Positions 1 to 64,000 of a stretch of 64,000 nucleotides of DNA are shown in pieces; the first letter of the stretch is position 1; the number at the start of each line of letters is the position of its first letter. The notes under the pieces are model-generated. The model was not told the origin of the DNA. It saw only the letters and a list, made by a program, of their open reading frames with translations, and did no database searches. The stretch covers positions 1-64,000 of the forward strand of contig NZ_JASLCE010000008.1 in assembly GCF_030146175.1 (NCBI RefSeq), in the 5' to 3' direction. The translations under genes were made by a program, and so were the position numbers. Origin of the DNA: Flavobacterium sp. (GTDB lineage Bacteria > Bacteroidota > Bacteroidia > Flavobacteriales > Flavobacteriaceae).

Positions 1-21
1 TCTTATCTTTTTCATTTTATT

Positions 22-933
22 TTAGACTTTAATTAATTTTTCAAAAACCTGTGTACCATCATTACAACTCACAGTCAATAAATAAACCCCTTTAGGAGAA
101 GCCGACAAATCAACAGTTTCCAACCGGTTCTGCAACACCAATTGCCCGTTTCCATTATACACCGCAACAGAAACAATCTCTTTTGGTGTATTAATTTTAA
201 AGATATTGCAAGATGGATTGGGATATACCGTTATTACAGTTGTTTGCATATCTAATTCAGAAATTCCTAATACCACTTCTTTACCTTCGATACTAAAAGC
301 CATCGACCTCGGGCTACCACTTCTAATAGGACTCCATTCTGTATCACCATTATTCCATTTTCTAACATAATAACTAGCACCATCTCCTTCATACCAATAC
401 CAGACACTATCAGCCGGCAAACCATCGGTAGCCATAACCGGAGCAAACGCTATCCAATAAGAACCTGATTCCAAAATCAGTTCTTTTCCAGCCAGATCCA
501 AATCAACCGAAATAAGAACTTTCTCTCTCTCAACTTTTTTTAATAAACCTGCGTTGGCATTATCCAAATAAAAATGTGCTAAAGAAGTTCCTGAAAACGG
601 AATTTCTTCATGTTTCCCATCGACCTCCTCAAATATATTTTTAAAAATAAATACATGTACCCCTTTAATCTGCGACATATCCCCTGGAGCAATTAAACCA
701 ATTTGTCCTACAAAATTAAATCGGGTGATTTTACTTTTATGTTCAATATCAAAATTATCCGTCAGTATTCTTTTTTGGGTATTACTAACTGTTGAGATAC
801 TGGCGGCAAAATCATCTAATTTTCTCACATCATCTAATCTTGAAAATATTACCTCTTCCTGAGCACTTAATAAATTTACCACAAACAAACTACAACAAAG
901 TACTACCCAATTTTTCACTTTTTTTATTTTCAT
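22..933 (-). CDS. Secreted protein with T9SS C-terminal sorting domain
   Basis: Secreted protein of unknown function, 303 aa. Residues 1-25 are a Sec signal peptide (basic start, hydrophobic core, cleavage after LLSA). The last ~75 residues are a type A T9SS sorting domain: YPNPS, a VYNGNGQ strand, SPKGVYLL and a terminal EKLIKV. In this family the domain directs outer-membrane export and surface attachment. The middle ~200 residues match no family I recognise. It is a clear paralogue of the gene immediately upstream (940-1812), whose stop lies 6 nt from this ATG, so the two are probably co-transcribed. Secretion route is confident; function is unknown. Confidence 0.85.
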   Translation of the reverse strand: MKIKKVKNWVVLCCSLFVVNLLSAQEEVIFSRLDDVRKLDDFAASISTVSNTQKRILTDNFDIEHKSKITRFNFVGQIGLIAPGDMSQIKGVHVFIFKNIFEEVDGKHEEIPFSGTSLAHFYLDNANAGLLKKVEREKVLISVDLDLAGKELILESGSYWIAFAPVMATDGLPADSVWYWYEGDGASYYVRKWNNGDTEWSPIRSGSPRSMAFSIEGKEVVLGISELDMQTTVITVYPNPSCNIFKINTPKEIVSVAVYNGNGQLVLQNRLETVDLSASPKGVYLLTVSCNDGTQVFEKLIKV

Positions 934-939
934 TTTACT

Positions 940-1812
940 TTATGTTTTAATTAATTTTTCACGAAGTTGCCCCCCATCGTTACAGATCACTGTTATCCAA
1001 TAAACCCCTTTTGGAAAAGCAGACAGATCAATAGTCTTCGATTTGTTTTGTAACACCAACTGCCCGTTTCCATTATACACCACAACAGAAACAATCTCTT
1101 TTGGTGTACTAATTTTAAAAACATCATACGAAGGATTGGGACACACCTTTGCAGTAACGGTTTGTATATCCGATTTCGAAATTCCCAACGTTACTTCTTT
1201 ACCTTCAATACTAAAAGCTACGGATCCAAAACTTGTTGACGACCAACCGCCATTATCCCATATTACTGCTTCGGCTCCGTAATCGGTTCCCTGATACCAG
1301 TACCATACTTTATCGGGCGGCATCTCCTCTGTAGCAATTATTGGCGCAAAGGCAATTCCATATGTTCCCACTTCAAGTATCATATCAAATCCAAGCAATT
1401 TTATATCGATACCAATAGTAATCTGATCTCCTTGCTGCGTTATTTTCAATCCCGGAGTGTATTCCCGTATCAGCTCAAAATAATTCAAACTGGTTGCTTC
1501 AGATAATGGCTGACTCGTCGTAAATGCCCTAAGAATATACAACCGTACTCCTTTAATTAATGCTATGTTTTCGGGCGTTGGTTTCCCGAGTTGTCCGATA
1601 AAAGTAAACCGGGTGATCTGACTCTTTTTTGACAATTTAAAATCATCCATTATAATCAATTCCCCTGTATTCGTAATTGATGATAAGTTTGGGTCAAGTG
1701 GCGCTGGTTTCCTAACCGCATCCAATGTTGAAAATAGCACTTCCTGTCCCTGGCATTTCAGTCCATAAATAATCGTTAAACCATAAAACAGTAGTGACAG
1801 GTATTTTTTCAT
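940..1812 (-). CDS. Secreted protein with T9SS C-terminal sorting domain (paralogue)
   Basis: Second copy of the preceding protein type, 290 aa from the chosen ATG at 1812. Upstream in-frame ATGs exist, but only the 1812 start puts the signal peptide (MKKYLSLLFYGL...) at the N-terminus. It shares with its paralogue the first mature segment (EVLFSTLDAVRKP), a VWYWYQG segment near the middle, AFSIEGKEV before the sorting domain, and the T9SS domain (CPNPS, VYNGNGQLVLQNK, FPKGVYWIT). Mature function is unknown. The pair looks like a tandem duplication that has diverged through the middle. Confidence 0.83.
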   Translation of the reverse strand: MKKYLSLLFYGLTIIYGLKCQGQEVLFSTLDAVRKPAPLDPNLSSITNTGELIIMDDFKLSKKSQITRFTFIGQLGKPTPENIALIKGVRLYILRAFTTSQPLSEATSLNYFELIREYTPGLKITQQGDQITIGIDIKLLGFDMILEVGTYGIAFAPIIATEEMPPDKVWYWYQGTDYGAEAVIWDNGGWSSTSFGSVAFSIEGKEVTLGISKSDIQTVTAKVCPNPSYDVFKISTPKEIVSVVVYNGNGQLVLQNKSKTIDLSAFPKGVYWITVICNDGGQLREKLIKT

Positions 1813-2139
1813 TATCATTTTTCTTCTCATACTCAATATTTTACAAATCAATCATGGCTAAGTTAAAAAAACCTAATCTCACAAGAAGAGACAATTCCAT
1901 AACCAAAACAGACAACACAGCCCTATTCATCAGCCATGAAAGAGTATTACAAAAAGCGAACATTGAAAAATAAATATGGCATTATATACAGACATCACAA
2001 TGTATCGCTTCTTGACTAAACAGAAAAACAAACATTCCATATATTAAACAACATGCCAACCTAATAAAAAATATTTTTAACAAAAAAATTAATATTTTTT
2101 AAAATTATTGTTAATTAAAAATTAAATAGCTAATTCTGC
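1813..2139. other. Intergenic region, A+T-rich, no gene seen
   Basis: About 330 nt between two divergently transcribed genes. It is very A+T-rich toward its right end. Apart from the promoter of the plus-strand gene at 2140-2147 I see no ORF with a plausible start, no strong hairpin and no repeat. Confidence 0.6.
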
Positions 2140-2147
2140 TATATTTG
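2140..2147 (+). promoter_or_regulatory. -7 promoter box (TATATTTG)
   Basis: Exact match to the Bacteroidota -7 consensus TAnnTTTG, 35 nt before the ATG of the dihaem lipoprotein. No TTG is found at the usual ~19-nt spacing upstream. Confidence 0.6.
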
Positions 2148-2181
2148 TTAGGCAAAACATAAACATTTGATTAACAATTGT

Positions 2182-3306
2182 ATGAAAAAAAACTACTTTC
2201 CCCCTACACTACTACTATTAATGGGACTTTTTGTATTATTTTCCTGTCAGTCTGACAACGATGATTATACAGAAATTACCCCAACACCTACTCCGACAGG
2301 TACACCTGTTTCGGCTGATTTGTCACAAGTGCCTTATCCAAAACTCTCGGACTATCATTTTTTTACCGGTGCACTAAAAAATAATACCCCAAATGATCGC
2401 GTATTACCCTATGAAATTGCCAGCGGTCTTTTTACAGATTATGCTCATAAAAAACGTTTTGTATGGATGCCTGAAAATACCAAAGCAGTATATAATGGCG
2501 ATGGAAAAGTAGTAACCTTTCCGATTGGGACAGTTTTGATCAAAACTTTTTATTACGATAATGTTCAACCGGAAAATAAAACGCAGATTATTGAAACCCG
2601 ATTAATGATCAAAAAAGGTGTCGACAGTGAAGGTGTCGACCAGTGGATCTTTGCCAATTATATCTGGAATGACTCCCAAACAGATGCTCTCCTTGACATG
2701 AACGGCAGTTACCGTTCACTAACCTGGACGGAAAACGGTCAAACCAAGTCAACTAATTACCGAATTCCATCATCCGTAGAATGCCTTACCTGTCATAAAA
2801 AAGATGAAAAAGCGATTCCAATAGGACCGAAACCGCAAAACCTCAACTTTGTTTACAACTATACCGATGGCGCTAAAAATCAGTTAACAAAATGGATGGA
2901 ACGCGGGATGTTACAAGCCGGTTATCCGGCCAATATTACCAGTACCATCAACTGGCAAGACACCTCAAAACCATTGGAATTGCGCGTACGCTCTTATCTC
3001 GATATCAACTGTGCGCACTGTCATTCCGAAAACAGTCATTGCGACTACCGTCCGATGCGTTTTGCCTTTAGTGAAACCTCGAATCCGGTCAATCTGGGAA
3101 TTTGTGTCGAGCCACAGGAATTTATCGACAATGATCTGACACATATCGTAAGCCGCGGTAAGTTTCAACGTTCAATGCTACACTTTCGATTACAATCGAC
3201 CGACGAAGCCAATCGTATGCCGTTACTCGGCCGTACCATGGCACACGAAGAAGCCGTACTGATGATCGAACAATGGATTAGTTCGCTCAATCCAAACTGC
3301 CCTTAA
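2182..3306 (+). CDS. SO2930-family dihaem c-type cytochrome, lipoprotein
   Basis: Predicted periplasm-facing or surface lipoprotein, 374 aa, with two covalent haem sites. ATG at 2182 is preferred over an in-frame TTG at 2167 because it gives a clean lipoprotein signal with the lipid-modified Cys at residue 22 (LFSC). Haem motifs are CLTCH at residues 201-205 and CAHCH at 277-281. The N-terminal half (LSDYHFFTG, LPYEIASGLFTDYAHKKRF, FPIGTVLIKTF) matches the SO2930/HNE_0200-type family (TIGR03806). Family function is not settled; electron transfer is inferred from the haem motifs. The beta-helix partner often encoded beside this family is absent; the neighbour is an FG-GAP protein 38 nt downstream, probably in the same transcript. 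Confidence 0.85.
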   Translation: MKKNYFPPTLLLLMGLFVLFSCQSDNDDYTEITPTPTPTGTPVSADLSQVPYPKLSDYHFFTGALKNNTPNDRVLPYEIASGLFTDYAHKKRFVWMPENTKAVYNGDGKVVTFPIGTVLIKTFYYDNVQPENKTQIIETRLMIKKGVDSEGVDQWIFANYIWNDSQTDALLDMNGSYRSLTWTENGQTKSTNYRIPSSVECLTCHKKDEKAIPIGPKPQNLNFVYNYTDGAKNQLTKWMERGMLQAGYPANITSTINWQDTSKPLELRVRSYLDINCAHCHSENSHCDYRPMRFAFSETSNPVNLGICVEPQEFIDNDLTHIVSRGKFQRSMLHFRLQSTDEANRMPLLGRTMAHEEAVLMIEQWISSLNPNCP

Positions 3307-3344
3307 CCTCTAAATCTAATATAATAACCAAAAACTACAACGAC

Positions 3345-5357
3345 ATGAAAAAAATTACCTTATTGCTTTTATTGTTGGGATATGTAAACCTACATGCCCA
3401 AACCACTTGTAATAATGCCCAGACAATCGGTCCCGGACTACATTCCGTACCGTTTATTTCTGGCACCAATCTCCCTACCATACAATGTTTACCGGGAAAT
3501 CCAATTTTCGGTACAGCCTGCGAATGGTATTCTTACACCCCTACCGCTAATTATTCGGTAACGATAACCACCGATTTACCGGGCAGCGTAGGCCGTGACA
3601 CGCGTATTAACGTATATAAGGGCACCTGTAATTCGATGCTTTGTGTAGCCAGTGATGATGATAGCGGTAGCGCGAATACCTCAACCGTTGTTTTCGAAGC
3701 GGTACAAGGCAACACTTATTTCATTGTTTTTGATAACAGATGGGACAGTATCGGTTTTGATTTCTACTTAACACAGGAGACACCGGGAACCAATTTAATT
3801 AGCTTTTCACAAATGTCCCAACCGCTTACCGGTTTTACCTATAAAAATTGTGTAGTCGATATGAACGGTGACTACCTTGACGATATCGTAGGTGTGGGTA
3901 ATAACCAAATGCGCATTTTGTATCAGTCATCTAACGGAAGTTTTACCGGTACCACTTTCCCGTTAACCGGAGCAAACAACCAACCGTCGTGGAGTATCGC
4001 AGCCGGTGACCTGGATAAAAACGGGTATAACGACCTTATTTTCGGAGGCGGAAGCGGTGCTACGTTTGTTAAGGCCAATGGCAATGGCACTGCTTATACC
4101 GCTCAGTCTTTTCCACAGTATATCTTCTGTCAACGAACCAATTTTGTAGACATCAACAAGGACGGAAATCTGGATATTTTTGTTTGTCACGACGTAAATC
4201 CGAATGTTTATTTTATGAACGATGGCAACAACAACCTGACCTATCATCAGGGAGGACTTGGTGATCATCCACAAGGTGGAAATTACGGTTCTATCTGGGT
4301 TGATTATGATAATGATGGCGATCAGGATTTATTTATCGCCAAATGCCGTGGCGGAAATATTTCGGCCAGTCTTAACGAATTACACCGCAACGACGGAAAT
4401 GGTGTTTTTACCAATGTAAGTGCACAAGCCGGCTTATCCGACCCAATTCAAACCTGGTCATCGGCTTGGGGCGATTTCGACAATGACGGCGATATGGACG
4501 TTTTTGTAGGAGCCAGTTCCAATACAAATGGTATGCACAAACTGATGCGCAATAACGGTGACGGAACTTTTACCGATGTTACAGCTGGTTCCGGAATACC
4601 GACTCTAACCAATTTAGGGCAGGAAAATGTAGCACACGATTTTAACAACGATGGCTATATTGATATTTTCGGGCCCGGAAATACAATCCTGTTTAACAAC
4701 GGTAACATGACCTTTACGCGTCAGCCGTTAGGTGGTATCACCAACGGACCTATCGGAGATTTAAACAACGACGGTTTCCTTGACATCCAAAACGGAGACA
4801 ATATTTTTCTAAATAATGCCAACTCCAACAAATGGTTAAAATTATCCTTAAAAGGATTACAAAGTAATGCCAATGGTATTGGCGCCCGCGTTGAAATTTA
4901 CGGTCCATGGGGTAAACAAATCCGCGATGTACGCAGTGGTGACGGTTTCCGCAATATGAGTTCCTTAAATGTTCATTTTGGTCTGGGAACGGCTACACAA
5001 GTCACTCAGGTAATTGTAAAATGGCCTTCAGGAATTGTAGACACCTATAACAATGTTAATACCAACCAACATCTTGTCGTTATTGAAGGCAATACACTGC
5101 TTAGCACCGGAGATCACAACAAAGACTCTTTTGTGGTGTATCCAAACCCATCTCATGATTTTATCAAAATACAGCTGGATGCAACAGGTGTTACTGCCGA
5201 CAAAGCAATTTTCTATGATATCACAGGACGTATTGCTCTAACAACCGCTATCGAATCCAATCAGATTGATGTTCGTACTTTAGCAAAAGGAACCTATATC
5301 CTATCTATTGAAAGCAATACCGGAGAAAAATACAGTACAAAATTCATCAAGAATTAA
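3345..5357 (+). CDS. FG-GAP/ASPIC-UnbV repeat protein with T9SS sorting domain
   Basis: Large secreted protein, 670 aa: signal peptide (cleavage near LHAQ, residue 19), an N-terminal beta-sandwich-like region (~20-145), then FG-GAP/VCBS repeats (~150-500) with Ca-binding DxNxDG-type loops such as DLDKNGYNDL, DINKDGNLDI, DYDNDGDQDL, DFDNDGDMDV and DLNNDGFLDI. An ASPIC/UnbV domain follows (NGIGARVEIYG, VHFGLG, VKWPSG), then a T9SS type A sorting domain (VYPNPSHDF, terminal KFIKN). This is the CRTAC1-like architecture. It is probably a surface adhesin or binding protein with a beta-propeller core; the ligand is unknown. Two hairpins follow the stop. Confidence 0.88.
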   Translation: MKKITLLLLLLGYVNLHAQTTCNNAQTIGPGLHSVPFISGTNLPTIQCLPGNPIFGTACEWYSYTPTANYSVTITTDLPGSVGRDTRINVYKGTCNSMLCVASDDDSGSANTSTVVFEAVQGNTYFIVFDNRWDSIGFDFYLTQETPGTNLISFSQMSQPLTGFTYKNCVVDMNGDYLDDIVGVGNNQMRILYQSSNGSFTGTTFPLTGANNQPSWSIAAGDLDKNGYNDLIFGGGSGATFVKANGNGTAYTAQSFPQYIFCQRTNFVDINKDGNLDIFVCHDVNPNVYFMNDGNNNLTYHQGGLGDHPQGGNYGSIWVDYDNDGDQDLFIAKCRGGNISASLNELHRNDGNGVFTNVSAQAGLSDPIQTWSSAWGDFDNDGDMDVFVGASSNTNGMHKLMRNNGDGTFTDVTAGSGIPTLTNLGQENVAHDFNNDGYIDIFGPGNTILFNNGNMTFTRQPLGGITNGPIGDLNNDGFLDIQNGDNIFLNNANSNKWLKLSLKGLQSNANGIGARVEIYGPWGKQIRDVRSGDGFRNMSSLNVHFGLGTATQVTQVIVKWPSGIVDTYNNVNTNQHLVVIEGNTLLSTGDHNKDSFVVYPNPSHDFIKIQLDATGVTADKAIFYDITGRIALTTAIESNQIDVRTLAKGTYILSIESNTGEKYSTKFIKN

Positions 5358-5365
5358 AAAAATAA

Positions 5366-5390
5366 GGGCTGTTTTACAACAGCCCTTTTC
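5366..5390 (+). terminator. Rho-independent terminator
   Basis: Perfect 8-bp stem GGGCTGTT/AACAGCCC with a 4-nt loop followed by TTTTC, just after the FG-GAP gene stop. Confidence 0.8.
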
Positions 5391-5400
5391 TTTATTGGAA

Positions 5401-5433
5401 ACCTGTCGGTTATAATTTCCGACAGGTTTTTAT
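5401..5433. terminator. Bidirectional terminator between convergent genes
   Basis: Perfect 9-bp stem ACCTGTCGG/CCGACAGGT (5401-5409 and 5419-5427) with a T-rich tail on the plus side. It lies between the FG-GAP gene and the convergent DUF5777 gene. A related ACCTGA..TCAGGT hairpin occurs at 51863. Confidence 0.7.
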
Positions 5434-5435
5434 TT

Positions 5436-6314
5436 TTAAAATACCCGAACCAGGTTAAATCCGAAAGAGATCTCTCCTTTTCCCCAGTCGCCTGTGGTTT
5501 GTCCGAGAAAACCAGCTTCGTTCATCGCTCTGGCATTGGTAAAATGCATCTGAAAAACGTGTCCGCCGGTTTCCAGATCCACACCAATGGATAGCGGATT
5601 CGTAAATACGGAATTTTTAGCCCGGTTCAGATGAGCCGCATAATCCATATTAACCGACCAGCGTTTGGTGAGTTTATAACGGCCACCCATACCCAAAGCG
5701 AACTGATCATTAGATTGCGGATTGGGCGTGATCACATTATTATTTTCATCCAATATATCCCGGATCGTATTTTCATGGAAATAGGATGGTGCCAATTCCA
5801 GCGAAAGTCGTTCGGTAAACTTTCTGGAAATTAATAATTGCGTTACATAACTCAGTCGGTTGTCAAATTTCAGGTTTGGAAAATCTTCTTTTTTCATTTC
5901 AGTATTGATTGCCAAACTATTAAACCCAACCAGCGTTACCGGGAATCCTTCTTTTTCCTGAGACATTAACCGATATTTCACAGCCATTTCGTAGGTTTTC
6001 TGAAAACCACTACGGGAAACATGAGCCGTAAGCCAGTTCGTTACCCCATATGAAAATTTGATTTGCGTATTGGCATCGTCCATTCCGAAAAAGTCTTCAA
6101 AACCATGTTTGACATACCCAAAACGATGGGCAACTATAAAATAGAAATCCCCTTTTGCGGCCAGTTTGGTCGATTCGAGGTTAACGATTTTTAAGGACTT
6201 AAATACCGATTCGACCCGGTTATCTGTTTTTACCGTGTCGATTTCCGACAACAGGTCATTTTGAGCCGACGCACAAAAAGGAAGTAAGAGTAAAGAGAGT
6301 AAACTTTTTTTCAT
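5436..6314 (-). CDS. DUF5777-family outer-membrane beta-barrel protein
   Basis: Predicted outer-membrane protein, 292 aa, with a signal peptide (MKKSLLSLLLLPFCASA). The body is a run of alternating amphipathic strands (DFYFIVAHRFGYV, IKFSYGVTNWLTAHVSRSGF, FALGMGGRYKLTKRWSVNMDYAAHL) ending in an aromatic-terminated strand (GEISFGFNLVRVF), typical of OM barrels. I recognise it as the DUF5777 family. It lies 61 nt downstream of the OB-fold gene on the same strand; the divergent plus-strand genes encode a cytochrome lipoprotein and YceI. Function unknown; the context suggests a respiratory or envelope electron-transfer cluster. Confidence 0.75.
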   Translation of the reverse strand: MKKSLLSLLLLPFCASAQNDLLSEIDTVKTDNRVESVFKSLKIVNLESTKLAAKGDFYFIVAHRFGYVKHGFEDFFGMDDANTQIKFSYGVTNWLTAHVSRSGFQKTYEMAVKYRLMSQEKEGFPVTLVGFNSLAINTEMKKEDFPNLKFDNRLSYVTQLLISRKFTERLSLELAPSYFHENTIRDILDENNNVITPNPQSNDQFALGMGGRYKLTKRWSVNMDYAAHLNRAKNSVFTNPLSIGVDLETGGHVFQMHFTNARAMNEAGFLGQTTGDWGKGEISFGFNLVRVF

Positions 6315-6375
6315 ATAAGGTACTTAATTGATTGCGTTATATAATTTATACAGTCCTGTTTTTAACCGGAAAGCA

Positions 6376-6771
6376 CTATTTCACTAGTGTACATTGATCC
6401 ATTTTCAGTTCGCCCAACAAATCATCGTAGCCAATAAATCGCCCTTTCACTTTGATATTGGACAAAACCATTAGCTCTCCGTTTTTGATTTTATCTTTTA
6501 AAACGGCAAATAGTTTTTCATCGATAATAACCGAATTGGCATCCAGATCAACACTAGTGATTTTGCCATATACTTCTATTGTTTTATCCAGATATTTCTG
6601 ATTGGCTTTGGCTTCATCGACTTTAAATTCATCAAAAATAGAATTGGCCGTTACGAGATAACTCTCTTTTTCCGAGGCAATATCGCGATGCCCTTTGTAC
6701 AGATAAGAATAACCGGCAAAGCCCAGCAACACCAGTACAATCAAAATTAACACTATTCGTTTTCTTTTCAT
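6376..6771 (-). CDS. OB-fold (tRNA_anti-like) membrane-anchored protein
   Basis: 131 aa, with a single N-terminal transmembrane anchor (residues ~5-24, basic KRKR before it) and a small beta-barrel resembling the OB-fold tRNA_anti-like family (PF12869): YLDKTIEVYGKITSVD, NSVIIDEKLFAVLK, VKGRFIGYDDLLGELKMDQC. Despite the family name, nothing here shows tRNA binding. It is the first gene of the minus-strand pair with the DUF5777 barrel and shares an 89-nt divergent promoter region with the cytochrome gene. Family assignment is moderately confident; function unknown. Confidence 0.7.
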   Translation of the reverse strand: MKRKRIVLILIVLVLLGFAGYSYLYKGHRDIASEKESYLVTANSIFDEFKVDEAKANQKYLDKTIEVYGKITSVDLDANSVIIDEKLFAVLKDKIKNGELMVLSNIKVKGRFIGYDDLLGELKMDQCTLVK

Positions 6772-6834
6772 AAATTTTTAATTTAATAAATGTAAAATTA
6801 ACGATAATTCATTTTATAAATTAAATTTTAATCA

Positions 6835-6842
6835 TAACTTTA
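6835..6842 (+). promoter_or_regulatory. Candidate -7 promoter box (TAACTTTA)
   Basis: Seven of eight bases match TAnnTTTG, 18 nt before the ATG of the cytochrome lipoprotein gene, within the divergent intergenic region. Confidence 0.4.
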
Positions 6843-6860
6843 ACCATATAATAAAGTAAA

Positions 6861-7226
6861 ATGAAAAAAAGCTACCTATTCACCCTTTCACTCGGTTTAT
6901 TAGTACTGACCGGTTGTACGAACGATACTGATTCCGACCTTATCGATAACAGTAGTACTACCGAACCGGTTACCTATACCAACACTGTGAAAAGCATTAT
7001 TACCAACAACTGTATCTCGTGTCACGGAACGGTACCGTCCAACGGAGCACCGATGTCGTTAACCACGTATGCCGATGTAAAAAACGCGGTTTTAAACCGA
7101 GGATTGATTGACAGAATATCCCGATCACAGGGAGCAGATGGCATGATGCCATTGGGTGGCACGCGTTTACCGCAAAGCACAATCAACAAAATAATCGAAT
7201 GGAATACTAACGGTCTTGTCGAATAA
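6861..7226 (+). CDS. Small c-type cytochrome-like lipoprotein
   Basis: 121 aa. The lipoprotein signal has its modified Cys at residue 19 (VLTGC). One haem-attachment motif CISCH lies at residues 51-55, followed by a conserved-looking GLIDRISR..GADGMMPLGG stretch whose Met residues could supply the sixth haem ligand. The length and the C-terminal helix (QSTINKIIEWNTNGL) fit a single-haem class I domain. It is followed 14 nt later by YceI and is divergent from the OB-fold/DUF5777 pair, so an envelope electron-transfer role is inferred. Confidence 0.78.
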   Translation: MKKSYLFTLSLGLLVLTGCTNDTDSDLIDNSSTTEPVTYTNTVKSIITNNCISCHGTVPSNGAPMSLTTYADVKNAVLNRGLIDRISRSQGADGMMPLGGTRLPQSTINKIIEWNTNGLVE

Positions 7227-7240
7227 TAAATCCCTGAATC

Positions 7241-7783
7241 ATGAAACGCATTTTATACCTTCTCGCCATGCTCTGTGCTTTTACAGGACTACAGGCACAA
7301 AATAAAAAGGTCACCAAAACCGGAGAAATCAGCTTTGAGGCATCGGTTCCCGCTTTTGAAGAAGTAAAAGCCAAAAGTCGCAACGCTACGTTTGTACTGA
7401 ACACCGATACGGGTGAAATCGCCAGTTTGGTACTGGTTAAAAGTTTTCGCTTTAAAATTGCCTTAATGGAAGAGCATTTTAATGAAAATTACATCGAAAG
7501 TGATCGTTATCCAAAAGCGACTTTTAAAGGAAAAATCGACGATTTTAAAATGAGTTCGCTAACGGATGCGGCCAAAGACTACACCATCCGCGGAAAACTG
7601 GAAATACACGGTAAAACAAAAGATGTGGTTATTCCGGCTAAAATCAAAAAAGTGGGCAACGACATTGCCATTCAATCCAACTTTACGGTAACGGTAGACG
7701 ATTTTGGTATTGAAATCCCGAGTGTAGTTAGCAAAAAAGTCTCTAAAAACGTAGCCGTCAGCTTTGATTGCTCTTTAAAATAG
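7241..7783 (+). CDS. YceI-family lipid-binding protein
   Basis: Secreted protein, 180 aa, with a signal peptide (cleavage around LQAQ, residue 20). The mature part is one YceI domain: TGEISFEASVPAFEEVKAKS, FKIALMEEHFNENYIESDRYPKATF, IRGKLEIHGKTKDVVIPAKI, VTVDDFGIEIP. YceI proteins form a lipocalin-like barrel that binds polyisoprenoid or other long lipids. It lies 14 nt after the small cytochrome gene, so the two are likely co-transcribed. Ends in a strong bidirectional terminator. Confidence 0.9.
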   Translation: MKRILYLLAMLCAFTGLQAQNKKVTKTGEISFEASVPAFEEVKAKSRNATFVLNTDTGEIASLVLVKSFRFKIALMEEHFNENYIESDRYPKATFKGKIDDFKMSSLTDAAKDYTIRGKLEIHGKTKDVVIPAKIKKVGNDIAIQSNFTVTVDDFGIEIPSVVSKKVSKNVAVSFDCSLK

Positions 7784-7800
7784 ATCCTTTCAAACCATAA

Positions 7801-7830
7801 AAAAAAGCTCCCTATATAGGGAGCTTTTTT
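7801..7830. terminator. Bidirectional terminator
   Basis: 20-bp perfect palindrome (7806-7825) with GCTCCC/GGGAGC arms, flanked by A6 and T6. It serves both the YceI gene and the convergent TPR gene. Confidence 0.85.
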
Positions 7831-7834
7831 ACAA

Positions 7835-8368
7835 TTATTTTTTCTTCTTTTTCGCTTTCGCTTTCTTTTCCTTTTTACCTTCGGACAATTCAATTTTCTC
7901 TTTTAATCGTTTTTCCGTATCCGAAATATAATAATGTAAATCCGAATTATAGGCGTTTAATTTTACCTCTTTCAGCACTTCTTTTGCTTCTGCAAAAGCT
8001 TTTTTACGCTCCAACAGGCTCACTTTTTTCAAAAGGATTTCGGCTTTATTACAACCTTTAATGGTTAGTGCGAAATCGATTAATTTTTCGGCCTGATCAA
8101 AATCTTCGTTTTGCAATAGCGTATCGATAAAATACGGATACACTTCCAAAGCATGCAGATTTTCGGCCAATGCCTGTTCGAAATAGGTTTTCGCCCCTTC
8201 GTAATCATAAAGTTGTTCCGCATGAAGCCTTCCTAAAAGGCAGAGTGCCATGGTATTTTTGGCGTCATACGACAAAGCGTATCCCAACGATTCCACGGTT
8301 TCTTCCAGATAAGATGGATAGGCGTCCATAGCCTGAAACAAAAACTTATCTAATTTATCTGTTTTCAT
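7835..8368 (-). CDS. TPR-repeat protein, last gene of rtcB1-prfH operon
   Basis: 177 aa, soluble (no signal peptide). About three tetratricopeptide-like helix pairs are visible (ESLGYALSYDAKNTMALCLLGRLHAE; AKTYFEQALAENLHALEVYPYF; AEKLIDFALTIKGCNKAEILLK), then a lysine-rich tail that is nearly all K/A/E over the last ~20 residues. Its ATG overlaps the prfH stop (ATGA), indicating translational coupling. A scaffold role for ribosome or RNA work is only inferred from context and the basic tail; no specific function is recognised. Confidence 0.8.
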   Translation of the reverse strand: MKTDKLDKFLFQAMDAYPSYLEETVESLGYALSYDAKNTMALCLLGRLHAEQLYDYEGAKTYFEQALAENLHALEVYPYFIDTLLQNEDFDQAEKLIDFALTIKGCNKAEILLKKVSLLERKKAFAEAKEVLKEVKLNAYNSDLHYYISDTEKRLKEKIELSEGKKEKKAKAKKKKK

Positions 8369-9054
8369 TCGATGTAGTTTTTCAAGTTATTCTTTAGTTG
8401 TTGTCGTGTGGCGCTATAATTTTTCGCCACGTTTTGTTTTTTAAAATCGGTTCCGGTGAACACGCGTTTGGGATTTCCTCTTACAATATTCAGTTGGTTT
8501 TCCCATTTTTTATCGACCTCCTTTTTTAGTAATTCTAATGTTGCTTCTTCCAGTTTTCGAACAAGACGTTCGGTTGCCGTTTTTTTATTCTGATGCTGCG
8601 AACGACTATCCATCGCTACCACACTGATTCCTGTTGGAGTATGTGTCGCACGAACGGCCGAGCTGACTTTATTTACATTTTGTCCGCCAGCTCCGGAACT
8701 TCGCATCGCCTGATACTTTATATCTACATACGAAATTTTCGGTACGGCAGATTGTTCTATTTCAAAAATCCCGATAAACCAGTTTTTCCGTTTGTGCATT
8801 TTTCGAAACTGACTGGTTCCAATCCATTGTATGGTTCCGATCCAGGAATCGACAAAAACAGCGCTTTCCTTTCCTTTAACAATAAGCGTTGCCGTAGCCA
8901 CCGTTCCGTTTTCCTGTCCCGGTTCCCTATGAATTATCTGAGTATCCAGTCCTTCGGATCGCGCTTCTTCCATTATTTTTTTAAGCACCTGAGCCACAAC
9001 CCAGCTGCATTCTTCCGGACCTCTTCCGGATGTTATTTGTATGATTTTTTCCAT
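8365..9054 (-). CDS. prfH: Peptide chain release factor H (PrfH)
   Basis: Codon-independent release factor homologue, 229 aa. The catalytic GGQ is at residues 123-125 within MRSSGAGGQNVNKV. PrfH hallmarks are present: RGPEEC near residues 11-16, GTIQWIGT around 73-80, HKRKNWFIGI at 87-96, and a basic C-terminus with RGNPKRVFTG. It lacks the codon-recognition domain of RF1/RF2. In other bacteria PrfH is encoded next to RtcB and releases peptides from ribosomes with a cleaved decoding centre, after which RtcB can reseal the 16S rRNA. Here it lies in a four-gene operon with rtcB1, overlapping the zinc-ribbon gene by 22 nt and the TPR gene by 4 nt. Confidence 0.95.
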   Translation of the reverse strand: MEKIIQITSGRGPEECSWVVAQVLKKIMEEARSEGLDTQIIHREPGQENGTVATATLIVKGKESAVFVDSWIGTIQWIGTSQFRKMHKRKNWFIGIFEIEQSAVPKISYVDIKYQAMRSSGAGGQNVNKVSSAVRATHTPTGISVVAMDSRSQHQNKKTATERLVRKLEEATLELLKKEVDKKWENQLNIVRGNPKRVFTGTDFKKQNVAKNYSATRQQLKNNLKNYIE

Positions 9055-9653
9055 TCTTTAATCACCTTTAATAGCTTATCCCGATTACGGGCATCTTTTA
9101 CAAACTTCGGAAGGCTGGCGACCATTGTTTTGCCAACGTTATACTGACTGTTTCGTTCCCGTAAACCGGCAGCGATATAGCCCTCCAAATAGTCAATATG
9201 TGCTTCATTATACGCCCAGAATACATTCCCCCTTACGGTTTTCTGATACCATAATTCGGTATTAAAACGCCACTCTCTGACATTATTTTCATCTGTTTTA
9301 AAACACATATGCACTTCTTCAATTCTCGGCACAAATTCTTTTATCTGGTTACAACTCGTGCACTTTACCTTTATTTTTTGCGGTTTCTCATTCAAAAGCT
9401 GCGACTCGTATTTTACTTTTTCAACATTGTTACAACAATACTGATTTACTGTTGCTTTGTATTTGATCATAGTATCTTCCTGATAGAGATGACAACCCGG
9501 GCATTTTAAAATCCGAATCGGATAACGCTCGTATTGATCCTTTTCGGAAAACGTTCTTTTAATAGTCGCTTTTGTCCCGCATTTTGGACATTTCACCTGA
9601 AATTCATTGGCAAAATGATGGGCTCTTTTATTTTCGTCCTGAAATCGTTTCAT
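9033..9653 (-). CDS. Zinc-ribbon protein of unknown function between rtcB1 and prfH
   Basis: 206 aa, soluble. Cysteine pairs CPKC (22/25), CPGCH (51/54), CC (73/74) and CTSC (98/101), plus C117, suggest two zinc ribbons in the first 120 residues. The C-terminal half is aromatic and basic (NTELWYQKTVRGNVFWAYNEAHIDYLEGYIAAGLRER, then a KKSYK end). I do not recognise the family. It starts 8 nt after the rtcB1 stop and overlaps prfH by 22 nt, so it is firmly part of this operon. A nucleic-acid or ribosome-binding accessory is inferred from the zinc ribbons and the neighbours. Confidence 0.82.
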   Translation of the reverse strand: MKRFQDENKRAHHFANEFQVKCPKCGTKATIKRTFSEKDQYERYPIRILKCPGCHLYQEDTMIKYKATVNQYCCNNVEKVKYESQLLNEKPQKIKVKCTSCNQIKEFVPRIEEVHMCFKTDENNVREWRFNTELWYQKTVRGNVFWAYNEAHIDYLEGYIAAGLRERNSQYNVGKTMVASLPKFVKDARNRDKLLKVIKEWKKSYK

Positions 9654-9661
9654 AGTTACAG

Positions 9662-11053
9662 TTATTTATCCATTCGCACGATTTTAGGCGTAAACGTCCC
9701 TAAAACGGTAACCAATTCCTGTTGGTTTCCCATCACTTTTGTGATATCCTTATAGGCCATTGGCGCTTCATCAATATTGCCACCAATCAGGCTTACTTCG
9801 TGCTTTTTAAGTTCTTTTTTGATGTCACTTTGCGTAAACATCGTTTTACATTTGGCTCTCGAAAATGCCCTTCCGGCTCCATGTGACGCCGAATTAAGAC
9901 TCGCCGGGTTTCCTTTCCCCATCACGATATAACCCGGAGCGGTCATCGAACCGGGAATAATTCCCAATTGTCCTTCGGCTGCCGGCGTAGCACCTTTGCG
10001 ATGTACAATACACTCCTTATCGTTATGCATTTCTTTCCATGCAAAATTGTGATGGTTTTCTATGGTTACGACCACCCTTTTCCCCAGTAGTTTCGCAATC
10101 CGCCTGTGAATTTCATCATGACAGGCTTTGGCATAATCACCGGCAAGGTTCATGGCCATCCAATACTCCTGTCCGTCGTGCGTATTGAGATCCAGCCAGG
10201 CCAGATGTTGTACATTTTTAGGCAACGGACATTGTTTGGTCGCCAGATAGGTATATTGTTTCGCAATATTGGCACCCAACCCGCGGGATCCGCTATGCGA
10301 TAACACCGCAAAATATTCACCGGGCAACATTTTCCATTCCGGTAACGGTGTATCGATTTTTACAATTCCGAATTCTACAAAATGATTTCCGCCACCGGAG
10401 GTTCCCAATTGTTTATAGGCTTTGTCTAACAGACCTTTTACAAATGGAATATCCCGAAATTCCGGTCGGTAAAAAATTTCATGATCCGCTTTGATCTGAT
10501 GCGTTTCATACATTCCGAATTTGGTATGCTCCGCCAGGATTGCTTTCAGTTGCTGCTCTCTTCCTTTTAGAAAAGAAGCCGGTAAATCGAAAATCGACAA
10601 ACTCATCCGACAACCAATATCAACACCTACACCATAGGGAATCACCGCGTTTTCAGTGGCCAGTACGCCACCAATCGGCAATCCATAACCGGAATGTGCG
10701 TCGGGCATCAAAGCTCCCGCTACGGAAACCGGCAGTTTTAGCGCATCGTACAACTGGAATTTTGCCTGCTGATCGATTTCGTTTTCACCAAAAATCGAAA
10801 ACGGTGCGCGAGTGGTATTGAGTTGTTGCATTCGCACCTGAACTGGGTTAATCAAGCCTTCGGCCACTTTTCCCCAGGTACCGTGATTTTTGAATTTTTC
10901 CGGAAACAGTAATACTTCTTTTGCCTCCGTTAGAATGCCTTCTTTTTTCTCTCTTTTTCTATATCTGTTAATTTGCCCCAAGGCAATATTGATGCTATTA
11001 TTTTTAGGAAAGCCTAATTTGATCAGGTCCTTCCCGGATAATTTATTTCCCAT
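9662..11053 (-). CDS. rtcB: RtcB RNA ligase (copy 1, PrfH-associated)
   Basis: GTP/Mn-dependent 3'-phosphate RNA ligase, 463 aa from ATG 11053. An in-frame TTG at 11089 gives an implausible extension and overlaps a candidate promoter, so it is rejected. Active-site motifs are intact: GVGVDIGCRM (metal Asp/Cys), SGGGNHFVEFG, LSHSGSRGLG, IENHHNFAWKE, HRKGATPA, and SASHGAGR with the guanylated His at about residue 391, then APMAYKDI. RtcB joins a 2',3'-cyclic- or 3'-phosphate end to a 5'-OH end. It heads an operon with the zinc-ribbon protein, PrfH and the TPR protein. It is clearly similar to, but distinct from, the second RtcB at 28134-29558. Confidence 0.96.
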   Translation of the reverse strand: MGNKLSGKDLIKLGFPKNNSINIALGQINRYRKREKKEGILTEAKEVLLFPEKFKNHGTWGKVAEGLINPVQVRMQQLNTTRAPFSIFGENEIDQQAKFQLYDALKLPVSVAGALMPDAHSGYGLPIGGVLATENAVIPYGVGVDIGCRMSLSIFDLPASFLKGREQQLKAILAEHTKFGMYETHQIKADHEIFYRPEFRDIPFVKGLLDKAYKQLGTSGGGNHFVEFGIVKIDTPLPEWKMLPGEYFAVLSHSGSRGLGANIAKQYTYLATKQCPLPKNVQHLAWLDLNTHDGQEYWMAMNLAGDYAKACHDEIHRRIAKLLGKRVVVTIENHHNFAWKEMHNDKECIVHRKGATPAAEGQLGIIPGSMTAPGYIVMGKGNPASLNSASHGAGRAFSRAKCKTMFTQSDIKKELKKHEVSLIGGNIDEAPMAYKDITKVMGNQQELVTVLGTFTPKIVRMDK

Positions 11054-11081
11054 TGTTTGATTCTTTGATTTTTTTGGAACG

Positions 11082-11089
11082 CAAAACAA
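11082..11089 (-). promoter_or_regulatory. rtcB: Candidate -7 box for rtcB1 operon (TTGTTTTG)
   Basis: Seven of eight bases match TAnnTTTG on the minus strand, ~29 nt before the rtcB1 ATG and downstream of the inverted repeat at 11138-11153. Confidence 0.35.
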
Positions 11090-11137
11090 TAGCTTCAGTA
11101 ATCCGATTGGGATGCTGTTTTGTTTTGCGAAACATTT

Positions 11138-11153
11138 TATCCGTATTCGGATA
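11138..11153. promoter_or_regulatory. Inverted repeat upstream of rtcB1 (candidate operator)
   Basis: Perfect inverted repeat TATCCG-TATT-CGGATA, 85 nt upstream of the rtcB1 ATG, between the upstream terminator and the candidate -7 box. It is not followed by a T-tract, so a protein-binding site is more likely than a terminator. No cognate regulator is encoded nearby. Confidence 0.4.
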
Positions 11154-11198
11154 AATTAAAGGGCTAAACCGGGAGCTTTAAAGTAAAAAGTATACAAA

Positions 11199-11228
11199 AA
11201 AGCCCGAAACTTGTTGTCTTCGGGCTTT
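11199..11228 (-). terminator. Terminator after small ORF, upstream of rtcB1
   Basis: 10-bp stem AAAGCCCGAA/TTCGGGCTTT with a 10-nt loop and T-tract on the minus strand, 22 nt after the small ORF stop and ~145 nt before rtcB1. It either ends a small independent transcript or acts as an attenuator for rtcB1. Confidence 0.75.
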
Positions 11229-11249
11229 GTTATCTTGGAAAGTAATTTT

Positions 11250-11330
11250 CTAGGACTGAACAAAACCACGAAGAACAGCTACACCACAATTTGGTGTCAC
11301 ACTGATAGTAGATGATTGCAATACAAACAT
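11250..11330 (-). CDS. 26-codon small ORF upstream of rtcB1 (leader peptide or small gene)
   Basis: ATG at 11330 to TAG at 11250, 26 residues. It begins MFVLQSSTISV and continues TPNCGVAVLRGFVQS. No signal peptide and no run of one amino acid of the kind used in classic attenuators. A minus-strand AAACTTTG at 11370-11377 (one mismatch to TAnnTTTG) lies ~40 nt upstream, and the ORF is followed by a strong terminator, so it has the layout of an expressed unit. The DNA also contains an inverted repeat ACACCA-AATTG-TGGTGT within the ORF, so an RNA-structure role is an alternative. I do not recognise the peptide. Confidence 0.45.
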   Translation of the reverse strand: MFVLQSSTISVTPNCGVAVLRGFVQS

Positions 11331-11613
11331 TTTTCTTCGTTTTTTAAAGGTTATTAATTTTTCACAATGCAAAGTTTGTAAAATGTTTTTGACATTTCCT
11401 AATATTTCAATCTATTTTTCAAATTCAAATTCAAAAACACTCATTTTCAAGACGATAATTCGATTTTTCGGATAAAAATCACCTGAAACAAACCATTAGC
11501 AAAGCCTCCATCAGTTGACGGTTTAAAAAATTAACAATAACTTGGGAGATTCGAAAGCGATTATATCTACCTTTATTTTTCAAAAAAACACACTTATATA
11601 ATTATATCCTATT

Positions 11614-13203
11614 ATGCCTACTGACTGTATCAGCTATCAAGAATCCAATTATTTTTCCCGGTTAATTGTCGATTATTTAGATAAAAAAACAGAAACACAG
11701 TCCTTATACCATCGTTTTCCTTCCCTGGAAAATTTCAGAAGTCAAATTGACGAAAAAGCGGCACATTTTAGTACAGCGAACCGAAATACACTGGCAACCG
11801 TTTTGGAAAAACAGTATGCCTCGACAGCTGTTTCGGAAGCGACACTTCAAAATATCGCCCTGTTAAAAAACGAGAACACTTTTACCGTAACCACCGGACA
11901 CCAGTTAAATCTTTTTACAGGACCTTTATATTTTTTATACAAAATCGTTTCGGCCATCAATCTGGCTAAAGAATTAAAAGCTGCTTATCCGACGAATCAT
12001 TTCGTACCGGTATATTGGATGGCCACGGAAGATCACGATTTTGAAGAGATCAATTATTTTAATTTCAGAAATAAAAAAATAAAATGGAACCGCGATAGTT
12101 CCGGACCGGTTGGCCGTCTTTCGACCGAAGGACTGGATAGTGTTTTTGATGTTTTTTCGAAAGAACTCGGAATTGGTCATAACGCCGAATATTTACGTCA
12201 GTTATTTAAAAATGCCTATCTAAAACATTCGAATCTGGCCGATGCGACCCGTTTTCTGGCCAATGAATTGTTTAAAGAACAAGGATTGGTGATTATCGAT
12301 GGTGATTCTGAAGCGTTAAAACGGGAATTCATTCCGTATGTAAAACGGGAATTACTCGAACAAGTCGCTTTTCAGAAAGTAACGGAAACGTCGGTTTTAT
12401 TAAAAACCTACAACATACAGGTTAACCCTAGGGAAATTAACCTTTTTTATATTGAGGACGGATTGCGGGAACGCATCGTTTTTGAAAACGGAGGTTATAT
12501 CGTTAACGGAACTTCGCGCCGGTTTACCACCGAAGAGATTCTGGATGAACTGGAACGTTACCCGGAAAAATTCAGTCCCAATGTGATCATGCGTCCGTTA
12601 TATCAGGAAGTGATTTTACCCAATCTGGCCTATATTGGCGGTGGTGGAGAATTGGCGTACTGGTTGGAATTAAAATCCTTTTTCGAGGCTTCCAACGTTC
12701 CGTTTCCAATGTTGGTATTGCGAAATTCTGTAGTTCTGGCAACACCTAAACAGGCGCACAAAGCAGACCAATTAGGTCTAACCTGGGCCGATTTATTTCA
12801 AAAGCAACACGATCTGATCGATGCGAAAACCAAATCACTTTCGGCCTTTACGCTTGACTTTTCGGAACAGAAAACACATCTGGAACAACAATTTTCCAAA
12901 TTGCGGGAAATGGCTGCCAAAACCGATGCTTCTTTTATAGGTGCCGTAGCTGCTCAGGAAAAGAAACAGCTAAAAGGATTGGATAATCTTGAAAAACGAT
13001 TGTTAAAAGCCGAAAAACGCAACCATCAGGAGCAATTGAGTCGTATCACGGCATTGCAAAACGAATTGTTCCCCAACCTGAGTCTTCAGGAACGGACGGC
13101 AAATTTTTCGGAATTTTATCTGGAACACGGCACGAATTTACTAACCGAATTATTCCGCCAGTTACAGCCGTTGGAACAGGATTTTCCGGTATTGATTGTA
13201 TAA
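11614..13203 (+). CDS. bshC: BshC, putative cysteine ligase of bacillithiol synthesis
   Basis: Cytosolic 529-aa enzyme, the usual length. BshC adds Cys to GlcN-malate in the last step of bacillithiol synthesis. Visible family features: TVTTGHQLNLFTGPLYFLYKI near residues 90-110, VPVYWMATEDHDFEEINYF at ~130-148, YIGGGGELAYWLELKSFFE in the middle, and a long C-terminal coiled coil (~395-490). A TACCTTTA (7/8 match to the -7 consensus) lies shortly before the ATG. Divergent from the small ORF/rtcB1 side. bshA and bshB are not in the window. Confidence 0.93.
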   Translation: MPTDCISYQESNYFSRLIVDYLDKKTETQSLYHRFPSLENFRSQIDEKAAHFSTANRNTLATVLEKQYASTAVSEATLQNIALLKNENTFTVTTGHQLNLFTGPLYFLYKIVSAINLAKELKAAYPTNHFVPVYWMATEDHDFEEINYFNFRNKKIKWNRDSSGPVGRLSTEGLDSVFDVFSKELGIGHNAEYLRQLFKNAYLKHSNLADATRFLANELFKEQGLVIIDGDSEALKREFIPYVKRELLEQVAFQKVTETSVLLKTYNIQVNPREINLFYIEDGLRERIVFENGGYIVNGTSRRFTTEEILDELERYPEKFSPNVIMRPLYQEVILPNLAYIGGGGELAYWLELKSFFEASNVPFPMLVLRNSVVLATPKQAHKADQLGLTWADLFQKQHDLIDAKTKSLSAFTLDFSEQKTHLEQQFSKLREMAAKTDASFIGAVAAQEKKQLKGLDNLEKRLLKAEKRNHQEQLSRITALQNELFPNLSLQERTANFSEFYLEHGTNLLTELFRQLQPLEQDFPVLIV

Positions 13204-13263
13204 AAGAATCACAATTCTTCGATACAAATAAAAAAGATAACCTATTATTCTGCTTAAAAATAC

Positions 13264-13271
13264 TATTTTTG
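13264..13271 (+). promoter_or_regulatory. ndk: -7 promoter box of ndk (TATTTTTG)
   Basis: Exact TAnnTTTG match, 22 nt before the ndk ATG. Confidence 0.65.
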
Positions 13272-13293
13272 CAAAAAATTTAAACAAAACAAG

Positions 13294-13713
13294 ATGGCAA
13301 CGAATAGAACATTCACTATGATTAAGCCTGATGCTGTTGAAAAAGGACACATCGGAGGAATTATTAACATGATTACTGAAGCTGGTTTCAGAATCGTATC
13401 AATGAAATTAACACAATTAACAGTAGCGGATGCTCAAAAATTCTACGCTGTTCACAGTGAAAGACCATTCTACGGAGAATTGGTAGAATTCATGTCAAGA
13501 GGTCCTATCGTAGCTGCAATCCTTGAAAAAGATAACGCTGTAGAAGCTTTCCGTACTTTAATCGGAGCTACAAACCCTGCTGATGCTGCAGAAGGAACTA
13601 TCCGTAAAAAATATGCAACTTCTATCGGGGAGAATGCTGTTCACGGATCTGACAGTGATGAGAATGCTGCTATCGAAAGCGCTTTCCACTTCGCAGGAAG
13701 AGAAGAATTCTAA
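13294..13713 (+). CDS. ndk: Nucleoside-diphosphate kinase
   Basis: 139 aa, the full normal length. Transfers the gamma phosphate from ATP to NDPs through a phospho-His. [13 protein letters not shown] at the start, [15 protein letters not shown] in the middle and the catalytic NAVHGSDS motif near residue 115 are all present. Own promoter (13264) and own terminator (13737), so probably monocistronic. Codon use is noticeably more uniform than in neighbours, as expected for a highly expressed gene. Confidence 0.98.
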
Positions 13714-13736
13714 TAAAATACTATATTATTTTCGAA

Positions 13737-13765
13737 AAGCCGTTCCAAAAGGAACGGCTTTTTTT
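13737..13765 (+). terminator. Terminator of ndk
   Basis: 10-bp perfect stem AAGCCGTTCC/GGAACGGCTT, loop AAAA, then T7. Confidence 0.9.
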
Positions 13766-13995
13766 GTACCCGTATCTTTCCTTTTTCAGTATTTCTATCT
13801 GATTATAAAAACGCGTAATTATACGCTATTATAGGTTTTACCAAGCCATTAACTTTACAAAACGCCTTACATATAAATCGAGTTCAACACAAATTGCAAA
13901 TTTAAAATCCTAAAAAAATTGCAATTCGGGACTAATATAGAATAAGGTAATCAAACAAAAACAGCATATAAATACAAACCAAATCTACAACAAAC

Positions 13996-15429
13996 ATGAA
14001 ACGACTACTACCCCTTAAGACCATTTCGTTTGGTATTCTGGTTGCGCTAACAGCTACCAGTCTGGCTATTTCCTGCAAGAAAAACACGACACCGGATGCC
14101 GGATTATTAGGCGCAGCTCCTATTATCAAACCACAGGAATTTCCGGACGACTTAAATCTTCCCGGTTTTAAATTCCCTCAAGATTCTACCGCAATTTACG
14201 GTTGGCTTAACAAACAGGATTCCGCTAGTATTACCCAACATGCCTGGGGTATCTGGGCCGGTTTGACGGCAAAATCCGGTCAGGTTTTTAACGGTGATTC
14301 GCTATTGGTATTTGAAACCTGGATGAGCGTAAAAGAACTGGCGCAAATGGCAGCCGACGGAAACAAAGAAGGCGGATGCTTTCAGATCAAAAAAGAACGC
14401 AGTGCTCTGGAAGTACCAAAACAGTTAATCCACGGCCAATTGTTTGGTAAAAGAAATGCGGTGCTTGATACGGTTTCTAATGTTTTCGAAACGGTTTCCT
14501 ACAATCCGGCAGCAGCCTGTTATTCGACACAAAATCTTATTTTCAACCAATCAACACTCGACAAATACAAAGTTACTAACGGTATCGGTAACATTCCTCC
14601 ATTTCCATCAGCTGGTATTACAACCAAACCTACCTATTTTGCCGGTGGTGTTGATGCGAACGGTTTGATCCGCGTTCCGATTTGGCCGGGCGATCCAAAA
14701 CCAGCTAAGGTATTTGGTTATAAAGACTGGCAAACCTACGTTTATGTGGACACCAACAACAAACAAGCAAAAGACAAAACCATCGTACCGGTTACCGGTT
14801 CCAATCCGACACCGGCTCAAATTGCAGCAGCCACTTGTAACCTGAACGAATTTATCAATGATCAGATCGACGGTCGTATGGCTGCCTATCTGAATAACAA
14901 CCAAAAAAGCAGCAAACGCAAATACAAAGCCGGCGATTATATCTTATTGGTAGCCATGCACGTAGGAACCAAAGAAATCAGCAACTGGACCTGGCAGACC
15001 TTTTTCTGGAGCTATGACCGCGACAATCCGTTTTTCCCAAGTTCGGCGTTCAATGCAAAATTACGTCCAAGCATTATCAAAGGTGCGGCTGCCAATTATG
15101 CCGTTTCAACCTCTTATGCGATGGTATGGCCTAACCAGCCGATTACCGGTGGAACCAACAAAGGTGTACGAAGTATCATCTCGTTTAACCCTTATTTGGA
15201 AGGCTCTTTTGGTCCAAGCGTATTTAGTGGTGACAACAACCAGCTAAACCCAAGTTTCCAATATGGTGTACAAACCAACTGTATGAGTTGTCACGCTTTG
15301 GCATCGGTTACAGGAAGCGTATACACTACCGATCAGTATATCGATATGAAAGACATGAGTCGTTTCCGCAATCAGGTATTACTGGATTTTGCCTGGTCGG
15401 TTCAGAGTAATATCAACGCTAATAAATAA
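13996..15429 (+). CDS. Haem-motif lipoprotein of unknown function
   Basis: 477-aa lipoprotein (modified Cys at residue 27, LAISC). The only recognisable motif is a C-terminal haem-binding CMSCH at residues 429-433. The preceding ~400 residues are rich in Trp, Tyr and Asn ([28 protein letters not shown]) and look like a compact globular domain, not a repeat protein. Similar cytochrome-like proteins often sit with enzymes acting in the periplasm. It is followed 31 nt later by a large amidohydrolase and is probably in its operon. Family not recognised. Confidence 0.78.
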
Positions 15430-15460
15430 TCATCAATAGTAATCCCTAAATCGCTAAAGT

Positions 15461-17386
15461 ATGATACATGATCACGAACATATTCACCACGGATGTACCC
15501 ATTGCGGTTGTAACAATCCGGTTTTAAAAATTCTGGAAAAGGAACTTTCCTCTTCGGAAATTATCACCCAATTATCGGAAAACAAAACCCCTTTTGTTAA
15601 TCCAACAGAAGAATCGGTATTGTTTCACGGCGGTACAATTCGTCCGTTGATAGACGGGAAAACACATACGGTTGAAGCTATCGGATTCCACAAAGGAAAA
15701 GTCGTTGCTTCCGGTTCTATGTTGCACGTAACGGAGGCCATGATCAAAACGGGACATCTTTTTCAAACCCGAAAACTGGACAAAGGTCATACCTTGCTTC
15801 CGGGACTAATCGAACCGCACGTTCACCTGGTACCTTCTGCCATATTGGGCAGTTGGTTGGATTTGAGTCCTTATGACGAACAGTTTTTAAAGAAAGGTTA
15901 CAACACCGAATGGCTTAAAAAGCAGCTTGATGACTATCAAAATGATCCTAAAAACAAAGAAAAGCTTAACAAAAATAATTATTGGATTTTAGGTTGTAAT
16001 CTTGATCCGGCCTTTATGCCTTTTGAAAAAAGTCATACGCCGGACACATTAAACAAGCTGGTTACGTTCGATTATCAATTTCTGGATAACATCGTACCTG
16101 ACTATCCGGTATTTATCATGAGCGCTTCGATGCATACGGCCTATGTAAACTCGTTGACACTTCGTATTATTTTCGATCTGAATAAAAGTATACGCGATCA
16201 ATACAAAACGTTCGAAAATTATCAGCAAACCACAAACGGGCAATTACAGGAAACCGAAGAAATCGGACCGGCTTTAAAATGTATGCCGATTCGCCAGGTC
16301 GCTGAATTTGCGCTTGCTTCGTTTAAAAATCTGGACGATTTGTTTGATACCGCTGTGAAACGTGGCGTTACTTTTATGTATGACGCCGGAATGACATCCG
16401 TACAAGAGCTTATCTTAAAATTATATCTGGATTTCCATCAAAAGAAAGTGCGCATTGGTGTGGCACAAACCTGTTTAACGTTGGATGATGCTAAAAAACT
16501 ACCGACTTTTACTCCGATAAAAGAGTACAAAGACCTGTATTCGGGTAGCGTTAAAATCATTTCCGACGGTTCGAATCAGGGATTAACCGGTTATCAGTCG
16601 AAACCTTATTGTTGTTATCCGGCCGATAATCTTGGGGTGTTTAATTTCCCGGAAGACAAAGAGCATCCGCATCCGGACGAGCCAACGCAAACCTATCTCG
16701 ACATTGTAAAAACGGTTGTTGCAGAAAAAGAATGGCCTTTAATGATCCATGCCAATGGTGATATGGCTGTAAAATTTGCGATAGAAGTTTACGATGCCGC
16801 TTTTAAAGCGAAAAAAGTAGCAGACCGTCGTCACCGTATCGAACACTGCTCAATTTTGGAACAGTCACAAATCCAGCAAATGAAAGATCTTGGTATTGTT
16901 CCGAGTTTTCTAATCGGGCATGTGGGTTATTACGGGTATCCGTTTAAGGAAGCCATTTTTGAAGAAAAAGTAGAAAAACTGGATTTGTGTCGTTCTTCAC
17001 TTGACGCCGGATTACGTATTTCGCTACATACCGATTATTCCGTAAGTCCGATCGGACCATTGCGCATGATGGAACAAGCCATTACCCGTATGATGGAAGC
17101 TGCACCGGACGATTACCCGGACAAAGTATTAAACGAAAAAGAATGCCTTACTCCGGAACAGGCGTTACTTTCGGTAACCTATGACGCGGCGTGGCAATGT
17201 CATGCCGAGCAGTGGACGGGTTCGTTACAGGATGGTTATTTTGCCGATTTCGTGATTCTGGAACAGGATCCACTAACGATGAAAGAGTACTATAAAGAAC
17301 TGCGTAAGGTTCCGGTTCTGGAAACCTGGAAAGGTGGCGTAAAAGTGTATACAAACACCGATATTGTTGTTCCCGAAACGGTATAA
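15461..17386 (+). CDS. YtcJ-like amidohydrolase with His/Cys-rich N-terminal extension
   Basis: 641-aa metal-dependent hydrolase of the amidohydrolase superfamily (COG1574/YtcJ-like). Metal-site and core motifs: LIEPHVHLVPSA, LMIHANGDMAVKFAIE, RHRIEHCSIL, RISLHTDYSVSPIGP, and the ending GYFADFVILEQDPL. No signal peptide is seen. An oddity is the first 17 residues, which carry His at 3, 5, 7, 9, 10 and 14 and Cys at 12, 15 and 17: a candidate metal-binding tag separate from the catalytic domain. Substrate unknown. Ends in a clear terminator. Confidence 0.87.
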   Translation: MIHDHEHIHHGCTHCGCNNPVLKILEKELSSSEIITQLSENKTPFVNPTEESVLFHGGTIRPLIDGKTHTVEAIGFHKGKVVASGSMLHVTEAMIKTGHLFQTRKLDKGHTLLPGLIEPHVHLVPSAILGSWLDLSPYDEQFLKKGYNTEWLKKQLDDYQNDPKNKEKLNKNNYWILGCNLDPAFMPFEKSHTPDTLNKLVTFDYQFLDNIVPDYPVFIMSASMHTAYVNSLTLRIIFDLNKSIRDQYKTFENYQQTTNGQLQETEEIGPALKCMPIRQVAEFALASFKNLDDLFDTAVKRGVTFMYDAGMTSVQELILKLYLDFHQKKVRIGVAQTCLTLDDAKKLPTFTPIKEYKDLYSGSVKIISDGSNQGLTGYQSKPYCCYPADNLGVFNFPEDKEHPHPDEPTQTYLDIVKTVVAEKEWPLMIHANGDMAVKFAIEVYDAAFKAKKVADRRHRIEHCSILEQSQIQQMKDLGIVPSFLIGHVGYYGYPFKEAIFEEKVEKLDLCRSSLDAGLRISLHTDYSVSPIGPLRMMEQAITRMMEAAPDDYPDKVLNEKECLTPEQALLSVTYDAAWQCHAEQWTGSLQDGYFADFVILEQDPLTMKEYYKELRKVPVLETWKGGVKVYTNTDIVVPETV

Positions 17387-17401
17387 CATTTTAAAAAGTG
17401 G

Positions 17402-17428
17402 AAAAGCAGGACATTCGTCCTGCTTTTT
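17402..17428 (+). terminator. Terminator after amidohydrolase gene
   Basis: 10-bp stem AAAAGCAGGA/TCCTGCTTTT with a 6-nt loop. Also faces the convergent GNAT gene. Confidence 0.8.
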
Positions 17429-17444
17429 ATGTTTCTATAACTTT

Positions 17445-17981
17445 TTAATCCAATCGCATCAGATCAAAATACATAAATCGATGTTTCTTCTCTTTATCCG
17501 ATTCTAAAAGAAATATAAAATCATTCTTTTCGTATAATGCTAACTGTTGAGGTTTGTTGTAGGCATCTAAAATTAATAACCGGCATGCAGGTTTGTGTTC
17601 AATAAATGTCCAGCCTTTAATAAAGTCTAATAACTGATGTGCTAATCCGCAGCCCTGGTAGTTTTTATGAATTCCCAACCTTGTAATTTTAACAGCCGGG
17701 TATTGACGAATTCTTTTTTTATTAGGGAGTTTAATTTTTCTATGAAGCTTATTCCAAATAGAATTTTCATACCCTAAATCATTTAAACAATCATTCGACA
17801 ATGAAAAAAAAGCCACTATATCATTATCTGTTTTAAATAAATAGGTATTTGTTATTTTTTCGTTTTGGAATTTTTTAGAATCTTCCAGTAAAAAAATATT
17901 TATTTCCGAATCGTTACAATCAAAATAGTCCAATACTTCTTCATTTCTTAATACCGAAAAAGTAAAATCAGACAGATCCAT
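17445..17981 (-). CDS. GNAT acetyltransferase, candidate toxin of a TA pair
   Basis: 178-aa GNAT-fold protein. Acetyl-CoA binding motif region ITRLGIHKNYQGCGLAHQLLDFI (Q/RxxGxG/A type), preceded by DIVAFFSLSNDCL and followed by CRLLILDAYNKPQQLALYEKNDF. The overall layout resembles TacT-like GNAT toxins, which acetylate aminoacyl-tRNA. It lies 2 nt after a 53-codon ORF encoding a small basic protein. The pair is A+T-richer than its neighbours and has Lys/Asn/Ile-rich codons, suggesting horizontal gain. It could instead be an ordinary metabolic acetyltransferase. Confidence 0.72.
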   Translation of the reverse strand: MDLSDFTFSVLRNEEVLDYFDCNDSEINIFLLEDSKKFQNEKITNTYLFKTDNDIVAFFSLSNDCLNDLGYENSIWNKLHRKIKLPNKKRIRQYPAVKITRLGIHKNYQGCGLAHQLLDFIKGWTFIEHKPACRLLILDAYNKPQQLALYEKNDFIFLLESDKEKKHRFMYFDLMRLD

Positions 17982-17983
17982 GA

Positions 17984-18142
17984 TTATGCTTTTTTGGACA
18001 TCACTTTACATACCAAATCAAATATTCTGTTTTTTTTCGTTTCAGAAATTTTATTTACTTTACTCTTAGCTATAACATTATTAAATCTTTTAGATTCTTC
18101 ACCTTTTATCACTGGAGTAATTTTAATCGTTGTTGCCATCAT
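17984..18142 (-). CDS. Small basic protein, candidate antitoxin
   Basis: 53 aa from ATG 18142; an adjacent second ATG lies at 18139. A longer in-frame opening to 18241 begins in an A+T-rich stretch and is unlikely to be coding. Starts MMATTIKITPVIKG and contains EESKRFNNVIAKSKVNK and a Lys-rich end. The size, position just before the GNAT gene (2-nt gap) and charge pattern fit an antitoxin. No DNA-binding motif is certain. Confidence 0.55.
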   Translation of the reverse strand: MMATTIKITPVIKGEESKRFNNVIAKSKVNKISETKKNRIFDLVCKVMSKKA

Positions 18143-18291
18143 TATCAATTTTAAAATATAAAATAGAATTCTTCCATAAAGTTTAAATATACAAATTTTA
18201 CCCCAGTATATAATAGTCAACTGCTTACTATCAAAAGTCAAAAAAGGCTTTAAATTATACCACTTCCGACAATACTCATAACGTAAAAATT

Positions 18292-18588
18292 CTACCGCAA
18301 CACAATATCCTTAACCAGATCGCGGCGCAACTCTTCGTTGATCATCTTAACGATCTTTTCTTTACCATAGCTTAATTCTTCGCGCAATACGGCAGAAGAC
18401 AAGGCCACATAAAGCGTAGTTCCTTTTAGCATGATCTCGGTTGTATAATTATTCACCCCGTTACCCATCAGGTTTTTCCAGGCATCACGAACATCGATCT
18501 TGTCCATTCCGGCCTGCAATTTATGATCCTGGATAAACTGTTTTAGTACGTCGGATATCGGAGATTCTTCATTAAATCGTTTCGCCAT
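18292..18588 (-). CDS. DUF721 (DciA-like) protein
   Basis: 98 aa, cytosolic. Matches the DUF721 family: PISDVLKQFIQDHKLQAGMDK, DAWKNLMGNGVNNYT, LKGTTLYVALSSAVLREELSYGKEKIVKMINE. Family members include DciA, a loader of the replicative helicase in bacteria without DnaC; this short Bacteroidota form may differ. It starts 4 nt after the stop of the upstream lipoprotein gene, so they share a transcript. Confidence 0.82.
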   Translation of the reverse strand: MAKRFNEESPISDVLKQFIQDHKLQAGMDKIDVRDAWKNLMGNGVNNYTTEIMLKGTTLYVALSSAVLREELSYGKEKIVKMINEELRRDLVKDIVLR

Positions 18589-18592
18589 GCTT

Positions 18593-19012
18593 TTATTTTA
18601 TAGAAAATGAAGTCGCTTTTTTGTAGTGGTATTCCATATCGTGCTCGTTTTTGAGCACCAGTTCATCATCGGTTACTTTGATCAATTCTTCCTTCCATTT
18701 GGCGTAGGCCGTAGTATATTTCAGATAGACATGGTCGTCTTGTTTGATCACGGCAACTTTTTCGTCCAGTTCGCTCACCAGATAGGTTCCATCCAGTTGT
18801 GGCATTACTTTTTTACGGAATCCTTTGTTGTCTTTGATTTCAAAATAATCGATAGTCGGATTGATCGAATACTCCTTACTGCTTCCGTCTGGCATAATGG
18901 CTTTTTCAATTTCCCAATATCCGTTGATTTTGGCGATTGCCGCATCATCAATTTTTTTATGACAAGCCGTAAAAGCAAGGCTAAACAGTACTACCGCAAT
19001 TATTTTTTTCAT
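18593..19012 (-). CDS. Small lipoprotein, lipocalin-like
   Basis: 139-aa lipoprotein; modified Cys at residue 17 (FTAC). The mature part opens with INGYWEIEKAIMPDGSSKEY and continues in short beta strands (TIDYFEIKDNKGFRKKV, TYLVSELDEKVAVIKQDD, DELVLKNEHDMEYHYKK), like many Bacteroidota lipocalin-like lipoproteins. Specific function unknown. First gene of a pair with DUF721. Confidence 0.78.
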   Translation of the reverse strand: MKKIIAVVLFSLAFTACHKKIDDAAIAKINGYWEIEKAIMPDGSSKEYSINPTIDYFEIKDNKGFRKKVMPQLDGTYLVSELDEKVAVIKQDDHVYLKYTTAYAKWKEELIKVTDDELVLKNEHDMEYHYKKATSFSIK

Positions 19013-19132
19013 GGCACAAACATTTTTACAAATTTACCTTTTAAAACGGCACAAACGAAACTTTAGAACAAAAAAACCTGTAGCTTTAAACCATTTAACA
19101 AAGCGCTAGTCCAAATAGAAACGCGATCCCTT

Positions 19133-20224
19133 ATGAAACGAATATTCCTGTCGGCAATAACCCTTTTAGCAATAGCCAGTTGCAGTTCCGAAAGCGAAAC
19201 TTCCAGCGGTTCCACTCCCGTAACACCTACGGAAAGTATGTATTTCCCACCGATCAGTTCCGGGAATACCACCTGGGAAACACGTAGTATTTCCGATTTG
19301 GGATGGCATGCCAATGCCGTACAACCCTTACTGGATTATCTGGAGCAAAAGCACAGTAAGTCTTTTATCGTACTGGTAAACGGAAGGATTGTCATGGAAA
19401 ATTATTTTAACGGACATACGGCCAATAGTTATTGGTATTGGGCCAGTGCCGGAAAAACGCTAACTTCGACCATGACCGGGATTGCACAACAGGAAGGTTA
19501 TCTCAACATAAACAACAAAGTTTCCGATTATCTTGGGAACGGATGGACGAGCGCACCCTTAGCCAAGGAAAACCTGATCAAGTGTAAAAACCTGCTAACA
19601 ATGACTTCCGGACTGGATGATGCCAGTAATGGCGATTGTGTGACACCGGCCTGTTTGACCTATCTCTCCGATGCCGGTACCCGTTGGGCTTACGATAATG
19701 TTTATGTAAAACTTCAGGATGTAATCGCTACTGCAACACTAACATCTTTCTCCAATTACTTTAATAGTCGGCTACGGGATAAAATCGGGATGAATGGTAT
19801 ATGGACCAATACTTCTGATGGTTTAAGCGTTTATTCCAGCAATTCCAGAAGTATGGCGCGTTTCGGATTGCTAATCCTAAACAAAGGAAAATGGGATAAC
19901 CAACAGATTCTAAACGAAAGCTACTGGAATGAAGCCACAACCACTTCGCAGAATATCAATCTGGCCTATGGGTATCTATGGTGGTTAAACGGAAAAACGA
20001 GTTACCATTTACCGCAAAGTCAGTATCAATTTTCCGGAAGTATTATTCCTTCGGCACCGTCGGATATGTATATGGCACTTGGAAAGAATGATCAGAAAAT
20101 CTATGTTATACCGAGTATGAAAATGGTAATCATCCGAATGGGTGATGCCGCCGATGGCAGCAATATGGCTTTATCGGATTTTGACGAAGTACTCTGGCAA
20201 AAAATAAAGGCGTTATATGAATAA
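19133..20224 (+). CDS. Serine hydrolase (beta-lactamase/esterase family) lipoprotein
   Basis: 363-aa lipoprotein (modified Cys at residue 17, IASC). Class C beta-lactamase-like fold: nucleophile motif SAGK (S-x-x-K) in YWYWASAGKTLTSTMTG, the second-motif Tyr in WAYDNVYVK, and a GYLWWLNGK segment late in the protein. The family covers esterases, peptidases and penicillin-binding enzymes; substrate unknown. Single gene with its own terminator overlapping the stop codon. Confidence 0.85.
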   Translation: MKRIFLSAITLLAIASCSSESETSSGSTPVTPTESMYFPPISSGNTTWETRSISDLGWHANAVQPLLDYLEQKHSKSFIVLVNGRIVMENYFNGHTANSYWYWASAGKTLTSTMTGIAQQEGYLNINNKVSDYLGNGWTSAPLAKENLIKCKNLLTMTSGLDDASNGDCVTPACLTYLSDAGTRWAYDNVYVKLQDVIATATLTSFSNYFNSRLRDKIGMNGIWTNTSDGLSVYSSNSRSMARFGLLILNKGKWDNQQILNESYWNEATTTSQNINLAYGYLWWLNGKTSYHLPQSQYQFSGSIIPSAPSDMYMALGKNDQKIYVIPSMKMVIIRMGDAADGSNMALSDFDEVLWQKIKALYE

Positions 20225-20237
20225 CGCCTTTATTTTT
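20206..20237 (+). terminator. Terminator overlapping serine hydrolase stop
   Basis: 11-bp perfect stem AAAGGCGTTAT/ATAACGCCTTT with loop ATGA and a T-rich tail. The TAA stop lies in the 3' arm. Confidence 0.8.
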
Positions 20238-20418
20238 ATTTTTTATTGAAGTATCTGATAATTGCTACAATCAGCAATACAAAACTTGTTAATCGCAATG
20301 CCAGAAAAATACCGGGAAACGGTTTTTCTAAAAAGATAGCCAGGATTCCCAAAACAACACTTATGATCACCATTTTTAACGGTGACAGGTTTTTAAAAAA
20401 AGCGATTACGTTGTTCAT
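20236..20418 (-). CDS. Small membrane protein
   Basis: 60 aa with two hydrophobic segments (~15-29 and ~36-56) and a basic tail (RYFNKK). No known motif. It begins 6 nt after the ftsY stop, which supports it as the last gene of the rpmB-ftsY transcript. It overlaps the convergent gene's terminator tail. Confidence 0.62.
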   Translation of the reverse strand: MNNVIAFFKNLSPLKMVIISVVLGILAIFLEKPFPGIFLALRLTSFVLLIVAIIRYFNKK

Positions 20419-20424
20419 TAGCTT

Positions 20425-21378
20425 TTATTTGAAAAATGAATCTACAAATTCAAATTTATTGAAGACCTGAAGATCTTCGATGCCTTCTCCTACTCCGATA
20501 TATTTTACCGGAATCTGGAACTGATCGGAAATTCCAATCACCACACCACCTTTAGCCGTACCGTCAAGTTTGGTCACCGCCAAACAGGAAACTTCCGTAG
20601 CTGCTGTAAATTGTTTGGCTTGCTCGAATGCATTTTGCCCGGTCGAACCATCCAACACTAATAATACGTCGTGTGGCGCATCTTCCTGTACTTTCTGCAT
20701 GACGCGTTTTACTTTTGTCAGCTCATTCATTAAACCGACTTTATTATGCAAACGACCCGCCGTATCGATGATTACTACATCGGCACCTTGTGAAACCGCC
20801 GACTGTAATGTATCAAAAGCTACCGATGCCGGATCACTTCCCATTTGTTGTCTAACGATTGGCACCCCTACACGGTCGGCCCAGATTTGAAGCTGGTCGA
20901 TGGCTGCTGCACGGAACGTATCCGCTGCACCTAATACCACTTTATGTCCGGCTTTTTTAAACTGATAGGCCAGTTTACCGATGGTTGTTGTTTTACCAAC
21001 ACCATTCACCCCCACCACCATAATTACATACGGTTTTTTGTTGGCCGGGATTTCGAATTCACTGGCTTCACCGGAATTGGTTTCCGATAACAGTCCGGCG
21101 ATTTCTTCGCGCAGAATTCCGTTTAATTCGTCCGTCCCAAGGTATTTGTCGCGCGATACGCGGGCTTCGATTCGTTCGATGATCTTTAGCGTCGTATTCA
21201 CACCCACATCAGACGAAACCAGGATTTCTTCCAGGTTGTCCAAAACCTCATCATCCACTTTTGATTTTCCGGCTACGGCTTTGGTCAGTTTGGAAAAGAA
21301 CGAAGTTTTCGTTTTTTCCAATCCTTTATCCAGGGTTTCTTTTTTCTCTGATGAAAATATTTTTTTAAAAAAATTCAT
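20425..21378 (-). CDS. ftsY: FtsY, signal recognition particle receptor GTPase
   Basis: 317 aa, the short form without a long acidic A-domain. Receptor for SRP-ribosome complexes at the membrane. N-domain helices, then the NG GTPase: GVNGVGKTTTIGKLAYQ (P-loop), DTFRAAAIDQLQ, DTAGRLHNK, TKLDGTAKGG and the C-terminal GEGIEDLQVF. The gene order rpmB-rpmG-DUF4295-ftsY is typical of Bacteroidota. A hairpin at 21477 separates it from the ribosomal genes. Confidence 0.97.
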   Translation of the reverse strand: MNFFKKIFSSEKKETLDKGLEKTKTSFFSKLTKAVAGKSKVDDEVLDNLEEILVSSDVGVNTTLKIIERIEARVSRDKYLGTDELNGILREEIAGLLSETNSGEASEFEIPANKKPYVIMVVGVNGVGKTTTIGKLAYQFKKAGHKVVLGAADTFRAAAIDQLQIWADRVGVPIVRQQMGSDPASVAFDTLQSAVSQGADVVIIDTAGRLHNKVGLMNELTKVKRVMQKVQEDAPHDVLLVLDGSTGQNAFEQAKQFTAATEVSCLAVTKLDGTAKGGVVIGISDQFQIPVKYIGVGEGIEDLQVFNKFEFVDSFFK

Positions 21379-21476
21379 TCGGCTATTTTACAATTAAATT
21401 ACGATTTAGAAACGCAAATCCGATCGTTCCGAAAAAACGATCCTTCTTACAATTCTTACGACAAATATAAAAATAA

Positions 21477-21505
21477 AAAAGCTACTTCCATACGAAAGTA
21501 GCTTT
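21477..21505 (-). terminator. Terminator or attenuator between DUF4295 gene and ftsY
   Basis: Stem AAAAGCTACTT/AAGTAGCTTTT with a short loop and A/T-rich flanks on both sides. It may reduce read-through from the ribosomal genes into ftsY. Confidence 0.6.
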
Positions 21506-21526
21506 TCTATAAATTGTATACGGGAA

Positions 21527-21679
21527 TTATTTCTTTTTTAAGAATTCATCCACTTCTTCAGGAGACATTACAGACTCAACGAAAGTATAAGCACCAGTTT
21601 TAGGTGATTTTACCATCTTGATAGCCTTAGTTAATCTTTTTGAAGCTGTTTGTAAAGTTGCTACGGTTTTCTTTGCCAT
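21527..21679 (-). CDS. DUF4295 small basic protein
   Basis: 50 codons, ATG at 21679, TAA at 21527-21529. The product starts MAKKTVATLQTASKRLTKAI and ends EEVDEFLKKK, matching the DUF4295 family found beside rpmG in Bacteroidota. A ribosome-associated role is inferred from the conserved position and basic composition. Confidence 0.85.
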   Translation of the reverse strand: MAKKTVATLQTASKRLTKAIKMVKSPKTGAYTFVESVMSPEEVDEFLKKK

Positions 21680-21688
21680 GACTTACGA

Positions 21689-21871
21689 TTATTTAATTTC
21701 TTTATGAACAGTTACTCGCTTCAAAATTGGATTGAACTTTTTAATCTCTAATCTGTCTGGAGTATTTTTTTTGTTTTTAGTAGTAATGTATCTTGAAGTT
21801 CCTGGAACACCAGAAGTCTTATGTTCGGTACATTCTAAAATTACCTGAATTCTATTACCTTTCTTTGCCAT
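21689..21871 (-). CDS. rpmG: 50S ribosomal protein L33
   Basis: 60 aa: [49 protein letters not shown]. Only one Cys is present, so this is the zinc-independent (C-minus) type of L33. It lies 9 nt before the DUF4295 gene and 25 nt after rpmB. Confidence 0.97.
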
Positions 21872-21896
21872 CTTGATCTATATTATTTAGGTGGGA

Positions 21897-22133
21897 TTAT
21901 TTTACAAATCCGTTAGCTTTGGCTTGTTTCAAAACCGCAGCAATACCATTTTTATTAATTGTTTTTAAAGCAGCAGTAGATACTCGTAAAGTAACCCATC
22001 TGTCTTCTTCAGGAATGTAGAAACGTTTCTTAACTAAGTTAACGCTAAATTTTCTTTTGGTTTTATTCATAGCGTGAGAAACATTGTTTCCTACCATCGC
22101 TCTCTTACCTGTAAGTTCACAAACTCTTGACAT
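21897..22133 (-). CDS. rpmB: 50S ribosomal protein L28
   Basis: 78 aa, full length: [54 protein letters not shown]. First gene of the rpmB-rpmG-DUF4295 unit. A single Cys in CELTGK, so no zinc ribbon. Confidence 0.98.
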
Positions 22134-22212
22134 TATACTTATCTTTATATTCGTTATTCAAAATCAGGGTGAAAAGTAACAAAAAAGAAACCTATTTCAC
22201 AAACTATTTTGA

Positions 22213-23460
22213 TTAGTTTTTTAAAATTTCTTTATAAATTTTTTCCAGAGCTTTGTTTACCGCCCTGTCTATAACCTTTTCCCGCGGTTGACCAAAGTTA
22301 AATTCTTCACTATAAATCCCTTTAGGAGTAGCAATCGCGATAAAAACCGTACCGACATCGGCATCGGAATCTCCTTTGGCCGGACCGGCATTTCCTGTAG
22401 TTGCAATAGCATAATCCACACCGAGTATTTTTTGCACGCGTGACGCCATTTCTTCGGCCACTTCGGTACTTACAACCGAGTGCTTTTCGATAATCTCCGG
22501 TGGAATTCCCAACAGGTTTATTTTAGTTTCGGTTGCATAGCTTACAATACTACCTTTAAAATAGGCCGACGAACCCGGAACCGATGTAATCGTTGCCGCT
22601 ACACTTCCACCGGTACAACTCTCGGCTGTCCCGATAGTTAGTCCTTTTTCCGTGAGCAGTTGCCCTAATACAACCTCCAGTGTTTCCTCGTCGTCGTAAC
22701 CGACAATATCGTTTTTGATAATAAATTCCAGTTTTTCTACCTGAATTTTAATTTCCCGATGCAATACAAACTCATCGATCCCCATAGCCGAAAGTCGTAG
22801 GCGAACCCGTCCCGGACTTGGAAGATAGGCCAGTTTGATAAATTCCGGAAGTGCATTTTCCCAGTTTTCGATTCGCTCCGCCAGAAGACTTTCCCCAACA
22901 CCATAGGTAAGAATTGTTTTATGAACGATATACGGTCTGTCAAAACGGGCGATCAACCTTGGGATCACTTCGTTTTCCATCAGGTATTTCATTTCATACG
23001 GAACTCCCGGTAGTGATACAAACACGGTTCCGTTACGTTCCATCCACATTCCCGGCGCGGTTCCTACTTTATTAAAAAGTACGGTACTTTTGGACGGTAC
23101 CAACGCCTGATCTTTATTGATCTGTGAAGCCGGTCGGTTAAATGCTTTTTCGATTATTTCCACCACATGAGCCAATACGGTTTCATTGACCACCAATTCG
23201 TCGGCGAAATAGTCGCAAAGTGTCTTTTTGGTAATATCATCTTTGGTTGGTCCCAAACCGCCGGTAATGATCACCACATCGACTTTACTTTCCTGTTCCG
23301 AAAGCGTATCCAGAATATGTTGTCGGTCGTCCGAAACGGATTGCATTTCGTGTACTTTAATTCCGATTTTTTCGAGTGTCTTGGCAATAAAGGACGAATT
23401 GGTATCCACAATCTGACCGATAAGGATTTCGTCTCCGATGGTAATAATGCTGGCTTTCAT
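22213..23460 (-). CDS. cinA: CinA, competence/damage-inducible protein A
   Basis: 415 aa from ATG 23460. A further-upstream start is in-frame but adds a non-family tail. Two domains: N-terminal MoCF-like pyrophosphatase ([49 protein letters not shown]) and C-terminal PncC-like nicotinamide-nucleotide amidase ([40 protein letters not shown]). The amidase converts NMN to nicotinate mononucleotide, linking it to pyridine nucleotide recycling; the window's NAD salvage operon lies at 39.9-44.4 kb. Confidence 0.95.
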
Positions 23461-23525
23461 TTTTTTTGCTGTAAAAGAACAAAGGCAAACCATTTCGCTC
23501 TGGTTTGCCTTTTTCCGGACGATGC

Positions 23526-23870
23526 CTATAGATTATAGTCTTTTTTAATTTCTTTTAAAGTATTATCAACGTGTTCTTTTAAACTTTTGAATACTTCTTT
23601 TATCTCTTTCTTTTTTCCTTGTGACTTGGTCCACTCCATGATATGGAGGTTTTCGTCATAAGCCAAATCCATTCCCATCAGATCCAGCGTTGGCTTTATC
23701 TTATGGGAAGCACTGTAGGTTTTGTCAAAGTCTTTTTCCTCGATTCCTTCTTTTATGAGTCGGATTTCATTTGGAATTTCCGACACAAATAGCTGGATAA
23801 TCTGTTGCGCAAACTCGGCATCATTATCCGAAATCTCGTAAACTTTAGATAAGTTATAATGTATTGCCAT
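23526..23870 (-). CDS. Histidine-phosphotransfer (Hpt) domain protein
   Basis: 114 aa, a lone Hpt four-helix bundle. The phosphorylatable His is H56 in [14 protein letters not shown]. Such proteins relay phosphate between hybrid histidine kinases and response regulators; no kinase is nearby. Its ATG overlaps the stop of the FAH-family gene by 1 nt (TAATG), so the two are translationally coupled, though a functional link is unclear. Confidence 0.83.
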
Positions 23871-24481
23871 TATTTTACCTGTATTCTAAACAATTGTTTT
23901 CCTTCTATAAATCCTTCCAGCACGTCATTCGGATTCACCTTCGCTACACCGGCCGGCGTACCTGTAAAAATAATGTCACCTTTTTTAAGTGTAAAATATT
24001 GGGATACATAAGCAATCAACTCATCGATTTTCCATAGCATATGACTTGTGTTTCCCTTTTGCACCGTCTGACCGTTGCTGGTTAATTCAAATGTAATATT
24101 TTCCGGTGAATTAAATTCAGTTTTTGGTAAAAATTCACCGATCACTGCCGAGCCGTCGAATGCTTTTGCTTTTTCCCATGGCAGTCCCTTTTCTTTTAAT
24201 CGGGATTGTACATCTCGTGCCGTAAAGTCAATTCCCAATCCGATTTCCTCATAATATTTATGTGCAAATTTGGGTTCGATATACTTTCCGACTTTATTGA
24301 TTTTTACAAGAATTTCCACTTCGTGATGTACGTCATTTGAAAACTCAGGGATTACAAACGGGAATTGTTTTGGTAAAATGGCGGTATCCGGTTTTAGGAA
24401 AATCACCGGTTCGTCCGGGCGTTCATTTTGCAATTCTGCGATATGCTCGGTATAATTTCTGCCAATACAGATAATCTTCAT
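23870..24481 (-). CDS. Fumarylacetoacetate hydrolase-family protein
   Basis: 203 aa, single FAH domain. Motifs: MKIICIGRNYTEHIAEL, PVIFLKPDTAILP, HHEVEILVKI (metal-binding Glu residues), GIDFTARDVQ, KAFDGSAVIG, GDIIFTGTPAGV. Family reactions include fumarylpyruvate/acylpyruvate hydrolysis and oxaloacetate decarboxylation; the exact substrate is not readable here. Sits in a minus-strand run exonuclease - FAH - Hpt with short gaps. Confidence 0.9.
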   Translation of the reverse strand: MKIICIGRNYTEHIAELQNERPDEPVIFLKPDTAILPKQFPFVIPEFSNDVHHEVEILVKINKVGKYIEPKFAHKYYEEIGLGIDFTARDVQSRLKEKGLPWEKAKAFDGSAVIGEFLPKTEFNSPENITFELTSNGQTVQKGNTSHMLWKIDELIAYVSQYFTLKKGDIIFTGTPAGVAKVNPNDVLEGFIEGKQLFRIQVK

Positions 24482-24499
24482 AAGTAGCGCTGCGTAGGT

Positions 24500-25276
24500 T
24501 TAACTTAATTTATTATTGAGTTTTCTCAACTTAATCCCGGTCAGTACTTTTTTGGTATACAACGGGAAATCGGCATTTTGAATCCAGCCAAAATAGCCCG
24601 GTTCTTTATCGAATACCTCATCTACCAACACCCCTTTGTGTTTTCCAAAAGTAAAGATTTCCTGTCCTTCTGCATTTAATGCGATAAAACCGGCGAAATC
24701 CACTGATTTTTTACGGGTTGTAAATTCCGAAAGCGTTTTCATATCGTTTTCCAATTCCGGATAACGATCCAACTGGGCTTTTAAGATCTCGTATGTTGCC
24801 ATCGTATCAGCTTCTGCACTATGTGCATTGTCCAATGTCTGACCACAATAGAATTTATAGGCCGCGCTTAACGTCCGTTCTTCCATTTTATGAAAAATCG
24901 TTTGTACGTCGACTGACACTCTGTTTTTCATATCAAAATCCACTTCGGCACGAAGCAATTCTTCTGCCAGCAATGGAATATCAAAACGATCGGAATTAAA
25001 ACCGGCCAGGTCAGAATCTTTGATCATATTGTGAATCTGTGTCGACAACTGTTTAAACGTAGGCTCATTGGCTACTTTTTCATCCGAAATCCCGTGAATC
25101 GCAGTCGAATGCGGCGGAATAGGCATTTCCGGATTTACCAGCCAGGTTTTACTTTCTTTATTTCCGTTCGGATATACTTTAAATATCGATATTTCCACTA
25201 TTCGGTCTTTTGCCACATCAATTCCAGTCGTTTCAAGGTCAAAAAAGCAAATAGGTCTGTTTAATTTAAGTTCCAT
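24500..25276 (-). CDS. DnaQ-like 3'-5' exonuclease (DEDDh)
   Basis: 258 aa. Exonuclease residues are visible: FFDLETTGID (DxE), NSDRFDIPLL (D) and AHSAEADTMAT (H-x4-D), so the DEDDh class. After ~190 residues a C-terminal segment (FTFGKHKGVLVDEVFDKEPGYFGWIQNADF) matches the small accessory domain common in Bacteroidota DnaQ-like proteins. Probably acts in proofreading, repair or RNA maturation; the sequence alone does not decide. First gene of the three-gene run. Confidence 0.92.
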   Translation of the reverse strand: MELKLNRPICFFDLETTGIDVAKDRIVEISIFKVYPNGNKESKTWLVNPEMPIPPHSTAIHGISDEKVANEPTFKQLSTQIHNMIKDSDLAGFNSDRFDIPLLAEELLRAEVDFDMKNRVSVDVQTIFHKMEERTLSAAYKFYCGQTLDNAHSAEADTMATYEILKAQLDRYPELENDMKTLSEFTTRKKSVDFAGFIALNAEGQEIFTFGKHKGVLVDEVFDKEPGYFGWIQNADFPLYTKKVLTGIKLRKLNNKLS

Positions 25277-25340
25277 TTTATTGATTTGAATAGCTACAAA
25301 TATAACGGTTTTGGAAAGACACCAAAAGTATTATAACAAA

Positions 25341-25374
25341 AAAGACCGGCTCAAAATAAATTTTGCCGGTCTTT
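25341..25374 (-). terminator. Terminator after WG-repeat gene 1
   Basis: 10-bp stem AAAGACCGGC/GCCGGTCTTT with a 14-nt loop and T-tract on the minus strand, downstream of the 25441 gene. Confidence 0.75.
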
Positions 25375-25440
25375 TATTTTACGCTTCGAGCCTATGCAAG
25401 TTCGCCGTTTTGATATAAATTGTATCGCCTTATTTTTTCT

Positions 25441-26604
25441 TTAATTTTTGAAATATTCCACTCCATTTTCACCCAGCAATCCTTTTTTACCGGCTTGGGT
25501 TGTCACTTCAAACAAGCCAAACTGCCAATGATTATTTACCGGAACAGCATTTAAGATTTTGATCTCCTTATATTTTGGCTTAACGGGTTTGTAAATAGAA
25601 TTTAAAACAAATAGTCCTTTTTTAGTATCCTTTTCAAGAATACAAATTCCATCCCATCGCTCTTTAATAGCATCATATTCATACTCCAACAGTACTTTGC
25701 CCGTTTCGTCTAGTAATCCCATTTGACCATTCTTTTTCGTCGAAAACGTAGCATATCCATGATTCGATCGGAAAAATTCAATTTTATTATCACTTTTAAA
25801 AATAATTTTATCTTTATCCATGGCATATATTCCATACCCCTCGTTCATTTTTACGATGACTAGATTATCGGAAATCGAAACTATTTCACCATATTCTCTT
25901 TTTATTCTATTATAATTATTTTGCTTTGCCTCTCGCTCACTTTCGGTCGTATGAATCGAACGAATAACAGGTGCGTTATACCATTCTGGTAGTTCCTTCA
26001 CAACAACCCTGTCATCGGCAAAATCGACTCCTTTTCCCTCCCAATAACTTTTTTCATCTTTGGCTATCCAGTAAAATTTGTCCTGATTTTCATCTTTATT
26101 TTGTTCCCAAGACCAATCTATAGCACTATATTCAATGGGTATAATGCATTTTCCTTTCGAGTTGATCAATCCTTTTTTATTCCCTTTTCTCACCTGATAA
26201 CTTTCATTGGAAACAGACGACACCTCATCATATTCAACAGGAATAAAAACTTTAAAATCCTTGATGACACCCATCTTATTATTCTTATACGCAAAAATAT
26301 CATTTGAAAACAGGGACATTTTTACCGAATCCAAATCCATCTCTGTAAACCGCTCTTTCTTATATTGATCAATAATAGAAATTTTGCCATTTTTCTTAAT
26401 CACATATTTCCCATTAAAGTTTGGTGGTGTTGCTACAAAATCGACCATACCAGTTGTAAAGGGTTTTACTTTCACCGTTCCCAAAGTATCACAAAGTCCC
26501 CAAAGATTACCATCCCGATACGGCAACAACAATTCGTTTTTTTTGGTGTTTTGGGAAAATACAGTCGTAATACTTAATAAAAAAAGTAAATAAATCGTTT
26601 TCAT
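25441..26604 (-). CDS. Secreted WG-repeat protein (copy 1)
   Basis: 387 aa from ATG 26604, with a signal peptide (KTIYLLFLLSITTVFSQ). Contains several WG-type repeats: LLPYRDGNLWGLCDTLG, FAYKNNKMGVIKDF, KGNKKGLINSKGKCIIPIEY, KKNGQMGLLDETGKVLLEYEY, TKKGLFVLNSIYKP, AGKKGLLGENG. WG repeats are common in secreted Bacteroidota proteins of unknown role. It is a tandem duplicate of the next gene; similarity extends ~50 nt upstream of the start. The -7 box visible before copy 2 is degraded here (CATATTTT). Confidence 0.82.
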   Translation of the reverse strand: MKTIYLLFLLSITTVFSQNTKKNELLLPYRDGNLWGLCDTLGTVKVKPFTTGMVDFVATPPNFNGKYVIKKNGKISIIDQYKKERFTEMDLDSVKMSLFSNDIFAYKNNKMGVIKDFKVFIPVEYDEVSSVSNESYQVRKGNKKGLINSKGKCIIPIEYSAIDWSWEQNKDENQDKFYWIAKDEKSYWEGKGVDFADDRVVVKELPEWYNAPVIRSIHTTESEREAKQNNYNRIKREYGEIVSISDNLVIVKMNEGYGIYAMDKDKIIFKSDNKIEFFRSNHGYATFSTKKNGQMGLLDETGKVLLEYEYDAIKERWDGICILEKDTKKGLFVLNSIYKPVKPKYKEIKILNAVPVNNHWQFGLFEVTTQAGKKGLLGENGVEYFKN

Positions 26605-26669
26605 CAATATTATATTAGGTCGGCGAAATTACTGAAATATCTTACGTAAAATATGATTTTAAAACAATA

Positions 26670-26703
26670 AAAAAGCCCCGAAAAATAAATTTCAGGACTT
26701 TTA
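26670..26703 (-). terminator. Decayed terminator after WG-repeat gene 2
   Basis: Imperfect stem AAAAGCCCCGAAA/TTTCAGGACTTTT with two mismatches. It resembles the intact hairpin at 28100-28130 together with its flanks, so it appears to be a duplicated copy. Confidence 0.5.
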
Positions 26704-26753
26704 CTTGAGGTAATATCGTTCTAAAAGTGCCTTCTTCGTCGTCAGCTTTTTGG

Positions 26754-27923
26754 TTAATTTTTGAAATACTCCACTCCATTTTCACCCAGCAATCCTTTTT
26801 TACCGGCTTCGGTAGTCACCTCAAACAAACCAAACTGCCAACTCTCACTCACCGGAATGGCTTCTAATATTTTTATTTCCTTATATTTTGGTTTAACCGG
26901 TTTATAAATGGAATTTAAAACAAACATTCCTTTTTTATTGTCCTTTTTAAGCATACAAATTCCCATCCACTCCTTTTCAATAGTATCATATTCATAATCC
27001 AGTAACACCTTACCGGTTTCGTCAATTAATCCCATTTGACTATTCTTTTTCATCAGGAACGTAGTATACCCATTATTCATCCCACAAACTTCGATACTTT
27101 CGTCACTTTTCAAAATGATCTTATCCTGATCCACACTATACACACCATACCCGTCGTTCATTTTCACAATATACATATCGATAGTGGCCGAATTCCTATT
27201 GATCGAAAAAGAAACTACCTCACCGTATTTTTCCCCTATACTTTTACTTCTGTTTTCCTCTTCCTCTGTTACCTGTATTTTCATACCGATAACAGGCGGG
27301 CCGTACCATTCCGGTGTTTCATCAACCAAAACGACACTGTCGGTAAAACCAACTTCATTTTCCTCCCCATCGTTATTTTCATTTTCTGCAACCCAGTGAA
27401 ACTTCTTGCTATTTTCATTTTCTCCCCAGGACTCATGTATAGTAGTATATGCGACGGGAATAAGCTGTTTTCCTTTTGAATTGATCAACCCTTGTTTACC
27501 TCCTTTTTCCACCACATAACTTTGATTGGAAGTAAGCGATATTTCATCATATTGAACCGGAATAAGCATTTTGAAATTCCGGATAACTCCGATTTTATTA
27601 TTCTTATACACATAAATATCTTTTGAAAAAGGATACATTTTGACCGAATCCAAATTCATTTCTGCCAACAACGTTCTCTTATGCTGATCAATAATTGAAA
27701 TTTTTCCGTTTTTCTTAATAACATATTTCCCTTTAAAGTTTGGTGGCGTTGTCATAAAATCCACCATACCGGTTGTAAAAGGTTTTACTTTCACCTTACC
27801 TAACGTATCGCAAAGTCCCCAAAGATTGCCATCCCGGTACGGTAACAACAATTCGTTCTTTTTAGCATTCTGAGAAAAGACAGTAGTAATACTCAATAAA
27901 AAAAGCAAATAAATTTTCTTCAT
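26754..27923 (-). CDS. Secreted WG-repeat protein (copy 2)
   Basis: 389 aa with a signal peptide (KKIYLLFLLSITTVFSQ). Same architecture as copy 1: the LLPYRDGNLWGLCDTLG opening is identical, GLINSKGKQLIP and MGLIDETGKVLLDYEY match, and the ending GLLGENGVEYFKN is identical. The middle ~180-230 differs by small insertions. Has a full -7 box at 27967-27974. It is separated from the rtcB2 operon upstream by a terminator at 28100, so it is probably its own unit. Function unknown. Confidence 0.82.
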   Translation of the reverse strand: MKKIYLLFLLSITTVFSQNAKKNELLLPYRDGNLWGLCDTLGKVKVKPFTTGMVDFMTTPPNFKGKYVIKKNGKISIIDQHKRTLLAEMNLDSVKMYPFSKDIYVYKNNKIGVIRNFKMLIPVQYDEISLTSNQSYVVEKGGKQGLINSKGKQLIPVAYTTIHESWGENENSKKFHWVAENENNDGEENEVGFTDSVVLVDETPEWYGPPVIGMKIQVTEEEENRSKSIGEKYGEVVSFSINRNSATIDMYIVKMNDGYGVYSVDQDKIILKSDESIEVCGMNNGYTTFLMKKNSQMGLIDETGKVLLDYEYDTIEKEWMGICMLKKDNKKGMFVLNSIYKPVKPKYKEIKILEAIPVSESWQFGLFEVTTEAGKKGLLGENGVEYFKN

Positions 27924-27966
27924 AAATAATAAAATTAGGTCAGTAAAACTACTGAAATATCTGACA

Positions 27967-27974
27967 CAAATATA
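27967..27974 (-). promoter_or_regulatory. -7 promoter box of WG-repeat gene 2 (TATATTTG)
   Basis: Exact TAnnTTTG on the minus strand, 43 nt before the ATG. The equivalent site of copy 1 is degraded to CATATTTT. Confidence 0.55.
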
Positions 27975-28099
27975 ATTTTAAAACCATTTCATTATCGTTT
28001 TTTTTCACCCAATTCCTATAAAAACCGATTCTATTTTACACTTCTCTTTTTTGCTATCCGAATAGTTTTCAAGTACCAAAATCCGGGCAAAAAACAATA

Positions 28100-28130
28100 A
28101 AAAGCCCCGAAACTAAATTTCAGGGCTTTT
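28100..28130 (-). terminator. Terminator of the rsr-Y RNA-rlaP-rtcB2 operon
   Basis: Stem AAAGCCCCGAAA/TTTCAGGGCTTT (one C-A mismatch) with loop CTAAA and a T-tract, immediately after the rtcB2 stop. Nearly the same hairpin sequence recurs at 34851. Confidence 0.75.
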
Positions 28131-28133
28131 ACT

Positions 28134-29558
28134 TTAATCTTCATGACTTCCGTCATCGGCCATTCGGACCAATTTTGGTGTAAATTTCGCTACAACATCA
28201 ATCAGTTCTTTTTGTGCTTCCATAACCACGGTAATATCTTTATAGGCCATTGGCGCTTCATCTCTTCCGGCACCAACAAGCGTCACGCCGTGTTCTTTTA
28301 ACACGTCCCGCATATCGGCTTTGGTAATACTTTTCACCGCCTGTTTACGGCTCATCTGTCTTCCGGCGCCATGCGAAGCCGAATGAATCGCTTCCGATTC
28401 TCCTTTTCTCCGCACCAAAAAACCGGGAGCCGTCATCGAACCCGGAATGATTCCCATCACCCCTTTTCCGGCTGGTGTAGCTCCTTTTCGATGCACGATA
28501 ACCTCTTCGCCGTTCCAAATTTCCTTCCATGCAAAATTATGATGGTTTTCAACCCGTGCCAGCAATGTCCCGCCAATAGCTTTCTGCATTTTTTCATGAA
28601 TCACCTGATGACAGGCAGATGCATAATCGCCAGCGAGATTCATCGCCAACCAATATTCCATTCCTTCCTGTGAATCCATATTCAGATACGCTAAGTTGGC
28701 CGCTTCATGTGGCAACTTACATATTTTTTTAGCCAGTTGGGTGTAATACCCGGCTATCGTAGCTCCCATCCCTCTTGATCCGGAATGCGTCAATAACGCG
28801 ACATAACGTCCTTTATCAATATTTAACACCTCATCGCGCTGTTCAAATTCAATGATTCCGAATTCCACAAAGTGATTTCCGCCACCGGATGTTCCCAATT
28901 GCGACCAGGCTTTATCCTGTAACTTTTTAATAAACGGCGTCAGGTTAAACTCGTCTCGGTCAAGAATATCGTGTTGTGTTTTATGTTGTCCGTGATACCC
29001 GTGTCCGGCTCCGAATTTTGTATTGGCAATCAGCTCTCTTTTGTATTTCGCCTGATTTTCATAGAAATGCATTTCCGGAATATCATAGATTGACAAAGCC
29101 ATACGACAGCCGATATCGACTCCGACACCATACGGGATAATCGCATTTTTAGTTGCCAGAACGCCTCCAATCGGCAATCCATACCCCTGATGTGCATCCG
29201 GCATTAAAGCTCCTGCAACCGTAACCGGTAACTGCATTGCCACCCGCATCTGATCCTGAGCACCCTCATCAATATGTTCGGCTCCAAATACCCGGTATTC
29301 TTTTCCGGTTTCCAACAACGGGATCGTTTGATCAACAGGCGTATTGGCTTCTTCGATTAACTTTGTTGCCAATGCTTCCCATATTGCATCGTCCAAATAG
29401 TGTTCCGGTTTCTCTTTTATATTTTTCAACAACTCCAACATCGCGATCTTATCCTGACCAACATTCTGTTTCGCTGCAATTTTTAATGCCAATCCCAAGA
29501 CTGCATTTTCGTTATATCCAACCGAAATCAAATCGGTTCCTGTAATTTTTGTTTCCAT
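28134..29558 (-). CDS. rtcB: RtcB RNA ligase (copy 2, Ro60-associated)
   Basis: 474 aa, full-length RtcB. Intact motifs: GVGVDIGCRMALSIYD, SGGGNHFVEFG, LTHSGSRGMG, RVENHHNFAWKE, HRKGATPAGKG, and HSASHGAGR with the guanylated His at about residue 396, then APMAYKDI. Seals 2',3'-cyclic or 3'-phosphate RNA ends to 5'-OH ends. Its ATG overlaps the stop of the upstream nucleotidyltransferase by 1 nt (TAATG), so it is coupled to the Ro60/Y RNA operon. Similar to the 9662 copy over the whole length but with different termini. No RtcA cyclase and no archease is encoded in the window. Confidence 0.96.
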   Translation of the reverse strand: METKITGTDLISVGYNENAVLGLALKIAAKQNVGQDKIAMLELLKNIKEKPEHYLDDAIWEALATKLIEEANTPVDQTIPLLETGKEYRVFGAEHIDEGAQDQMRVAMQLPVTVAGALMPDAHQGYGLPIGGVLATKNAIIPYGVGVDIGCRMALSIYDIPEMHFYENQAKYKRELIANTKFGAGHGYHGQHKTQHDILDRDEFNLTPFIKKLQDKAWSQLGTSGGGNHFVEFGIIEFEQRDEVLNIDKGRYVALLTHSGSRGMGATIAGYYTQLAKKICKLPHEAANLAYLNMDSQEGMEYWLAMNLAGDYASACHQVIHEKMQKAIGGTLLARVENHHNFAWKEIWNGEEVIVHRKGATPAGKGVMGIIPGSMTAPGFLVRRKGESEAIHSASHGAGRQMSRKQAVKSITKADMRDVLKEHGVTLVGAGRDEAPMAYKDITVVMEAQKELIDVVAKFTPKLVRMADDGSHED

Positions 29559-30622
29559 TAGTATCTACTGTATAATTCTTCCCGCATTTCTATCAAAAGC
29601 TTTTCTGCTTTTTCGATATCGGGAAAATCTTTTAAATCACTCTCTTTAGCCCCAAATTCAATACGCTCCAATATATTTTCCGCCAGCAGCAGCAGTTCTT
29701 CATAACTTTTATTCCCAGCTTTAATTGCCAGCAAATCTTCCCGGTTTTGACGTCTGATATTGAGTTTTCCGGTTTCCATGAGTTCTTCAGCTACCTGCAG
29801 TAAGCGTATCGTGTGCATCATATTTTTGGAATCGTATCCGCCCTGATGTTTTTCATTCACCGCATAACGCTCCTGATTGCGTTTTTCAACCCATTCCCAA
29901 TACGCATTATAATCTTTACAATAGGACGAGTAGCTTTCTGCATTAAAACACAGATATACGTGTACCTTTTCGCCTTCTTCCACCGACGACAAACTCACTT
30001 CGTTGGAATGACTGTTTTTCTGCACTCCTTTATACCCCTTCGTTCCCATTTGATCGTAAAACAAAGCATATAATCCTTTTGAATGCGGTAATTTTATCAA
30101 TCCGCAGCGTTCCTCATCATATCGTTGTGCTTTAATCCAATCTCGAAACGGAACCACATCGTAATTTTGTAAAACAAAACAAAAATCCAATACTTCTTTT
30201 TTCTCCTTGGGAAAAGGATTAACAATTTTCTTTTTAAGTCCTTTAGCCTTCCGGATCTGCGTAACCGCATAACCGGCAAAAGTATCCTTTGTTTGTTTGG
30301 ACAGAAACATTTCCATTGTGAGTCGTTCCATTATCGGATGCTTAAGCAACACACAATCTTCGGGTGTTGCCAGTAATTCGAGCATGTTCGGGTTACTTTT
30401 TAAAAGCAATTCCATAAACCTACCCAGTTCATAATAAACCTCATCGTTGGTTTCATTTTGAACCTGCGCTACATACTCCAATCCGAAGAACTGTTCTTTA
30501 GGAAGATAAAACACTCCTTTAAGATCTGTATCCGATTCCGGCGTATCCAAACCGTAGGCTTTACTACCGCTGACACACTCAAACAGCAACAGCCCTTTTT
30601 CTTTTATTTCCTGTATTGTCAT
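29558..30622 (-). CDS. RlaP-type nucleotidyltransferase 1 (RNA-repair pol-beta family)
   Basis: 354 aa. Pol-beta-fold nucleotidyltransferase with G19-S20 and the catalytic pair D31/D33 in SGSKAYGLDTPESDTDLKG. Belongs with PF10127/COG3541 (RlaP, RNA repair pathway polymerase-beta family), which co-occurs with RtcB. The long C-terminal region (~100-340) is helical and basic (KAKGLKKKIVNPFPKEKKE) and may bind RNA. Its start lies inside the 3' end of nucleotidyltransferase 2 (44-nt overlap) and its stop overlaps rtcB2. Predicted to add nucleotides to damaged RNA ends before sealing; the substrate is inferred. Confidence 0.88.
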   Translation of the reverse strand: MTIQEIKEKGLLLFECVSGSKAYGLDTPESDTDLKGVFYLPKEQFFGLEYVAQVQNETNDEVYYELGRFMELLLKSNPNMLELLATPEDCVLLKHPIMERLTMEMFLSKQTKDTFAGYAVTQIRKAKGLKKKIVNPFPKEKKEVLDFCFVLQNYDVVPFRDWIKAQRYDEERCGLIKLPHSKGLYALFYDQMGTKGYKGVQKNSHSNEVSLSSVEEGEKVHVYLCFNAESYSSYCKDYNAYWEWVEKRNQERYAVNEKHQGGYDSKNMMHTIRLLQVAEELMETGKLNIRRQNREDLLAIKAGNKSYEELLLLAENILERIEFGAKESDLKDFPDIEKAEKLLIEMREELYSRY

Positions 30623-31379
30623 AACGTTTTAGCATGGTTTGAAAAAAGACATCCAGACTTTCGGTTTCAAATACCTCTTTTCCAACCGATTTTACGGCTT
30701 CTGTTGTTTTTTCAAAAGTTGTTTTTATAAAATCACTGAGTTCCCCGGTTACTACAACCCAATCGGATTCTTTTGCGGTTTCTTTTTGCTTGATCAACTG
30801 CAATATTATTGTTTTCACTTTAGCCTCATCCGGTAGTACGGTTAGCAATTCTCCGATTGTCATGGGCGCTATGGTTTGTTTTTCGACACACCATTTGGCG
30901 GCCAATAAAGGGCGAAGGATGTAAAACAGCTTTTTGATTTTTATTTCATTACCCTCTTCCATAGTCAACAGCGCGCTTTTTGCGATTCCAAGATAATGAA
31001 ACGTATTACTTCTTTCGCTAAAAAAACATTGCGACAATTGCCATAGTGCTTCGCGGAATCCTTTTTCTTCATAATAGACTTCCGGCGATTGCAGCCATTC
31101 AAATATTGTTGTATTGGATTTATTCATGAGCTGCAATACTTTCTTCAAATCCCATCCATACACATCCAATTCATCCGTTATCGGAAAACTCAGATGTCCA
31201 TCTACTTCTTTTACCGATAAATACGCACTACTATTTCGTATGTATACAAACCGTACATCATAATCACTATCCGGAGAAGGAAATCCCCAGGCACGGCTTC
31301 CGGATTCACAGGCAAATACTATTTTTATACCGTTTGCCTTTTCTATTTCTTTTAATTTTTCTGCTATTATTGTTTTCAT
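30579..31379 (-). CDS. RlaP-type nucleotidyltransferase 2
   Basis: 266 aa, first protein gene after the Y RNA array. G27-S28 and catalytic D39/D41 in SGSRAWGFPSPDSDYDVRF, with the same spacing as its partner. Contains DVYGWDLKKVLQLMNKSN, TIFEWLQSPEVY and a C-terminal helical domain; this subtype resembles YcgL-like COG3541 proteins. It is not a recent duplicate of nucleotidyltransferase 1, since only the catalytic region and the following helix are clearly alike. The ATG is 19 nt after the end of Y RNA 5. Two different RlaP enzymes in one operon suggest two end types or a heteromer. Confidence 0.88.
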   Translation of the reverse strand: MKTIIAEKLKEIEKANGIKIVFACESGSRAWGFPSPDSDYDVRFVYIRNSSAYLSVKEVDGHLSFPITDELDVYGWDLKKVLQLMNKSNTTIFEWLQSPEVYYEEKGFREALWQLSQCFFSERSNTFHYLGIAKSALLTMEEGNEIKIKKLFYILRPLLAAKWCVEKQTIAPMTIGELLTVLPDEAKVKTIILQLIKQKETAKESDWVVVTGELSDFIKTTFEKTTEAVKSVGKEVFETESLDVFFQTMLKRYDNTGNKRKRAVAV

Positions 31380-31397
31380 TTTTAAGCTTTTTTATAA

Positions 31398-31524
31398 ACC
31401 GGGCAACAAGCAAAAAGAGTACATGGCGTGCGACCTTACACTAACTGTACTAACGGTACAGCGTCGGAATCGAACCAACACTACCCGAGCCCTAATCGAA
31501 GTAACTCCTTTTTACGACACCGGT
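31398..31524 (-). ncRNA. Y RNA-like RNA 5 with permuted tRNA mimic
   Basis: 127 nt. Outer stem ACCGG/CCGGU (31524-31520 with 31402-31398); 5' box UGUCGUA (31519-31513); inner stem AAAAAGGAGU/ACUCUUUUU (one bulge); UUACUUCG; 3' box GCUUGUUGC. The loop holds a T-arm GUUGG-UUCGAUU-CCGAC (31479-31463), then an acceptor-like stem CUGUAC/GUACAG closed by the 5-nt loop CGUUA (31461-31445), then a D-arm-like GUGU..GCAC with GG in its loop (31441-31428). The order T-arm, capped acceptor, D-arm is a circular permutation of tRNA. Known bacterial YrlA RNAs are also tRNA mimics bound by Ro60. Confidence 0.88.
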
Positions 31525-31541
31525 ATTTATGTTTTAATTGT

Positions 31542-31612
31542 AAAGAGGCAACATTTGTAAAGTGATCGGTCCTTTTAATTGTACGAAGTAACACTTTAGT
31601 ACGGCACTCTTT
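31542..31612 (-). ncRNA. Y RNA-like RNA 4, minimal form without T-arm
   Basis: 71 nt, the smallest unit. Outer stem AAAGAG/CUCUUU (31612-31607 with 31547-31542), 5' box UGCCGUA (one change from the others), inner stem UAAAGUG/CACUUUA (31598-31592 with 31564-31558), UUACUUCG box, and 3' box CAAAUGUUGC. The ~19-nt apical loop after the UUACUUCG box has no T-arm or D-arm. It keeps every Ro60-side element shared by the array but lacks the tRNA-like module. Confidence 0.82.
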
Positions 31613-31614
31613 TA

Positions 31615-31700
31615 GCAAGCGTAACAAGCAACAAATGACTTTCGGGACTCGAACCCAATTTAATCTACCAACGAAGTAACATTTGTTTACGACAACTTAC
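31615..31700 (-). ncRNA. Y RNA-like RNA 3 with T-arm only
   Basis: 86 nt. Outer stem GUAAGU/GCUUGC (with G-U pairs), 5' box UGUCGUA (31694-31688), inner stem AACAAAUG/CAUUUGUU (31687-31680 with 31637-31630), UUACUUCG box, and 3' box GCUUGUUAC. A perfect T-arm UUGGG-UUCGAGU-CCCGA lies at 31658-31642. No capped acceptor stem or clear D-arm; a GUUGGUAGA stretch before the T-arm recalls a D-loop but does not form a convincing stem. Confidence 0.83.
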
Positions 31701-31701
31701 G

Positions 31702-31838
31702 AAACAGAAGCAACATTCGAAAAAAGTACAGGGGCACATCGTTGCCGGAGTCGAACCGGATAACCTTGCTGTTTTTACAACTTCGCTATTCCTCCCCCAA
31801 ATGGTGACGAAGTAACTTTTTTCTACGACATTCTGTTT
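31702..31838 (-). ncRNA. Y RNA-like RNA 2 with T-arm
   Basis: 137 nt. Outer stem AAACAGAA/UUCUGUUU (8 perfect bp, 31838-31831 with 31709-31702), 5' box UGUCGUA (31830-31824), inner stem GAAAAAAGU/ACUUUUUUC (9 perfect bp, 31823-31815 with 31727-31719), UUACUUCG, and 3' box GAAUGUUGC. The apical part is closed by GGGG/CCCC and holds a hairpin (GUUGU/ACAGC) followed by a T-arm CCGG-UUCGACU-CCGG (31759-31745). Here the T-arm is 3' of the other hairpin, unlike units 1 and 5. Confidence 0.85.
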
Positions 31839-31846
31839 TTATTTTT

Positions 31847-31978
31847 AAACAAGGTAACCTATCAAAAAGAGTATTTATTTTGCTCTACCAACTGAGCTAC
31901 ATCTTACCGATGGCGGGACTTGAACCCGCGTCCCAAATACTTTAAATACGAAGTAACTCTTTTTTACGACACTTGTTT
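31847..31978 (-). ncRNA. Y RNA-like RNA 1 with permuted tRNA mimic
   Basis: 132 nt, 50 nt downstream of the Ro60 gene. Outer stem AAACAAG/CUUGUUU (31978-31972 with 31853-31847), 5' box UGUCGUA (31971-31965), inner stem AAAAAGAG/CUCUUUUU (31964-31957 with 31871-31864), UUACUUCG (31956-31949), and 3' box GAUAGGUUAC. Apical module: T-arm GCGGG-UUCAAGU-CCCGC (31929-31913), acceptor-like CAUC/GAUG capped by GGUAA (31912-31900), and canonical D-arm GCUC-AGUUGGUA-GAGC (31897-31882). The D-arm and T-arm are perfect tRNA matches but in permuted order with no anticodon arm. Confidence 0.92.
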
Positions 31979-31994
31979 TTTATTTCTTTTTATA

Positions 31995-32023
31995 ACTCCC
32001 GCGATGTTCTTAACCACGGGAGT
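31995..32023 (-). other. Hairpin between Ro60 gene and Y RNA array
   Basis: 7-bp stem ACTCCCG/CGGGAGT with a 15-nt loop, starting 5 nt after the Ro60 stop. It is followed by an A-rich stretch, not a U-tract, so it is not a normal terminator. It may be a processing or mRNA 3'-end element that separates the rsr mRNA from the RNA array. Confidence 0.55.
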
Positions 32024-32028
32024 ACTAC

Positions 32029-33546
32029 CTACAACCCAATCGCATTGATTTTATCCAGGGCTGTTTCTTTGTTTTCCAAAGCATCTAAAAGATCAAATAT
32101 CTTATCGGACCAACCGGCCAACAAATACACATCATTTTCTCGTATATCTATCGGTTGCTGACCGTATCCTGCCAAATCGAACAAATACAATTTTGCCTGT
32201 GGCGCAATTCGTTTGTACTTTTTCCAGGAACCGGCAAACGAGTTAAAAGTCATGGTACTGTTCCACATCTGGGCATCGGTAAACAACATCACTTTATCCA
32301 CCTGCTGGTTTTTACGAATCAGATCTTCCAACACCAAATGTCCGTTAGTAGCATATCCTACTTCGCCTTCTCTCCTGTAATATTCTTCTACATTGGCCAG
32401 TACCGCGCTTCTTGACATATTGATCACTTTCCAGGTATCGCCAAACATTCCGCTGATTACATTTTTACAACGGGATTGCAACAACATTCCCAACATCAAA
32501 CCGATATCATACAGTAATATCTTACTTCTTGCGGAAACCGGTTTTTGCATCGACCCCGAAACATCGCAAGCAATCACTACAGATGTATCGTAACCAAACC
32601 CGCGAATATTTTGCGCACTTATCGCAACCGCTTTTTCCAAAGCCTTCAAAATACTGGACGTAAACGGCGAATTGATTTGTTTCACTTCCCGATAGGCCGC
32701 CAAAAACCGAAATGGTAATTGTTTGGAACCGACAACCGCTTTTTCATTCGTCAGATAATCTGAAACCATAGCGATATGTTGTGCCGATACATTAGCTTCA
32801 AGTATATTCCGAAGGTTTCGCATCAAAGCCATATAACCGACTTTACGACTTTCTATCAACTCTTCCCATTTTAAGCGAAAAGCCATATTACGGACAGTTG
32901 TATTTTCAAATTTTACCATCCCCAAAACCGAAAGCTCCGTTTCCCATGTGTATGGTATTGCCAACGTATTGTTTACTATTTTATTAAATAACTCCTGCTG
33001 GTTCGCATCTTTTGCTTTCGGATGTACCAAAAACAAAGCATCTTTTAAGGTCACTTCCGCTTTCCGGTTGTATTTGGCAAACTGATATTCGTCGAACGTA
33101 TTGAACGATACCGCCAAACCTTTTTGAATCTGTTTTGAAAGTCGGTTTAATTTTTTAGTTTCTTTTCGTTCGTTAGCTAACTGATAATAGGCTAGCAATT
33201 CGGTAATCTCATCTGCTCTTTTCACTACATTGGTAACCGCTTTACTTACCGTTGCATTTCCGGATGTTATTTTCGCTAATTCCACTATCAATACCATCGG
33301 AACGGAACGCAAGTTCATTTCATTTCGGGCATACGCCGCCAGTTTCGCAACAAATTCCGGATCGCATACAGTCATTAATTTCTGAATTCGCTGCAATCGA
33401 TCATCCTGTTTTTCGTAAAAAGAATCACTTAATCCGGTTGTAACAACTGCGGTATACAATTCTTCTTCAGGCGACATTACGTATGCCGTTGCTCTTTCAT
33501 GATTGATGATCCTTTTACTTTCTCTTTTTAATAAGTTGAATTTCAT
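32029..33546 (-). CDS. rsr: Ro60 orthologue (TROVE domain protein, Rsr)
   Basis: 505 aa from ATG 33546; upstream in-frame sequence to 33612 is rejected because the minus-strand promoter lies within it. N-terminal TROVE HEAT-repeat ring (~5-310: ESKRIINHERATAYVMSPEEELYTAVVT, FVAKLAAYARNEMNLRSVPMVLIVELAK, VRNMAFRLKWEELIESRKVGYMALMRNLRNIL) and a C-terminal vWA domain with an intact MIDAS DVSGS (328-332) and LFTDAQMW. Ro60/Rsr rings bind Y RNAs on the outside and ends of misfolded RNA in the centre. It is the first gene of the operon; five Y RNA-like units follow directly. Salmonella rsr-yrlBA-rtcBA is the comparable known locus. Confidence 0.95.
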   Translation of the reverse strand: MKFNLLKRESKRIINHERATAYVMSPEEELYTAVVTTGLSDSFYEKQDDRLQRIQKLMTVCDPEFVAKLAAYARNEMNLRSVPMVLIVELAKITSGNATVSKAVTNVVKRADEITELLAYYQLANERKETKKLNRLSKQIQKGLAVSFNTFDEYQFAKYNRKAEVTLKDALFLVHPKAKDANQQELFNKIVNNTLAIPYTWETELSVLGMVKFENTTVRNMAFRLKWEELIESRKVGYMALMRNLRNILEANVSAQHIAMVSDYLTNEKAVVGSKQLPFRFLAAYREVKQINSPFTSSILKALEKAVAISAQNIRGFGYDTSVVIACDVSGSMQKPVSARSKILLYDIGLMLGMLLQSRCKNVISGMFGDTWKVINMSRSAVLANVEEYYRREGEVGYATNGHLVLEDLIRKNQQVDKVMLFTDAQMWNSTMTFNSFAGSWKKYKRIAPQAKLYLFDLAGYGQQPIDIRENDVYLLAGWSDKIFDLLDALENKETALDKINAIGL

Positions 33547-33609
33547 CGTTTTACTTTTTGTTGTTACACTTCGTTTTAACTGCCGGACTGTTGTGTTATC
33601 CTGACATTG

Positions 33610-33617
33610 CAAAGATG
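33610..33617 (-). promoter_or_regulatory. rsr: Candidate -7 box of the rsr operon (CATCTTTG)
   Basis: Seven of eight bases match TAnnTTTG, 64 nt before the rsr ATG. No TTG at -33; two CTGCGTA repeats lie at that position instead, which fits an activator-dependent promoter. Confidence 0.5.
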
Positions 33618-33627
33618 ACCACCTTAG

Positions 33628-33647
33628 TACGCAGCATAAATACGCAG
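33628..33647. promoter_or_regulatory. Direct repeat TACGCAG x2 upstream of rsr (candidate regulator site)
   Basis: TACGCAG at 33628-33634 and again at 33641-33647, 13 bp apart, just upstream of the rsr -7 box. The same TACGCA core forms an inverted repeat before the divergent WYL gene (33740-33758). Confidence 0.5.
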
Positions 33648-33739
33648 TAAAAATATTTTTACAAATTATTTTACAAACAGCTTATTTTAAAACAATTAAA
33701 CACTAAAAAAAGTAACATTTAACATCAAAAATAAAACAC

Positions 33740-33758
33740 TACGCAAATAGATTGCGTA
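33740..33758. promoter_or_regulatory. Inverted repeat upstream of WYL gene (candidate operator)
   Basis: Perfect repeat TACGCAA-ATAGA-TTGCGTA, centred ~22 bp before the WYL gene's -7 box, where RNA polymerase contacts would lie. Candidate autoregulatory site. Confidence 0.55.
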
Positions 33759-33766
33759 ACAAATAG

Positions 33767-33774
33767 TATCTTTG
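33767..33774 (+). promoter_or_regulatory. -7 promoter box of WYL regulator (TATCTTTG)
   Basis: Exact TAnnTTTG match, 60 nt before the WYL ATG. Confidence 0.6.
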
Positions 33775-33834
33775 CTTTACAATCGTAAGCTAATCCGGTC
33801 ATTATTTGATCTTATCCTTAATTTCTAATTAAAA

Positions 33835-34848
33835 ATGGCAACAAATAAACTCGCTTTAATCCGCTATAAAACCATCGATAATTGTTTACGCAACCGATTT
33901 CGGAAATGGACTTTAGACGATCTGATCGAAAAAGTAGCCGATGCCCTATACGAATATGAAGGAATCAGTACCGGTATTAGCAAAAGAACCATTCAGGGGG
34001 ATATTCAGATGATGCGTAGCGACCGTTTGGGCTACAATGCACCTATTATAGTAACCGATCGGAAATTTTATTCGTATGAAGACGAGCAATACAGCATTAC
34101 CAACTCACCGATTAATGATGCGGATATGGATAAAATGAAAGAAATTGTTGCCCTGCTAAAACAATTTAACGGGTTTAACTATTTTGACGAAATGAGTGGA
34201 ATGATTGCCCGCCTGGAGAACAACCTATACAAGTCGTCCGGCAAAACAAAGAATTACATCCAATTTGAGAGCAATACCCAACTAAAAGGAATTGAACATC
34301 TAACACCTTTATATCAGGCTATTCTAAATCAGACGCCATTATTAATTGAATACCGCTCATTTAGAGCTAAAGAATCCCGACAGGATATTTACCATCCGTA
34401 TCTTTTAAAAGAATACCGGAACCGGTGGTTTTTAATTACCAAACCCAAAAAAGGAACCACGTTAGTTACACTGGCACTGGATCGTATCGAGGCTTTTTAT
34501 ACCTTATCCAAAGATTTATACATCCCTTATGAAGGCGTTGATTTTGAACGCTATTTTGAAGACGCTATCGGTGTAACCAAAACCCGGAAAGACAGGGCGC
34601 ATCGGGTAATTTTACAATTTGATCCTTACAATGGACCTTATGTAAAAACCAAACCGCTGCATTCTTCACAGCAAATCCTTAGTGAAGACGAAAAAGGATT
34701 ATTAATCCGTATTGATGTTGTTCTGAATTTTGAATTGGAACGGGAAATATTAGGTTTCGGAGAAAACGTAAAAGTACTGGCACCAAAAATGCTGGCACGA
34801 ACAATCAAACGCCGACTGGAAAAAGCCAACCTACGCTACGAGCCATAA
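33835..34848 (+). CDS. WYL-domain transcriptional regulator of the RNA-repair operon
   Basis: 337 aa. N-terminal winged-helix-like region (~8-80: RYKTIDNCLRNRFRKWTLDDLIEKV, SKRTIQGDIQMMRSDRLG), then a WYL domain (~150-225: LTPLYQAILNQTPLLIEYRSF, YHPYLLKEYRNRWFLITKPK, TLALDRIEAF) and the WCX C-terminal extension (VILQFDPYNGPYV, LEREILGFGENVKVLAPKML). WYL regulators sense nucleic acid or small ligands and often control RNA-repair or defence loci. Divergent from rsr with shared TACGCA-type repeats, so it probably controls the rsr-Y RNA-rlaP-rtcB2 operon, playing the part RtcR has in enterobacteria (inference). Confidence 0.88.
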   Translation: MATNKLALIRYKTIDNCLRNRFRKWTLDDLIEKVADALYEYEGISTGISKRTIQGDIQMMRSDRLGYNAPIIVTDRKFYSYEDEQYSITNSPINDADMDKMKEIVALLKQFNGFNYFDEMSGMIARLENNLYKSSGKTKNYIQFESNTQLKGIEHLTPLYQAILNQTPLLIEYRSFRAKESRQDIYHPYLLKEYRNRWFLITKPKKGTTLVTLALDRIEAFYTLSKDLYIPYEGVDFERYFEDAIGVTKTRKDRAHRVILQFDPYNGPYVKTKPLHSSQQILSEDEKGLLIRIDVVLNFELEREILGFGENVKVLAPKMLARTIKRRLEKANLRYEP

Positions 34849-34850
34849 AA

Positions 34851-34882
34851 AAAGCCCCGAAACTAAATTTCGGGGCTTTCTA
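34851..34882. terminator. Bidirectional terminator after WYL gene
   Basis: 12-bp perfect stem AAAGCCCCGAAA/TTTCGGGGCTTT, loop CTAAA. It separates the WYL gene from the convergent E2 gene. Nearly identical to the rtcB2 terminator. Confidence 0.85.
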
Positions 34883-34897
34883 ATATAATCGTTTTTA

Positions 34898-36202
34898 TTA
34901 AATATCTCTGTTGATATCCCATGCTTCCAGGTAATCGGCAACGCGTTTTACGAAGCTTCCACCTAAGGCACCATCTACTACACGGTGGTCATAACTGTGT
35001 GACAAGAACATTTTCTGACGGATTCCGATAAAATCACCTGCCGGAGTTTCGATAACCGCCGGTACTTTTCGGATCGCACCTAATGCTAAGATACCTACTT
35101 GCGGCTGGTTGATAATTGGTGTTCCGAAAACACTTCCAAAAGTTCCCACATTCGTTACTGTATAAGTTCCGCCTTGTGTATCGTCTGGTTTTAATTTACC
35201 TGCTTTTGCACGGTTTCCTAGATCGTTTACCGCCTTCGCCATTCCAACCAGATTTAACTGATCGGCATTTTTGATAACCGGAACAATAAGGTTCCCATTT
35301 GGTAAGGCTGCTGCCATACCCAGGTTAATATTTTTCTTTTTGATGATATAGTCACCCTCTACCGAAATGTTCATTCCCGGGAAGTCACGTAACGCTTTTG
35401 CTACCGCTTCCATAAAGATTGGTGTAAACGTTAATTTTTCACCTTCACGTTTTTCGAAAGCATTTTTAACTTTATCTCTCCATTTTACGATATTGGTTAC
35501 ATCCACTTCGATAAACGATTGTACGTGAGCCGAAGTTTGTTTGGATTGTACCATATAACCGGAGATCAGTTTACGCATTCTGTCCATTTCTACGATTTCA
35601 TCACCACCGTTTACAGAAACCGGAACTGCTTTTGTTGCCGTTGCTACCGGTTGCGGAGCCGCTGCTTTAGGCGCTTCTACCGCTGCAGGAGCCGCTACTG
35701 GCTGACTACCTCTATTTTTAACATATTCCAGGATATCGTTTTTCGTAACGCGTCCGTCTTTTCCGGTACCGTTAATTGCTTCCAATTCAGCAACCGATAC
35801 TCCTTCTTCTTTAGCGATATTTTTCACTAATGGCGAGAAAAATTTATCCGATCCGGAAAAATCAGCAGGAGCCGAAACTGCAGCCGCTACTTCCACGGTT
35901 TTCGCTACTTCTGCCACAACAGCAGGAGCCGCTTCCGCTTTTGGAGCTGCTACCGCACCACCTTCAGTCTCGATAATGGCTATTGTCTGACCAACTTTTA
36001 CCACATCGTCTACATTAAAAAGGATTTCCGTTAATGTACCGGAAACCTCCGATGGTACTTCACTATCTACCTTATCGGTAGCGATTTCCAAAACCGCTTC
36101 ATCCGCTTCGATAGTCTCACCTACGTTTTTCAACCAGTTGGTTATCGTTGCCTCAGCAACACTTTCTCCCATTTTGGGCAGTTTTAATTCAAACCTTGCC
36201 AT
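34898..36202 (-). CDS. Dihydrolipoamide acyltransferase (E2) of a 2-oxo acid dehydrogenase
   Basis: 434 aa. One lipoyl domain (lipoylated Lys in EIATDKVDSEVPSEVSG, ~residue 43), an Ala/Pro-rich linker, a peripheral subunit-binding domain (SPLVKNIAKEEGVSVAEL..GRVTKNDILEYV), a second linker, and the catalytic acyltransferase domain ending with SHSYDHRVVDGALGG (HxxxDG). Transfers acyl groups to CoA within a pyruvate, branched-chain or 2-oxoglutarate complex; the sequence alone does not settle which. E1 and E3 genes are not adjacent. Confidence 0.92.
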   Translation of the reverse strand: MARFELKLPKMGESVAEATITNWLKNVGETIEADEAVLEIATDKVDSEVPSEVSGTLTEILFNVDDVVKVGQTIAIIETEGGAVAAPKAEAAPAVVAEVAKTVEVAAAVSAPADFSGSDKFFSPLVKNIAKEEGVSVAELEAINGTGKDGRVTKNDILEYVKNRGSQPVAAPAAVEAPKAAAPQPVATATKAVPVSVNGGDEIVEMDRMRKLISGYMVQSKQTSAHVQSFIEVDVTNIVKWRDKVKNAFEKREGEKLTFTPIFMEAVAKALRDFPGMNISVEGDYIIKKKNINLGMAAALPNGNLIVPVIKNADQLNLVGMAKAVNDLGNRAKAGKLKPDDTQGGTYTVTNVGTFGSVFGTPIINQPQVGILALGAIRKVPAVIETPAGDFIGIRQKMFLSHSYDHRVVDGALGGSFVKRVADYLEAWDINRDI

Positions 36203-36285
36203 ATCTTTAAACTAAAGTTGTTTTTCTTTATTCGCTTTGCAAAATTAGTATTTATTTCGATTTATTATTCCACAAAACGCAATTA

Positions 36286-37449
36286 TTATTTAATTTTTAC
36301 GACCTCACCGCGATCGTTACTACTATCACTTCCGATCCAGAACGCACTACCTTCCGGGATGATTCTATAGCGAAACTTCGCCGCTTTATTACGCTCTAAA
36401 AAAGCAATGATTTCACGGAAACTAAAACTATTATTATCCAACAGGACTTCAATTTGTTCCCCTTTTAAATCCGATTGCGAAAATAACGCATTTTCATTAA
36501 TATCTTTATTCCAATAAAGCTTTTTTTGCAACTGCTTTGCTAATTTTTCTTTTACTTCCACATCGTTGGAAAACAAACAATAGGCTTCCGTTTCAATCGG
36601 TTTTTTAGCACCGGTCTGCTTTTTCTTAAACAATGCAAAAGCAAAAGTTCCGATTTCCATAAATACCGTAAAGAAAAACGAGACTTTAAAATGTTTCCGA
36701 TAAAAAAACTGCATCGCTTCCCGGAAACGCTTCATATAGGTTCCGTCTTTTACGGTGCTTTCTCCTTTATAATGGATCACCGTCGTTTCGTGAAAATAAT
36801 AGTTGGATTTTCCTGTTTTCAGTACCAGATACGACAAATCGATATCATCGGAATACATAAAACAATTTTCATCAAATCCGCCAACTTCGAGATAAAGTTC
36901 GCGTTTCAGCACCATAAAAGCCCCTACAAGAATTGCCACCTTTCCGGTCTGATTTTCATTCAGATCCTGTGCATAATATTGATTGAATAATCCTGTTTTC
37001 GGAAAAAATTTATACAGACTTGTAATTTTAGTAAAAGCCACCCAGGGTGTTGGCACGCCTCTTTTGGATTCCGGCAGAAAATTTCCGGTACCATCGATCA
37101 ATTTACAACCGATAATCCCCGAATCGGTTTGTTTTTGTGCAAAAGCAATCACCTTTTCAAACGTATCTTCGGCCACTACCGTATCCGGATTCAGAATACA
37201 AACATAGTCGCCTTTTGCCTGAGCGACACCTATATTATTCCCTTTCGGAAATCCCAGATTCTCCTGATTTGCAATAAGCTTCACCTCCGGAAAACGTTCG
37301 CGCATCATCGCACAACTATCATCTGCGGAAGCGTTATCCACAACAATAATCTCAGCGTCAATATTTTGCAATGCCTTTTGCACACTCAAAACGCATTGTT
37401 CCAAAAAATAGCGAACGTTGTAATTCAGAATAATAACCGATAACTGCAT
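36286..37449 (-). CDS. Family 2 glycosyltransferase
   Basis: 387 aa. GT-A fold: LSVIILNYNVRYFLEQCV, IIVVDNASADDSCAMM, VCILNPDTVVAEDTF (DxD-like), GAFMVLKRELYLEVGGFDENCFMYSDDIDLSY. A hydrophobic segment (~265-280) suggests membrane association. The last ~90 residues form a separate alpha/beta region not typical of GT2. Likely adds sugars to a surface glycan; acceptor unknown. Stands alone. Confidence 0.88.
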   Translation of the reverse strand: MQLSVIILNYNVRYFLEQCVLSVQKALQNIDAEIIVVDNASADDSCAMMRERFPEVKLIANQENLGFPKGNNIGVAQAKGDYVCILNPDTVVAEDTFEKVIAFAQKQTDSGIIGCKLIDGTGNFLPESKRGVPTPWVAFTKITSLYKFFPKTGLFNQYYAQDLNENQTGKVAILVGAFMVLKRELYLEVGGFDENCFMYSDDIDLSYLVLKTGKSNYYFHETTVIHYKGESTVKDGTYMKRFREAMQFFYRKHFKVSFFFTVFMEIGTFAFALFKKKQTGAKKPIETEAYCLFSNDVEVKEKLAKQLQKKLYWNKDINENALFSQSDLKGEQIEVLLDNNSFSFREIIAFLERNKAAKFRYRIIPEGSAFWIGSDSSNDRGEVVKIK

Positions 37450-37509
37450 GCTACAAATATAAACAGTAAAAGTTCAAAATGACAGGAGATGTTTACCTTG
37501 GAATATTTT

Positions 37510-37911
37510 TTAACGTTTGCGTACGGCCACTCCATAAAAAACCTCAGAGGAATATGCCTCCGGTTTTACATCGGTAAACAGCAACCCCTTTTCCCTGGTT
37601 TGGTATACTTTTTTAATTCCGATAATCGCATCGGCACACTTACTTTGCGCGCCTTTTTTCAATTTAATGATCAATTCTTTCTGTGATGTATCTATAGCCC
37701 CTTCTACCTGAATAAGTCCGATTTTAACATAATCAAAATCGATTTTTTCACCCTCGAAAAACAAATCCACCTGTTCCGGCGGTGTAGCACAGGCCTCTAT
37801 TGTCTCTGTTAATGGCGTAAATGTCTCATGTATATGGGTACCATAGCTACACGAATGTAGTAGTAACGATCCGCTTACGATCGTAAAAATCTTTATCAGT
37901 CTTAGCTTCAT
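37510..37911 (-). CDS. Small lipoprotein of unknown function
   Basis: 133 aa with a lipoprotein signal; modified Cys near residue 21 (LLHSC). The mature domain includes PPEQVDLFFEGEKIDFDYVKIGLIQVEGA, AQSKCADAIIGIKKVYQ and EVFYGVAVRKR. The layout (SxCADAIIGI) is reminiscent of small YbjQ/heavy-metal-binding-like domains, but I do not assign it. Transcribed divergently from the ABC-F gene. Confidence 0.7.
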   Translation of the reverse strand: MKLRLIKIFTIVSGSLLLHSCSYGTHIHETFTPLTETIEACATPPEQVDLFFEGEKIDFDYVKIGLIQVEGAIDTSQKELIIKLKKGAQSKCADAIIGIKKVYQTREKGLLFTDVKPEAYSSEVFYGVAVRKR

Positions 37912-38003
37912 TATTCTCTTTCTTTAAAACGAGCCCAAAAGTAGCCCTTTTCTTATTTTATCATTCTAAAAATTTTCTCAAAACGAAAATTATAAATAAA
38001 GCT

Positions 38004-38011
38004 TACTTTTG
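38004..38011 (+). promoter_or_regulatory. -7 promoter box of ABC-F gene (TACTTTTG)
   Basis: Exact TAnnTTTG match, 16 nt before the GTG start. The TTG inside this box should not be used as a start codon, since it lies upstream of the expected transcript. Confidence 0.65.
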
Positions 38012-38026
38012 CAAAAAAGTAACGTT

Positions 38027-39880
38027 GTGAATTACCTATCAGTAGAAAATATTTCCAAGTCGTTTGGAGAACGTGTTTTATTTGAAAACCTTTCCTTTGG
38101 AATCAACAAAGACCAGAAAATTGCTTTTGTGGCCAAAAACGGAACCGGAAAGACTTCGATCTTAAAAATCATTACCGGTGAAGACACGCCCGACAGCGGT
38201 CAGATTGTAATGCGAAAAGAAATCAAAATGGCTTTCTTATCGCAGGAACCGAGTTTACAACAGGAACTAACGATCGAAGAAAGCATTTTCGCTTCCGACA
38301 ATGAAATACTAAAGGTAATCGAGCAATACGAAAAGGCACTTGAAAATCCGGAAGACGAAGAAGCCTATCAGAAAGCTTTCGAAAAAATGGAGTTGCACAA
38401 TGCCTGGGATTTTGAAACCCAGTATAAGCAAATTCTGTTTAAGCTAAAACTGGAGGATCTCAAACTTAAAGTCAAAAACCTTTCCGGAGGACAGAAAAAA
38501 CGTCTGGCTTTGGCCATTATTCTGATCAATAAACCTGATTTATTAATTCTGGATGAGCCAACCAACCATTTGGATCTGGAAATGATTGAATGGCTTGAAA
38601 ATTATTTTGCAAAAGAAAACATAACCCTGTTTATGGTAACGCACGACCGTTTCTTTTTGGAACGCGTTTGTAACGAAATCATCGAACTCGACAACGGAAA
38701 ACTATACCAATACAAAGGTAATTATTCGTATTATCTGGCTAAAAAAGAGGAACGTATTGCCTCCGAAAATGCCAGTATTGACAAAGCTCAGAATCTTTTT
38801 GTAAAAGAACTCGACTGGATGCGTCGCCAGCCAAAAGCCCGTACTACTAAATCCAAATCGAGGATCGATGACTTTTACGTGATCAAAGAAAAAGCCCAAA
38901 GTCGCCGTAAGGAAAACCAGGTCGAACTGGAAATCAATATGGAACGTATGGGAAGTAAGATTATCGAACTCCATAAGGTTTACAAAAAATTCAACGATCG
39001 CGTCATCCTCGACGGTTTTGACTATACGTTTAACCGCGGAGAACGAATTGGAATTATCGGAAAAAACGGAACCGGTAAATCGACTTTTTTAAATATATTA
39101 ACCCAAACCATCCAACCGGACAACGGGAAAGTGGTTATTGGCGAAACGATAAAAGTGGGCTATTACACCCAAAGCGGTATCAATCCGAAACCGGAACAAA
39201 AAGTTATCGACATCATTAAAGAATACGGCGAATACATTCCACTAACGAAAGGACGTACCATTTCGGCCGGTCAATTACTGGAACGTTTCCTGTTTGACCG
39301 TAAAAAACAACACGATTATGTTGAAAAACTAAGTGGTGGCGAACTAAAACGTCTGTATTTATGTACCGTTTTAATTCAAAACCCAAACTTCCTGATTCTG
39401 GATGAGCCTACGAATGATTTGGATATCGTAACCTTAAACGTACTCGAAAACTTCCTGTTGGATTATCCGGGCTGTTTACTGGTGGTTTCGCACGACCGTT
39501 ACTTTATGGATAAAATCGTGGATCACTTGTTTGTATTCCGTGGTCAGGGTGTGATCGAAGATTTCCCTGGAAATTATTCTGATTTCCGATCGTACGAAGA
39601 TAGTGCCGAACCCGAAAAAGAAGAAGCCAAAGAAAAAGTCAACTGGAAACAAAACCAGGTAAAACAAGGTCTTACGTTTAACGAACAAAAAGAATTTCAG
39701 AAAGTAGAACGCGAAATCAAAGATCTGGAATTCAAAAAAGCTGAGATTGAAAAACTCTTTTCCGATGGTAAAGTAGCCGATGATGCTATTTCCGCAAAAG
39801 CCAACGAATTACAGCAAATCATCACGCAATTGGAGGAAAAAGAAGAACGCTGGTTTGAACTGAGTGCTAAAATGGAATAA
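38027..39880 (+). CDS. ABC-F family ATPase
   Basis: 617 aa from GTG 38027. An in-frame TTG at 38009 overlaps the -7 box and would lie outside the mRNA. Two ABC domains without membrane segments: Walker A GTGKTS and GTGKST, signatures LSGGQKKRLALA and LSGGELKRLYLC, and Walker B followed by DEPTNHLD and DEPTNDLD. A linker helix between them (~240-310) is basic, and a C-terminal coiled coil (~540-617) resembles Uup. ABC-F proteins act on the ribosome or on DNA; a house-keeping Uup-type role fits best. Confidence 0.93.
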   Translation: MNYLSVENISKSFGERVLFENLSFGINKDQKIAFVAKNGTGKTSILKIITGEDTPDSGQIVMRKEIKMAFLSQEPSLQQELTIEESIFASDNEILKVIEQYEKALENPEDEEAYQKAFEKMELHNAWDFETQYKQILFKLKLEDLKLKVKNLSGGQKKRLALAIILINKPDLLILDEPTNHLDLEMIEWLENYFAKENITLFMVTHDRFFLERVCNEIIELDNGKLYQYKGNYSYYLAKKEERIASENASIDKAQNLFVKELDWMRRQPKARTTKSKSRIDDFYVIKEKAQSRRKENQVELEINMERMGSKIIELHKVYKKFNDRVILDGFDYTFNRGERIGIIGKNGTGKSTFLNILTQTIQPDNGKVVIGETIKVGYYTQSGINPKPEQKVIDIIKEYGEYIPLTKGRTISAGQLLERFLFDRKKQHDYVEKLSGGELKRLYLCTVLIQNPNFLILDEPTNDLDIVTLNVLENFLLDYPGCLLVVSHDRYFMDKIVDHLFVFRGQGVIEDFPGNYSDFRSYEDSAEPEKEEAKEKVNWKQNQVKQGLTFNEQKEFQKVEREIKDLEFKKAEIEKLFSDGKVADDAISAKANELQQIITQLEEKEERWFELSAKME

Positions 39881-39904
39881 AACTTAAGATTCACATAAAT
39901 AGCC

Positions 39905-39912
39905 TATTTTTA
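39905..39912 (+). promoter_or_regulatory. nrtR: Candidate -7 box of nrtR (TATTTTTA)
   Basis: Seven of eight bases match the consensus, 21 nt before the nrtR ATG. Confidence 0.4.
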
Positions 39913-39933
39913 CATAATTACTAAAAGAACAAA

Positions 39934-40632
39934 ATGTCAATTATTCAAAATATAAAAATTGCAGTGGATGCCATTGTGTTTGGTTATGAGAAAAACCAGC
40001 TTTTTGTTCTTTTGGTCAAACAAAAATTTGGCGATACCAAAAACTTATGGTGTTTACCAGGAGGCTTTGTTTTAAACAACGAATCTCTTACCGCTGCTGT
40101 AACCCGTGAACTGAGGGAAGAAACCGGAATTACCGTAAACTATCTGGAACAACTTTATACGTTTGGCGACAAAATTGATCGTGACCCACGATTTCGTGTG
40201 GTTTCTGTTGCTTATTTTGCTTTGGTCGATCCTTCCAAACTGACCTTAACAACCATTACCAATACCGATGCAGAAAAGGCCAAATGGTTTCCGATTGATA
40301 AACTTCCGGATCTGGCCTATGATCATCGTGAAATTATCGACACCGCTTTTGCCCGTTTAAAAAACAAACTTACCTATCAGCCTATAGGATTTGACCTATT
40401 GGGAACCGAATTTCTTTTTTCCGAATTGGAAAATCTATACACTACCCTACTCGAAAAAAACATCGATCGTCGTAATTTTCGAAAAAAAATACTGGGATTT
40501 GGTATCATTGACGAAACCGATAAAATTATTTCGGTAAAAAGTGGCCGTCCGGCTAAACTTTTTAAATTCAATGAAAAAAAATACCGTGAGCTGGAATTAA
40601 ATGGATTTCATTTCGAAATAAAATTCAACTAA
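39934..40632 (+). CDS. nrtR: NrtR-type NUDIX regulator of NAD metabolism
   Basis: 232 aa. N-terminal NUDIX domain with an intact Nudix box (GFVLNNESLTAAVTREL then REETGI) and a C-terminal winged helix (~150-232: IGFDLLGTEFLFSELENLYTTLLEK, IDRRNFRKKILGFGII, SGRPAKLFKFN), the NrtR layout. NrtR binds ADP-ribose and represses NAD synthesis genes. It lies directly upstream of prs, whose promoter carries two palindromes that fit a dimeric repressor. Hydrolase activity cannot be excluded since the Nudix box is complete. Confidence 0.88.
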   Translation: MSIIQNIKIAVDAIVFGYEKNQLFVLLVKQKFGDTKNLWCLPGGFVLNNESLTAAVTRELREETGITVNYLEQLYTFGDKIDRDPRFRVVSVAYFALVDPSKLTLTTITNTDAEKAKWFPIDKLPDLAYDHREIIDTAFARLKNKLTYQPIGFDLLGTEFLFSELENLYTTLLEKNIDRRNFRKKILGFGIIDETDKIISVKSGRPAKLFKFNEKKYRELELNGFHFEIKFN

Positions 40633-40683
40633 AACACTAATTACAAAGCAAATAACCCATTAAAAAGAATAATACATTATTAA

Positions 40684-40704
40684 TTTGCGTATTTTTTACA
40701 CATA
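40684..40704. promoter_or_regulatory. Palindrome 1 upstream of prs (candidate NrtR operator)
   Basis: TTTGCGT-N7-ACACATA, one mismatch in the right arm relative to palindrome 2. Centre is 52 bp upstream of palindrome 2. Confidence 0.55.
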
Positions 40705-40731
40705 TTTCTTTTTCAGATCAGAATTTTACTT

Positions 40732-40739
40732 TAACTTTG
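40732..40739 (+). promoter_or_regulatory. prs: -7 promoter box of prs operon (TAACTTTG)
   Basis: Exact TAnnTTTG match, overlapping the left arm of palindrome 2 and 18 nt before the prs ATG, a layout that would allow repression. Confidence 0.6.
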
Positions 40740-40756
40740 CGTAAAAATAACACAAA
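40736..40756. promoter_or_regulatory. Palindrome 2 over prs promoter (candidate NrtR operator)
   Basis: TTTGCGT-N7-ACACAAA (arms match as TTTGYGT/ACRCAAA). It begins inside the -7 box and ends next to the ATG at 40758. Confidence 0.6.
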
Positions 40757-40757
40757 T

Positions 40758-41600
40758 ATGACAACACTTAATCTAACACCGGACTTTACCCCATACGGAA
40801 CAGCAAACGCACTACTGTATCAATCGTTTGTTTTTTCCGGTGGTGAACCGCATATAAAAATTAATCCAGACTTTGATCCCAATCAAATGATCACCATAAC
40901 ACAACGCATCAATTCTTTTAACGACCTTGGACTGTTTTGTATTGCTGTAGATGCCTTAAAGCGAATGGGCGTAAAAACAATCGAAGCCTTTATTCCGTAT
41001 TTTCCGGCGGCTCGCCAGGATCGGGTTATGATTAAAGGGGAATCGCTTTCGGTAAAAGTATATGCAGATATCATCAACAATCTACAATTACAAAAGATTA
41101 CCGTATTTGATCCGCATTCAGAAGTTACTCCTGCACTTTTAAACAATTGCGAAGTACTGGACAATCATGCCTTTATCAAAAAAGTAACCGAATATCTTAA
41201 CACCGATCTAAAACTGATTTCTCCGGATGGCGGGGCATTAAAAAAAATCTATAAAGTTTCGGAGGCATTAGGCGGAATTGAAGTGGTGGAATGCTCCAAA
41301 AGCCGTGATGTCAAAACGGGCAAACTATCCGGTTTTAAAGTATACGATACCGACCTGGAAGGCAAAGATTGTCTGATCGTAGATGATATTTGCGACGGAG
41401 GTGGTACTTTTTTAGGTCTTGCGGAAGAACTAAAACAGAAAAATGCCGGTAATCTTTACCTTGCCATCAGTCATGGCATCTTTAATAAAGGATTTGACGG
41501 ATTATCCGGTTACTTTACTAAAATATTTACGACCGATTCGTTTAAAGCTATCCATCACGAAAATGTCGTACAAATTAAATTAGAACATTTGGAACATTAA
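40758..41600 (+). CDS. prs: Ribose-phosphate pyrophosphokinase (PRPP synthase-like)
   Basis: 280 aa from ATG 40758; an in-frame TTG at 40737 lies in the promoter and is rejected. Shorter than the typical ~315 aa house-keeping Prs, like the phage-type and salvage versions. Motifs: FIPYFPAARQDRVMIKGESLSVKVYADIIN (split here: FIPYFPAARQDR, GESLSVKVYA), KITVFDPHSE, LISPDGGALKK, DCLIVDDICDGGGTFLGLAEEL (PRPP loop). Makes PRPP, the second substrate of NadV encoded three genes later. Followed after 2 nt by kptA. Confidence 0.92.
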   Translation: MTTLNLTPDFTPYGTANALLYQSFVFSGGEPHIKINPDFDPNQMITITQRINSFNDLGLFCIAVDALKRMGVKTIEAFIPYFPAARQDRVMIKGESLSVKVYADIINNLQLQKITVFDPHSEVTPALLNNCEVLDNHAFIKKVTEYLNTDLKLISPDGGALKKIYKVSEALGGIEVVECSKSRDVKTGKLSGFKVYDTDLEGKDCLIVDDICDGGGTFLGLAEELKQKNAGNLYLAISHGIFNKGFDGLSGYFTKIFTTDSFKAIHHENVVQIKLEHLEH

Positions 41601-41602
41601 TC

Positions 41603-42145
41603 ATGACAGAAGAACATAAAAAAAGAATAAGCAAATTTTTAAGCTTATTATTACGCCACCAACCCGAAAAAATCGGATTACAACTGGATGAAAACGGTTG
41701 GGCAAACGTGGAGGAACTTATCGAAAAATCGGCGGCTAAAAATTACATTTTCACAAATGAAGAATTGGAAGAAATTGTCGCAACAAATGATAAAAAAAGA
41801 TTTGCTTTTAATACTGATCAATCAAAAATAAGAGCCAGTCAGGGACATTCATTAGACATAGAACTAGCGTTGGAAACACAAATTCCTCCTGAATTTCTTT
41901 TCCACGGAACAGCCGAAAAATTTGAAAGAGCTATCCGTACAGAAGGTATAAAAAAAATGAATCGGCAGCATGTACATCTTAGTCAGAATCAGGAAACGGC
42001 ACATAAAGTCGGTTCCCGACATGGCAAACCGGTTATTCTTACAATACTATCCGGACAAATGCACAATGAAGGTATCGCATTCTACCAATCTGAAAACGGT
42101 GTGTGGCTTACGGATTTTGTTGACCCGAAATATATTTCAAAATGA
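41603..42145 (+). CDS. kptA: RNA 2'-phosphotransferase (Tpt1/KptA)
   Basis: 180 aa. Removes an internal RNA 2'-phosphate using NAD, giving ADP-ribose 1'',2''-cyclic phosphate and nicotinamide. Motifs: SKFLSLLLRHQPEKIGLQLD (R18-H19), NGWANVEELI, IRASQGHSLDI (IRAxQGHS motif), FLFHGTAEKFERAIRTEGI and HVHLSQNQETAHKVG. Starts 2 nt after prs and overlaps the metallophosphoesterase gene by 4 nt. Its placement inside a NAD/PRPP salvage operon is notable, as the enzyme consumes NAD and releases nicotinamide, the NadV substrate. tRNA-splicing-type 2'-phosphates do not normally form in bacteria, so the natural substrate is unclear. Confidence 0.93.
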   Translation: MTEEHKKRISKFLSLLLRHQPEKIGLQLDENGWANVEELIEKSAAKNYIFTNEELEEIVATNDKKRFAFNTDQSKIRASQGHSLDIELALETQIPPEFLFHGTAEKFERAIRTEGIKKMNRQHVHLSQNQETAHKVGSRHGKPVILTILSGQMHNEGIAFYQSENGVWLTDFVDPKYISK

Positions 42146-42876
42146 CAACACGAACACTCGTTATAGGTGACATACACGGAGGTTTAAAAGGCCTTGAACA
42201 AGTTTTAGCCAAAACAGCACCGACTCAAAACGATACTTTTATCTTTTTAGGAGATCTTGTTGACGGCTGGAGTGATTCGGCTGCAACTGTTAGTTATCTT
42301 ATACAATTTTCACAACAATACAACTGCATTTTTATAAAAGGGAATCATGATTTTTGGTGTGAAGAATGGCTTAAAACCGGGACAGTAAACAAAACCTGGC
42401 TTCAACACGGAGGTCAATCTACTTTTGATAGTTATGAAAAAGTAGATGAAACCACAAGAAATGAGCATCTTGTATTTTTTGACAACATGCACAATTATTA
42501 TGTTGACAGTAAAAATCGTTTGTTTATACATGCTGGCTTTACCTCCATGCATGGACCGGAAAAAGAATTTCATACTTCCAATTACAACTGGGATCGAACT
42601 TTATGGGAAATGGCTTTAACCATGAACTACAGAGTTGTTGATAACATAAAAATATATCCTAAGCGATTGTTACTATTCCATGAGATTTTTATAGGTCATA
42701 CTCCAACTTTGGTATACGATGTAACAACTCCAATGCAAGGTTGCAATGTATGGAATATCGATACCGGTGCCGCATTTACCGGAAGACTATCGGTAATGGA
42801 TATCGCAACAAAAGAATATTGGCAAAGCGATAAACTAATCGATCTTTATCCAAATGAAAAAGGCAGAAATAAATAA
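42142..42876 (+). CDS. PPP-type metallophosphoesterase
   Basis: 244 aa. Calcineurin-like metallophosphatase motifs: GDIHGGLKGLEQVL, FIFLGDLVDGW, FIKGNHDFW, LFIHAGFTSMHG, FIGHTPTLVY. No signal peptide. Shares a start/stop overlap (ATGA) with kptA. Could act on an RNA 2',3'-cyclic phosphate, a KptA by-product, ApnA-type nucleotides or phosphoprotein; the context favours nucleotide/RNA work but this is inference. Confidence 0.88.
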   Translation: MTTRTLVIGDIHGGLKGLEQVLAKTAPTQNDTFIFLGDLVDGWSDSAATVSYLIQFSQQYNCIFIKGNHDFWCEEWLKTGTVNKTWLQHGGQSTFDSYEKVDETTRNEHLVFFDNMHNYYVDSKNRLFIHAGFTSMHGPEKEFHTSNYNWDRTLWEMALTMNYRVVDNIKIYPKRLLLFHEIFIGHTPTLVYDVTTPMQGCNVWNIDTGAAFTGRLSVMDIATKEYWQSDKLIDLYPNEKGRNK

Positions 42877-42910
42877 AACAAAACCATTCACAATATAATA
42901 CACTCACATT

Positions 42911-44362
42911 ATGAACCCATTACTATTAACCGACGGCTATAAAGTAGACCACAGACGCCAGTATCCGGATCAGACAAGCCTGGTATATTCCAACTGGACA
43001 CCCAGAAAAAGCAGAATCGAAGGTGTTAATGAAGTTGTATTTTTTGGTTTACAGTACTTTATAAAAAAATATATTATTGAAAGTTTTGAAAAGGACTTTT
43101 TTCAGCAGCCAAAAACGGAAGTGGTACAAAAATATGCCCGAAGAATCAATAATTATCTGGGTGAAAATCAGGTAGGCACCAAACATATTGAAGATTTACA
43201 CGATCTGGGTTATATTCCAATGGTATTTAAAGCCCTTCCGGAAGGCAGTTCCGTACCGATCCGAATTCCGATGTTTACCATGTACAATACCTTACCGGAG
43301 TTTTTCTGGCTTACCAATTATTTCGAAACCCTGTTATCAGCTGTAATCTGGGTGCCGTGTACATCGGCCACAATAGCACGTCAGTACCGGAAAGTTTTAG
43401 ATCGTTATGCTGCCGAAACATCATCCCTTCCGGAATTTGTCGACTGGCAGGCACATGATTTTTCGATGCGCGGAATGGCCGGAATAGAGGCCGCTACCCT
43501 TTCCGGTGCCGGTCATTTATTAAGCTTTACCGGAACCGATACCATCCCAGCAATAGAATTCCTGGAACAATACTACAATGCCAATTCCGATTCCGAACTT
43601 ATTGGAGGTTCTGTTGCTGCAACCGAACACAGTGTAATGTGCATGGGAACCAATGAAGGTGAATTTGAAACTTTTAAAAGATTAACCACAGAAATATATC
43701 CAAAAGGTATTGTATCGATTGTATCTGACACCTGGGATTTATGGAAAGTACTAACTGATTACCTACCCCGATTAAAAGACAGTATTATCACCCGCGAAGG
43801 CAAAGTCGTAATTCGTCCTGATTCCGGTGATCCGGTAGCTATTATCTGCGGAAATAAAAATGGGAAAACATTGGAAGAACAAAAAGGAGTGATCGAAATT
43901 CTCTGGGATATTTTCGGCGGAACGGTGAATTCAAAAGGCTATAAAGAACTAATTCCGCAAATCGGTGCCATTTACGGAGACAGTATTACCGTAGCCAGAG
44001 CAACGGAAATCTGCGAACAATTAAAACAAAAGGGATTTGCTTCGACCAATGTCGTATTGGGAATCGGATCCTATACCTACCAATATAACACCCGCGACAC
44101 TTTTGGCTTTGCCATGAAAGCGACCTATGGTGAGGTTAACGGTAACGGACGCGCCATTTACAAAGACCCGATTACAGACGACGGTACCAAAAAATCTGCC
44201 AGAGGACTGATACAGATTTACAAAGATCCGGACGGTCATTTCCAACTAAAAGACAATTGTACCTGGGAAGAAGAAACCAAAGGCGAACTAAAGGAAGTCT
44301 TCCGCGACGGTGTTTTAATAATTGACGATAGCTTACAGGAAATCCGAAGTCGAATAAAATAA
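42911..44362 (+). CDS. nadV: Nicotinamide phosphoribosyltransferase (NadV/Nampt)
   Basis: 483 aa, the length of NadV/Nampt enzymes. Converts nicotinamide plus PRPP to NMN. Motifs: MNPLLLTDGYKVDHRRQYPD, VYSNWTPRKSR, FSMRGMAGIEAATLSGAGHL (split: FSMRGMAGIEAA, GAGHLLSFTGTDT), VAATEHSVM, SIVSDTWDLW, VIRPDSGDP, YGDSITV, GIGSYTYQY. Fourth gene after nrtR; PRPP comes from prs in the same operon and nicotinamide from KptA activity. Confidence 0.95.
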   Translation: MNPLLLTDGYKVDHRRQYPDQTSLVYSNWTPRKSRIEGVNEVVFFGLQYFIKKYIIESFEKDFFQQPKTEVVQKYARRINNYLGENQVGTKHIEDLHDLGYIPMVFKALPEGSSVPIRIPMFTMYNTLPEFFWLTNYFETLLSAVIWVPCTSATIARQYRKVLDRYAAETSSLPEFVDWQAHDFSMRGMAGIEAATLSGAGHLLSFTGTDTIPAIEFLEQYYNANSDSELIGGSVAATEHSVMCMGTNEGEFETFKRLTTEIYPKGIVSIVSDTWDLWKVLTDYLPRLKDSIITREGKVVIRPDSGDPVAIICGNKNGKTLEEQKGVIEILWDIFGGTVNSKGYKELIPQIGAIYGDSITVARATEICEQLKQKGFASTNVVLGIGSYTYQYNTRDTFGFAMKATYGEVNGNGRAIYKDPITDDGTKKSARGLIQIYKDPDGHFQLKDNCTWEEETKGELKEVFRDGVLIIDDSLQEIRSRIK

Positions 44363-44407
44363 TCTTTAGAATACAACCAACAGCATCGATACACAAGCCG
44401 TACTGTG

Positions 44408-44415
44408 TATCTTTG
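44408..44415 (+). promoter_or_regulatory. -7 promoter box of methyltransferase gene (TATCTTTG)
   Basis: Exact TAnnTTTG match, 18 nt before the ATG at 44434. Confidence 0.6.
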
Positions 44416-44433
44416 CTGTTTAATTTTTAACCG

Positions 44434-45213
44434 ATGTACCATCAAATAGCCGCCTATCTAAAATTCCTTTGGCATTCCAAAAACCAACATGGTGTACATT
44501 CGCCTTTTGTATTTAGTCTGGTTACCAAATGTTTTTACGATAAAAAAGGTAAGCCGGAATATACCACATTAGGAAATTACAGAAACGCACTTTTACAAAA
44601 TAACACCACGATTTCGGTAACCGACTTTGGAGCCGGTTCCCGGGTTTTTAAATCCAACAACCGATCTGTTGCCCGTATTGCGAAAAATGCCGGGATTTCA
44701 AAAAAAAGAGCCCGTTTGTTGTTCCGATTAGTCCGTTATTTCCAACCGGAAAACATTTTAGAGATTGGTACCTCGCTCGGATTGGCCACCGCTTCGCTGG
44801 CTTCAGGAAACTCCAAAGCCAACATAACCACTATAGAAGGTTGTCCGGAAACGGCTCGTATCGCCCGCGAAAACATGACTACATTCGGTTATCACAACAT
44901 CCATTCGGTTGTTTCCGAATTTCAGGCGTATCTGGATAATACTACCAATCGGAACACAACCTACGATCTGATTTATTTTGACGGCAACCATCAAAAAGAA
45001 GCCACGCTACGGTATTTCGACACCTTGCTTCCCACGATAACCAATGACACGCTTTGGATATTCGACGACATCCATTGGTCGGTCGATATGGAAGAAGCCT
45101 GGCAAAAAATCAAAGAACATCCGCAGGTAACCGTTACGATCGACACCTTTCAATGGGGATTTGTTTTTTTCCGACGCGAACAGGAAAAAGAACATTTCAT
45201 CATACGCGTTTGA
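44434..45213 (+). CDS. SAM-dependent O-methyltransferase-like protein
   Basis: 259 aa, class I Rossmann methyltransferase. SAM-binding motif NILEIGTSLGLATASLAS near residues 108-125, then NITTIEGCPETARIARENM, YDLIYFDGNHQKEATLRYFDTL and DTLWIFDDIHWSVDMEEAW. The N-terminal ~100 residues contain HSKNQHGVHSPFVFSLVTKCF, typical of a Bacteroidota-specific subgroup. Substrate unknown. Own promoter. Confidence 0.85.
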   Translation: MYHQIAAYLKFLWHSKNQHGVHSPFVFSLVTKCFYDKKGKPEYTTLGNYRNALLQNNTTISVTDFGAGSRVFKSNNRSVARIAKNAGISKKRARLLFRLVRYFQPENILEIGTSLGLATASLASGNSKANITTIEGCPETARIARENMTTFGYHNIHSVVSEFQAYLDNTTNRNTTYDLIYFDGNHQKEATLRYFDTLLPTITNDTLWIFDDIHWSVDMEEAWQKIKEHPQVTVTIDTFQWGFVFFRREQEKEHFIIRV

Positions 45214-45314
45214 TCATTTCCTGTAACATTTCTAAAGTTTAGTGCACTTATAGGGTATTAAAAAAACCTTTTTAGTATTTTTAAAAACGAAAATCAACCA
45301 TCGATATAAAGGCA

Positions 45315-46004
45315 ATGGCTAAACCAATCATAGAAATTAAAGAAATTACGAGAGACTTCCCTTTGGGTAACGAAACCGTATACGTATTAAAAGGAATCGA
45401 TTTAACGATCAACAAAGGGGAATATGTAGCCTTAATGGGACCTTCCGGTTCCGGAAAATCCACCCTGATGAATATTTTAGGATGTCTGGACACACCTACT
45501 GCCGGCGATTATATCCTAAACGGAAAAGACGTTAGTAAAATGGGCGATGACGAACTGGCCGAAATCCGAAACAAAGAAATCGGATTCGTTTTCCAGACGT
45601 TTAACCTGTTACCGCGTACGACCGCATTAGACAATGTTGCCCTTCCTATGGTCTATGCCGGTTATTCCAAAAGTGAACGTATCGAACGGGCCACCGAAGT
45701 ACTCAATCAGGTAGGTTTGGGCGATCGTATGGATCACAAACCAAACCAGCTATCGGGTGGACAACGTCAACGTGTAGCCGTAGCCCGTGCTCTGGTTAAC
45801 CGTCCTTCGATTATTCTTGCCGATGAACCAACCGGTAACCTTGACAGTAAGACTTCCGTAGAAATCATGAATCTTTTTAATGAGATCCATGCCAATGGAA
45901 ATACCGTTATTCTGGTAACGCACGAAGAAGATATCGCCGAACACGCACACCGTATCATTCGTTTACGCGATGGTGTTATCGAAAGCGACAATAGAAACAA
46001 ATAA
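45315..46004 (+). CDS. LolD/MacB-type ABC transporter ATP-binding protein
   Basis: 229 aa, one ABC domain. Walker [11 protein letters not shown]-loop [18 protein letters not shown], signature [16 protein letters not shown], Walker [14 protein letters not shown]-loop VTHEED. The LolD-like subfamily partners with FtsX-type permeases for lipoprotein export or efflux. No permease is next to it; it is followed by a cobalamin adenosyltransferase gene. Confidence 0.92.
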
Positions 46005-46047
46005 CCCCAACCCTGCTTCACAACCGTGAGCAAAAAATTGCAATATC

Positions 46048-46620
46048 ATGAAAGTATATACCAAAACCGGAGACAAAGGAACCACTGCCCTTTTTGGCGG
46101 AACCCGCGTACCGAAACACCATATCCGTATTGAAAGTTACGGAACCGTAGACGAATTAAACTCTCATATCGGACTAATCCGCGATCAGGAGATGAATACC
46201 TTATATAAAAACGTATTGATTGAAGTACAGGATCGGTTGTTTACATTAGGCGCTATCCTGGCCACGCCACCGGAAAAAGAAGTCCTAAAAAATGGTCAGC
46301 AGCGACTCAATATCAATCGGATTTCGCCGGAAGACATAGCGTATCTCGAAAATGAGATCGATCAGATGGATACGACTTTACCGCCAATGACACATTTCGT
46401 ATTGCCCGGAGGTCACACTACCGTGTCATATTGTCATATTGCGCGCTGTGTTTGTCGTCGTGCGGAGCGTTTAGCGACACATTTACATGAACTGGAACCT
46501 GTCGATCCATTGGTTTTAACCTATTTGAACCGACTTTCTGACTACCTTTTTGTCTTGGCACGAAAGTTGTCATTTGACCTTCAAGCCGATGAAGTAAAGT
46601 GGATTCCACGGAAATCGTAA
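46048..46620 (+). CDS. Cob(I)alamin adenosyltransferase (PduO-type)
   Basis: 190 aa. Makes adenosylcobalamin from cob(I)alamin and ATP. Motifs: KVYTKTGDKGTTALFGGTRVPK (split: MKVYTKTGDKGTTALFGG), SYGTVDELNSHIGLIRD, FVLPGGHTT, HIARCVCRRAER (ATP site) and YLNRLSDYLFVLAR. It can supply B12 to methylmalonyl-CoA mutase, whose helper MeaB is encoded at 57142. Downstream of the ABC ATPase gene by 43 nt. Confidence 0.94.
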   Translation: MKVYTKTGDKGTTALFGGTRVPKHHIRIESYGTVDELNSHIGLIRDQEMNTLYKNVLIEVQDRLFTLGAILATPPEKEVLKNGQQRLNINRISPEDIAYLENEIDQMDTTLPPMTHFVLPGGHTTVSYCHIARCVCRRAERLATHLHELEPVDPLVLTYLNRLSDYLFVLARKLSFDLQADEVKWIPRKS

Positions 46621-46735
46621 ATCGGTCGTTTGAAATCTTACTAGCGAATAACTCCGGAAATCCGGCAAAAACAGCTTATTTGACCGGATTTCAGACACAC
46701 GTTCTTAACTTTTTTTAAAATAAACAAAATTTTAC

Positions 46736-46765
46736 TTGACTATTTCAGTAGAAAATTTATTTTTG
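46736..46765 (+). promoter_or_regulatory. Complete Bacteroidota promoter (TTG-N19-TATTTTTG)
   Basis: TTG at 46736-46738 and TATTTTTG at 46758-46765 with exactly 19 nt between, 25 nt before the DUF2795 ATG. The clearest -33/-7 pair in the window. Confidence 0.75.
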
Positions 46766-46790
46766 CATAAAACTATAAATCGATAACAAG

Positions 46791-47012
46791 ATGTATTGGA
46801 CATTAGAATTAGCATCCTATTTGAGCGATGCGCCGTGGCCAGCCACAAAAGACGAACTTATCGACTACGCTATTAGAACTGGTGCGCCATTGGAAGTGGT
46901 AGAGAACCTGCAATCTATAGAAGACGAAGGAGAGATTTATGAATCCATGGAAGAGATTTGGCCCGATTATCCAACCGACGAAGATTATCTTTGGAACGAG
47001 GATGAATACTAA
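46791..47012 (+). CDS. DUF2795-family small acidic protein
   Basis: 73 aa. Opens MYWTLELASYLSDAPWPATK and contains DELIDYAIRTGAPLEVVENLQ, then an acidic tail rich in Asp/Glu/Tyr. Matches the DUF2795 family. Function unknown. Own complete promoter and terminator. Confidence 0.88.
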   Translation: MYWTLELASYLSDAPWPATKDELIDYAIRTGAPLEVVENLQSIEDEGEIYESMEEIWPDYPTDEDYLWNEDEY

Positions 47013-47028
47013 AAAATAAAAAGCAATG

Positions 47029-47056
47029 AAAAGTCTCCTTATGAGGCTTTTTTTTT
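47029..47056 (+). terminator. Terminator after DUF2795 gene
   Basis: 9-bp stem AAAAGTCTC/GAGGCTTTT (one G-U pair) with loop CTTAT and T8. Confidence 0.8.
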
Positions 47057-47059
47057 GCT

Positions 47060-47067
47060 TAAATTTG
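47060..47067 (+). promoter_or_regulatory. secA: -7 promoter box of secA (TAAATTTG)
   Basis: Exact TAnnTTTG match, 28 nt before the secA ATG at 47095. It overlaps the end of the preceding terminator. Confidence 0.6.
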
Positions 47068-47094
47068 CACACTTTTATTAGAAAACTAAAAATT

Positions 47095-50000
47095 ATGAGT
47101 TTCATAAACAGCATATTAAAAGCTTTTGTAGGAGACAAGTCTCAAAAAGACGTAAAAGCAATCCAACCCCTTATCAATAAAATCAAGTCATTTGAAGGGC
47201 CACTAGCGGCATTATCAAATGATGAGTTACGGGAGAAAACAGTCTATTTTAAAGACATCATCAAAAAAGCCCGCGCTGAAAAAGACGCGAAAATTGAGGC
47301 TTTAAAACAGGAAGTTGAACAAACGGAAGATATTGATAAAAGAGAAGATCTATACGCTTCGATTGATGCTATAGAAAAAGAAGCTTACGACCTTACTGAG
47401 AAAGCCTTATTGGACATTCTACCGGAAGCCTTTGCTGTTGTAAAAGAAACCGCACGTCGTTTTAAAGAAAACACCCATATCACGGTAACCGCTACGCCAA
47501 AAGATCGCGAGTTATCGGCTTCCAAACCGTATATCGTAATTGAAGGCGATAATTCCGTTTGGGCCAATTCCTGGAATGCTGCCGGAAAAGAAATTACCTG
47601 GGATATGATCCACTACGACGTACAGTTGATTGGTGGTGTGGTATTACACCAGGGTAAAATTGCCGAAATGCAAACGGGTGAAGGTAAAACATTAGTAGCA
47701 ACCCTACCAATTTACCTGAATGCTTTAACCGGAAACGGTGTACACCTGGTAACGGTGAACGACTACCTTGCCAAGCGTGATAGCTCGTGGAAAGCGCCTT
47801 TATTCGAATTCCACGGATTAACAGTTGACTGTATCGACAATCACCAGCCCAATACCGAAGGACGTAGAAAAGCATACGAAGCCGATATTACCTACGGTAC
47901 AAATAACGAATTCGGTTTTGACTACCTAAGAGATAACATGGCACATTCGCCGGCAGAATTGGTACAACGCAAACACAATTATGCGATTGTCGATGAGGTG
48001 GATTCCGTTTTAGTGGATGACGCCCGTACGCCATTGATCATTTCTGGTCCGGTTCCACAAGGTGACCGTCACGAATTCAACGAATTAAAACCGAAAGTAG
48101 AAAACTTATATGGCCTTCAGCGCCAATTGGCAAACGGATTCCTAACCGAAGCCAAACGTTTGCTAAAAGAAGGAAACACCAAAGACGGTGGATTCCAGTT
48201 ATTACGCGCACACCGTGCTCTACCTAAAAACAAAGCTTTAATTAAATTCCTGAGTGAAGAAGGTGTAAAACAAATCCTTCAGAAAACGGAAAACCACTAT
48301 ATGGCCGACAACAATCGTGAGATGCCAAAAGTGGACGAAGCCTTATACTTTGTAATCGAAGAAAAAAACAATCAGGTGGAATTGACCGATAACGGTATCA
48401 AATTCCTATCAAAAGATACGGATGATACGTTCTTTATCTTACCGGATATCGGAACCGAAATCGCCGCAATCGAAAAACAACATCTTTCAAAAGAAGACGA
48501 AGCTGAAGCCAAAGAAAGACTATTCCAAGACTTCGGAGTAAAAAGCGAGCGTATTCACACGTTAACGCAGCTTTTAAAAGCCTATACTTTGTTCGAAAAA
48601 GATACGGAATATGTTATCATGGATAACAAAATCCTTATCGTTGATGAGCAAACCGGTCGTATCATGGACGGACGTCGTTATTCCGACGGTTTACACCAGG
48701 CGATCGAAGCCAAAGAAAACGTAAAAATTGAAGCGGCTACACAAACGTTTGCGACCATTACGTTACAGAACTACTTCAGAATGTACAGCAAACTATCGGG
48801 TATGACCGGTACTGCAGTTACAGAAGCGGGTGAGTTATGGGAAATCTATAAATTAGACGTAGTGGAAATTCCAACCAACAGAGGAATTGCCCGAAAAGAT
48901 AAAGAAGATTTAATCTACAGAACGGTACGTGAAAAATTCAACGCCGTAATCGAAGATGTTGTTCAGTTATCCGAATCCGGAAGACCGGTATTGATCGGTA
49001 CAACATCGGTAGAAATCTCCGAGTTATTAAGCCGAATGTTGAAAATGCGTGGTGTAAATCACAACGTATTGAACGCGAAATTACACAAACAGGAAGCGCA
49101 AATCGTTGCTGAAGCCGGTAAACCGGGCGTGGTAACCATCGCAACCAACATGGCTGGTCGTGGTACCGATATTAAATTAACAGACGAAGTAAAAGCAGCC
49201 GGAGGTTTAGCGATCATCGGTACCGAGCGTCACGATTCGCGTCGTGTTGACCGTCAGTTAAGAGGTCGTGCCGGACGTCAGGGAGATCCGGGAAGTTCTC
49301 AGTTCTATGTATCGTTGGAAGACAACCTGATGCGTTTGTTCGGATCGGAACGAGTTGCCAAAATTATGGACCGTATGGGACTAAAAGAAGGCGAAGTGAT
49401 TCAACACTCGATGATGACCAAATCGATCGAAAGAGCACAGAAAAAAGTAGAAGAAAACAACTTCGGTGTTCGTAAACGTTTGTTAGAATATGACGACGTA
49501 ATGAACGCACAACGTGAAGTAGTTTACAAACGTAGAAAACACGCGCTACACGGAGAACGTCTAAAAGTGGATTTAGCCAATATGATGTACGACGTTTGCG
49601 AATTGGTAGTGGAACACAACAAACCATCCGGAGATTTCAAAAACTTCGAATTTGATTTGATCCGTTATTTCGCTATCAGTGGTGCAATTTCAGAAAGTGA
49701 TTTCACTCGTTTATCCGATCGTGAACTAGTTGGAAAATTATACAAAGCCGTATTACAACACTATACGGAAAAATCCGAAAGAAGTGCTAAAGAAGCTTTC
49801 CCGGTAATTAAAAACGTATTCGAAAACAACAACGGACAATTTGAGCGTATCGTGGTTCCGTTTACAGACGGTATCAAATCGTTAAATGTTTTCACCGACT
49901 TACAAAAAGCTTACGAAACAGAAGGAAAATCATTACTGACTGATTTCGAAAAGAACATTACGTTAGCAATTGTAGACGAAGCCTGGAAAAAACACTTACG

Positions 50001-50460
50001 CAAAATGGACGAGTTAAAACAATCCGTTCAGTTAGCCGTACACGAACAAAAAGATCCATTGCTTATCTATAAATTCGAAGCATTCAACCTGTTTAAAAAC
50101 ATGTTGGATAACGTAAATAAAGAAGTAATTTCATTCTTATTTAAAGGGGATCTTCCATCACAAAACCCGAACAACATCCACGAAGCGGAAGAAGTTCCGG
50201 TATTACAGGAAGACTACACCATTTCAAAAGAAGAGGTTCTAAACTCGGAAGAAATTGCCGAGCGTAACCACCAGGCTGCAATGCAACAACAAGCGCAACA
50301 GCAACCGGTAACGGAAACAATCGTTCGCGACGCTCCGAAGATTAACCGTAACGACAACGTGACCATCAAACACGTAATGTCCGGTAAATCCGAAACAATG
50401 AAGTTTAAAAAAGCCGAAGCATTATTAGCATCAGGCGAATGGGTTATCGTTAACGAATAA
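47095..50460 (+). CDS. secA: SecA preprotein translocase ATPase
   Basis: 1121 aa from ATG 47095; an earlier in-frame ATG at 47026 precedes the promoter and terminator and is rejected. Walker A AEMQTGEGKTLVA, helicase-like motifs DEVDSVLVDDARTPLIISG, VTIATNMAGRGTDIKL, and RQLRGRAGRQGDPG. Longer than the ~900 aa proteobacterial SecA because of an insertion around residues 300-480, as is usual in Bacteroidota. The C-terminus (MSGKSETMKFKKAEALLASG) lacks the CxCx8CH zinc motif, so SecB/lipid contacts differ from E. coli. Drives Sec export, which feeds the T9SS proteins in the window. Confidence 0.97.
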   Translation: MSFINSILKAFVGDKSQKDVKAIQPLINKIKSFEGPLAALSNDELREKTVYFKDIIKKARAEKDAKIEALKQEVEQTEDIDKREDLYASIDAIEKEAYDLTEKALLDILPEAFAVVKETARRFKENTHITVTATPKDRELSASKPYIVIEGDNSVWANSWNAAGKEITWDMIHYDVQLIGGVVLHQGKIAEMQTGEGKTLVATLPIYLNALTGNGVHLVTVNDYLAKRDSSWKAPLFEFHGLTVDCIDNHQPNTEGRRKAYEADITYGTNNEFGFDYLRDNMAHSPAELVQRKHNYAIVDEVDSVLVDDARTPLIISGPVPQGDRHEFNELKPKVENLYGLQRQLANGFLTEAKRLLKEGNTKDGGFQLLRAHRALPKNKALIKFLSEEGVKQILQKTENHYMADNNREMPKVDEALYFVIEEKNNQVELTDNGIKFLSKDTDDTFFILPDIGTEIAAIEKQHLSKEDEAEAKERLFQDFGVKSERIHTLTQLLKAYTLFEKDTEYVIMDNKILIVDEQTGRIMDGRRYSDGLHQAIEAKENVKIEAATQTFATITLQNYFRMYSKLSGMTGTAVTEAGELWEIYKLDVVEIPTNRGIARKDKEDLIYRTVREKFNAVIEDVVQLSESGRPVLIGTTSVEISELLSRMLKMRGVNHNVLNAKLHKQEAQIVAEAGKPGVVTIATNMAGRGTDIKLTDEVKAAGGLAIIGTERHDSRRVDRQLRGRAGRQGDPGSSQFYVSLEDNLMRLFGSERVAKIMDRMGLKEGEVIQHSMMTKSIERAQKKVEENNFGVRKRLLEYDDVMNAQREVVYKRRKHALHGERLKVDLANMMYDVCELVVEHNKPSGDFKNFEFDLIRYFAISGAISESDFTRLSDRELVGKLYKAVLQHYTEKSERSAKEAFPVIKNVFENNNGQFERIVVPFTDGIKSLNVFTDLQKAYETEGKSLLTDFEKNITLAIVDEAWKKHLRKMDELKQSVQLAVHEQKDPLLIYKFEAFNLFKNMLDNVNKEVISFLFKGDLPSQNPNNIHEAEEVPVLQEDYTISKEEVLNSEEIAERNHQAAMQQQAQQQPVTETIVRDAPKINRNDNVTIKHVMSGKSETMKFKKAEALLASGEWVIVNE

Positions 50461-50480
50461 CATAATCCTCACAAATATTA

Positions 50481-50520
50481 AAAATCCCTCTGTTTTACAG
50501 GGGGATTTTTATTTTTATAA
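50481..50520 (+). terminator. Terminator of secA
   Basis: 12-bp stem AAAATCCCTCTG/CAGGGGGATTTT (one G-U pair), loop TTTTA, then a T-rich tail. Confidence 0.85.
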
Positions 50521-50601
50521 TAGGCTTAACATCTTTTTTCTATTTTTTTCTTATCTTTTTTTCCGATATAAAAATTATTTCTAATCCTTTAAATTATTAG
50601 T

Positions 50602-51846
50602 ATGGAGTTATACTATTCTTTTTCTATTTTACTCGTTTTAGCCTCATTTTTCGCCTATTTAAACCTTCGTTTCCTAAAGCTTCCCTCGACTATTGGAGTA
50701 ATGATCATCGCAATGATCACTTCGATTATTCTGGTTGTTTTCGGACACATTTTCCCGGATACCCTAACCCGGTTTTCCAAACTTATCGCCGAATTTGACT
50801 TTACGGAAGTCCTGATGGGCGCTATGTTAAACTTCCTGCTTTTTGCCGGAGCGATCCATATTAACATGTTGGATCTAAAAGAACAACGCTGGCCCATTAT
50901 CGTCTTTTCAACACTGAGCGTTATTTTATCAACCTTTATTGTTGGTGTGCTGCTTTATAATATCCTGATCTTATTATCACTCGAGATTCCGTTTATTTAC
51001 TGTTTGTTGTTTGGAGCGCTTATCTCGCCAACCGATCCGATTGCCGTATTGGGAATCCTGAAAAATGCCAATGTACCCAAATCGCTTGAAACCAAAGTTG
51101 CCGGTGAATCGTTGTTTAACGACGGTGTGGCGGTAGTGGTTTTTGCCGTAATCCTACAATTGGCGCAAGGTCGCAACATCGATTTATCCTTTAGTCATAT
51201 TTCTTGGCTAATCATCAAAGAAGCACTCGGCGGATTCCTATTGGGAATGGTATTGGGTGTAACCGCATCGAAAGCGATGCGTAAAATCGACGATTATAAA
51301 GTGTCCGTTTTAATTACATTATCCGTTGTTATGGGTGGTTATTTAATCGCTCATGCGATGCATATTTCCGGTCCGTTAACCATGGTGGCTGCCGGTCTTA
51401 TTATTGGAAACTATGGTAAAAAAACCGCGATGTCTCCCATTACCAAAGATTACCTAAATAAATTCTGGGAACTGATCGATGAAATTATGAACGCCATTCT
51501 GTTCCTGTTTATCGGATTTGAATTACTATTGATTCCGAATATTTTGGGCTACTGGCAAATCGGTTTAATCTGTATACTACTGGTGCTATTTTCCCGTTTT
51601 CTTTCCATCTGGATTCCAACGTTGGTTATTCCATTTAAAGAAAAATTCAACCGTGGAACAATCAAAATCCTGGTTTGGGGTGGTTTACGTGGTGGTGTAT
51701 CAATTGCTTTAGCACTATCAATTGAAGAAGGCCCACACAAACAAATGATCCTTGCGATTACCTATTTTGTAGTGGTATTTTCCATCGTAGTACAAGGCTT
51801 AAGTATTGGAAAACTGGCTAATAAAGTATTACCAAAAGAAGTTTAA
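50602..51846 (+). CDS. Sodium:proton antiporter (CPA1 family)
   Basis: 414-aa inner-membrane protein with about 11-12 hydrophobic segments. CPA1 signatures: [17 protein letters not shown] and [14 protein letters not shown] (conserved Asp pair of the ion site), [15 protein letters not shown] near the C-terminus. Exchanges Na+ or K+ for H+ for pH and salt homeostasis. Lacks a long cytosolic C-terminal domain. Own unit between two terminators. Confidence 0.92.
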
Positions 51847-51862
51847 CGTTTCAAATCTTTTC

Positions 51863-51895
51863 ACACCTGATAGGTTTTTGAAACCTGTCAGGTGT
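51863..51895. terminator. Long hairpin after antiporter gene
   Basis: Arms ACACCTGA/TCAGGTGT with an inner AGGTTT/AAACCT stem and a small internal mismatch. No T-tract. Related to the ACCTGTCGG hairpin at 5401; likely a genome-wide hairpin element acting as a terminator or mRNA 3' end. Confidence 0.55.
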
Positions 51896-51908
51896 AACCC
51901 ATATAAAT

Positions 51909-51939
51909 AAAAAGCTGTCTTAAATAAGACAGCTTTTTT
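51909..51939. terminator. Bidirectional terminator
   Basis: Stem AAAAAGCTGTCTTA/TAAGACAGCTTTTT between the antiporter and convergent GlcD genes, with A/T tracts on both sides. Confidence 0.85.
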
Positions 51940-51941
51940 GT

Positions 51942-53339
51942 TTATAGTGTATCGGGAAATATTTTCCCCGGATTAAGAATGTTGTTCGGATCAAATAGTG
52001 CTTTAATACCTTTCATCAGCAGAAGCTGTTTGTCGCTAAAAGCAATATCCATATAGTTTTTCTGTACAAAACCAATGCCATGTTCCCCGGAAAGCGTTCC
52101 TTTTAAAGCAACCGTGAGTTCGAAAATTTCACGGATTCCTTTTGGCACTTCCGTTTTCCAGTTTTCGTCGGTCATCGTTCCTTTGATGATATTCACATGT
52201 AAATTACCATCGCCGGCATGACCATAACAAACCGACTGGAAGCCATATTTTGCTCCGATACTTTTGATTCCCTCCAAAAGGCGCGGTAATTCATAACGCG
52301 GCACTACGGTATCTTCTTCTTTGTAAACCGAATTCGCTTTTACCGCTTCGGCTACGCCCCTTCTCATTTTCCACAAGGCATTTTTCTGATCGTCGGAATC
52401 GGCAAAAAGAATTTCATCAATTTCAAACGATTCCAATACCTGCATGATTTTTTCGGCTTCGGCAAACAAAATATCCGGATAATTTCCGTCGACTTCAATT
52501 AGTAAATGCGCCTGAATTGCCTCTTTTACCGGAACATTAATTCCGTCGATAAACCGCAACGTCCAGTCAATCGCATCGCGCTCCATAAATTCCAACGCAC
52601 TCGGTACAATTCCCGCCCGGAAAATCGCCGAAACCGCTTCACAGGCTTCCCCCGCTTTAAAAAACGGTACGAGCATCAATACATTATGATTGTTTTTCGG
52701 TAGTAATTTTAATACAATTTTAGTAATGATTCCCAACGTACCTTCGCTCCCAACCATCAATTGTGTCAGGTTATATCCCGTGGAATTTTTCAGTGTATTC
52801 GCTCCCGTCCAGATAATTTCACCGGTTGGCAACACCACTTCCAGATTCAGAACATAATCTTTGGTCACCCCATATTTTACCGCTCGGGCGCCACCGGCAT
52901 TTTCGGCTACATTTCCACCGATAAAACAACTGCCGCGACTACTCGGATCCACCGGATAAAACAAAGCTTTTTCCAGTACCGTATCCTGCAAGATCTGTGT
53001 AATAACAGCCGGTTCGGTGATTACCTGTAGATTTTTTTCGTCAATTTCAAGAATACGATTCAGTCGTTCGGTCGAAAGTGCGATACCACCGTGGATACTT
53101 AAAGCGCCACCACTTAAACCCGTACGTCCACCAATGGGAACCACCGGAATGGTATATTCATTCGCCAATATAACTATAGCCGAAATTTCAGCAGCCGAAG
53201 CCGGTTTTACCACCACCTGAGGCGGAAATACCAGATCTTCCGTTTCATCATGTCCATAACTATTCCGGGTTTCTTCGTCGGTAAAAACATAAGAAACACC
53301 TACAATTCCCTGAAGCTTCTCTATAATTTCCGGATTCAT
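51942..53339 (-). CDS. GlcD-like FAD-linked oxidase
   Basis: 465 aa. PCMH-type FAD domain (VPIGGRTGLSGGAL, PVDPSSRGSCFIGGNVAENAGG, GSEGTLGIITKI) and a C-terminal FAD-linked oxidase domain (CYGHAGDGNLHVNI, LSGEHGIGFVQKNYM, NPGKIFP). Glycolate or D-lactate dehydrogenase-type flavoenzyme that feeds electrons to the membrane; no iron-sulfur partner (GlcF) is adjacent. Its start is 25 nt from the stop of the MFS gene. Confidence 0.92.
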   Translation of the reverse strand: MNPEIIEKLQGIVGVSYVFTDEETRNSYGHDETEDLVFPPQVVVKPASAAEISAIVILANEYTIPVVPIGGRTGLSGGALSIHGGIALSTERLNRILEIDEKNLQVITEPAVITQILQDTVLEKALFYPVDPSSRGSCFIGGNVAENAGGARAVKYGVTKDYVLNLEVVLPTGEIIWTGANTLKNSTGYNLTQLMVGSEGTLGIITKIVLKLLPKNNHNVLMLVPFFKAGEACEAVSAIFRAGIVPSALEFMERDAIDWTLRFIDGINVPVKEAIQAHLLIEVDGNYPDILFAEAEKIMQVLESFEIDEILFADSDDQKNALWKMRRGVAEAVKANSVYKEEDTVVPRYELPRLLEGIKSIGAKYGFQSVCYGHAGDGNLHVNIIKGTMTDENWKTEVPKGIREIFELTVALKGTLSGEHGIGFVQKNYMDIAFSDKQLLLMKGIKALFDPNNILNPGKIFPDTL

Positions 53340-53363
53340 CTTTCTAATTTTACAGTGAAATTA

Positions 53364-54578
53364 CTATTTCTTCTTAATATTTGGAAGGAAATACGCAATA
53401 AGTCCGATCAAAGGTAAAAAAGCACAAATATGATACACAAACGTGATACTCGTATGATCGGCCAGATAGCCCAACAGTGCCGATCCCAAACCACCCATTC
53501 CGAAGGCAAAACCATAGAATAACCCGGAAACCATTCCGAGTTTTTTAGGTAATAATTCCTGCGCATATACTAAGATTGCCGGGAAAGCCGACGATAGTAT
53601 CACACCAATGATCATCGATAATACACCGGTCCAAAATAAATCGGCAAAAGGCAACAACAACGTAAACGGTGCCACACCTAAAACCGAAAACCAGATCACA
53701 TATTTACGCCCGAACTTATCCCCTAACGGTCCGCCTAAAAGTGTTCCGGCCGCCACCGACATCAGGAACAAAAACAAGTGAAACTGCGCATCCTGAACCG
53801 ATACATGGAATTTGTCCATCAGGTAAAATGTAAAATAACTCGACATACTCGCCGTATAGAAAAACTTTGAAAAGATCAGCAACAGCAGAATCGCGATCGA
53901 TAGATTTACTTTTCCTTTCGAAAGGTTGTGCAGAATTTCCGGTTCTGTCTTTTTTGATTTTCGCAAGCTCAAATGATCACGGTACCAGAAAGCAATCTTA
54001 CTCAGCACTGCCATTGCCACGATTGCAAAAATCAGGAACCACAAAATATACTGTTGTGAGTTTGGCACTACAAATAATGCTACTAATAAAGGCCCGATAG
54101 CTGTTCCGGCATTTCCACCGATTTGAAAAATGGATTGCGCCAATCCTCGCTTACCGCCGGATGCCAAATACGAAACCCGGGACGATTCCGGATGAAAGAT
54201 AGACGATCCGATTCCGACTAAAATCACAGCCAGCAATATCATATAAAAACTGGTTGCATACGAAAGGGCAATAATCCCGACAGACGTAAACAACATTCCG
54301 TATAATTGCGAAAAGGGTTTCGGATGTTTGTCGGTATAAAAGCCGACAAACGGTTGTAAGATAGAAGCCGCCATCTGATACGAAAAAGTGATCAATCCGA
54401 TCTGCGTAAACGACAACTGAAAATTATCTTTTAATATAGGATAAGCAGCCGGGATAACCGCCTGCAATAAATCATTTAATAAATGCGCAAAACTGATCGA
54501 AAACAGGATCGAATACGCCGTTTTTTGTACCAGTTCCTGTGACTGGTTTGCTTCTAAAGCAATTTCATTGGTTTTCAT
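53364..54578 (-). CDS. MFS transporter, fosmidomycin-resistance (Fsr)-like
   Basis: 404 aa, 12 transmembrane segments. Opens with a polar ~20-residue leader and then AYSILFSISFAHLLNDLLQAVIPAAYPILK, a pattern typical of Fsr-type exporters; also SSRVSYLASGGKRGLAQSIFQIGGNAGTAIGP and GPLGDKFGRKYVI. Probable drug or metabolite efflux; substrate unknown. Runs in the order Bcr-like, Fsr-like, GlcD on the minus strand. Confidence 0.88.
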   Translation of the reverse strand: MKTNEIALEANQSQELVQKTAYSILFSISFAHLLNDLLQAVIPAAYPILKDNFQLSFTQIGLITFSYQMAASILQPFVGFYTDKHPKPFSQLYGMLFTSVGIIALSYATSFYMILLAVILVGIGSSIFHPESSRVSYLASGGKRGLAQSIFQIGGNAGTAIGPLLVALFVVPNSQQYILWFLIFAIVAMAVLSKIAFWYRDHLSLRKSKKTEPEILHNLSKGKVNLSIAILLLLIFSKFFYTASMSSYFTFYLMDKFHVSVQDAQFHLFLFLMSVAAGTLLGGPLGDKFGRKYVIWFSVLGVAPFTLLLPFADLFWTGVLSMIIGVILSSAFPAILVYAQELLPKKLGMVSGLFYGFAFGMGGLGSALLGYLADHTSITFVYHICAFLPLIGLIAYFLPNIKKK

Positions 54579-54584
54579 GGTAAG

Positions 54585-55823
54585 CTATAACTTTTTAGTC
54601 GCAACCGGCACCGGTATAGGTTCCGGGTTAATTTTTCCTTTTTTAGTATTGATATTCAAACGCAGAATAATAACAAAAGCCACTATACCCGCGGCAGCCA
54701 TTCCGCCCACCATTGGAAACAAGGTTTCGTCGTGTAAAGCACTTACAACCGCCGACAAAATCGCTCCGCATACCATCTGCAAAAATCCGATCAATGCCGA
54801 AGCACTCCCTGCATTTTCCGAAAACGGTGCCAAGGCCATCGCCGTACTGTTCGGTACCAATATTCCGAGGCAAAACAGGAAGGTAAACAAGTGCAGAATC
54901 AGGATTACAGGGGTAAACAATTGCAGTTGTAATAATGTGATCAACGACAAAGCTACGATCAATAAGGTTCCTCCGGACAGGGTAACAATTTGCAACGAAG
55001 TAAATCGTTTTAACAGCAAACGGTTTAGCTGACTTCCGGCGATAAAGCCCATCGCATTAATTCCGAAAACCCAGCCATATTGTGCCTCCGTTAATCCGAA
55101 ATACTTCATAAATGCAAACGGCGATCCGCTGATATAGGCAAACATTCCCGCCATGGCCGCACTACCGGCAAAAGCGTAGAATAAGAAGGTCTTTTCAAAA
55201 AATACGGCTTTATAGTCGCGAATACTGTTGTTAAAATTAAGCGGTTCCGTAGTCCTTTCTTTTATACTTTCCGGCAGATAAAAATACACCGCCAGGGTCA
55301 GCAATAATCCGATTATCGCCAGCACATAAAAAATAGACCGCCAGTCGGAAACCGACACCACCCAACCACCGATTGACGGTGCCAGAATCGGAGCCACACC
55401 TACGATTAGCATCAGGATGGAAAAGATTTTGGCAATTTCCGAAACCGGAAACAAATCGCGTACTACAGCCCGGCTAACGACCATACCGACGCATCCGCCT
55501 AATGCCAACACAACCCGCATGGTGATCAACCAATAAATAGAAGGTGAAAGCGCACAACCGATCGAAGCTGCGATAAACAATAACAACCCAAACAATAAGG
55601 GTTTCTTTCGTCCGAATTTATCAATAATCGGTCCGTAAAAAAGCTGACCGATGCTAATTCCTATAAAATAACTGGTAAGCGACAGGGTAACCTGTGCGAT
55701 ATCCGTATGCAGTCCTTTGGCTATGGCCGGAAATGCAGGCAGGTACATATCGATGCTGAAAGGAGCCAGAGCCGATAAACCTGCGAGGATAAAAAGAAGG
55801 GTGTATTTTTGTTTAAACGTCAT
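54585..55823 (-). CDS. Bcr/CflA-type multidrug efflux MFS transporter
   Basis: 412 aa from ATG 55823; an in-frame start at 55847 adds a non-family leader. 12 transmembrane segments with the motifs APFSIDMYLPAFPAIA, FIGISIGQLFYGPIIDKFGRKKPLL (motif A), ALGGCVGMVVSRAVVRDLF and PILAPSIGGWV. Exports drugs such as bicyclomycin or chloramphenicol in relatives. Separated by 6 nt from the downstream MFS gene. Divergent from the Rrf2 regulator, which may control it. Confidence 0.9.
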   Translation of the reverse strand: MTFKQKYTLLFILAGLSALAPFSIDMYLPAFPAIAKGLHTDIAQVTLSLTSYFIGISIGQLFYGPIIDKFGRKKPLLFGLLLFIAASIGCALSPSIYWLITMRVVLALGGCVGMVVSRAVVRDLFPVSEIAKIFSILMLIVGVAPILAPSIGGWVVSVSDWRSIFYVLAIIGLLLTLAVYFYLPESIKERTTEPLNFNNSIRDYKAVFFEKTFLFYAFAGSAAMAGMFAYISGSPFAFMKYFGLTEAQYGWVFGINAMGFIAGSQLNRLLLKRFTSLQIVTLSGGTLLIVALSLITLLQLQLFTPVILILHLFTFLFCLGILVPNSTAMALAPFSENAGSASALIGFLQMVCGAILSAVVSALHDETLFPMVGGMAAAGIVAFVIILRLNINTKKGKINPEPIPVPVATKKL

Positions 55824-55918
55824 TATATTCGCAGTATCAAGGTGCAAATTTCGACAATCCGCGGCAATAATTTTTCTTAAAAAAAAGCCAAAATATTTTT
55901 TATTTCAACAAAGCGACA

Positions 55919-55926
55919 TACATTTG
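55919..55926 (+). promoter_or_regulatory. -7 promoter box of Rrf2 gene (TACATTTG)
   Basis: Exact TAnnTTTG match, 20 nt before the ATG, overlapping the left end of the inverted repeat. Confidence 0.6.
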
Positions 55927-55943
55927 TAATACATTTTATTACA
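55925..55943. promoter_or_regulatory. Inverted repeat before Rrf2 gene (candidate operator)
   Basis: Perfect TGTAATA-CATTT-TATTACA, between the -7 box and the ATG at 55947: a classic place for autorepression by the encoded Rrf2 regulator. Confidence 0.6.
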
Positions 55944-55946
55944 GTT

Positions 55947-56354
55947 ATGATTACCGGTAAGTTTGCCATCACCACACATATACTAACGCTCTTAGCAAAA
56001 TTCCCAGACGAATACATGGCTTCGGACTATATCGCCGGCAGCCTGAACATTCATCCGGTGTTGGTTCGCAAAGAAATTGCCAACCTTAAAAAACACCATT
56101 TGGTAGAAAGCAAAGAGGGAAAAAATGGCGGAACGAAACTGATCAAATCGGCAGCAACAATCTCAATGGAAGAAGTGTTTAACATGACTTTCGAAAAGAT
56201 GAGCTTTGGTTTTTCGAAAAACGATCCGAATCCGGAATGTCCGGTTGGCAAACAAATCAACAGTAATCTGACTGCTTTATATGACGACATCAACATCGCG
56301 ATTGTCAACAAATTGAAGTCCATCTCGCTTGAAGAATTCAGTGAGCGGTTCTGA
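55947..56354 (+). CDS. Rrf2-family transcriptional regulator (YwnA-like)
   Basis: 135 aa, winged helix: ITTHILTLLAKFPDEYMASDYIAGSLNIHPVLVRKEIANLKKHHLVESKEGKNGGTKL (in parts: HILTLLAKFPDE, NIHPVLVRKEIANLKK, EGKNGG). Only one Cys in PECPVGKQI, so not the Fe-S-sensing IscR/NsrR type; closer to YwnA-like redox/electrophile sensors. Followed by an NAD(P)-binding reductase gene 46 nt later and divergent from a drug exporter. Confidence 0.88.
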   Translation: MITGKFAITTHILTLLAKFPDEYMASDYIAGSLNIHPVLVRKEIANLKKHHLVESKEGKNGGTKLIKSAATISMEEVFNMTFEKMSFGFSKNDPNPECPVGKQINSNLTALYDDINIAIVNKLKSISLEEFSERF

Positions 56355-56400
56355 TATTTTTTTACCCAAAACTGTAACAAATTTTATTATATATAAAAAT

Positions 56401-57048
56401 ATGAAAATAGCCATTATCGGAGCCACAGGATTTGTAGGTTCTACCCTTTTAGACGAAATCAGCAACCGCAGCCATCAGATTACCGCCATTGCCCGAAATC
56501 CGAAAACCACAACCCATACCAACGTAAACTGGGTAAAAGCCGACATTTTTAATGTTTCGGAACTTGCCAACGTATTAGCCGGTCATGACGTAGTGATCAG
56601 CGCTTATAATTCCGGATGGACCAATCCGAATATTTACGATGATTTTATCAACGGTTCAAAAGCCATCCAAGAAGCCGTAAAACAATCGGGTGTAAAACGC
56701 TATATTGTGATTGGCGGAGCCGGAAGTTTATTTGTGGCTCCTGGTTTACAAGCTGTAGACACACCGGATTTCCCAAAAGAATACCATGCCGGAGCTTCTG
56801 CCGCACGCGATTACCTGAACTTTTTAAAAGACGAAAAAGAATTGGATTGGGCCTTTTTTAGTCCGGCATTCGAAATGCATCCGGGTATTACCACCGGAAG
56901 AACCGGTAACTATCGTTTAGGTCTGGACAATCCCGTATTTGATGACAATCAGCGTAGTATCTTATCGGTTCAGGATTTGGCCGTAGTTATTGCCGATGAA
57001 ACCGAAAATCCAAAACACCATCAGGTACGCTTTACAGCCGCTTACTAA
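56401..57048 (+). CDS. NmrA/SDR-type NAD(P)-binding oxidoreductase
   Basis: 215 aa from ATG 56401; an in-frame ATG at 56329 overlaps the rrf2 coding end and adds a non-family leader. Rossmann motif MKIAIIGATGFVGSTLLDE, DVVISAYNS, YIVIGGAGSLFVAPG. Atypical short SDR lacking the clear YxxxK catalytic pair, as in NmrA/YwnB-like proteins. The Rrf2 plus YwnB-like pairing is common and suggests an electrophile or redox stress unit. Confidence 0.85.
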   Translation: MKIAIIGATGFVGSTLLDEISNRSHQITAIARNPKTTTHTNVNWVKADIFNVSELANVLAGHDVVISAYNSGWTNPNIYDDFINGSKAIQEAVKQSGVKRYIVIGGAGSLFVAPGLQAVDTPDFPKEYHAGASAARDYLNFLKDEKELDWAFFSPAFEMHPGITTGRTGNYRLGLDNPVFDDNQRSILSVQDLAVVIADETENPKHHQVRFTAAY

Positions 57049-57071
57049 TTTTCCATCTAATATAACCCAGG

Positions 57072-57112
57072 GTGCACAATATTCAATTCAACTTGAAGAT
57101 TGTGCACTTTTT
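57072..57112 (+). terminator. Terminator after oxidoreductase gene
   Basis: 9-bp stem GTGCACAAT/ATTGTGCAC with an internal TTCAA/TTGAA stem and T5 tail. An in-frame TTG at 57100 upstream of meaB lies inside it and is not a credible start. Confidence 0.8.
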
Positions 57113-57141
57113 CTTTAATTTTACAGTTCAAAATTATTCCA

Positions 57142-58227
57142 GTGGCACACAAGAAATCGCATCCTACGGCTCTACATGAAAAAGACGGTATTGAACAACC
57201 GGAAATTGTCAGTTCGGCTTCAGTAGCCCAGATCCGGCAATACCGCCGGCAACAACCGACATCGGAACAACTGATCGCCGGGATTTTGAGCGGGGATAAA
57301 ATTGCCTTGAGTCGTGCCATTACACTGATCGAAAGTACGAGTACCACGCATCTGGAAAAAGCCAATGAAGTCATCAAAGCCTGTTTGCCACATGCCAATA
57401 AATCGGTACGTGTTGGAATCACCGGTGTACCGGGTGTTGGAAAAAGTACCTTTATAGAAGCTTTTGGAAAATACCTGACCGGATTGGGTAAAAAAGTAGC
57501 TGTATTGGCTGTTGATCCCAGTAGTTCGATTTCCCACGGTAGTATTCTGGGCGATAAAACCCGAATGGAAGAATTGGTAAAAGACGTAAATGCCTATATC
57601 CGACCGTCGGCATCCGGAGAAAGCCTTGGCGGTGTAGCGCGCAAAACCCGGGAAACGATCATTCTTTGCGAAGCCTGCGGATTTGATACCATCCTAATCG
57701 AAACCGTTGGCGTAGGTCAGAGTGAAACAGCGGTACACAGTATGGTCGATTTCTTCCTGTTACTAAATCTGGCCGGAGCCGGAGACGAACTACAAGGTAT
57801 CAAACGCGGGATTATGGAAATGGCCGATGCGATTGTGATCAACAAAGCGGACGGAGACAACATCAAACGCGCCCGACTGGCGAAAACCGAATACAATCGG
57901 GCATTGCATTTATTTCCGATGAAAAACTCCGGATGGTCACCAAAAGTAACCACCTGTAGTGCTTTAACTCAGGAAGGTATTCCGGACGTTTGGAATACGA
58001 TTGAAGACTATTTTAAACTCACCCGTGAAAACGGTTATTTTCATCAGAAACGAAAAGAACAAAACCAATACTGGTTATTGGAAACGATTAATGAGCAATT
58101 AAAACAACACTTCTATAACCATCCCGACATTCAGATCTTACTGGAAGAAAACAAAAAAGCGGTGCAAAACAATGAAATATCACCGTTTGCAGCCGCTCAG
58201 TTATTACTTGACAACTATTTTAAATAG
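57142..58227 (+). CDS. meaB: MeaB, methylmalonyl-CoA mutase-associated GTPase
   Basis: 361 aa from GTG 57142 (the only start between the terminator and the conserved region). G3E-type GTPase: GITGVPGVGKSTFIEAFG (Walker A), VDPSSSISHGSILGDKTRM, RPSASGESLGGVARKTRE, IETVGVGQSE, VINKADGD. Protects methylmalonyl-CoA mutase and controls loading of adenosylcobalamin; the mutase genes are not in the window, but the adenosyltransferase at 46048 is. Confidence 0.93.
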   Translation: MAHKKSHPTALHEKDGIEQPEIVSSASVAQIRQYRRQQPTSEQLIAGILSGDKIALSRAITLIESTSTTHLEKANEVIKACLPHANKSVRVGITGVPGVGKSTFIEAFGKYLTGLGKKVAVLAVDPSSSISHGSILGDKTRMEELVKDVNAYIRPSASGESLGGVARKTRETIILCEACGFDTILIETVGVGQSETAVHSMVDFFLLLNLAGAGDELQGIKRGIMEMADAIVINKADGDNIKRARLAKTEYNRALHLFPMKNSGWSPKVTTCSALTQEGIPDVWNTIEDYFKLTRENGYFHQKRKEQNQYWLLETINEQLKQHFYNHPDIQILLEENKKAVQNNEISPFAAAQLLLDNYFK

Positions 58228-58229
58228 GC

Positions 58230-58457
58230 TTACTCTTCGTAACGCTCCATCTCACGGTCGTAAAACTCACCGGCAAGCTGGATTAATTTTTCCATTTCGG
58301 CTTCCATATCTTCCTCATCCTCATCGTCCAGTTCTTCCAAAAACTCAATCGAGTCATCTTTAAGGTTGATCAAAAAACGAGGGTATTCCAGGTGGATAAT
58401 AAAAATATCATCCGGAAAATCGGTGTTATCGGCCAGTACAAATTTTGGTAATTCCAT
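58230..58457 (-). CDS. Small acidic conserved protein
   Basis: 75 aa, cytosolic. Starts MELPKFVLADNTDFPDD, then IFIIHLEYPRFLINL, then a highly acidic stretch (ELDDEDEEDMEAEMEKLI) and a coiled end. No family assigned. It lies 20 nt after the MATE gene stop and converges on meaB, ending 3 nt from its stop. Confidence 0.75.
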   Translation of the reverse strand: MELPKFVLADNTDFPDDIFIIHLEYPRFLINLKDDSIEFLEELDDEDEEDMEAEMEKLIQLAGEFYDREMERYEE

Positions 58458-58477
58458 ATGGTTCTTATTTAATTCTC

Positions 58478-59878
58478 TTAATTTATAATTTTGGTAACTG
58501 CTTTCGCATCATCCAGAAGCAATTTTCGCGTCAGACGGCTAAAGCGAATATACAAAAATATTGCTGCAGTGGTTAATCCGGCTAATAATCCGATCCAGAT
58601 TCCTTCGCCTCCTAATTTTGTATACAAGCCCAGATAAATCGAAATTGGAAATCCGATTACCCAATACGCGACAAAAGTAATATACATCGGGATTTTCACA
58701 TCCTGAATGCCACGTAAAGCTCCTAAAACCGCTACCTGTACACCATCCGAAATCTGGAAAACTGCCGCTACAATCAACAATCGGGAAGCAATATGGATCA
58801 CTTCGGCGGTATCGGCTATATGGGCAGCACTATTCGCATTGACAAAAAGGGCCGGTAATATCTGGTGTAAGCCTACAAACAATAAGGCAAAAATTGTTTC
58901 AATGATAATCGCCAACAGGAAAATGGAACGTGCCACTACCTGCAATTTTTTATAATCCTGCATTCCTTTGTAATTTCCAACGCGCACCATTCCGGCTACA
59001 CTTAAGCCCGAGGCAAACATAAAGGTAAACGAAGCCATACTCAACGCGATCTGATTGGCCGCCTGACTGGTTGTTCCCAATCGGCCGGAAAGCCATACGG
59101 CACCGGTAAACAAAGCTACTTCGAAAAACATCTGCATCGAAGACGGCAATCCCAACGCAATAATTTTTTTACTCATCGATTTTTGGATCGATGCTAAACT
59201 GAATCCTTCAAAATACGGTTTGAACTTTTCTTTTGTTTTTAGGGCATAATGCATATAAATGAGCATTACAAAACGGGACGATACGGTACCAATAGCCGCT
59301 CCGACAATTCCCATTTTGGGGAAAATCCAGATTCCGTAGATCAGGAAATAATTAATGATCAGGTGAACTACATTACAAATCACCGTAGCCCACATGGCAT
59401 ATTTGGTTTCCGATTTCCCATCGGCAAACTGTTTATAGCCCTGGAAAATAATAAGCGGAATCAACGAAAAAGCGACAATATCCAGAAACGGTCGCGCCAT
59501 TTCCACCACTTCTTCCGGTTGTCCCATAAAACGGATGATCGGTTTTGAAAAATAGATTAGCGTAAACAATGAAATTCCCAATATCGTACACAATACCAGT
59601 CCGTGATGGAAAACACTTCTCCCCTTTTCGAGGCTTTTTTCACCGTCGGCTTCCGCGATTAATGGCGTTATGGCCGTAGAAAACCCTACGCCCAGCGACA
59701 TGGCAATAAATACAAAACTATTCCCCAAAGAAACGGCCGCCAATTCGGTTGGCCCGAGCTTTCCCACCATGATATTATCCACGATAGCCACCAGGGTATG
59801 CCCCAGCATTCCCAAAATAATCGGGTAGGCCAATCGCAGGTTATAACCAAACTCTTTTGTGTATACCGACAATCTCAT
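58478..59878 (-). CDS. MATE-family efflux transporter
   Basis: 466 aa from ATG 59878; earlier in-frame ATGs add a polar leader not seen in the family. 12 transmembrane segments in two halves: RLAYPIILGMLGHTLVAIVDNIMVGKLGPTELAAVSLG (shown in parts: AYPIILGMLGHT, VDNIMVGKLGPTELAA), and the equivalent second-half helix GLPSSMQMFFEVALFTGAVWLSG (in parts: LPSSMQMFFEVALF). Na+- or H+-driven drug/metabolite efflux. Confidence 0.93.
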   Translation of the reverse strand: MRLSVYTKEFGYNLRLAYPIILGMLGHTLVAIVDNIMVGKLGPTELAAVSLGNSFVFIAMSLGVGFSTAITPLIAEADGEKSLEKGRSVFHHGLVLCTILGISLFTLIYFSKPIIRFMGQPEEVVEMARPFLDIVAFSLIPLIIFQGYKQFADGKSETKYAMWATVICNVVHLIINYFLIYGIWIFPKMGIVGAAIGTVSSRFVMLIYMHYALKTKEKFKPYFEGFSLASIQKSMSKKIIALGLPSSMQMFFEVALFTGAVWLSGRLGTTSQAANQIALSMASFTFMFASGLSVAGMVRVGNYKGMQDYKKLQVVARSIFLLAIIIETIFALLFVGLHQILPALFVNANSAAHIADTAEVIHIASRLLIVAAVFQISDGVQVAVLGALRGIQDVKIPMYITFVAYWVIGFPISIYLGLYTKLGGEGIWIGLLAGLTTAAIFLYIRFSRLTRKLLLDDAKAVTKIIN

Positions 59879-60106
59879 TTTACTCCATTTTTCGGCAAAG
59901 GTAAGAACTTGCGACGCCATAGTATCATTAAAAATGGTAATTTTAAGCCCCATTCAAAAACACTATCAAACAACTTAAAATCAATATTTTACACTGATTT
60001 AATACAATATTTTATATTAAATTAACATAAAATTAGGCTTTAAAAAATAACAAAATGGCCTGATTGTTGTTAAAATCCATATTGTTAAACATAAAACGTA
60101 TTAAAT

Positions 60107-60598
60107 ATGAAAAATGTTAAAAAGCTTTTAGGACTGACTGCGATAGCTTCAGCACTATTCTTCTCGACAGATTCCCAGGCTCAGACACAGGGATATGAAA
60201 AAGGATGGCGTGTAGGGTTCGGACTAAACGGAGGGATTCCGATAAACAGTTCGTACGACTTCAGTTTAGGAGCAGATGCGCGATTGCAATACGATTTAAC
60301 GCAAAAAACGTCATTGGCCGCCACAACAGGGTATACCCATTTGTTCAGCAAGGAAGCAGACGGTGGTTTTATTCCGGCCAAACTGGGCTTTAAATCCTTT
60401 TTAGGAAACCAGATTTATGTTTTGGGTGAAGTCGGTGCCGGTATTGGTGTCAAAGACGGTATGGGAACTTCTTTCCTTTGGGCGCCCGGAATTGGTATTG
60501 CAACCAAAAACATCGACATTAGTCTGCGCTATGAAGATTACAACCATTTTAATACCGGACAGGTGTCGCTCCGCCTGGCCTACGGCTTTAAATTATAA
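60107..60598 (+). CDS. Small outer-membrane beta-barrel protein
   Basis: 163 aa with a signal peptide (cleavage near DSQAQ, residue ~26). The mature part is a run of amphipathic strands (GWRVGFGLNGGIPI, ADARLQYDLTQKTSLAATTGYTHLF, NQIYVLGEVGAGIGV, IDISLRYEDYNHF, QVSLRLAYGFKL) ending in Phe-Lys-Leu, like an 8-stranded OmpW/OmpA-type barrel. Function unknown; stands alone. Confidence 0.8.
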   Translation: MKNVKKLLGLTAIASALFFSTDSQAQTQGYEKGWRVGFGLNGGIPINSSYDFSLGADARLQYDLTQKTSLAATTGYTHLFSKEADGGFIPAKLGFKSFLGNQIYVLGEVGAGIGVKDGMGTSFLWAPGIGIATKNIDISLRYEDYNHFNTGQVSLRLAYGFKL

Positions 60599-60707
60599 TA
60601 GGAAAATGGTGATATTTTTTTAGCATTAATTCCAAAAATGTTAGGAAAATATCACTATCTTTATAAGTGAATTCTCTGGATAATCAACAACTTATAAATC
60701 ACTTCTT

Positions 60708-61169
60708 ATGAAAAAAGTAATTCTAGCTGTAGCTTGTATCGCTTTTGCGATGACTTCATGTAAAAAAGAAAACAAAGCCGATAGTGACGGAGCAAACACT
60801 GAAAAAAGCAGCACGTCATTGGCAAAAAGTAGTGAAAATGTATTGGATTGGGACGGAACTTATAAAGGTGTAACCCCTTGTGCCGACTGTGACGGTATCG
60901 AAACCACCCTTACCCTTAATCGGGATAAAACCTATGTGATGACGACCAAATATCAGGGCAAAGGGAACGACATCCTCCAGGTAACAGGATCCTTCAGCTG
61001 GAGTGATGATGGCAGTACGGTCAAACTGGACAATATCAAAGACGGCCCAAATCAGTTTTTGGTAGGTGCCAATCAGTTAACCATGCTGGATATGGAAGGA
61101 AAAAAAATAACCGGGGCACTTGCAAAGAAATATGTATTAAACAAAGAAATGAATGCCCCAGAAAATTAA
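60708..61169 (+). CDS. NlpE-like copper-resistance/stress lipoprotein
   Basis: 153 aa, lipoprotein with modified Cys at residue 18 (MTSC). N-terminal NlpE domain: DGTYKGVTPCADCDGIETTLTL (CxxC), YVMTTKYQGKGNDILQVTGSFSW. In enterobacteria NlpE senses surface contact and copper and triggers Cpx; Bacteroidota have single-domain forms. Followed immediately by a META-domain lipoprotein, so probably co-transcribed. Confidence 0.88.
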   Translation: MKKVILAVACIAFAMTSCKKENKADSDGANTEKSSTSLAKSSENVLDWDGTYKGVTPCADCDGIETTLTLNRDKTYVMTTKYQGKGNDILQVTGSFSWSDDGSTVKLDNIKDGPNQFLVGANQLTMLDMEGKKITGALAKKYVLNKEMNAPEN

Positions 61170-61175
61170 ATGAAT

Positions 61176-61601
61176 ATGAAAAAAGTAACTTTATCATTAC
61201 TAACCCTGGCTTTCGTTTCCATAGGATGTAACACTGCTAAAAAAACAACCGCAACCGCTTCATTGGAAGGAACCAAATGGAAATTGGTCGAATTAAATGG
61301 AAAACCGGTTTCACAAACCCAAATGGGTAAGGATGTTTACCTGCAACTGGACACCAAAGACCATCGCATTTCAGGTTTTAGTGGTTGTAATGGTTTTGGC
61401 GGTACCTATACCCTTAAAGAAGGCAGCCGTATCGAACTTTCACAATTGATGGGTACTCTAATGGCTTGTCCGGATATGGATACCGAAACTGCCTTTTTAA
61501 AGGTTCTAAACACCGTGGATAATTACAACCATAACGGTAAAACGTTATATCTGAATAAAGCCCGAATGGCGCCACTGGCGAAATTTGAAGCTGTAAAATA
61601 A
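61176..61601 (+). CDS. META-domain (HslJ-like) lipoprotein
   Basis: 141 aa from ATG 61176; ATG 61170 directly abuts the previous stop and is an equal alternative. Lipoprotein signal with Cys near residue 18 (SIGCN). META domain: LEGTKWKLVELNGKPVS, RISGFSGCNGFGGTYTL, LSQLMGTLMACPDMDTETAFLKVL. HslJ-like proteins are linked to heat or drug stress in the envelope. Pairs with NlpE; such pairs are common in Bacteroidota. Confidence 0.9.
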   Translation: MKKVTLSLLTLAFVSIGCNTAKKTTATASLEGTKWKLVELNGKPVSQTQMGKDVYLQLDTKDHRISGFSGCNGFGGTYTLKEGSRIELSQLMGTLMACPDMDTETAFLKVLNTVDNYNHNGKTLYLNKARMAPLAKFEAVK

Positions 61602-61602
61602 A

Positions 61603-61628
61603 AAAACGCCTCCGGGCGTTTTTTTTTG
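61603..61628 (+). terminator. Terminator after META gene
   Basis: 8-bp stem AAAACGCC/GGCGTTTT with loop TCCG and T10, facing the convergent PPK2 gene. Confidence 0.9.
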
Positions 61629-61631
61629 TAC

Positions 61632-62510
61632 TTATTCCTTTTGCAAGGCATCGCGATAAGATGCGATATGCTTTTTAATTTCCGGATCCAATTCCGGTTC
61701 TTTAATGTCCGTATATTTTTCCAGTTCGTCCAAAATAGTCTTCGCTACGATATAACGACACGTCTCTTTATTATCAGCTGGAACCACATACCAGGGCGCA
61801 TGTTTTTTGGATGTATTATTAATAGCTTCTTCATAATACTGCTGGTATTCGTCCCAATGCGCACGCTCTTTTAAATCTCCGGGTGAAAACTTCCAGTTGT
61901 GCTCCTCTTTGTCCAGACGTCGTAACAAACGCTGACGCTGCTCTTCCTTACTCAAATGCAGAAAAAACTTTAAAACAATGGTGCCATTTTGGGCGATATG
62001 CTTTTCAAAATTATTAATCTGTTCGTAGCGCTTTTGCCAGAAATCGGCCGGAATATCGTCTACCGATTCAATTCCGGGTAAATTTTCATTCAGTATATAC
62101 TCCGGATGTACACGAGTGACCAGTACATTTTCATATTGCGTACGGTTAAAAACGGAAAACTTTCCTTTTTCCGGCAACGCCATATAATGGCGCCATAAAT
62201 AATCGTGTTCCAGTTCGGATGAATTGGGCGTTTTAAAACTATGTACCACTACTCCACGGGAATTAAATTCCTTAAAAACTTCCCGAATCAAACTATCTTT
62301 TCCGGCGGTATCCATTCCCTGCAAACAAATCAGTACGCCATAGCGATTGTGCGCATACATTTTGTCCTGAAGTTTACTCAGTTTTTCTCTGGTTTTTTCC
62401 AATGCTTTCGATTTCTTTTTTTCGGAAGTATCTATATTTAAAGCAGTAGACCAATCGGATAATTTAATGGTACCGTCCACTCTAAAATCATCGCACTTAA
62501 TAGTTTTCAT
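61632..62510 (-). CDS. Polyphosphate kinase 2-family protein
   Basis: 292 aa. Walker A CLQGMDTAGKDSLIREVFKE, lid and catalytic regions EHDYLWRHYMALPEKG, FNRTQYENVLVTRVHP (the usual Walker B Asp position reads Asn-Arg, as in many PPK2 FNRS/T variants), KFFLHLSKEEQRQRLLRRLD. Uses polyphosphate to phosphorylate AMP/ADP or GDP. Length fits the single-domain class III/I enzymes. Confidence 0.92.
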   Translation of the reverse strand: MKTIKCDDFRVDGTIKLSDWSTALNIDTSEKKKSKALEKTREKLSKLQDKMYAHNRYGVLICLQGMDTAGKDSLIREVFKEFNSRGVVVHSFKTPNSSELEHDYLWRHYMALPEKGKFSVFNRTQYENVLVTRVHPEYILNENLPGIESVDDIPADFWQKRYEQINNFEKHIAQNGTIVLKFFLHLSKEEQRQRLLRRLDKEEHNWKFSPGDLKERAHWDEYQQYYEEAINNTSKKHAPWYVVPADNKETCRYIVAKTILDELEKYTDIKEPELDPEIKKHIASYRDALQKE

Positions 62511-62640
62511 ACGCCTGGGGAATTAGATGTTTCTATAAAAATAAGAATATTTTGACGCATTCGGAAGAATTTTCCGTGGCTTTTTCCCCAACTTTCAAAA
62601 ATAATGCGGTACTTTGATAGTACTAATTAAGCGCAAAATC

Positions 62641-63474
62641 ATGAATCGATTTACTTTGGAATTATTATTTCAGATCATCGGTGTCGGATCGGCTTCCGGG
62701 CTTATTTTCGACCATTCCGTTTTGAATATAATCAGCGATAACAGCTCCTATTTATACGAATACGAAACCAAATCGGCTACGCTCAAACGCCATCCGTTAC
62801 TGGAAAATCCGGCTGAAAACATCGCAAAAAAAATCAAACCCGATTTTGACGCGATTACTTCATATGCCGACACCTTATATCTTTTCGGATCCGGGTCTAC
62901 GGCAAACCGAAACAAAATGATCAAAGTAAACGCGAAAACCAAAGAAGTCGTTTCGGTGGTCGATATTTCCGACCTGTATGCCGCCATGCAAACCTTTGCC
63001 GAGCTTAGTCCCGAAAATTTTAATATCGAAGGTGTGGCCTATAACGGCAAAAGCTGGTACTTTTTTAACCGTGGTAATGGTACAACCGGAAAAAATATTG
63101 TTTTTACGATAGAAGGTAAAAATCTGGTGGATGATTTTAATATTATTTTCAGCGAATTAAAACTACCGAAAATCAAAGGTGTGCGTACCGGTTTTACCGA
63201 TGCCACGTTGGTTCAGGACAAACTTTATTTTTTGGCCGCGGCCGAAGATACCAATTCTACCTATAACGACGGAGCGGTTTTGGGAAGTGTAATCGGACGA
63301 ATTGATATCAAAAAAATGAAAATTGATTTTACCCGAACGATAACAGACACTCATAAATTTGAAGGACTAACCTTGTATTCCGATTCTGAAGCAGAAATTT
63401 CCTTTTTATTATGCGAAGACAATGATACCGAAAAACTGCAAGCGGATATCTATCGTTTGCGTTTAAAAAAATAA
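62641..63474 (+). CDS. Uncharacterised protein, possible beta-propeller (DUF6929-like)
   Basis: 277 aa from ATG 62641; an in-frame TTG at 62614 is less likely. The product contains SASGLIFDHSVLNIISDNSSYLYEY, KPDFDAITSYADTLYLFGSGS, FNIEGVAYNGKSWYFFNRGNG and FEGLTLYSDSEAEISFLLCEDND (given in parts), a pattern of short beta blades each naming a lookup value, as in six-bladed propellers. I think it is the DUF6929 family but am not sure. No signal peptide is obvious. Own terminator. Confidence 0.7.
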   Translation: MNRFTLELLFQIIGVGSASGLIFDHSVLNIISDNSSYLYEYETKSATLKRHPLLENPAENIAKKIKPDFDAITSYADTLYLFGSGSTANRNKMIKVNAKTKEVVSVVDISDLYAAMQTFAELSPENFNIEGVAYNGKSWYFFNRGNGTTGKNIVFTIEGKNLVDDFNIIFSELKLPKIKGVRTGFTDATLVQDKLYFLAAAEDTNSTYNDGAVLGSVIGRIDIKKMKIDFTRTITDTHKFEGLTLYSDSEAEISFLLCEDNDTEKLQADIYRLRLKK

Positions 63475-63497
63475 GCCTTTAATCATTATACTATACC

Positions 63498-63529
63498 AAT
63501 ATCCGTTGTTGTCAACGGATATTTTTTTT
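63498..63529 (+). terminator. Terminator after DUF6929-like gene
   Basis: 11-bp stem AATATCCGTTG/CAACGGATATT with loop TTGT and T8. Confidence 0.9.
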
Positions 63530-63669
63530 GTAATCTGCTAACAGTATAAACAAAAATTAATCTTGGAATACAGCTATTTACAAAAATAATTCTTACATTT
63601 ATAAGGAACTCTTTCTGATAAAAATTTGTTAATCTCAACAAAAAGCAGGGTCATCCGCATTGGAGTCCT

Positions 63670-63677
63670 TATTTTTG
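63670..63677 (+). promoter_or_regulatory. -7 promoter box of marR-like gene (TATTTTTG)
   Basis: Exact TAnnTTTG match, 23 nt before the ATG. Confidence 0.6.
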
Positions 63678-63695
63678 TAGTTGTTTAAACAACTA
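63678..63695. promoter_or_regulatory. 18-bp palindrome before marR-like gene
   Basis: TAGTTGTTTAAACAACTA, a perfect palindrome placed between the -7 box and the ATG. MarR dimers bind such sites, so autorepression is likely. Confidence 0.7.
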
Positions 63696-63700
63696 TTGTT

Positions 63701-64000
63701 ATGGAAACCATTTTTACTACGGAGAATTTATATAACTTATTATCGGGTCGCATTCCGTCGGCCTTTAATCGCGCTTTATTAAACCAGTTTAAAGCCAACG
63801 GCATCAACTTAACCAAAGAACAATGGTCTATTTTGGCCGTTCTATGGAAAAAAGACGGTTGTTCCCAACAAGTACTGGCCGACGAAACCTATCGCGACAA
63901 ACCCAGTATCACCCGTTTAATCGATCATTTGGAAAAAGAAGGCTTAGCCGAACGTCGTCCGGATAAAAAAGATCGTCGCCTGAACCTTATTTACCTAACC
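63701..64000 (+). CDS. MarR-family regulator (truncated by window end)
   Basis: First 100 codons only; the gene runs off the window. Winged-helix fold of the MarR family: FNRALLNQFKANGINLTKEQWSILAVLWKKDGCSQQVLADE (in parts: LTKEQWSILAVLWKK, QQVLADETYRDKPSITRLIDHLEKEGL), then RRPDKKDRRLNLIYLT in the wing. The complete-looking promoter/palindrome pair upstream supports a real start at 63701. Ligand and targets unknown. Confidence 0.88.
   Translation, partial: METIFTTENLYNLLSGRIPSAFNRALLNQFKANGINLTKEQWSILAVLWKKDGCSQQVLADETYRDKPSITRLIDHLEKEGLAERRPDKKDRRLNLIYLT

Follow-up and report, generated by a model that had tools for sequence, protein, structure and literature searches.

Tandem arrays of predicted Y RNAs with variable, partly tRNA-like heads beside Ro60 in Flavobacterium and related Bacteroidota

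Five structured units stand in tandem on the minus strand of a Flavobacterium sp. contig (31398-31978), wedged between a TROVE/Ro60 gene and an rlaP-rlaP-rtcB gene run. In related genomes such arrays are linked to Ro60, their stems are kept by compensatory changes, and their variable ends, here called heads, fall into recurring classes, of which some have a permuted tRNA-like layout. The best reading of the sequence is that the five units are predicted bacterial Y RNAs in a multi-headed array, an assignment made because both the linkage to Ro60 and a boxed end stem are present. We lean modestly toward a model in which these tandem predicted Y RNAs offer Ro60 a shared stem and use their heads as interchangeable adaptors to RNA-handling enzymes. 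The features of the locus are given by their position in the window, by which we mean the whole 64,000-nucleotide stretch of DNA analysed.

28134..29558, minus strand: RtcB RNA ligase family (PF01139, E 1.3e-80)
29558..30622, minus strand: second RlaP-family protein (PF10127, E 4.5e-25)
30579..31379, minus strand: RlaP, RNA-repair nucleotidyltransferase family (PF10127, E 9.7e-75)
31398..31524, minus strand: unit 5; T-arm, UGUAC/GUACA acceptor-like stem and GUGU/GCAC D-arm-like stem; unclustered head
31542..31612, minus strand: unit 4; plain short hairpin without tRNA-like arm; model R1, E 1.1e-8
31615..31700, minus strand: unit 3; short head whose only arm is a T-arm (UUGGGUUCGAGUCCCGA); class C5; model R1, E 2.6e-9
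31702..31838, minus strand: unit 2; head GGGGAGGAAUAGCGAAG...CAAGGUUAUCCGGUUCGACUCCGG...CCCC; class C1
31847..31978, minus strand: unit 1; head of T-arm, acceptor 3' strand, loop, acceptor 5' strand and D-arm; class C0
31995..32023, minus strand: stem-loop ACTCCCG...CGGGAGT between Ro60 and the array, read from the sequence
32029..33612, minus strand: TROVE/Ro60 protein, 527-aa ORF (PF05731, E 2.7e-27; PF25045, the Ro60 vWA domain, at cut-off)
33740..33758: perfect palindrome TACGCAA-N5-TTGCGTA in the divergent promoter region of Ro60 and the WYL gene; predicted operator
33835..34848, plus strand: WYL/WCX-domain transcriptional regulator, divergent from Ro60 (PF13280 and PF25583 over cut-off; WYL in PADLOC)

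The first-pass annotation had placed five units of one architecture after Ro60/TROVE and before RlaP/RtcB. Domain matches to PF05731, PF25045, PF10127 (twice) and PF01139 agree with that position, and all boxes and both stems are present as described. Each unit opens with an outer stem and the box UGYCGUA, followed by an inner stem some 7-9 pairs long. The head begins with UUACUUCG, and after the head come the returning inner stem, GUURC and the returning outer stem. Along the minus strand the units lie at 31978-31847, 31838-31702, 31700-31615, 31612-31542 and 31524-31398, with lengths of 132, 137, 86, 71 and 127 nt including the full outer stems. The 5' box TGTCGTA starts at 31971, 31830, 31694 and 31519, with TGCCGTA at 31606 in unit 4, and the loop box TTACTTCG occurs once per unit, at 31956, 31815, 31679, 31591 and 31504. 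By itself TTACTTCG is not rare, with two minus-strand copies and one plus-strand copy elsewhere in the window; TGTCGTA together with the loop box has 4 copies in the 64 kb, all of them in the array, and 0 in 100 shuffles. The array holds no minus-strand ORF of 60 or more amino acids.

Folded singly against shuffles, units 1-5 gave z values of -2.23, -0.99, -0.92, -1.09 and -2.05. Since this stability is mild, the case rests on comparison and not on energy. Two covariance models recover all five units: R1, trained on 38 of the 61 C1 units (relatives of unit 2), at E 2.6e-35 to 6.1e-8 with the next best match at 0.48, and R2, trained on 35 of the 111 C0 units (relatives of unit 1), at E 4.4e-25 to 1.7e-5 with the next best at 0.32. 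The best scores belong to units within the training sets (unit 2 with R1 at 2.6e-35, unit 1 with R2 at 4.4e-25), and units 3, 4 and 5 are absent from both sets. Rfam gives no match at gathering score anywhere in the window; a weak tmRNA match (16.3 bits) covers unit 1.

A contig scan with an alignment of 16 Ro60 proteins found 464 relatives, and the analysis used the best 80 of them. A unit descriptor made of the boxes, the outer stem and the inner stem accepts 410 units in 78 of these best 80 loci and the five in the window (n=415), compared with 0 units on the opposite strand and 1 in a dinucleotide shuffle. At least two units follow TROVE in 78/80 loci, mainly from Flavobacterium, Pedobacter and Chryseobacterium, and 74/80 have at least three, with a maximum of 10 per locus and medians of 126 nt for unit length and 14 nt for the gap. 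In the two loci without units, 0.2 kb (L056) and 1.7 kb (L055) of sequence follow TROVE. A few accepted units are merged pairs (e.g. L018 7726-7989), and the counts are probably too low because the motif alone yields 473 anchors and the descriptor accepts 415. Tandem arrays are a trait of this lineage. The earlier expectation that five units would be unusual stands against the single unit near the Deinococcus gobiensis TROVE and the two of Salmonella, but not here, where at least five is ordinary (51 of the best 80 loci). One of the loci, L035, is on a Limnohabitans MAG contig and is probably misbinned, since its Ro60 locus is of the Flavobacteriia type, at 68% to that of the window.

Compensatory outer and inner stems had been claimed from the five units alone, with covariation in homologous loci named as deciding; the pairing is kept over hundreds of units. 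In a swap test, 473 anchors were chosen by boxes alone, the stretches downstream were exchanged between loci in 20 repeats, and a pass was set at 4 or more outer pairs plus at least 7 of eight inner pairs in the anchor's own downstream stretch. Pairing with their own stretch was found for 69.1% of anchors versus 4.4-8.0% with swapped stretches, and the 327 passing anchors hold 42 different outer-stem 5-mers. In the covariation tests of aligned classes, where shuffles ignore relatedness and structures were drawn from the same alignments, C1 (38/61 units) had 98.1% of cells paired and 19/30 pairs altered on both sides, with 0/500 shuffles reaching any of five measures and slid partners pairing 41-56%, and C0 (35/111 units) had 95.8% of cells paired and 19/27 pairs altered on both sides, with 0/500 shuffles and slid partners at 37-50%. 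The swap test and the linkage to TROVE are stronger evidence than this class covariation.

The linkage was followed in an independent genome search. TROVE is present in 24 of 296 Bacteroidota genomes, and R1 gave 39 matches in 14 genomes, all among those 24. Every one of the 39 is on the contig and strand of TROVE, downstream within ~5.5 kb, so the covariance search of Bacteroidota proposed in the first-pass annotation, run here with models from relatives, leads back to TROVE; at least two of the matched genomes (G206 and G226) also gave a training row to R1 or R2. The best 32 matches of R2 (E to 1.8e-10) fall in 19 genomes, again all among the 24, and 31/32 are on the TROVE contig. At E <= 0.001, R2 reaches 162/296 genomes in all, including weak, often partial matches in genomes without TROVE, which are perhaps junctions of neighbouring tRNA genes. 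Within the ~1 kb examined downstream, 15 of the 24 TROVE loci of this phylum sample have a unit and nine do not; in L159 and L152 the units are further downstream than that. A DNA search of 149 genomes with unit 2 matched the centre genome only, because the sequence letters diverge too fast.

Single-linkage clustering of the 415 heads gave the following classes, among others (array counts include the window). C0 has 111 units in 67 arrays and holds unit 1, C1 has 61 units in 60 arrays (59 loci and the window) from Flavobacterium, Chryseobacterium and Pedobacter and holds unit 2, and C5 has 15 units in 15 arrays and holds unit 3, while 45/415 heads, including those of units 4 and 5, cluster with none other. 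C0 heads run T-arm, acceptor 3' strand, loop, acceptor 5' strand, D-arm. This is a circularly permuted tRNA layout of the YrlA type, and the MFE fold of unit 1 gives the same arms. In C0, each of the six model pairs of the permuted acceptor stem has both partners altered in at least one sequence, and 93.8% of the cells of this stem are paired; we therefore take the stem to be real. C1 heads consist of GGGG/CCCC, a two-tier arm and a T-arm, from which the MFE fold of unit 2 itself departs in part. The head of unit 5 is probably also a permuted tRNA, a reading drawn from the sequence and from R2, which matches it over the full model length at E 7.2e-13 outside the training set, since BLAST gives just the 3' tRNA half. 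The permuted order of T-arm, acceptor and D-arm is not found in units 2, 3 and 4. YrlA itself carries dihydrouridine made by DusA and pseudouridine made by TruB.

These tRNA-like heads were absent from the first-pass annotation and came out of the follow-up. In a comparison with 68 tRNA sequences, a portion of those in two genomes, 130/415 units align to the 5' half as well as the 3' half of the tRNA that scores best for them, and in 128 of these 130 the 3' half comes first; for shuffled units the count is 0/415. The T-loop letters GTTCRA occur in 269/415 units. The best tRNA of C0 units is Gly(GCC) in 55/111, followed by Asp, Phe, His, Met, Thr and others, where a best BLAST score is not proof of that identity. 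The permuted heads have no anticodon arm, and a loop closes their acceptor. In the head of unit 3 and in some other short T-arm heads (C14, L035_8, L074_3 and part of C5), UUGGU precedes the T-arm; it resembles the GG of the D-loop, and such heads may perhaps form a minimal tRNA elbow.

The T-arms and D-arms of tRNA type could also be the debris of decayed or chimeric tRNA genes lying here by chance. ARAGORN calls one L029 unit tRNA-Glu (60/80 loci scanned), the Rfam tRNA model just passes one unit each in L004 and L015 (29.5 vs 29 bits), and the weak, often partial R2 matches in many genomes without TROVE fit such an origin. ARAGORN finds no tRNA in the window, however, and does not recognise the units as tRNA genes, covariation is seen in the enclosing stems as well as in the permuted acceptor stem, and the matches stay beside TROVE. 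We rejected this explanation as extremely improbable, as covariation and TROVE linkage speak against it.

Another class, C9, has 10 units in 10 loci and none in the window, and its head contains a 23S-like stretch around ACGGUCCUAAGGUAGCG that we take to be helices 69-70. The C9 unit is ~217 nt long (e.g. L035 9016-9232). In L046 the 23S-like stretch is identical to 23S rRNA at 33/33 positions (BLAST, E 1.5e-12); 8/10 C9 units are among the BLAST matches listed to 23S, all 10 align, and the two units tested have alignment scores of 75.5 and 57 vs shuffled maxima of 49 and 50. A likeness of C1 to the rRNA locus before 23S, taken for 16S, was dropped: 1/4 C1 units beat 100 shuffles, with 41.0 vs 39.5 within 12 comparisons.

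The simplest model for a constant stem with variable heads is a single ring served by several adaptors. The whole operon would be read from one promoter under the WYL regulator, and the long transcript would be cut in AU-rich linkers. Ro60 would then hold every unit by its stem, and each head would serve as the docking point for an enzyme able to recognise a tRNA or rRNA fold. Docking of this kind is already known for PNPase, and the RlaP and RtcB of this locus are candidate partners. Heads need not serve these two enzymes, because both are often missing near TROVE in relatives: in tblastn searches of the examined flank with the window's proteins, RtcB is found in 27/80 loci, none of them Chryseobacterium, and RlaP in only 4/80. 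RtcB is present elsewhere in the genome in 8/8 genomes tested, five of them Chryseobacterium. Several results count against the adaptor model. No match to both halves of any of the 68 tRNAs compared was found for 285/415 units, the short head-poor units (unit 4 of the window; C6, C10-C12) have no docking-like fold, the D-stem of C0 hardly varies, the GGGG/CCCC stem of C1, with 92.8% of cells paired, has no both-side change, and unit 1 falls short of the Rfam score for YrlA (41.5 vs 69 bits).

Beyond the adaptor model, Ro60 of Bacteroidota and of some phages might be a hub with a library of RNA mimics, whose heads copy several tRNAs and a functional 23S site, a tentative possibility and rather a doubtful one. 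If it is true, one ring could pose as, sort or shield many RNAs in RNA damage or phage conflict. The arrays bear on the question of what Ro60 and Y RNAs do for bacteria in RNA-repair operons, and a 23S-like head would widen Y RNA mimicry past tRNA. One stem with many natural heads is a ready head-swap set in which each head class predicts a partner. Neither multi-headed arrays nor a 23S-like head is named in the titles and abstract openings of the literature searched, and an earlier mention is possible.

The main rival of the adaptor model is that Ro60-stabilised heads are decoys that soak up nucleases, toxins and modifying enzymes attacking tRNAs or 23S, a defence library shaped by conflict. 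The heads do copy tRNA folds and, in 10 loci, a 23S stretch, their content varies between loci, and the locus in the window has RNA-repair genes. A TROVE match is found in 95 phage records, and one phage carries three units. Hughes et al. raise the possibility, in excerpts of PMC7790460, that YrlA is a competitive inhibitor of a tRNA-cutting nuclease. On the other hand, the permuted heads, with no anticodon arm and a closed acceptor, give anticodon nucleases and 3'-end enzymes nothing to act on, although the missing anticodon argues against decoys of anticodon nucleases only. C1, in 60 arrays over three genera, is steadier than an arms race suggests, and PADLOC gives no match for Ro60, RlaP, the second RlaP or RtcB. 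We consider decoys unlikely. Still less probable is a role for the stem alone, with units that gate and stabilise Ro60 and heads that are mostly neutral, drifting caps. This would suit the minimal heads of some units (unit 4 and C6, C10-C12) and the 45/415 heads that do not cluster, but the helices of the heads themselves undergo compensatory changes, and C0, C1 and C9 are found again in many loci.

The place of the array inside a predicted operon, with Ro60 on one side and rlaP on the other, could also mean that it acts in cis, as a structured leader for the rlaP-rtcB messenger, and not as a set of separate RNAs. In many Chryseobacterium loci, though, the first unit is ~0.5 to 2.7 kb past TROVE with no RtcB or RlaP in the examined flank, the viral contig L429 has units on both sides of TROVE, and in phage csAssE-Sib the units precede TROVE, which makes a leader very improbable. 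As for the predicted operon of separate Y RNAs, the stem-loop at 31995..32023 is a possible processing or pausing site, and L004 has another stem-loop at the equivalent place. The Ro60 start is probably 22 codons inside the longest ORF, because most listed relatives are ~505 aa long and begin there. A Ro60 named as Flavobacterium cerinum has 81% identity to that of the window, and the window's protein is not a curated NCBIfam Rsr equivalog, as it scores 30.4 with a cut-off of 900. Two more TACGCAG copies, at 33628 and 33641, accompany the palindrome. A palindrome of the same class is found within 330 nt upstream of TROVE in 72/80 loci vs 79/1600 random windows drawn from the whole loci, intergenic or not. 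This suggests that the WYL protein controls the Ro60 operon via the palindrome.

Ro60, predicted Y RNAs and RtcB stand together in one locus, the arrangement of an rsr-yrl-rtc operon, and according to excerpts of PMC9879122 and PMC7790460 the Salmonella rsr-yrlBA-rtcBA locus likewise combines the three. In Salmonella there are two Y RNAs (yrlB and yrlA; PMC9879122, in excerpt) and the RtcR activator, whereas here there are five units, a WYL regulator and two RlaP; neither RtcR, in whose place the WYL protein stands, nor RtcA is among the ten neighbours tested. YrlA (RF02553) and unit 1 have in common the order of T-arm, acceptor-like stem and D-arm. Unit 1 matches the Rfam YrlA model at 41.5 bits (E 1.4e-7), and we did not file it as a curated YrlA member despite this layout because it is under the gathering score of 69. 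For units 2-5 no YrlA match at E <= 1 was listed. The array differs from YrlA in the other heads of units 2, 3 and 4, in having five units in tandem, and in the boxes UGYCGUA and UUACUUCG.

In Deinococcus, as excerpts of PMC4726728 and PMC8394870 describe, a Y RNA tethers Rsr, the Ro60 orthologue, to PNPase and gates Rsr. This RYPER complex (Ro60-Y RNA-PNPase) joins a Ro60 ring to a Y RNA, as predicted here, where a locus has many units. In Bacteroides thetaiotaomicron, of the same phylum, immunoprecipitated Ro60 RNPs held bacterial Y RNAs (PMC11277228, in excerpt). In the 7.1 kb read, D. gobiensis has one YrlA-like RNA before TROVE (49.6 bits, under gathering 69), built as [S1]-TGGTGAA-[S2]-TCCTTC...[S2']-GCCTGTTCC-[S1'] with boxes at matching places. 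The 5' box that the first-pass annotation did not recognise from published Y RNAs thus seems to be a lineage-specific form of one shared element (TGGTGAA in D. gobiensis, TGGTGA in csAssE-Sib).

Phage csAssE-Sib (OR575929.1, L174 3456-3871), crAss-like by name and Caudoviricetes in its record, is a gut phage with a tandem run of three Y-RNA-like units ahead of its Ro60 when a looser descriptor is applied, with the boxes TGGTGA and (T)TACTTCG. The two features annotated there as tRNA-Tyr and tRNA-Lys are enclosed by Y-like stems with the UUACUUCG box and have normal tRNA order. Both clear the Rfam tRNA cut-off (43 and 53.3 bits), so real tRNAs may be freed from these stems. According to excerpts of PMC10136315, the early genes of crAss001 include one for TROVE. 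Most of the 45 viral TROVE loci examined lack such an array: a unit on the strand of TROVE is present in 6 by the standard descriptor and 10 by the looser one, with a single match on the other strand in 4 and 2. Only L429 (4587-7533, six units) and L428 (two) have more than one. The phage loci L175 and L177 and the plasmid locus L176 have no unit by the standard descriptor. A loose pattern scan of viral contigs that ignored Ro60 gave at least 240 loci, and 21 of the 200 put to the descriptor matched. A lone descriptor match means little, because 20 of these 21 are single and 19 of those score <12.5; only L325, which overlaps L429 and thus encodes TROVE, had several units (6). A search of phage DNA with the whole array gave 332 records, of which the 20 listed cover 8-9% of the query, at the tRNA-like head of unit 1.

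Some further observations concern the window and the surroundings of TROVE. A lone descriptor match is found in the window at 54773-55023, and two adjoining WG-repeat proteins lie past RtcB (25441-27923). The solved TROVE proteins 9l5y and 9kop match the window's Ro60 at E 2.7e-26. Among L001-L060, clusters of 16 (L030 1292-3290), 5 (L053 3986-4801) and 4 (L054 4527-4941) tRNA genes were found upstream of TROVE, and the genome of L077 has many tRNA matches on the apparent TROVE contig. In two Chryseobacterium loci among the 10 scanned, the Rfam Flavo-1 RNA lies ~60 nt after TROVE on the minus strand, opposite to TROVE (L026 7590-7672 and L027 7599-7687).
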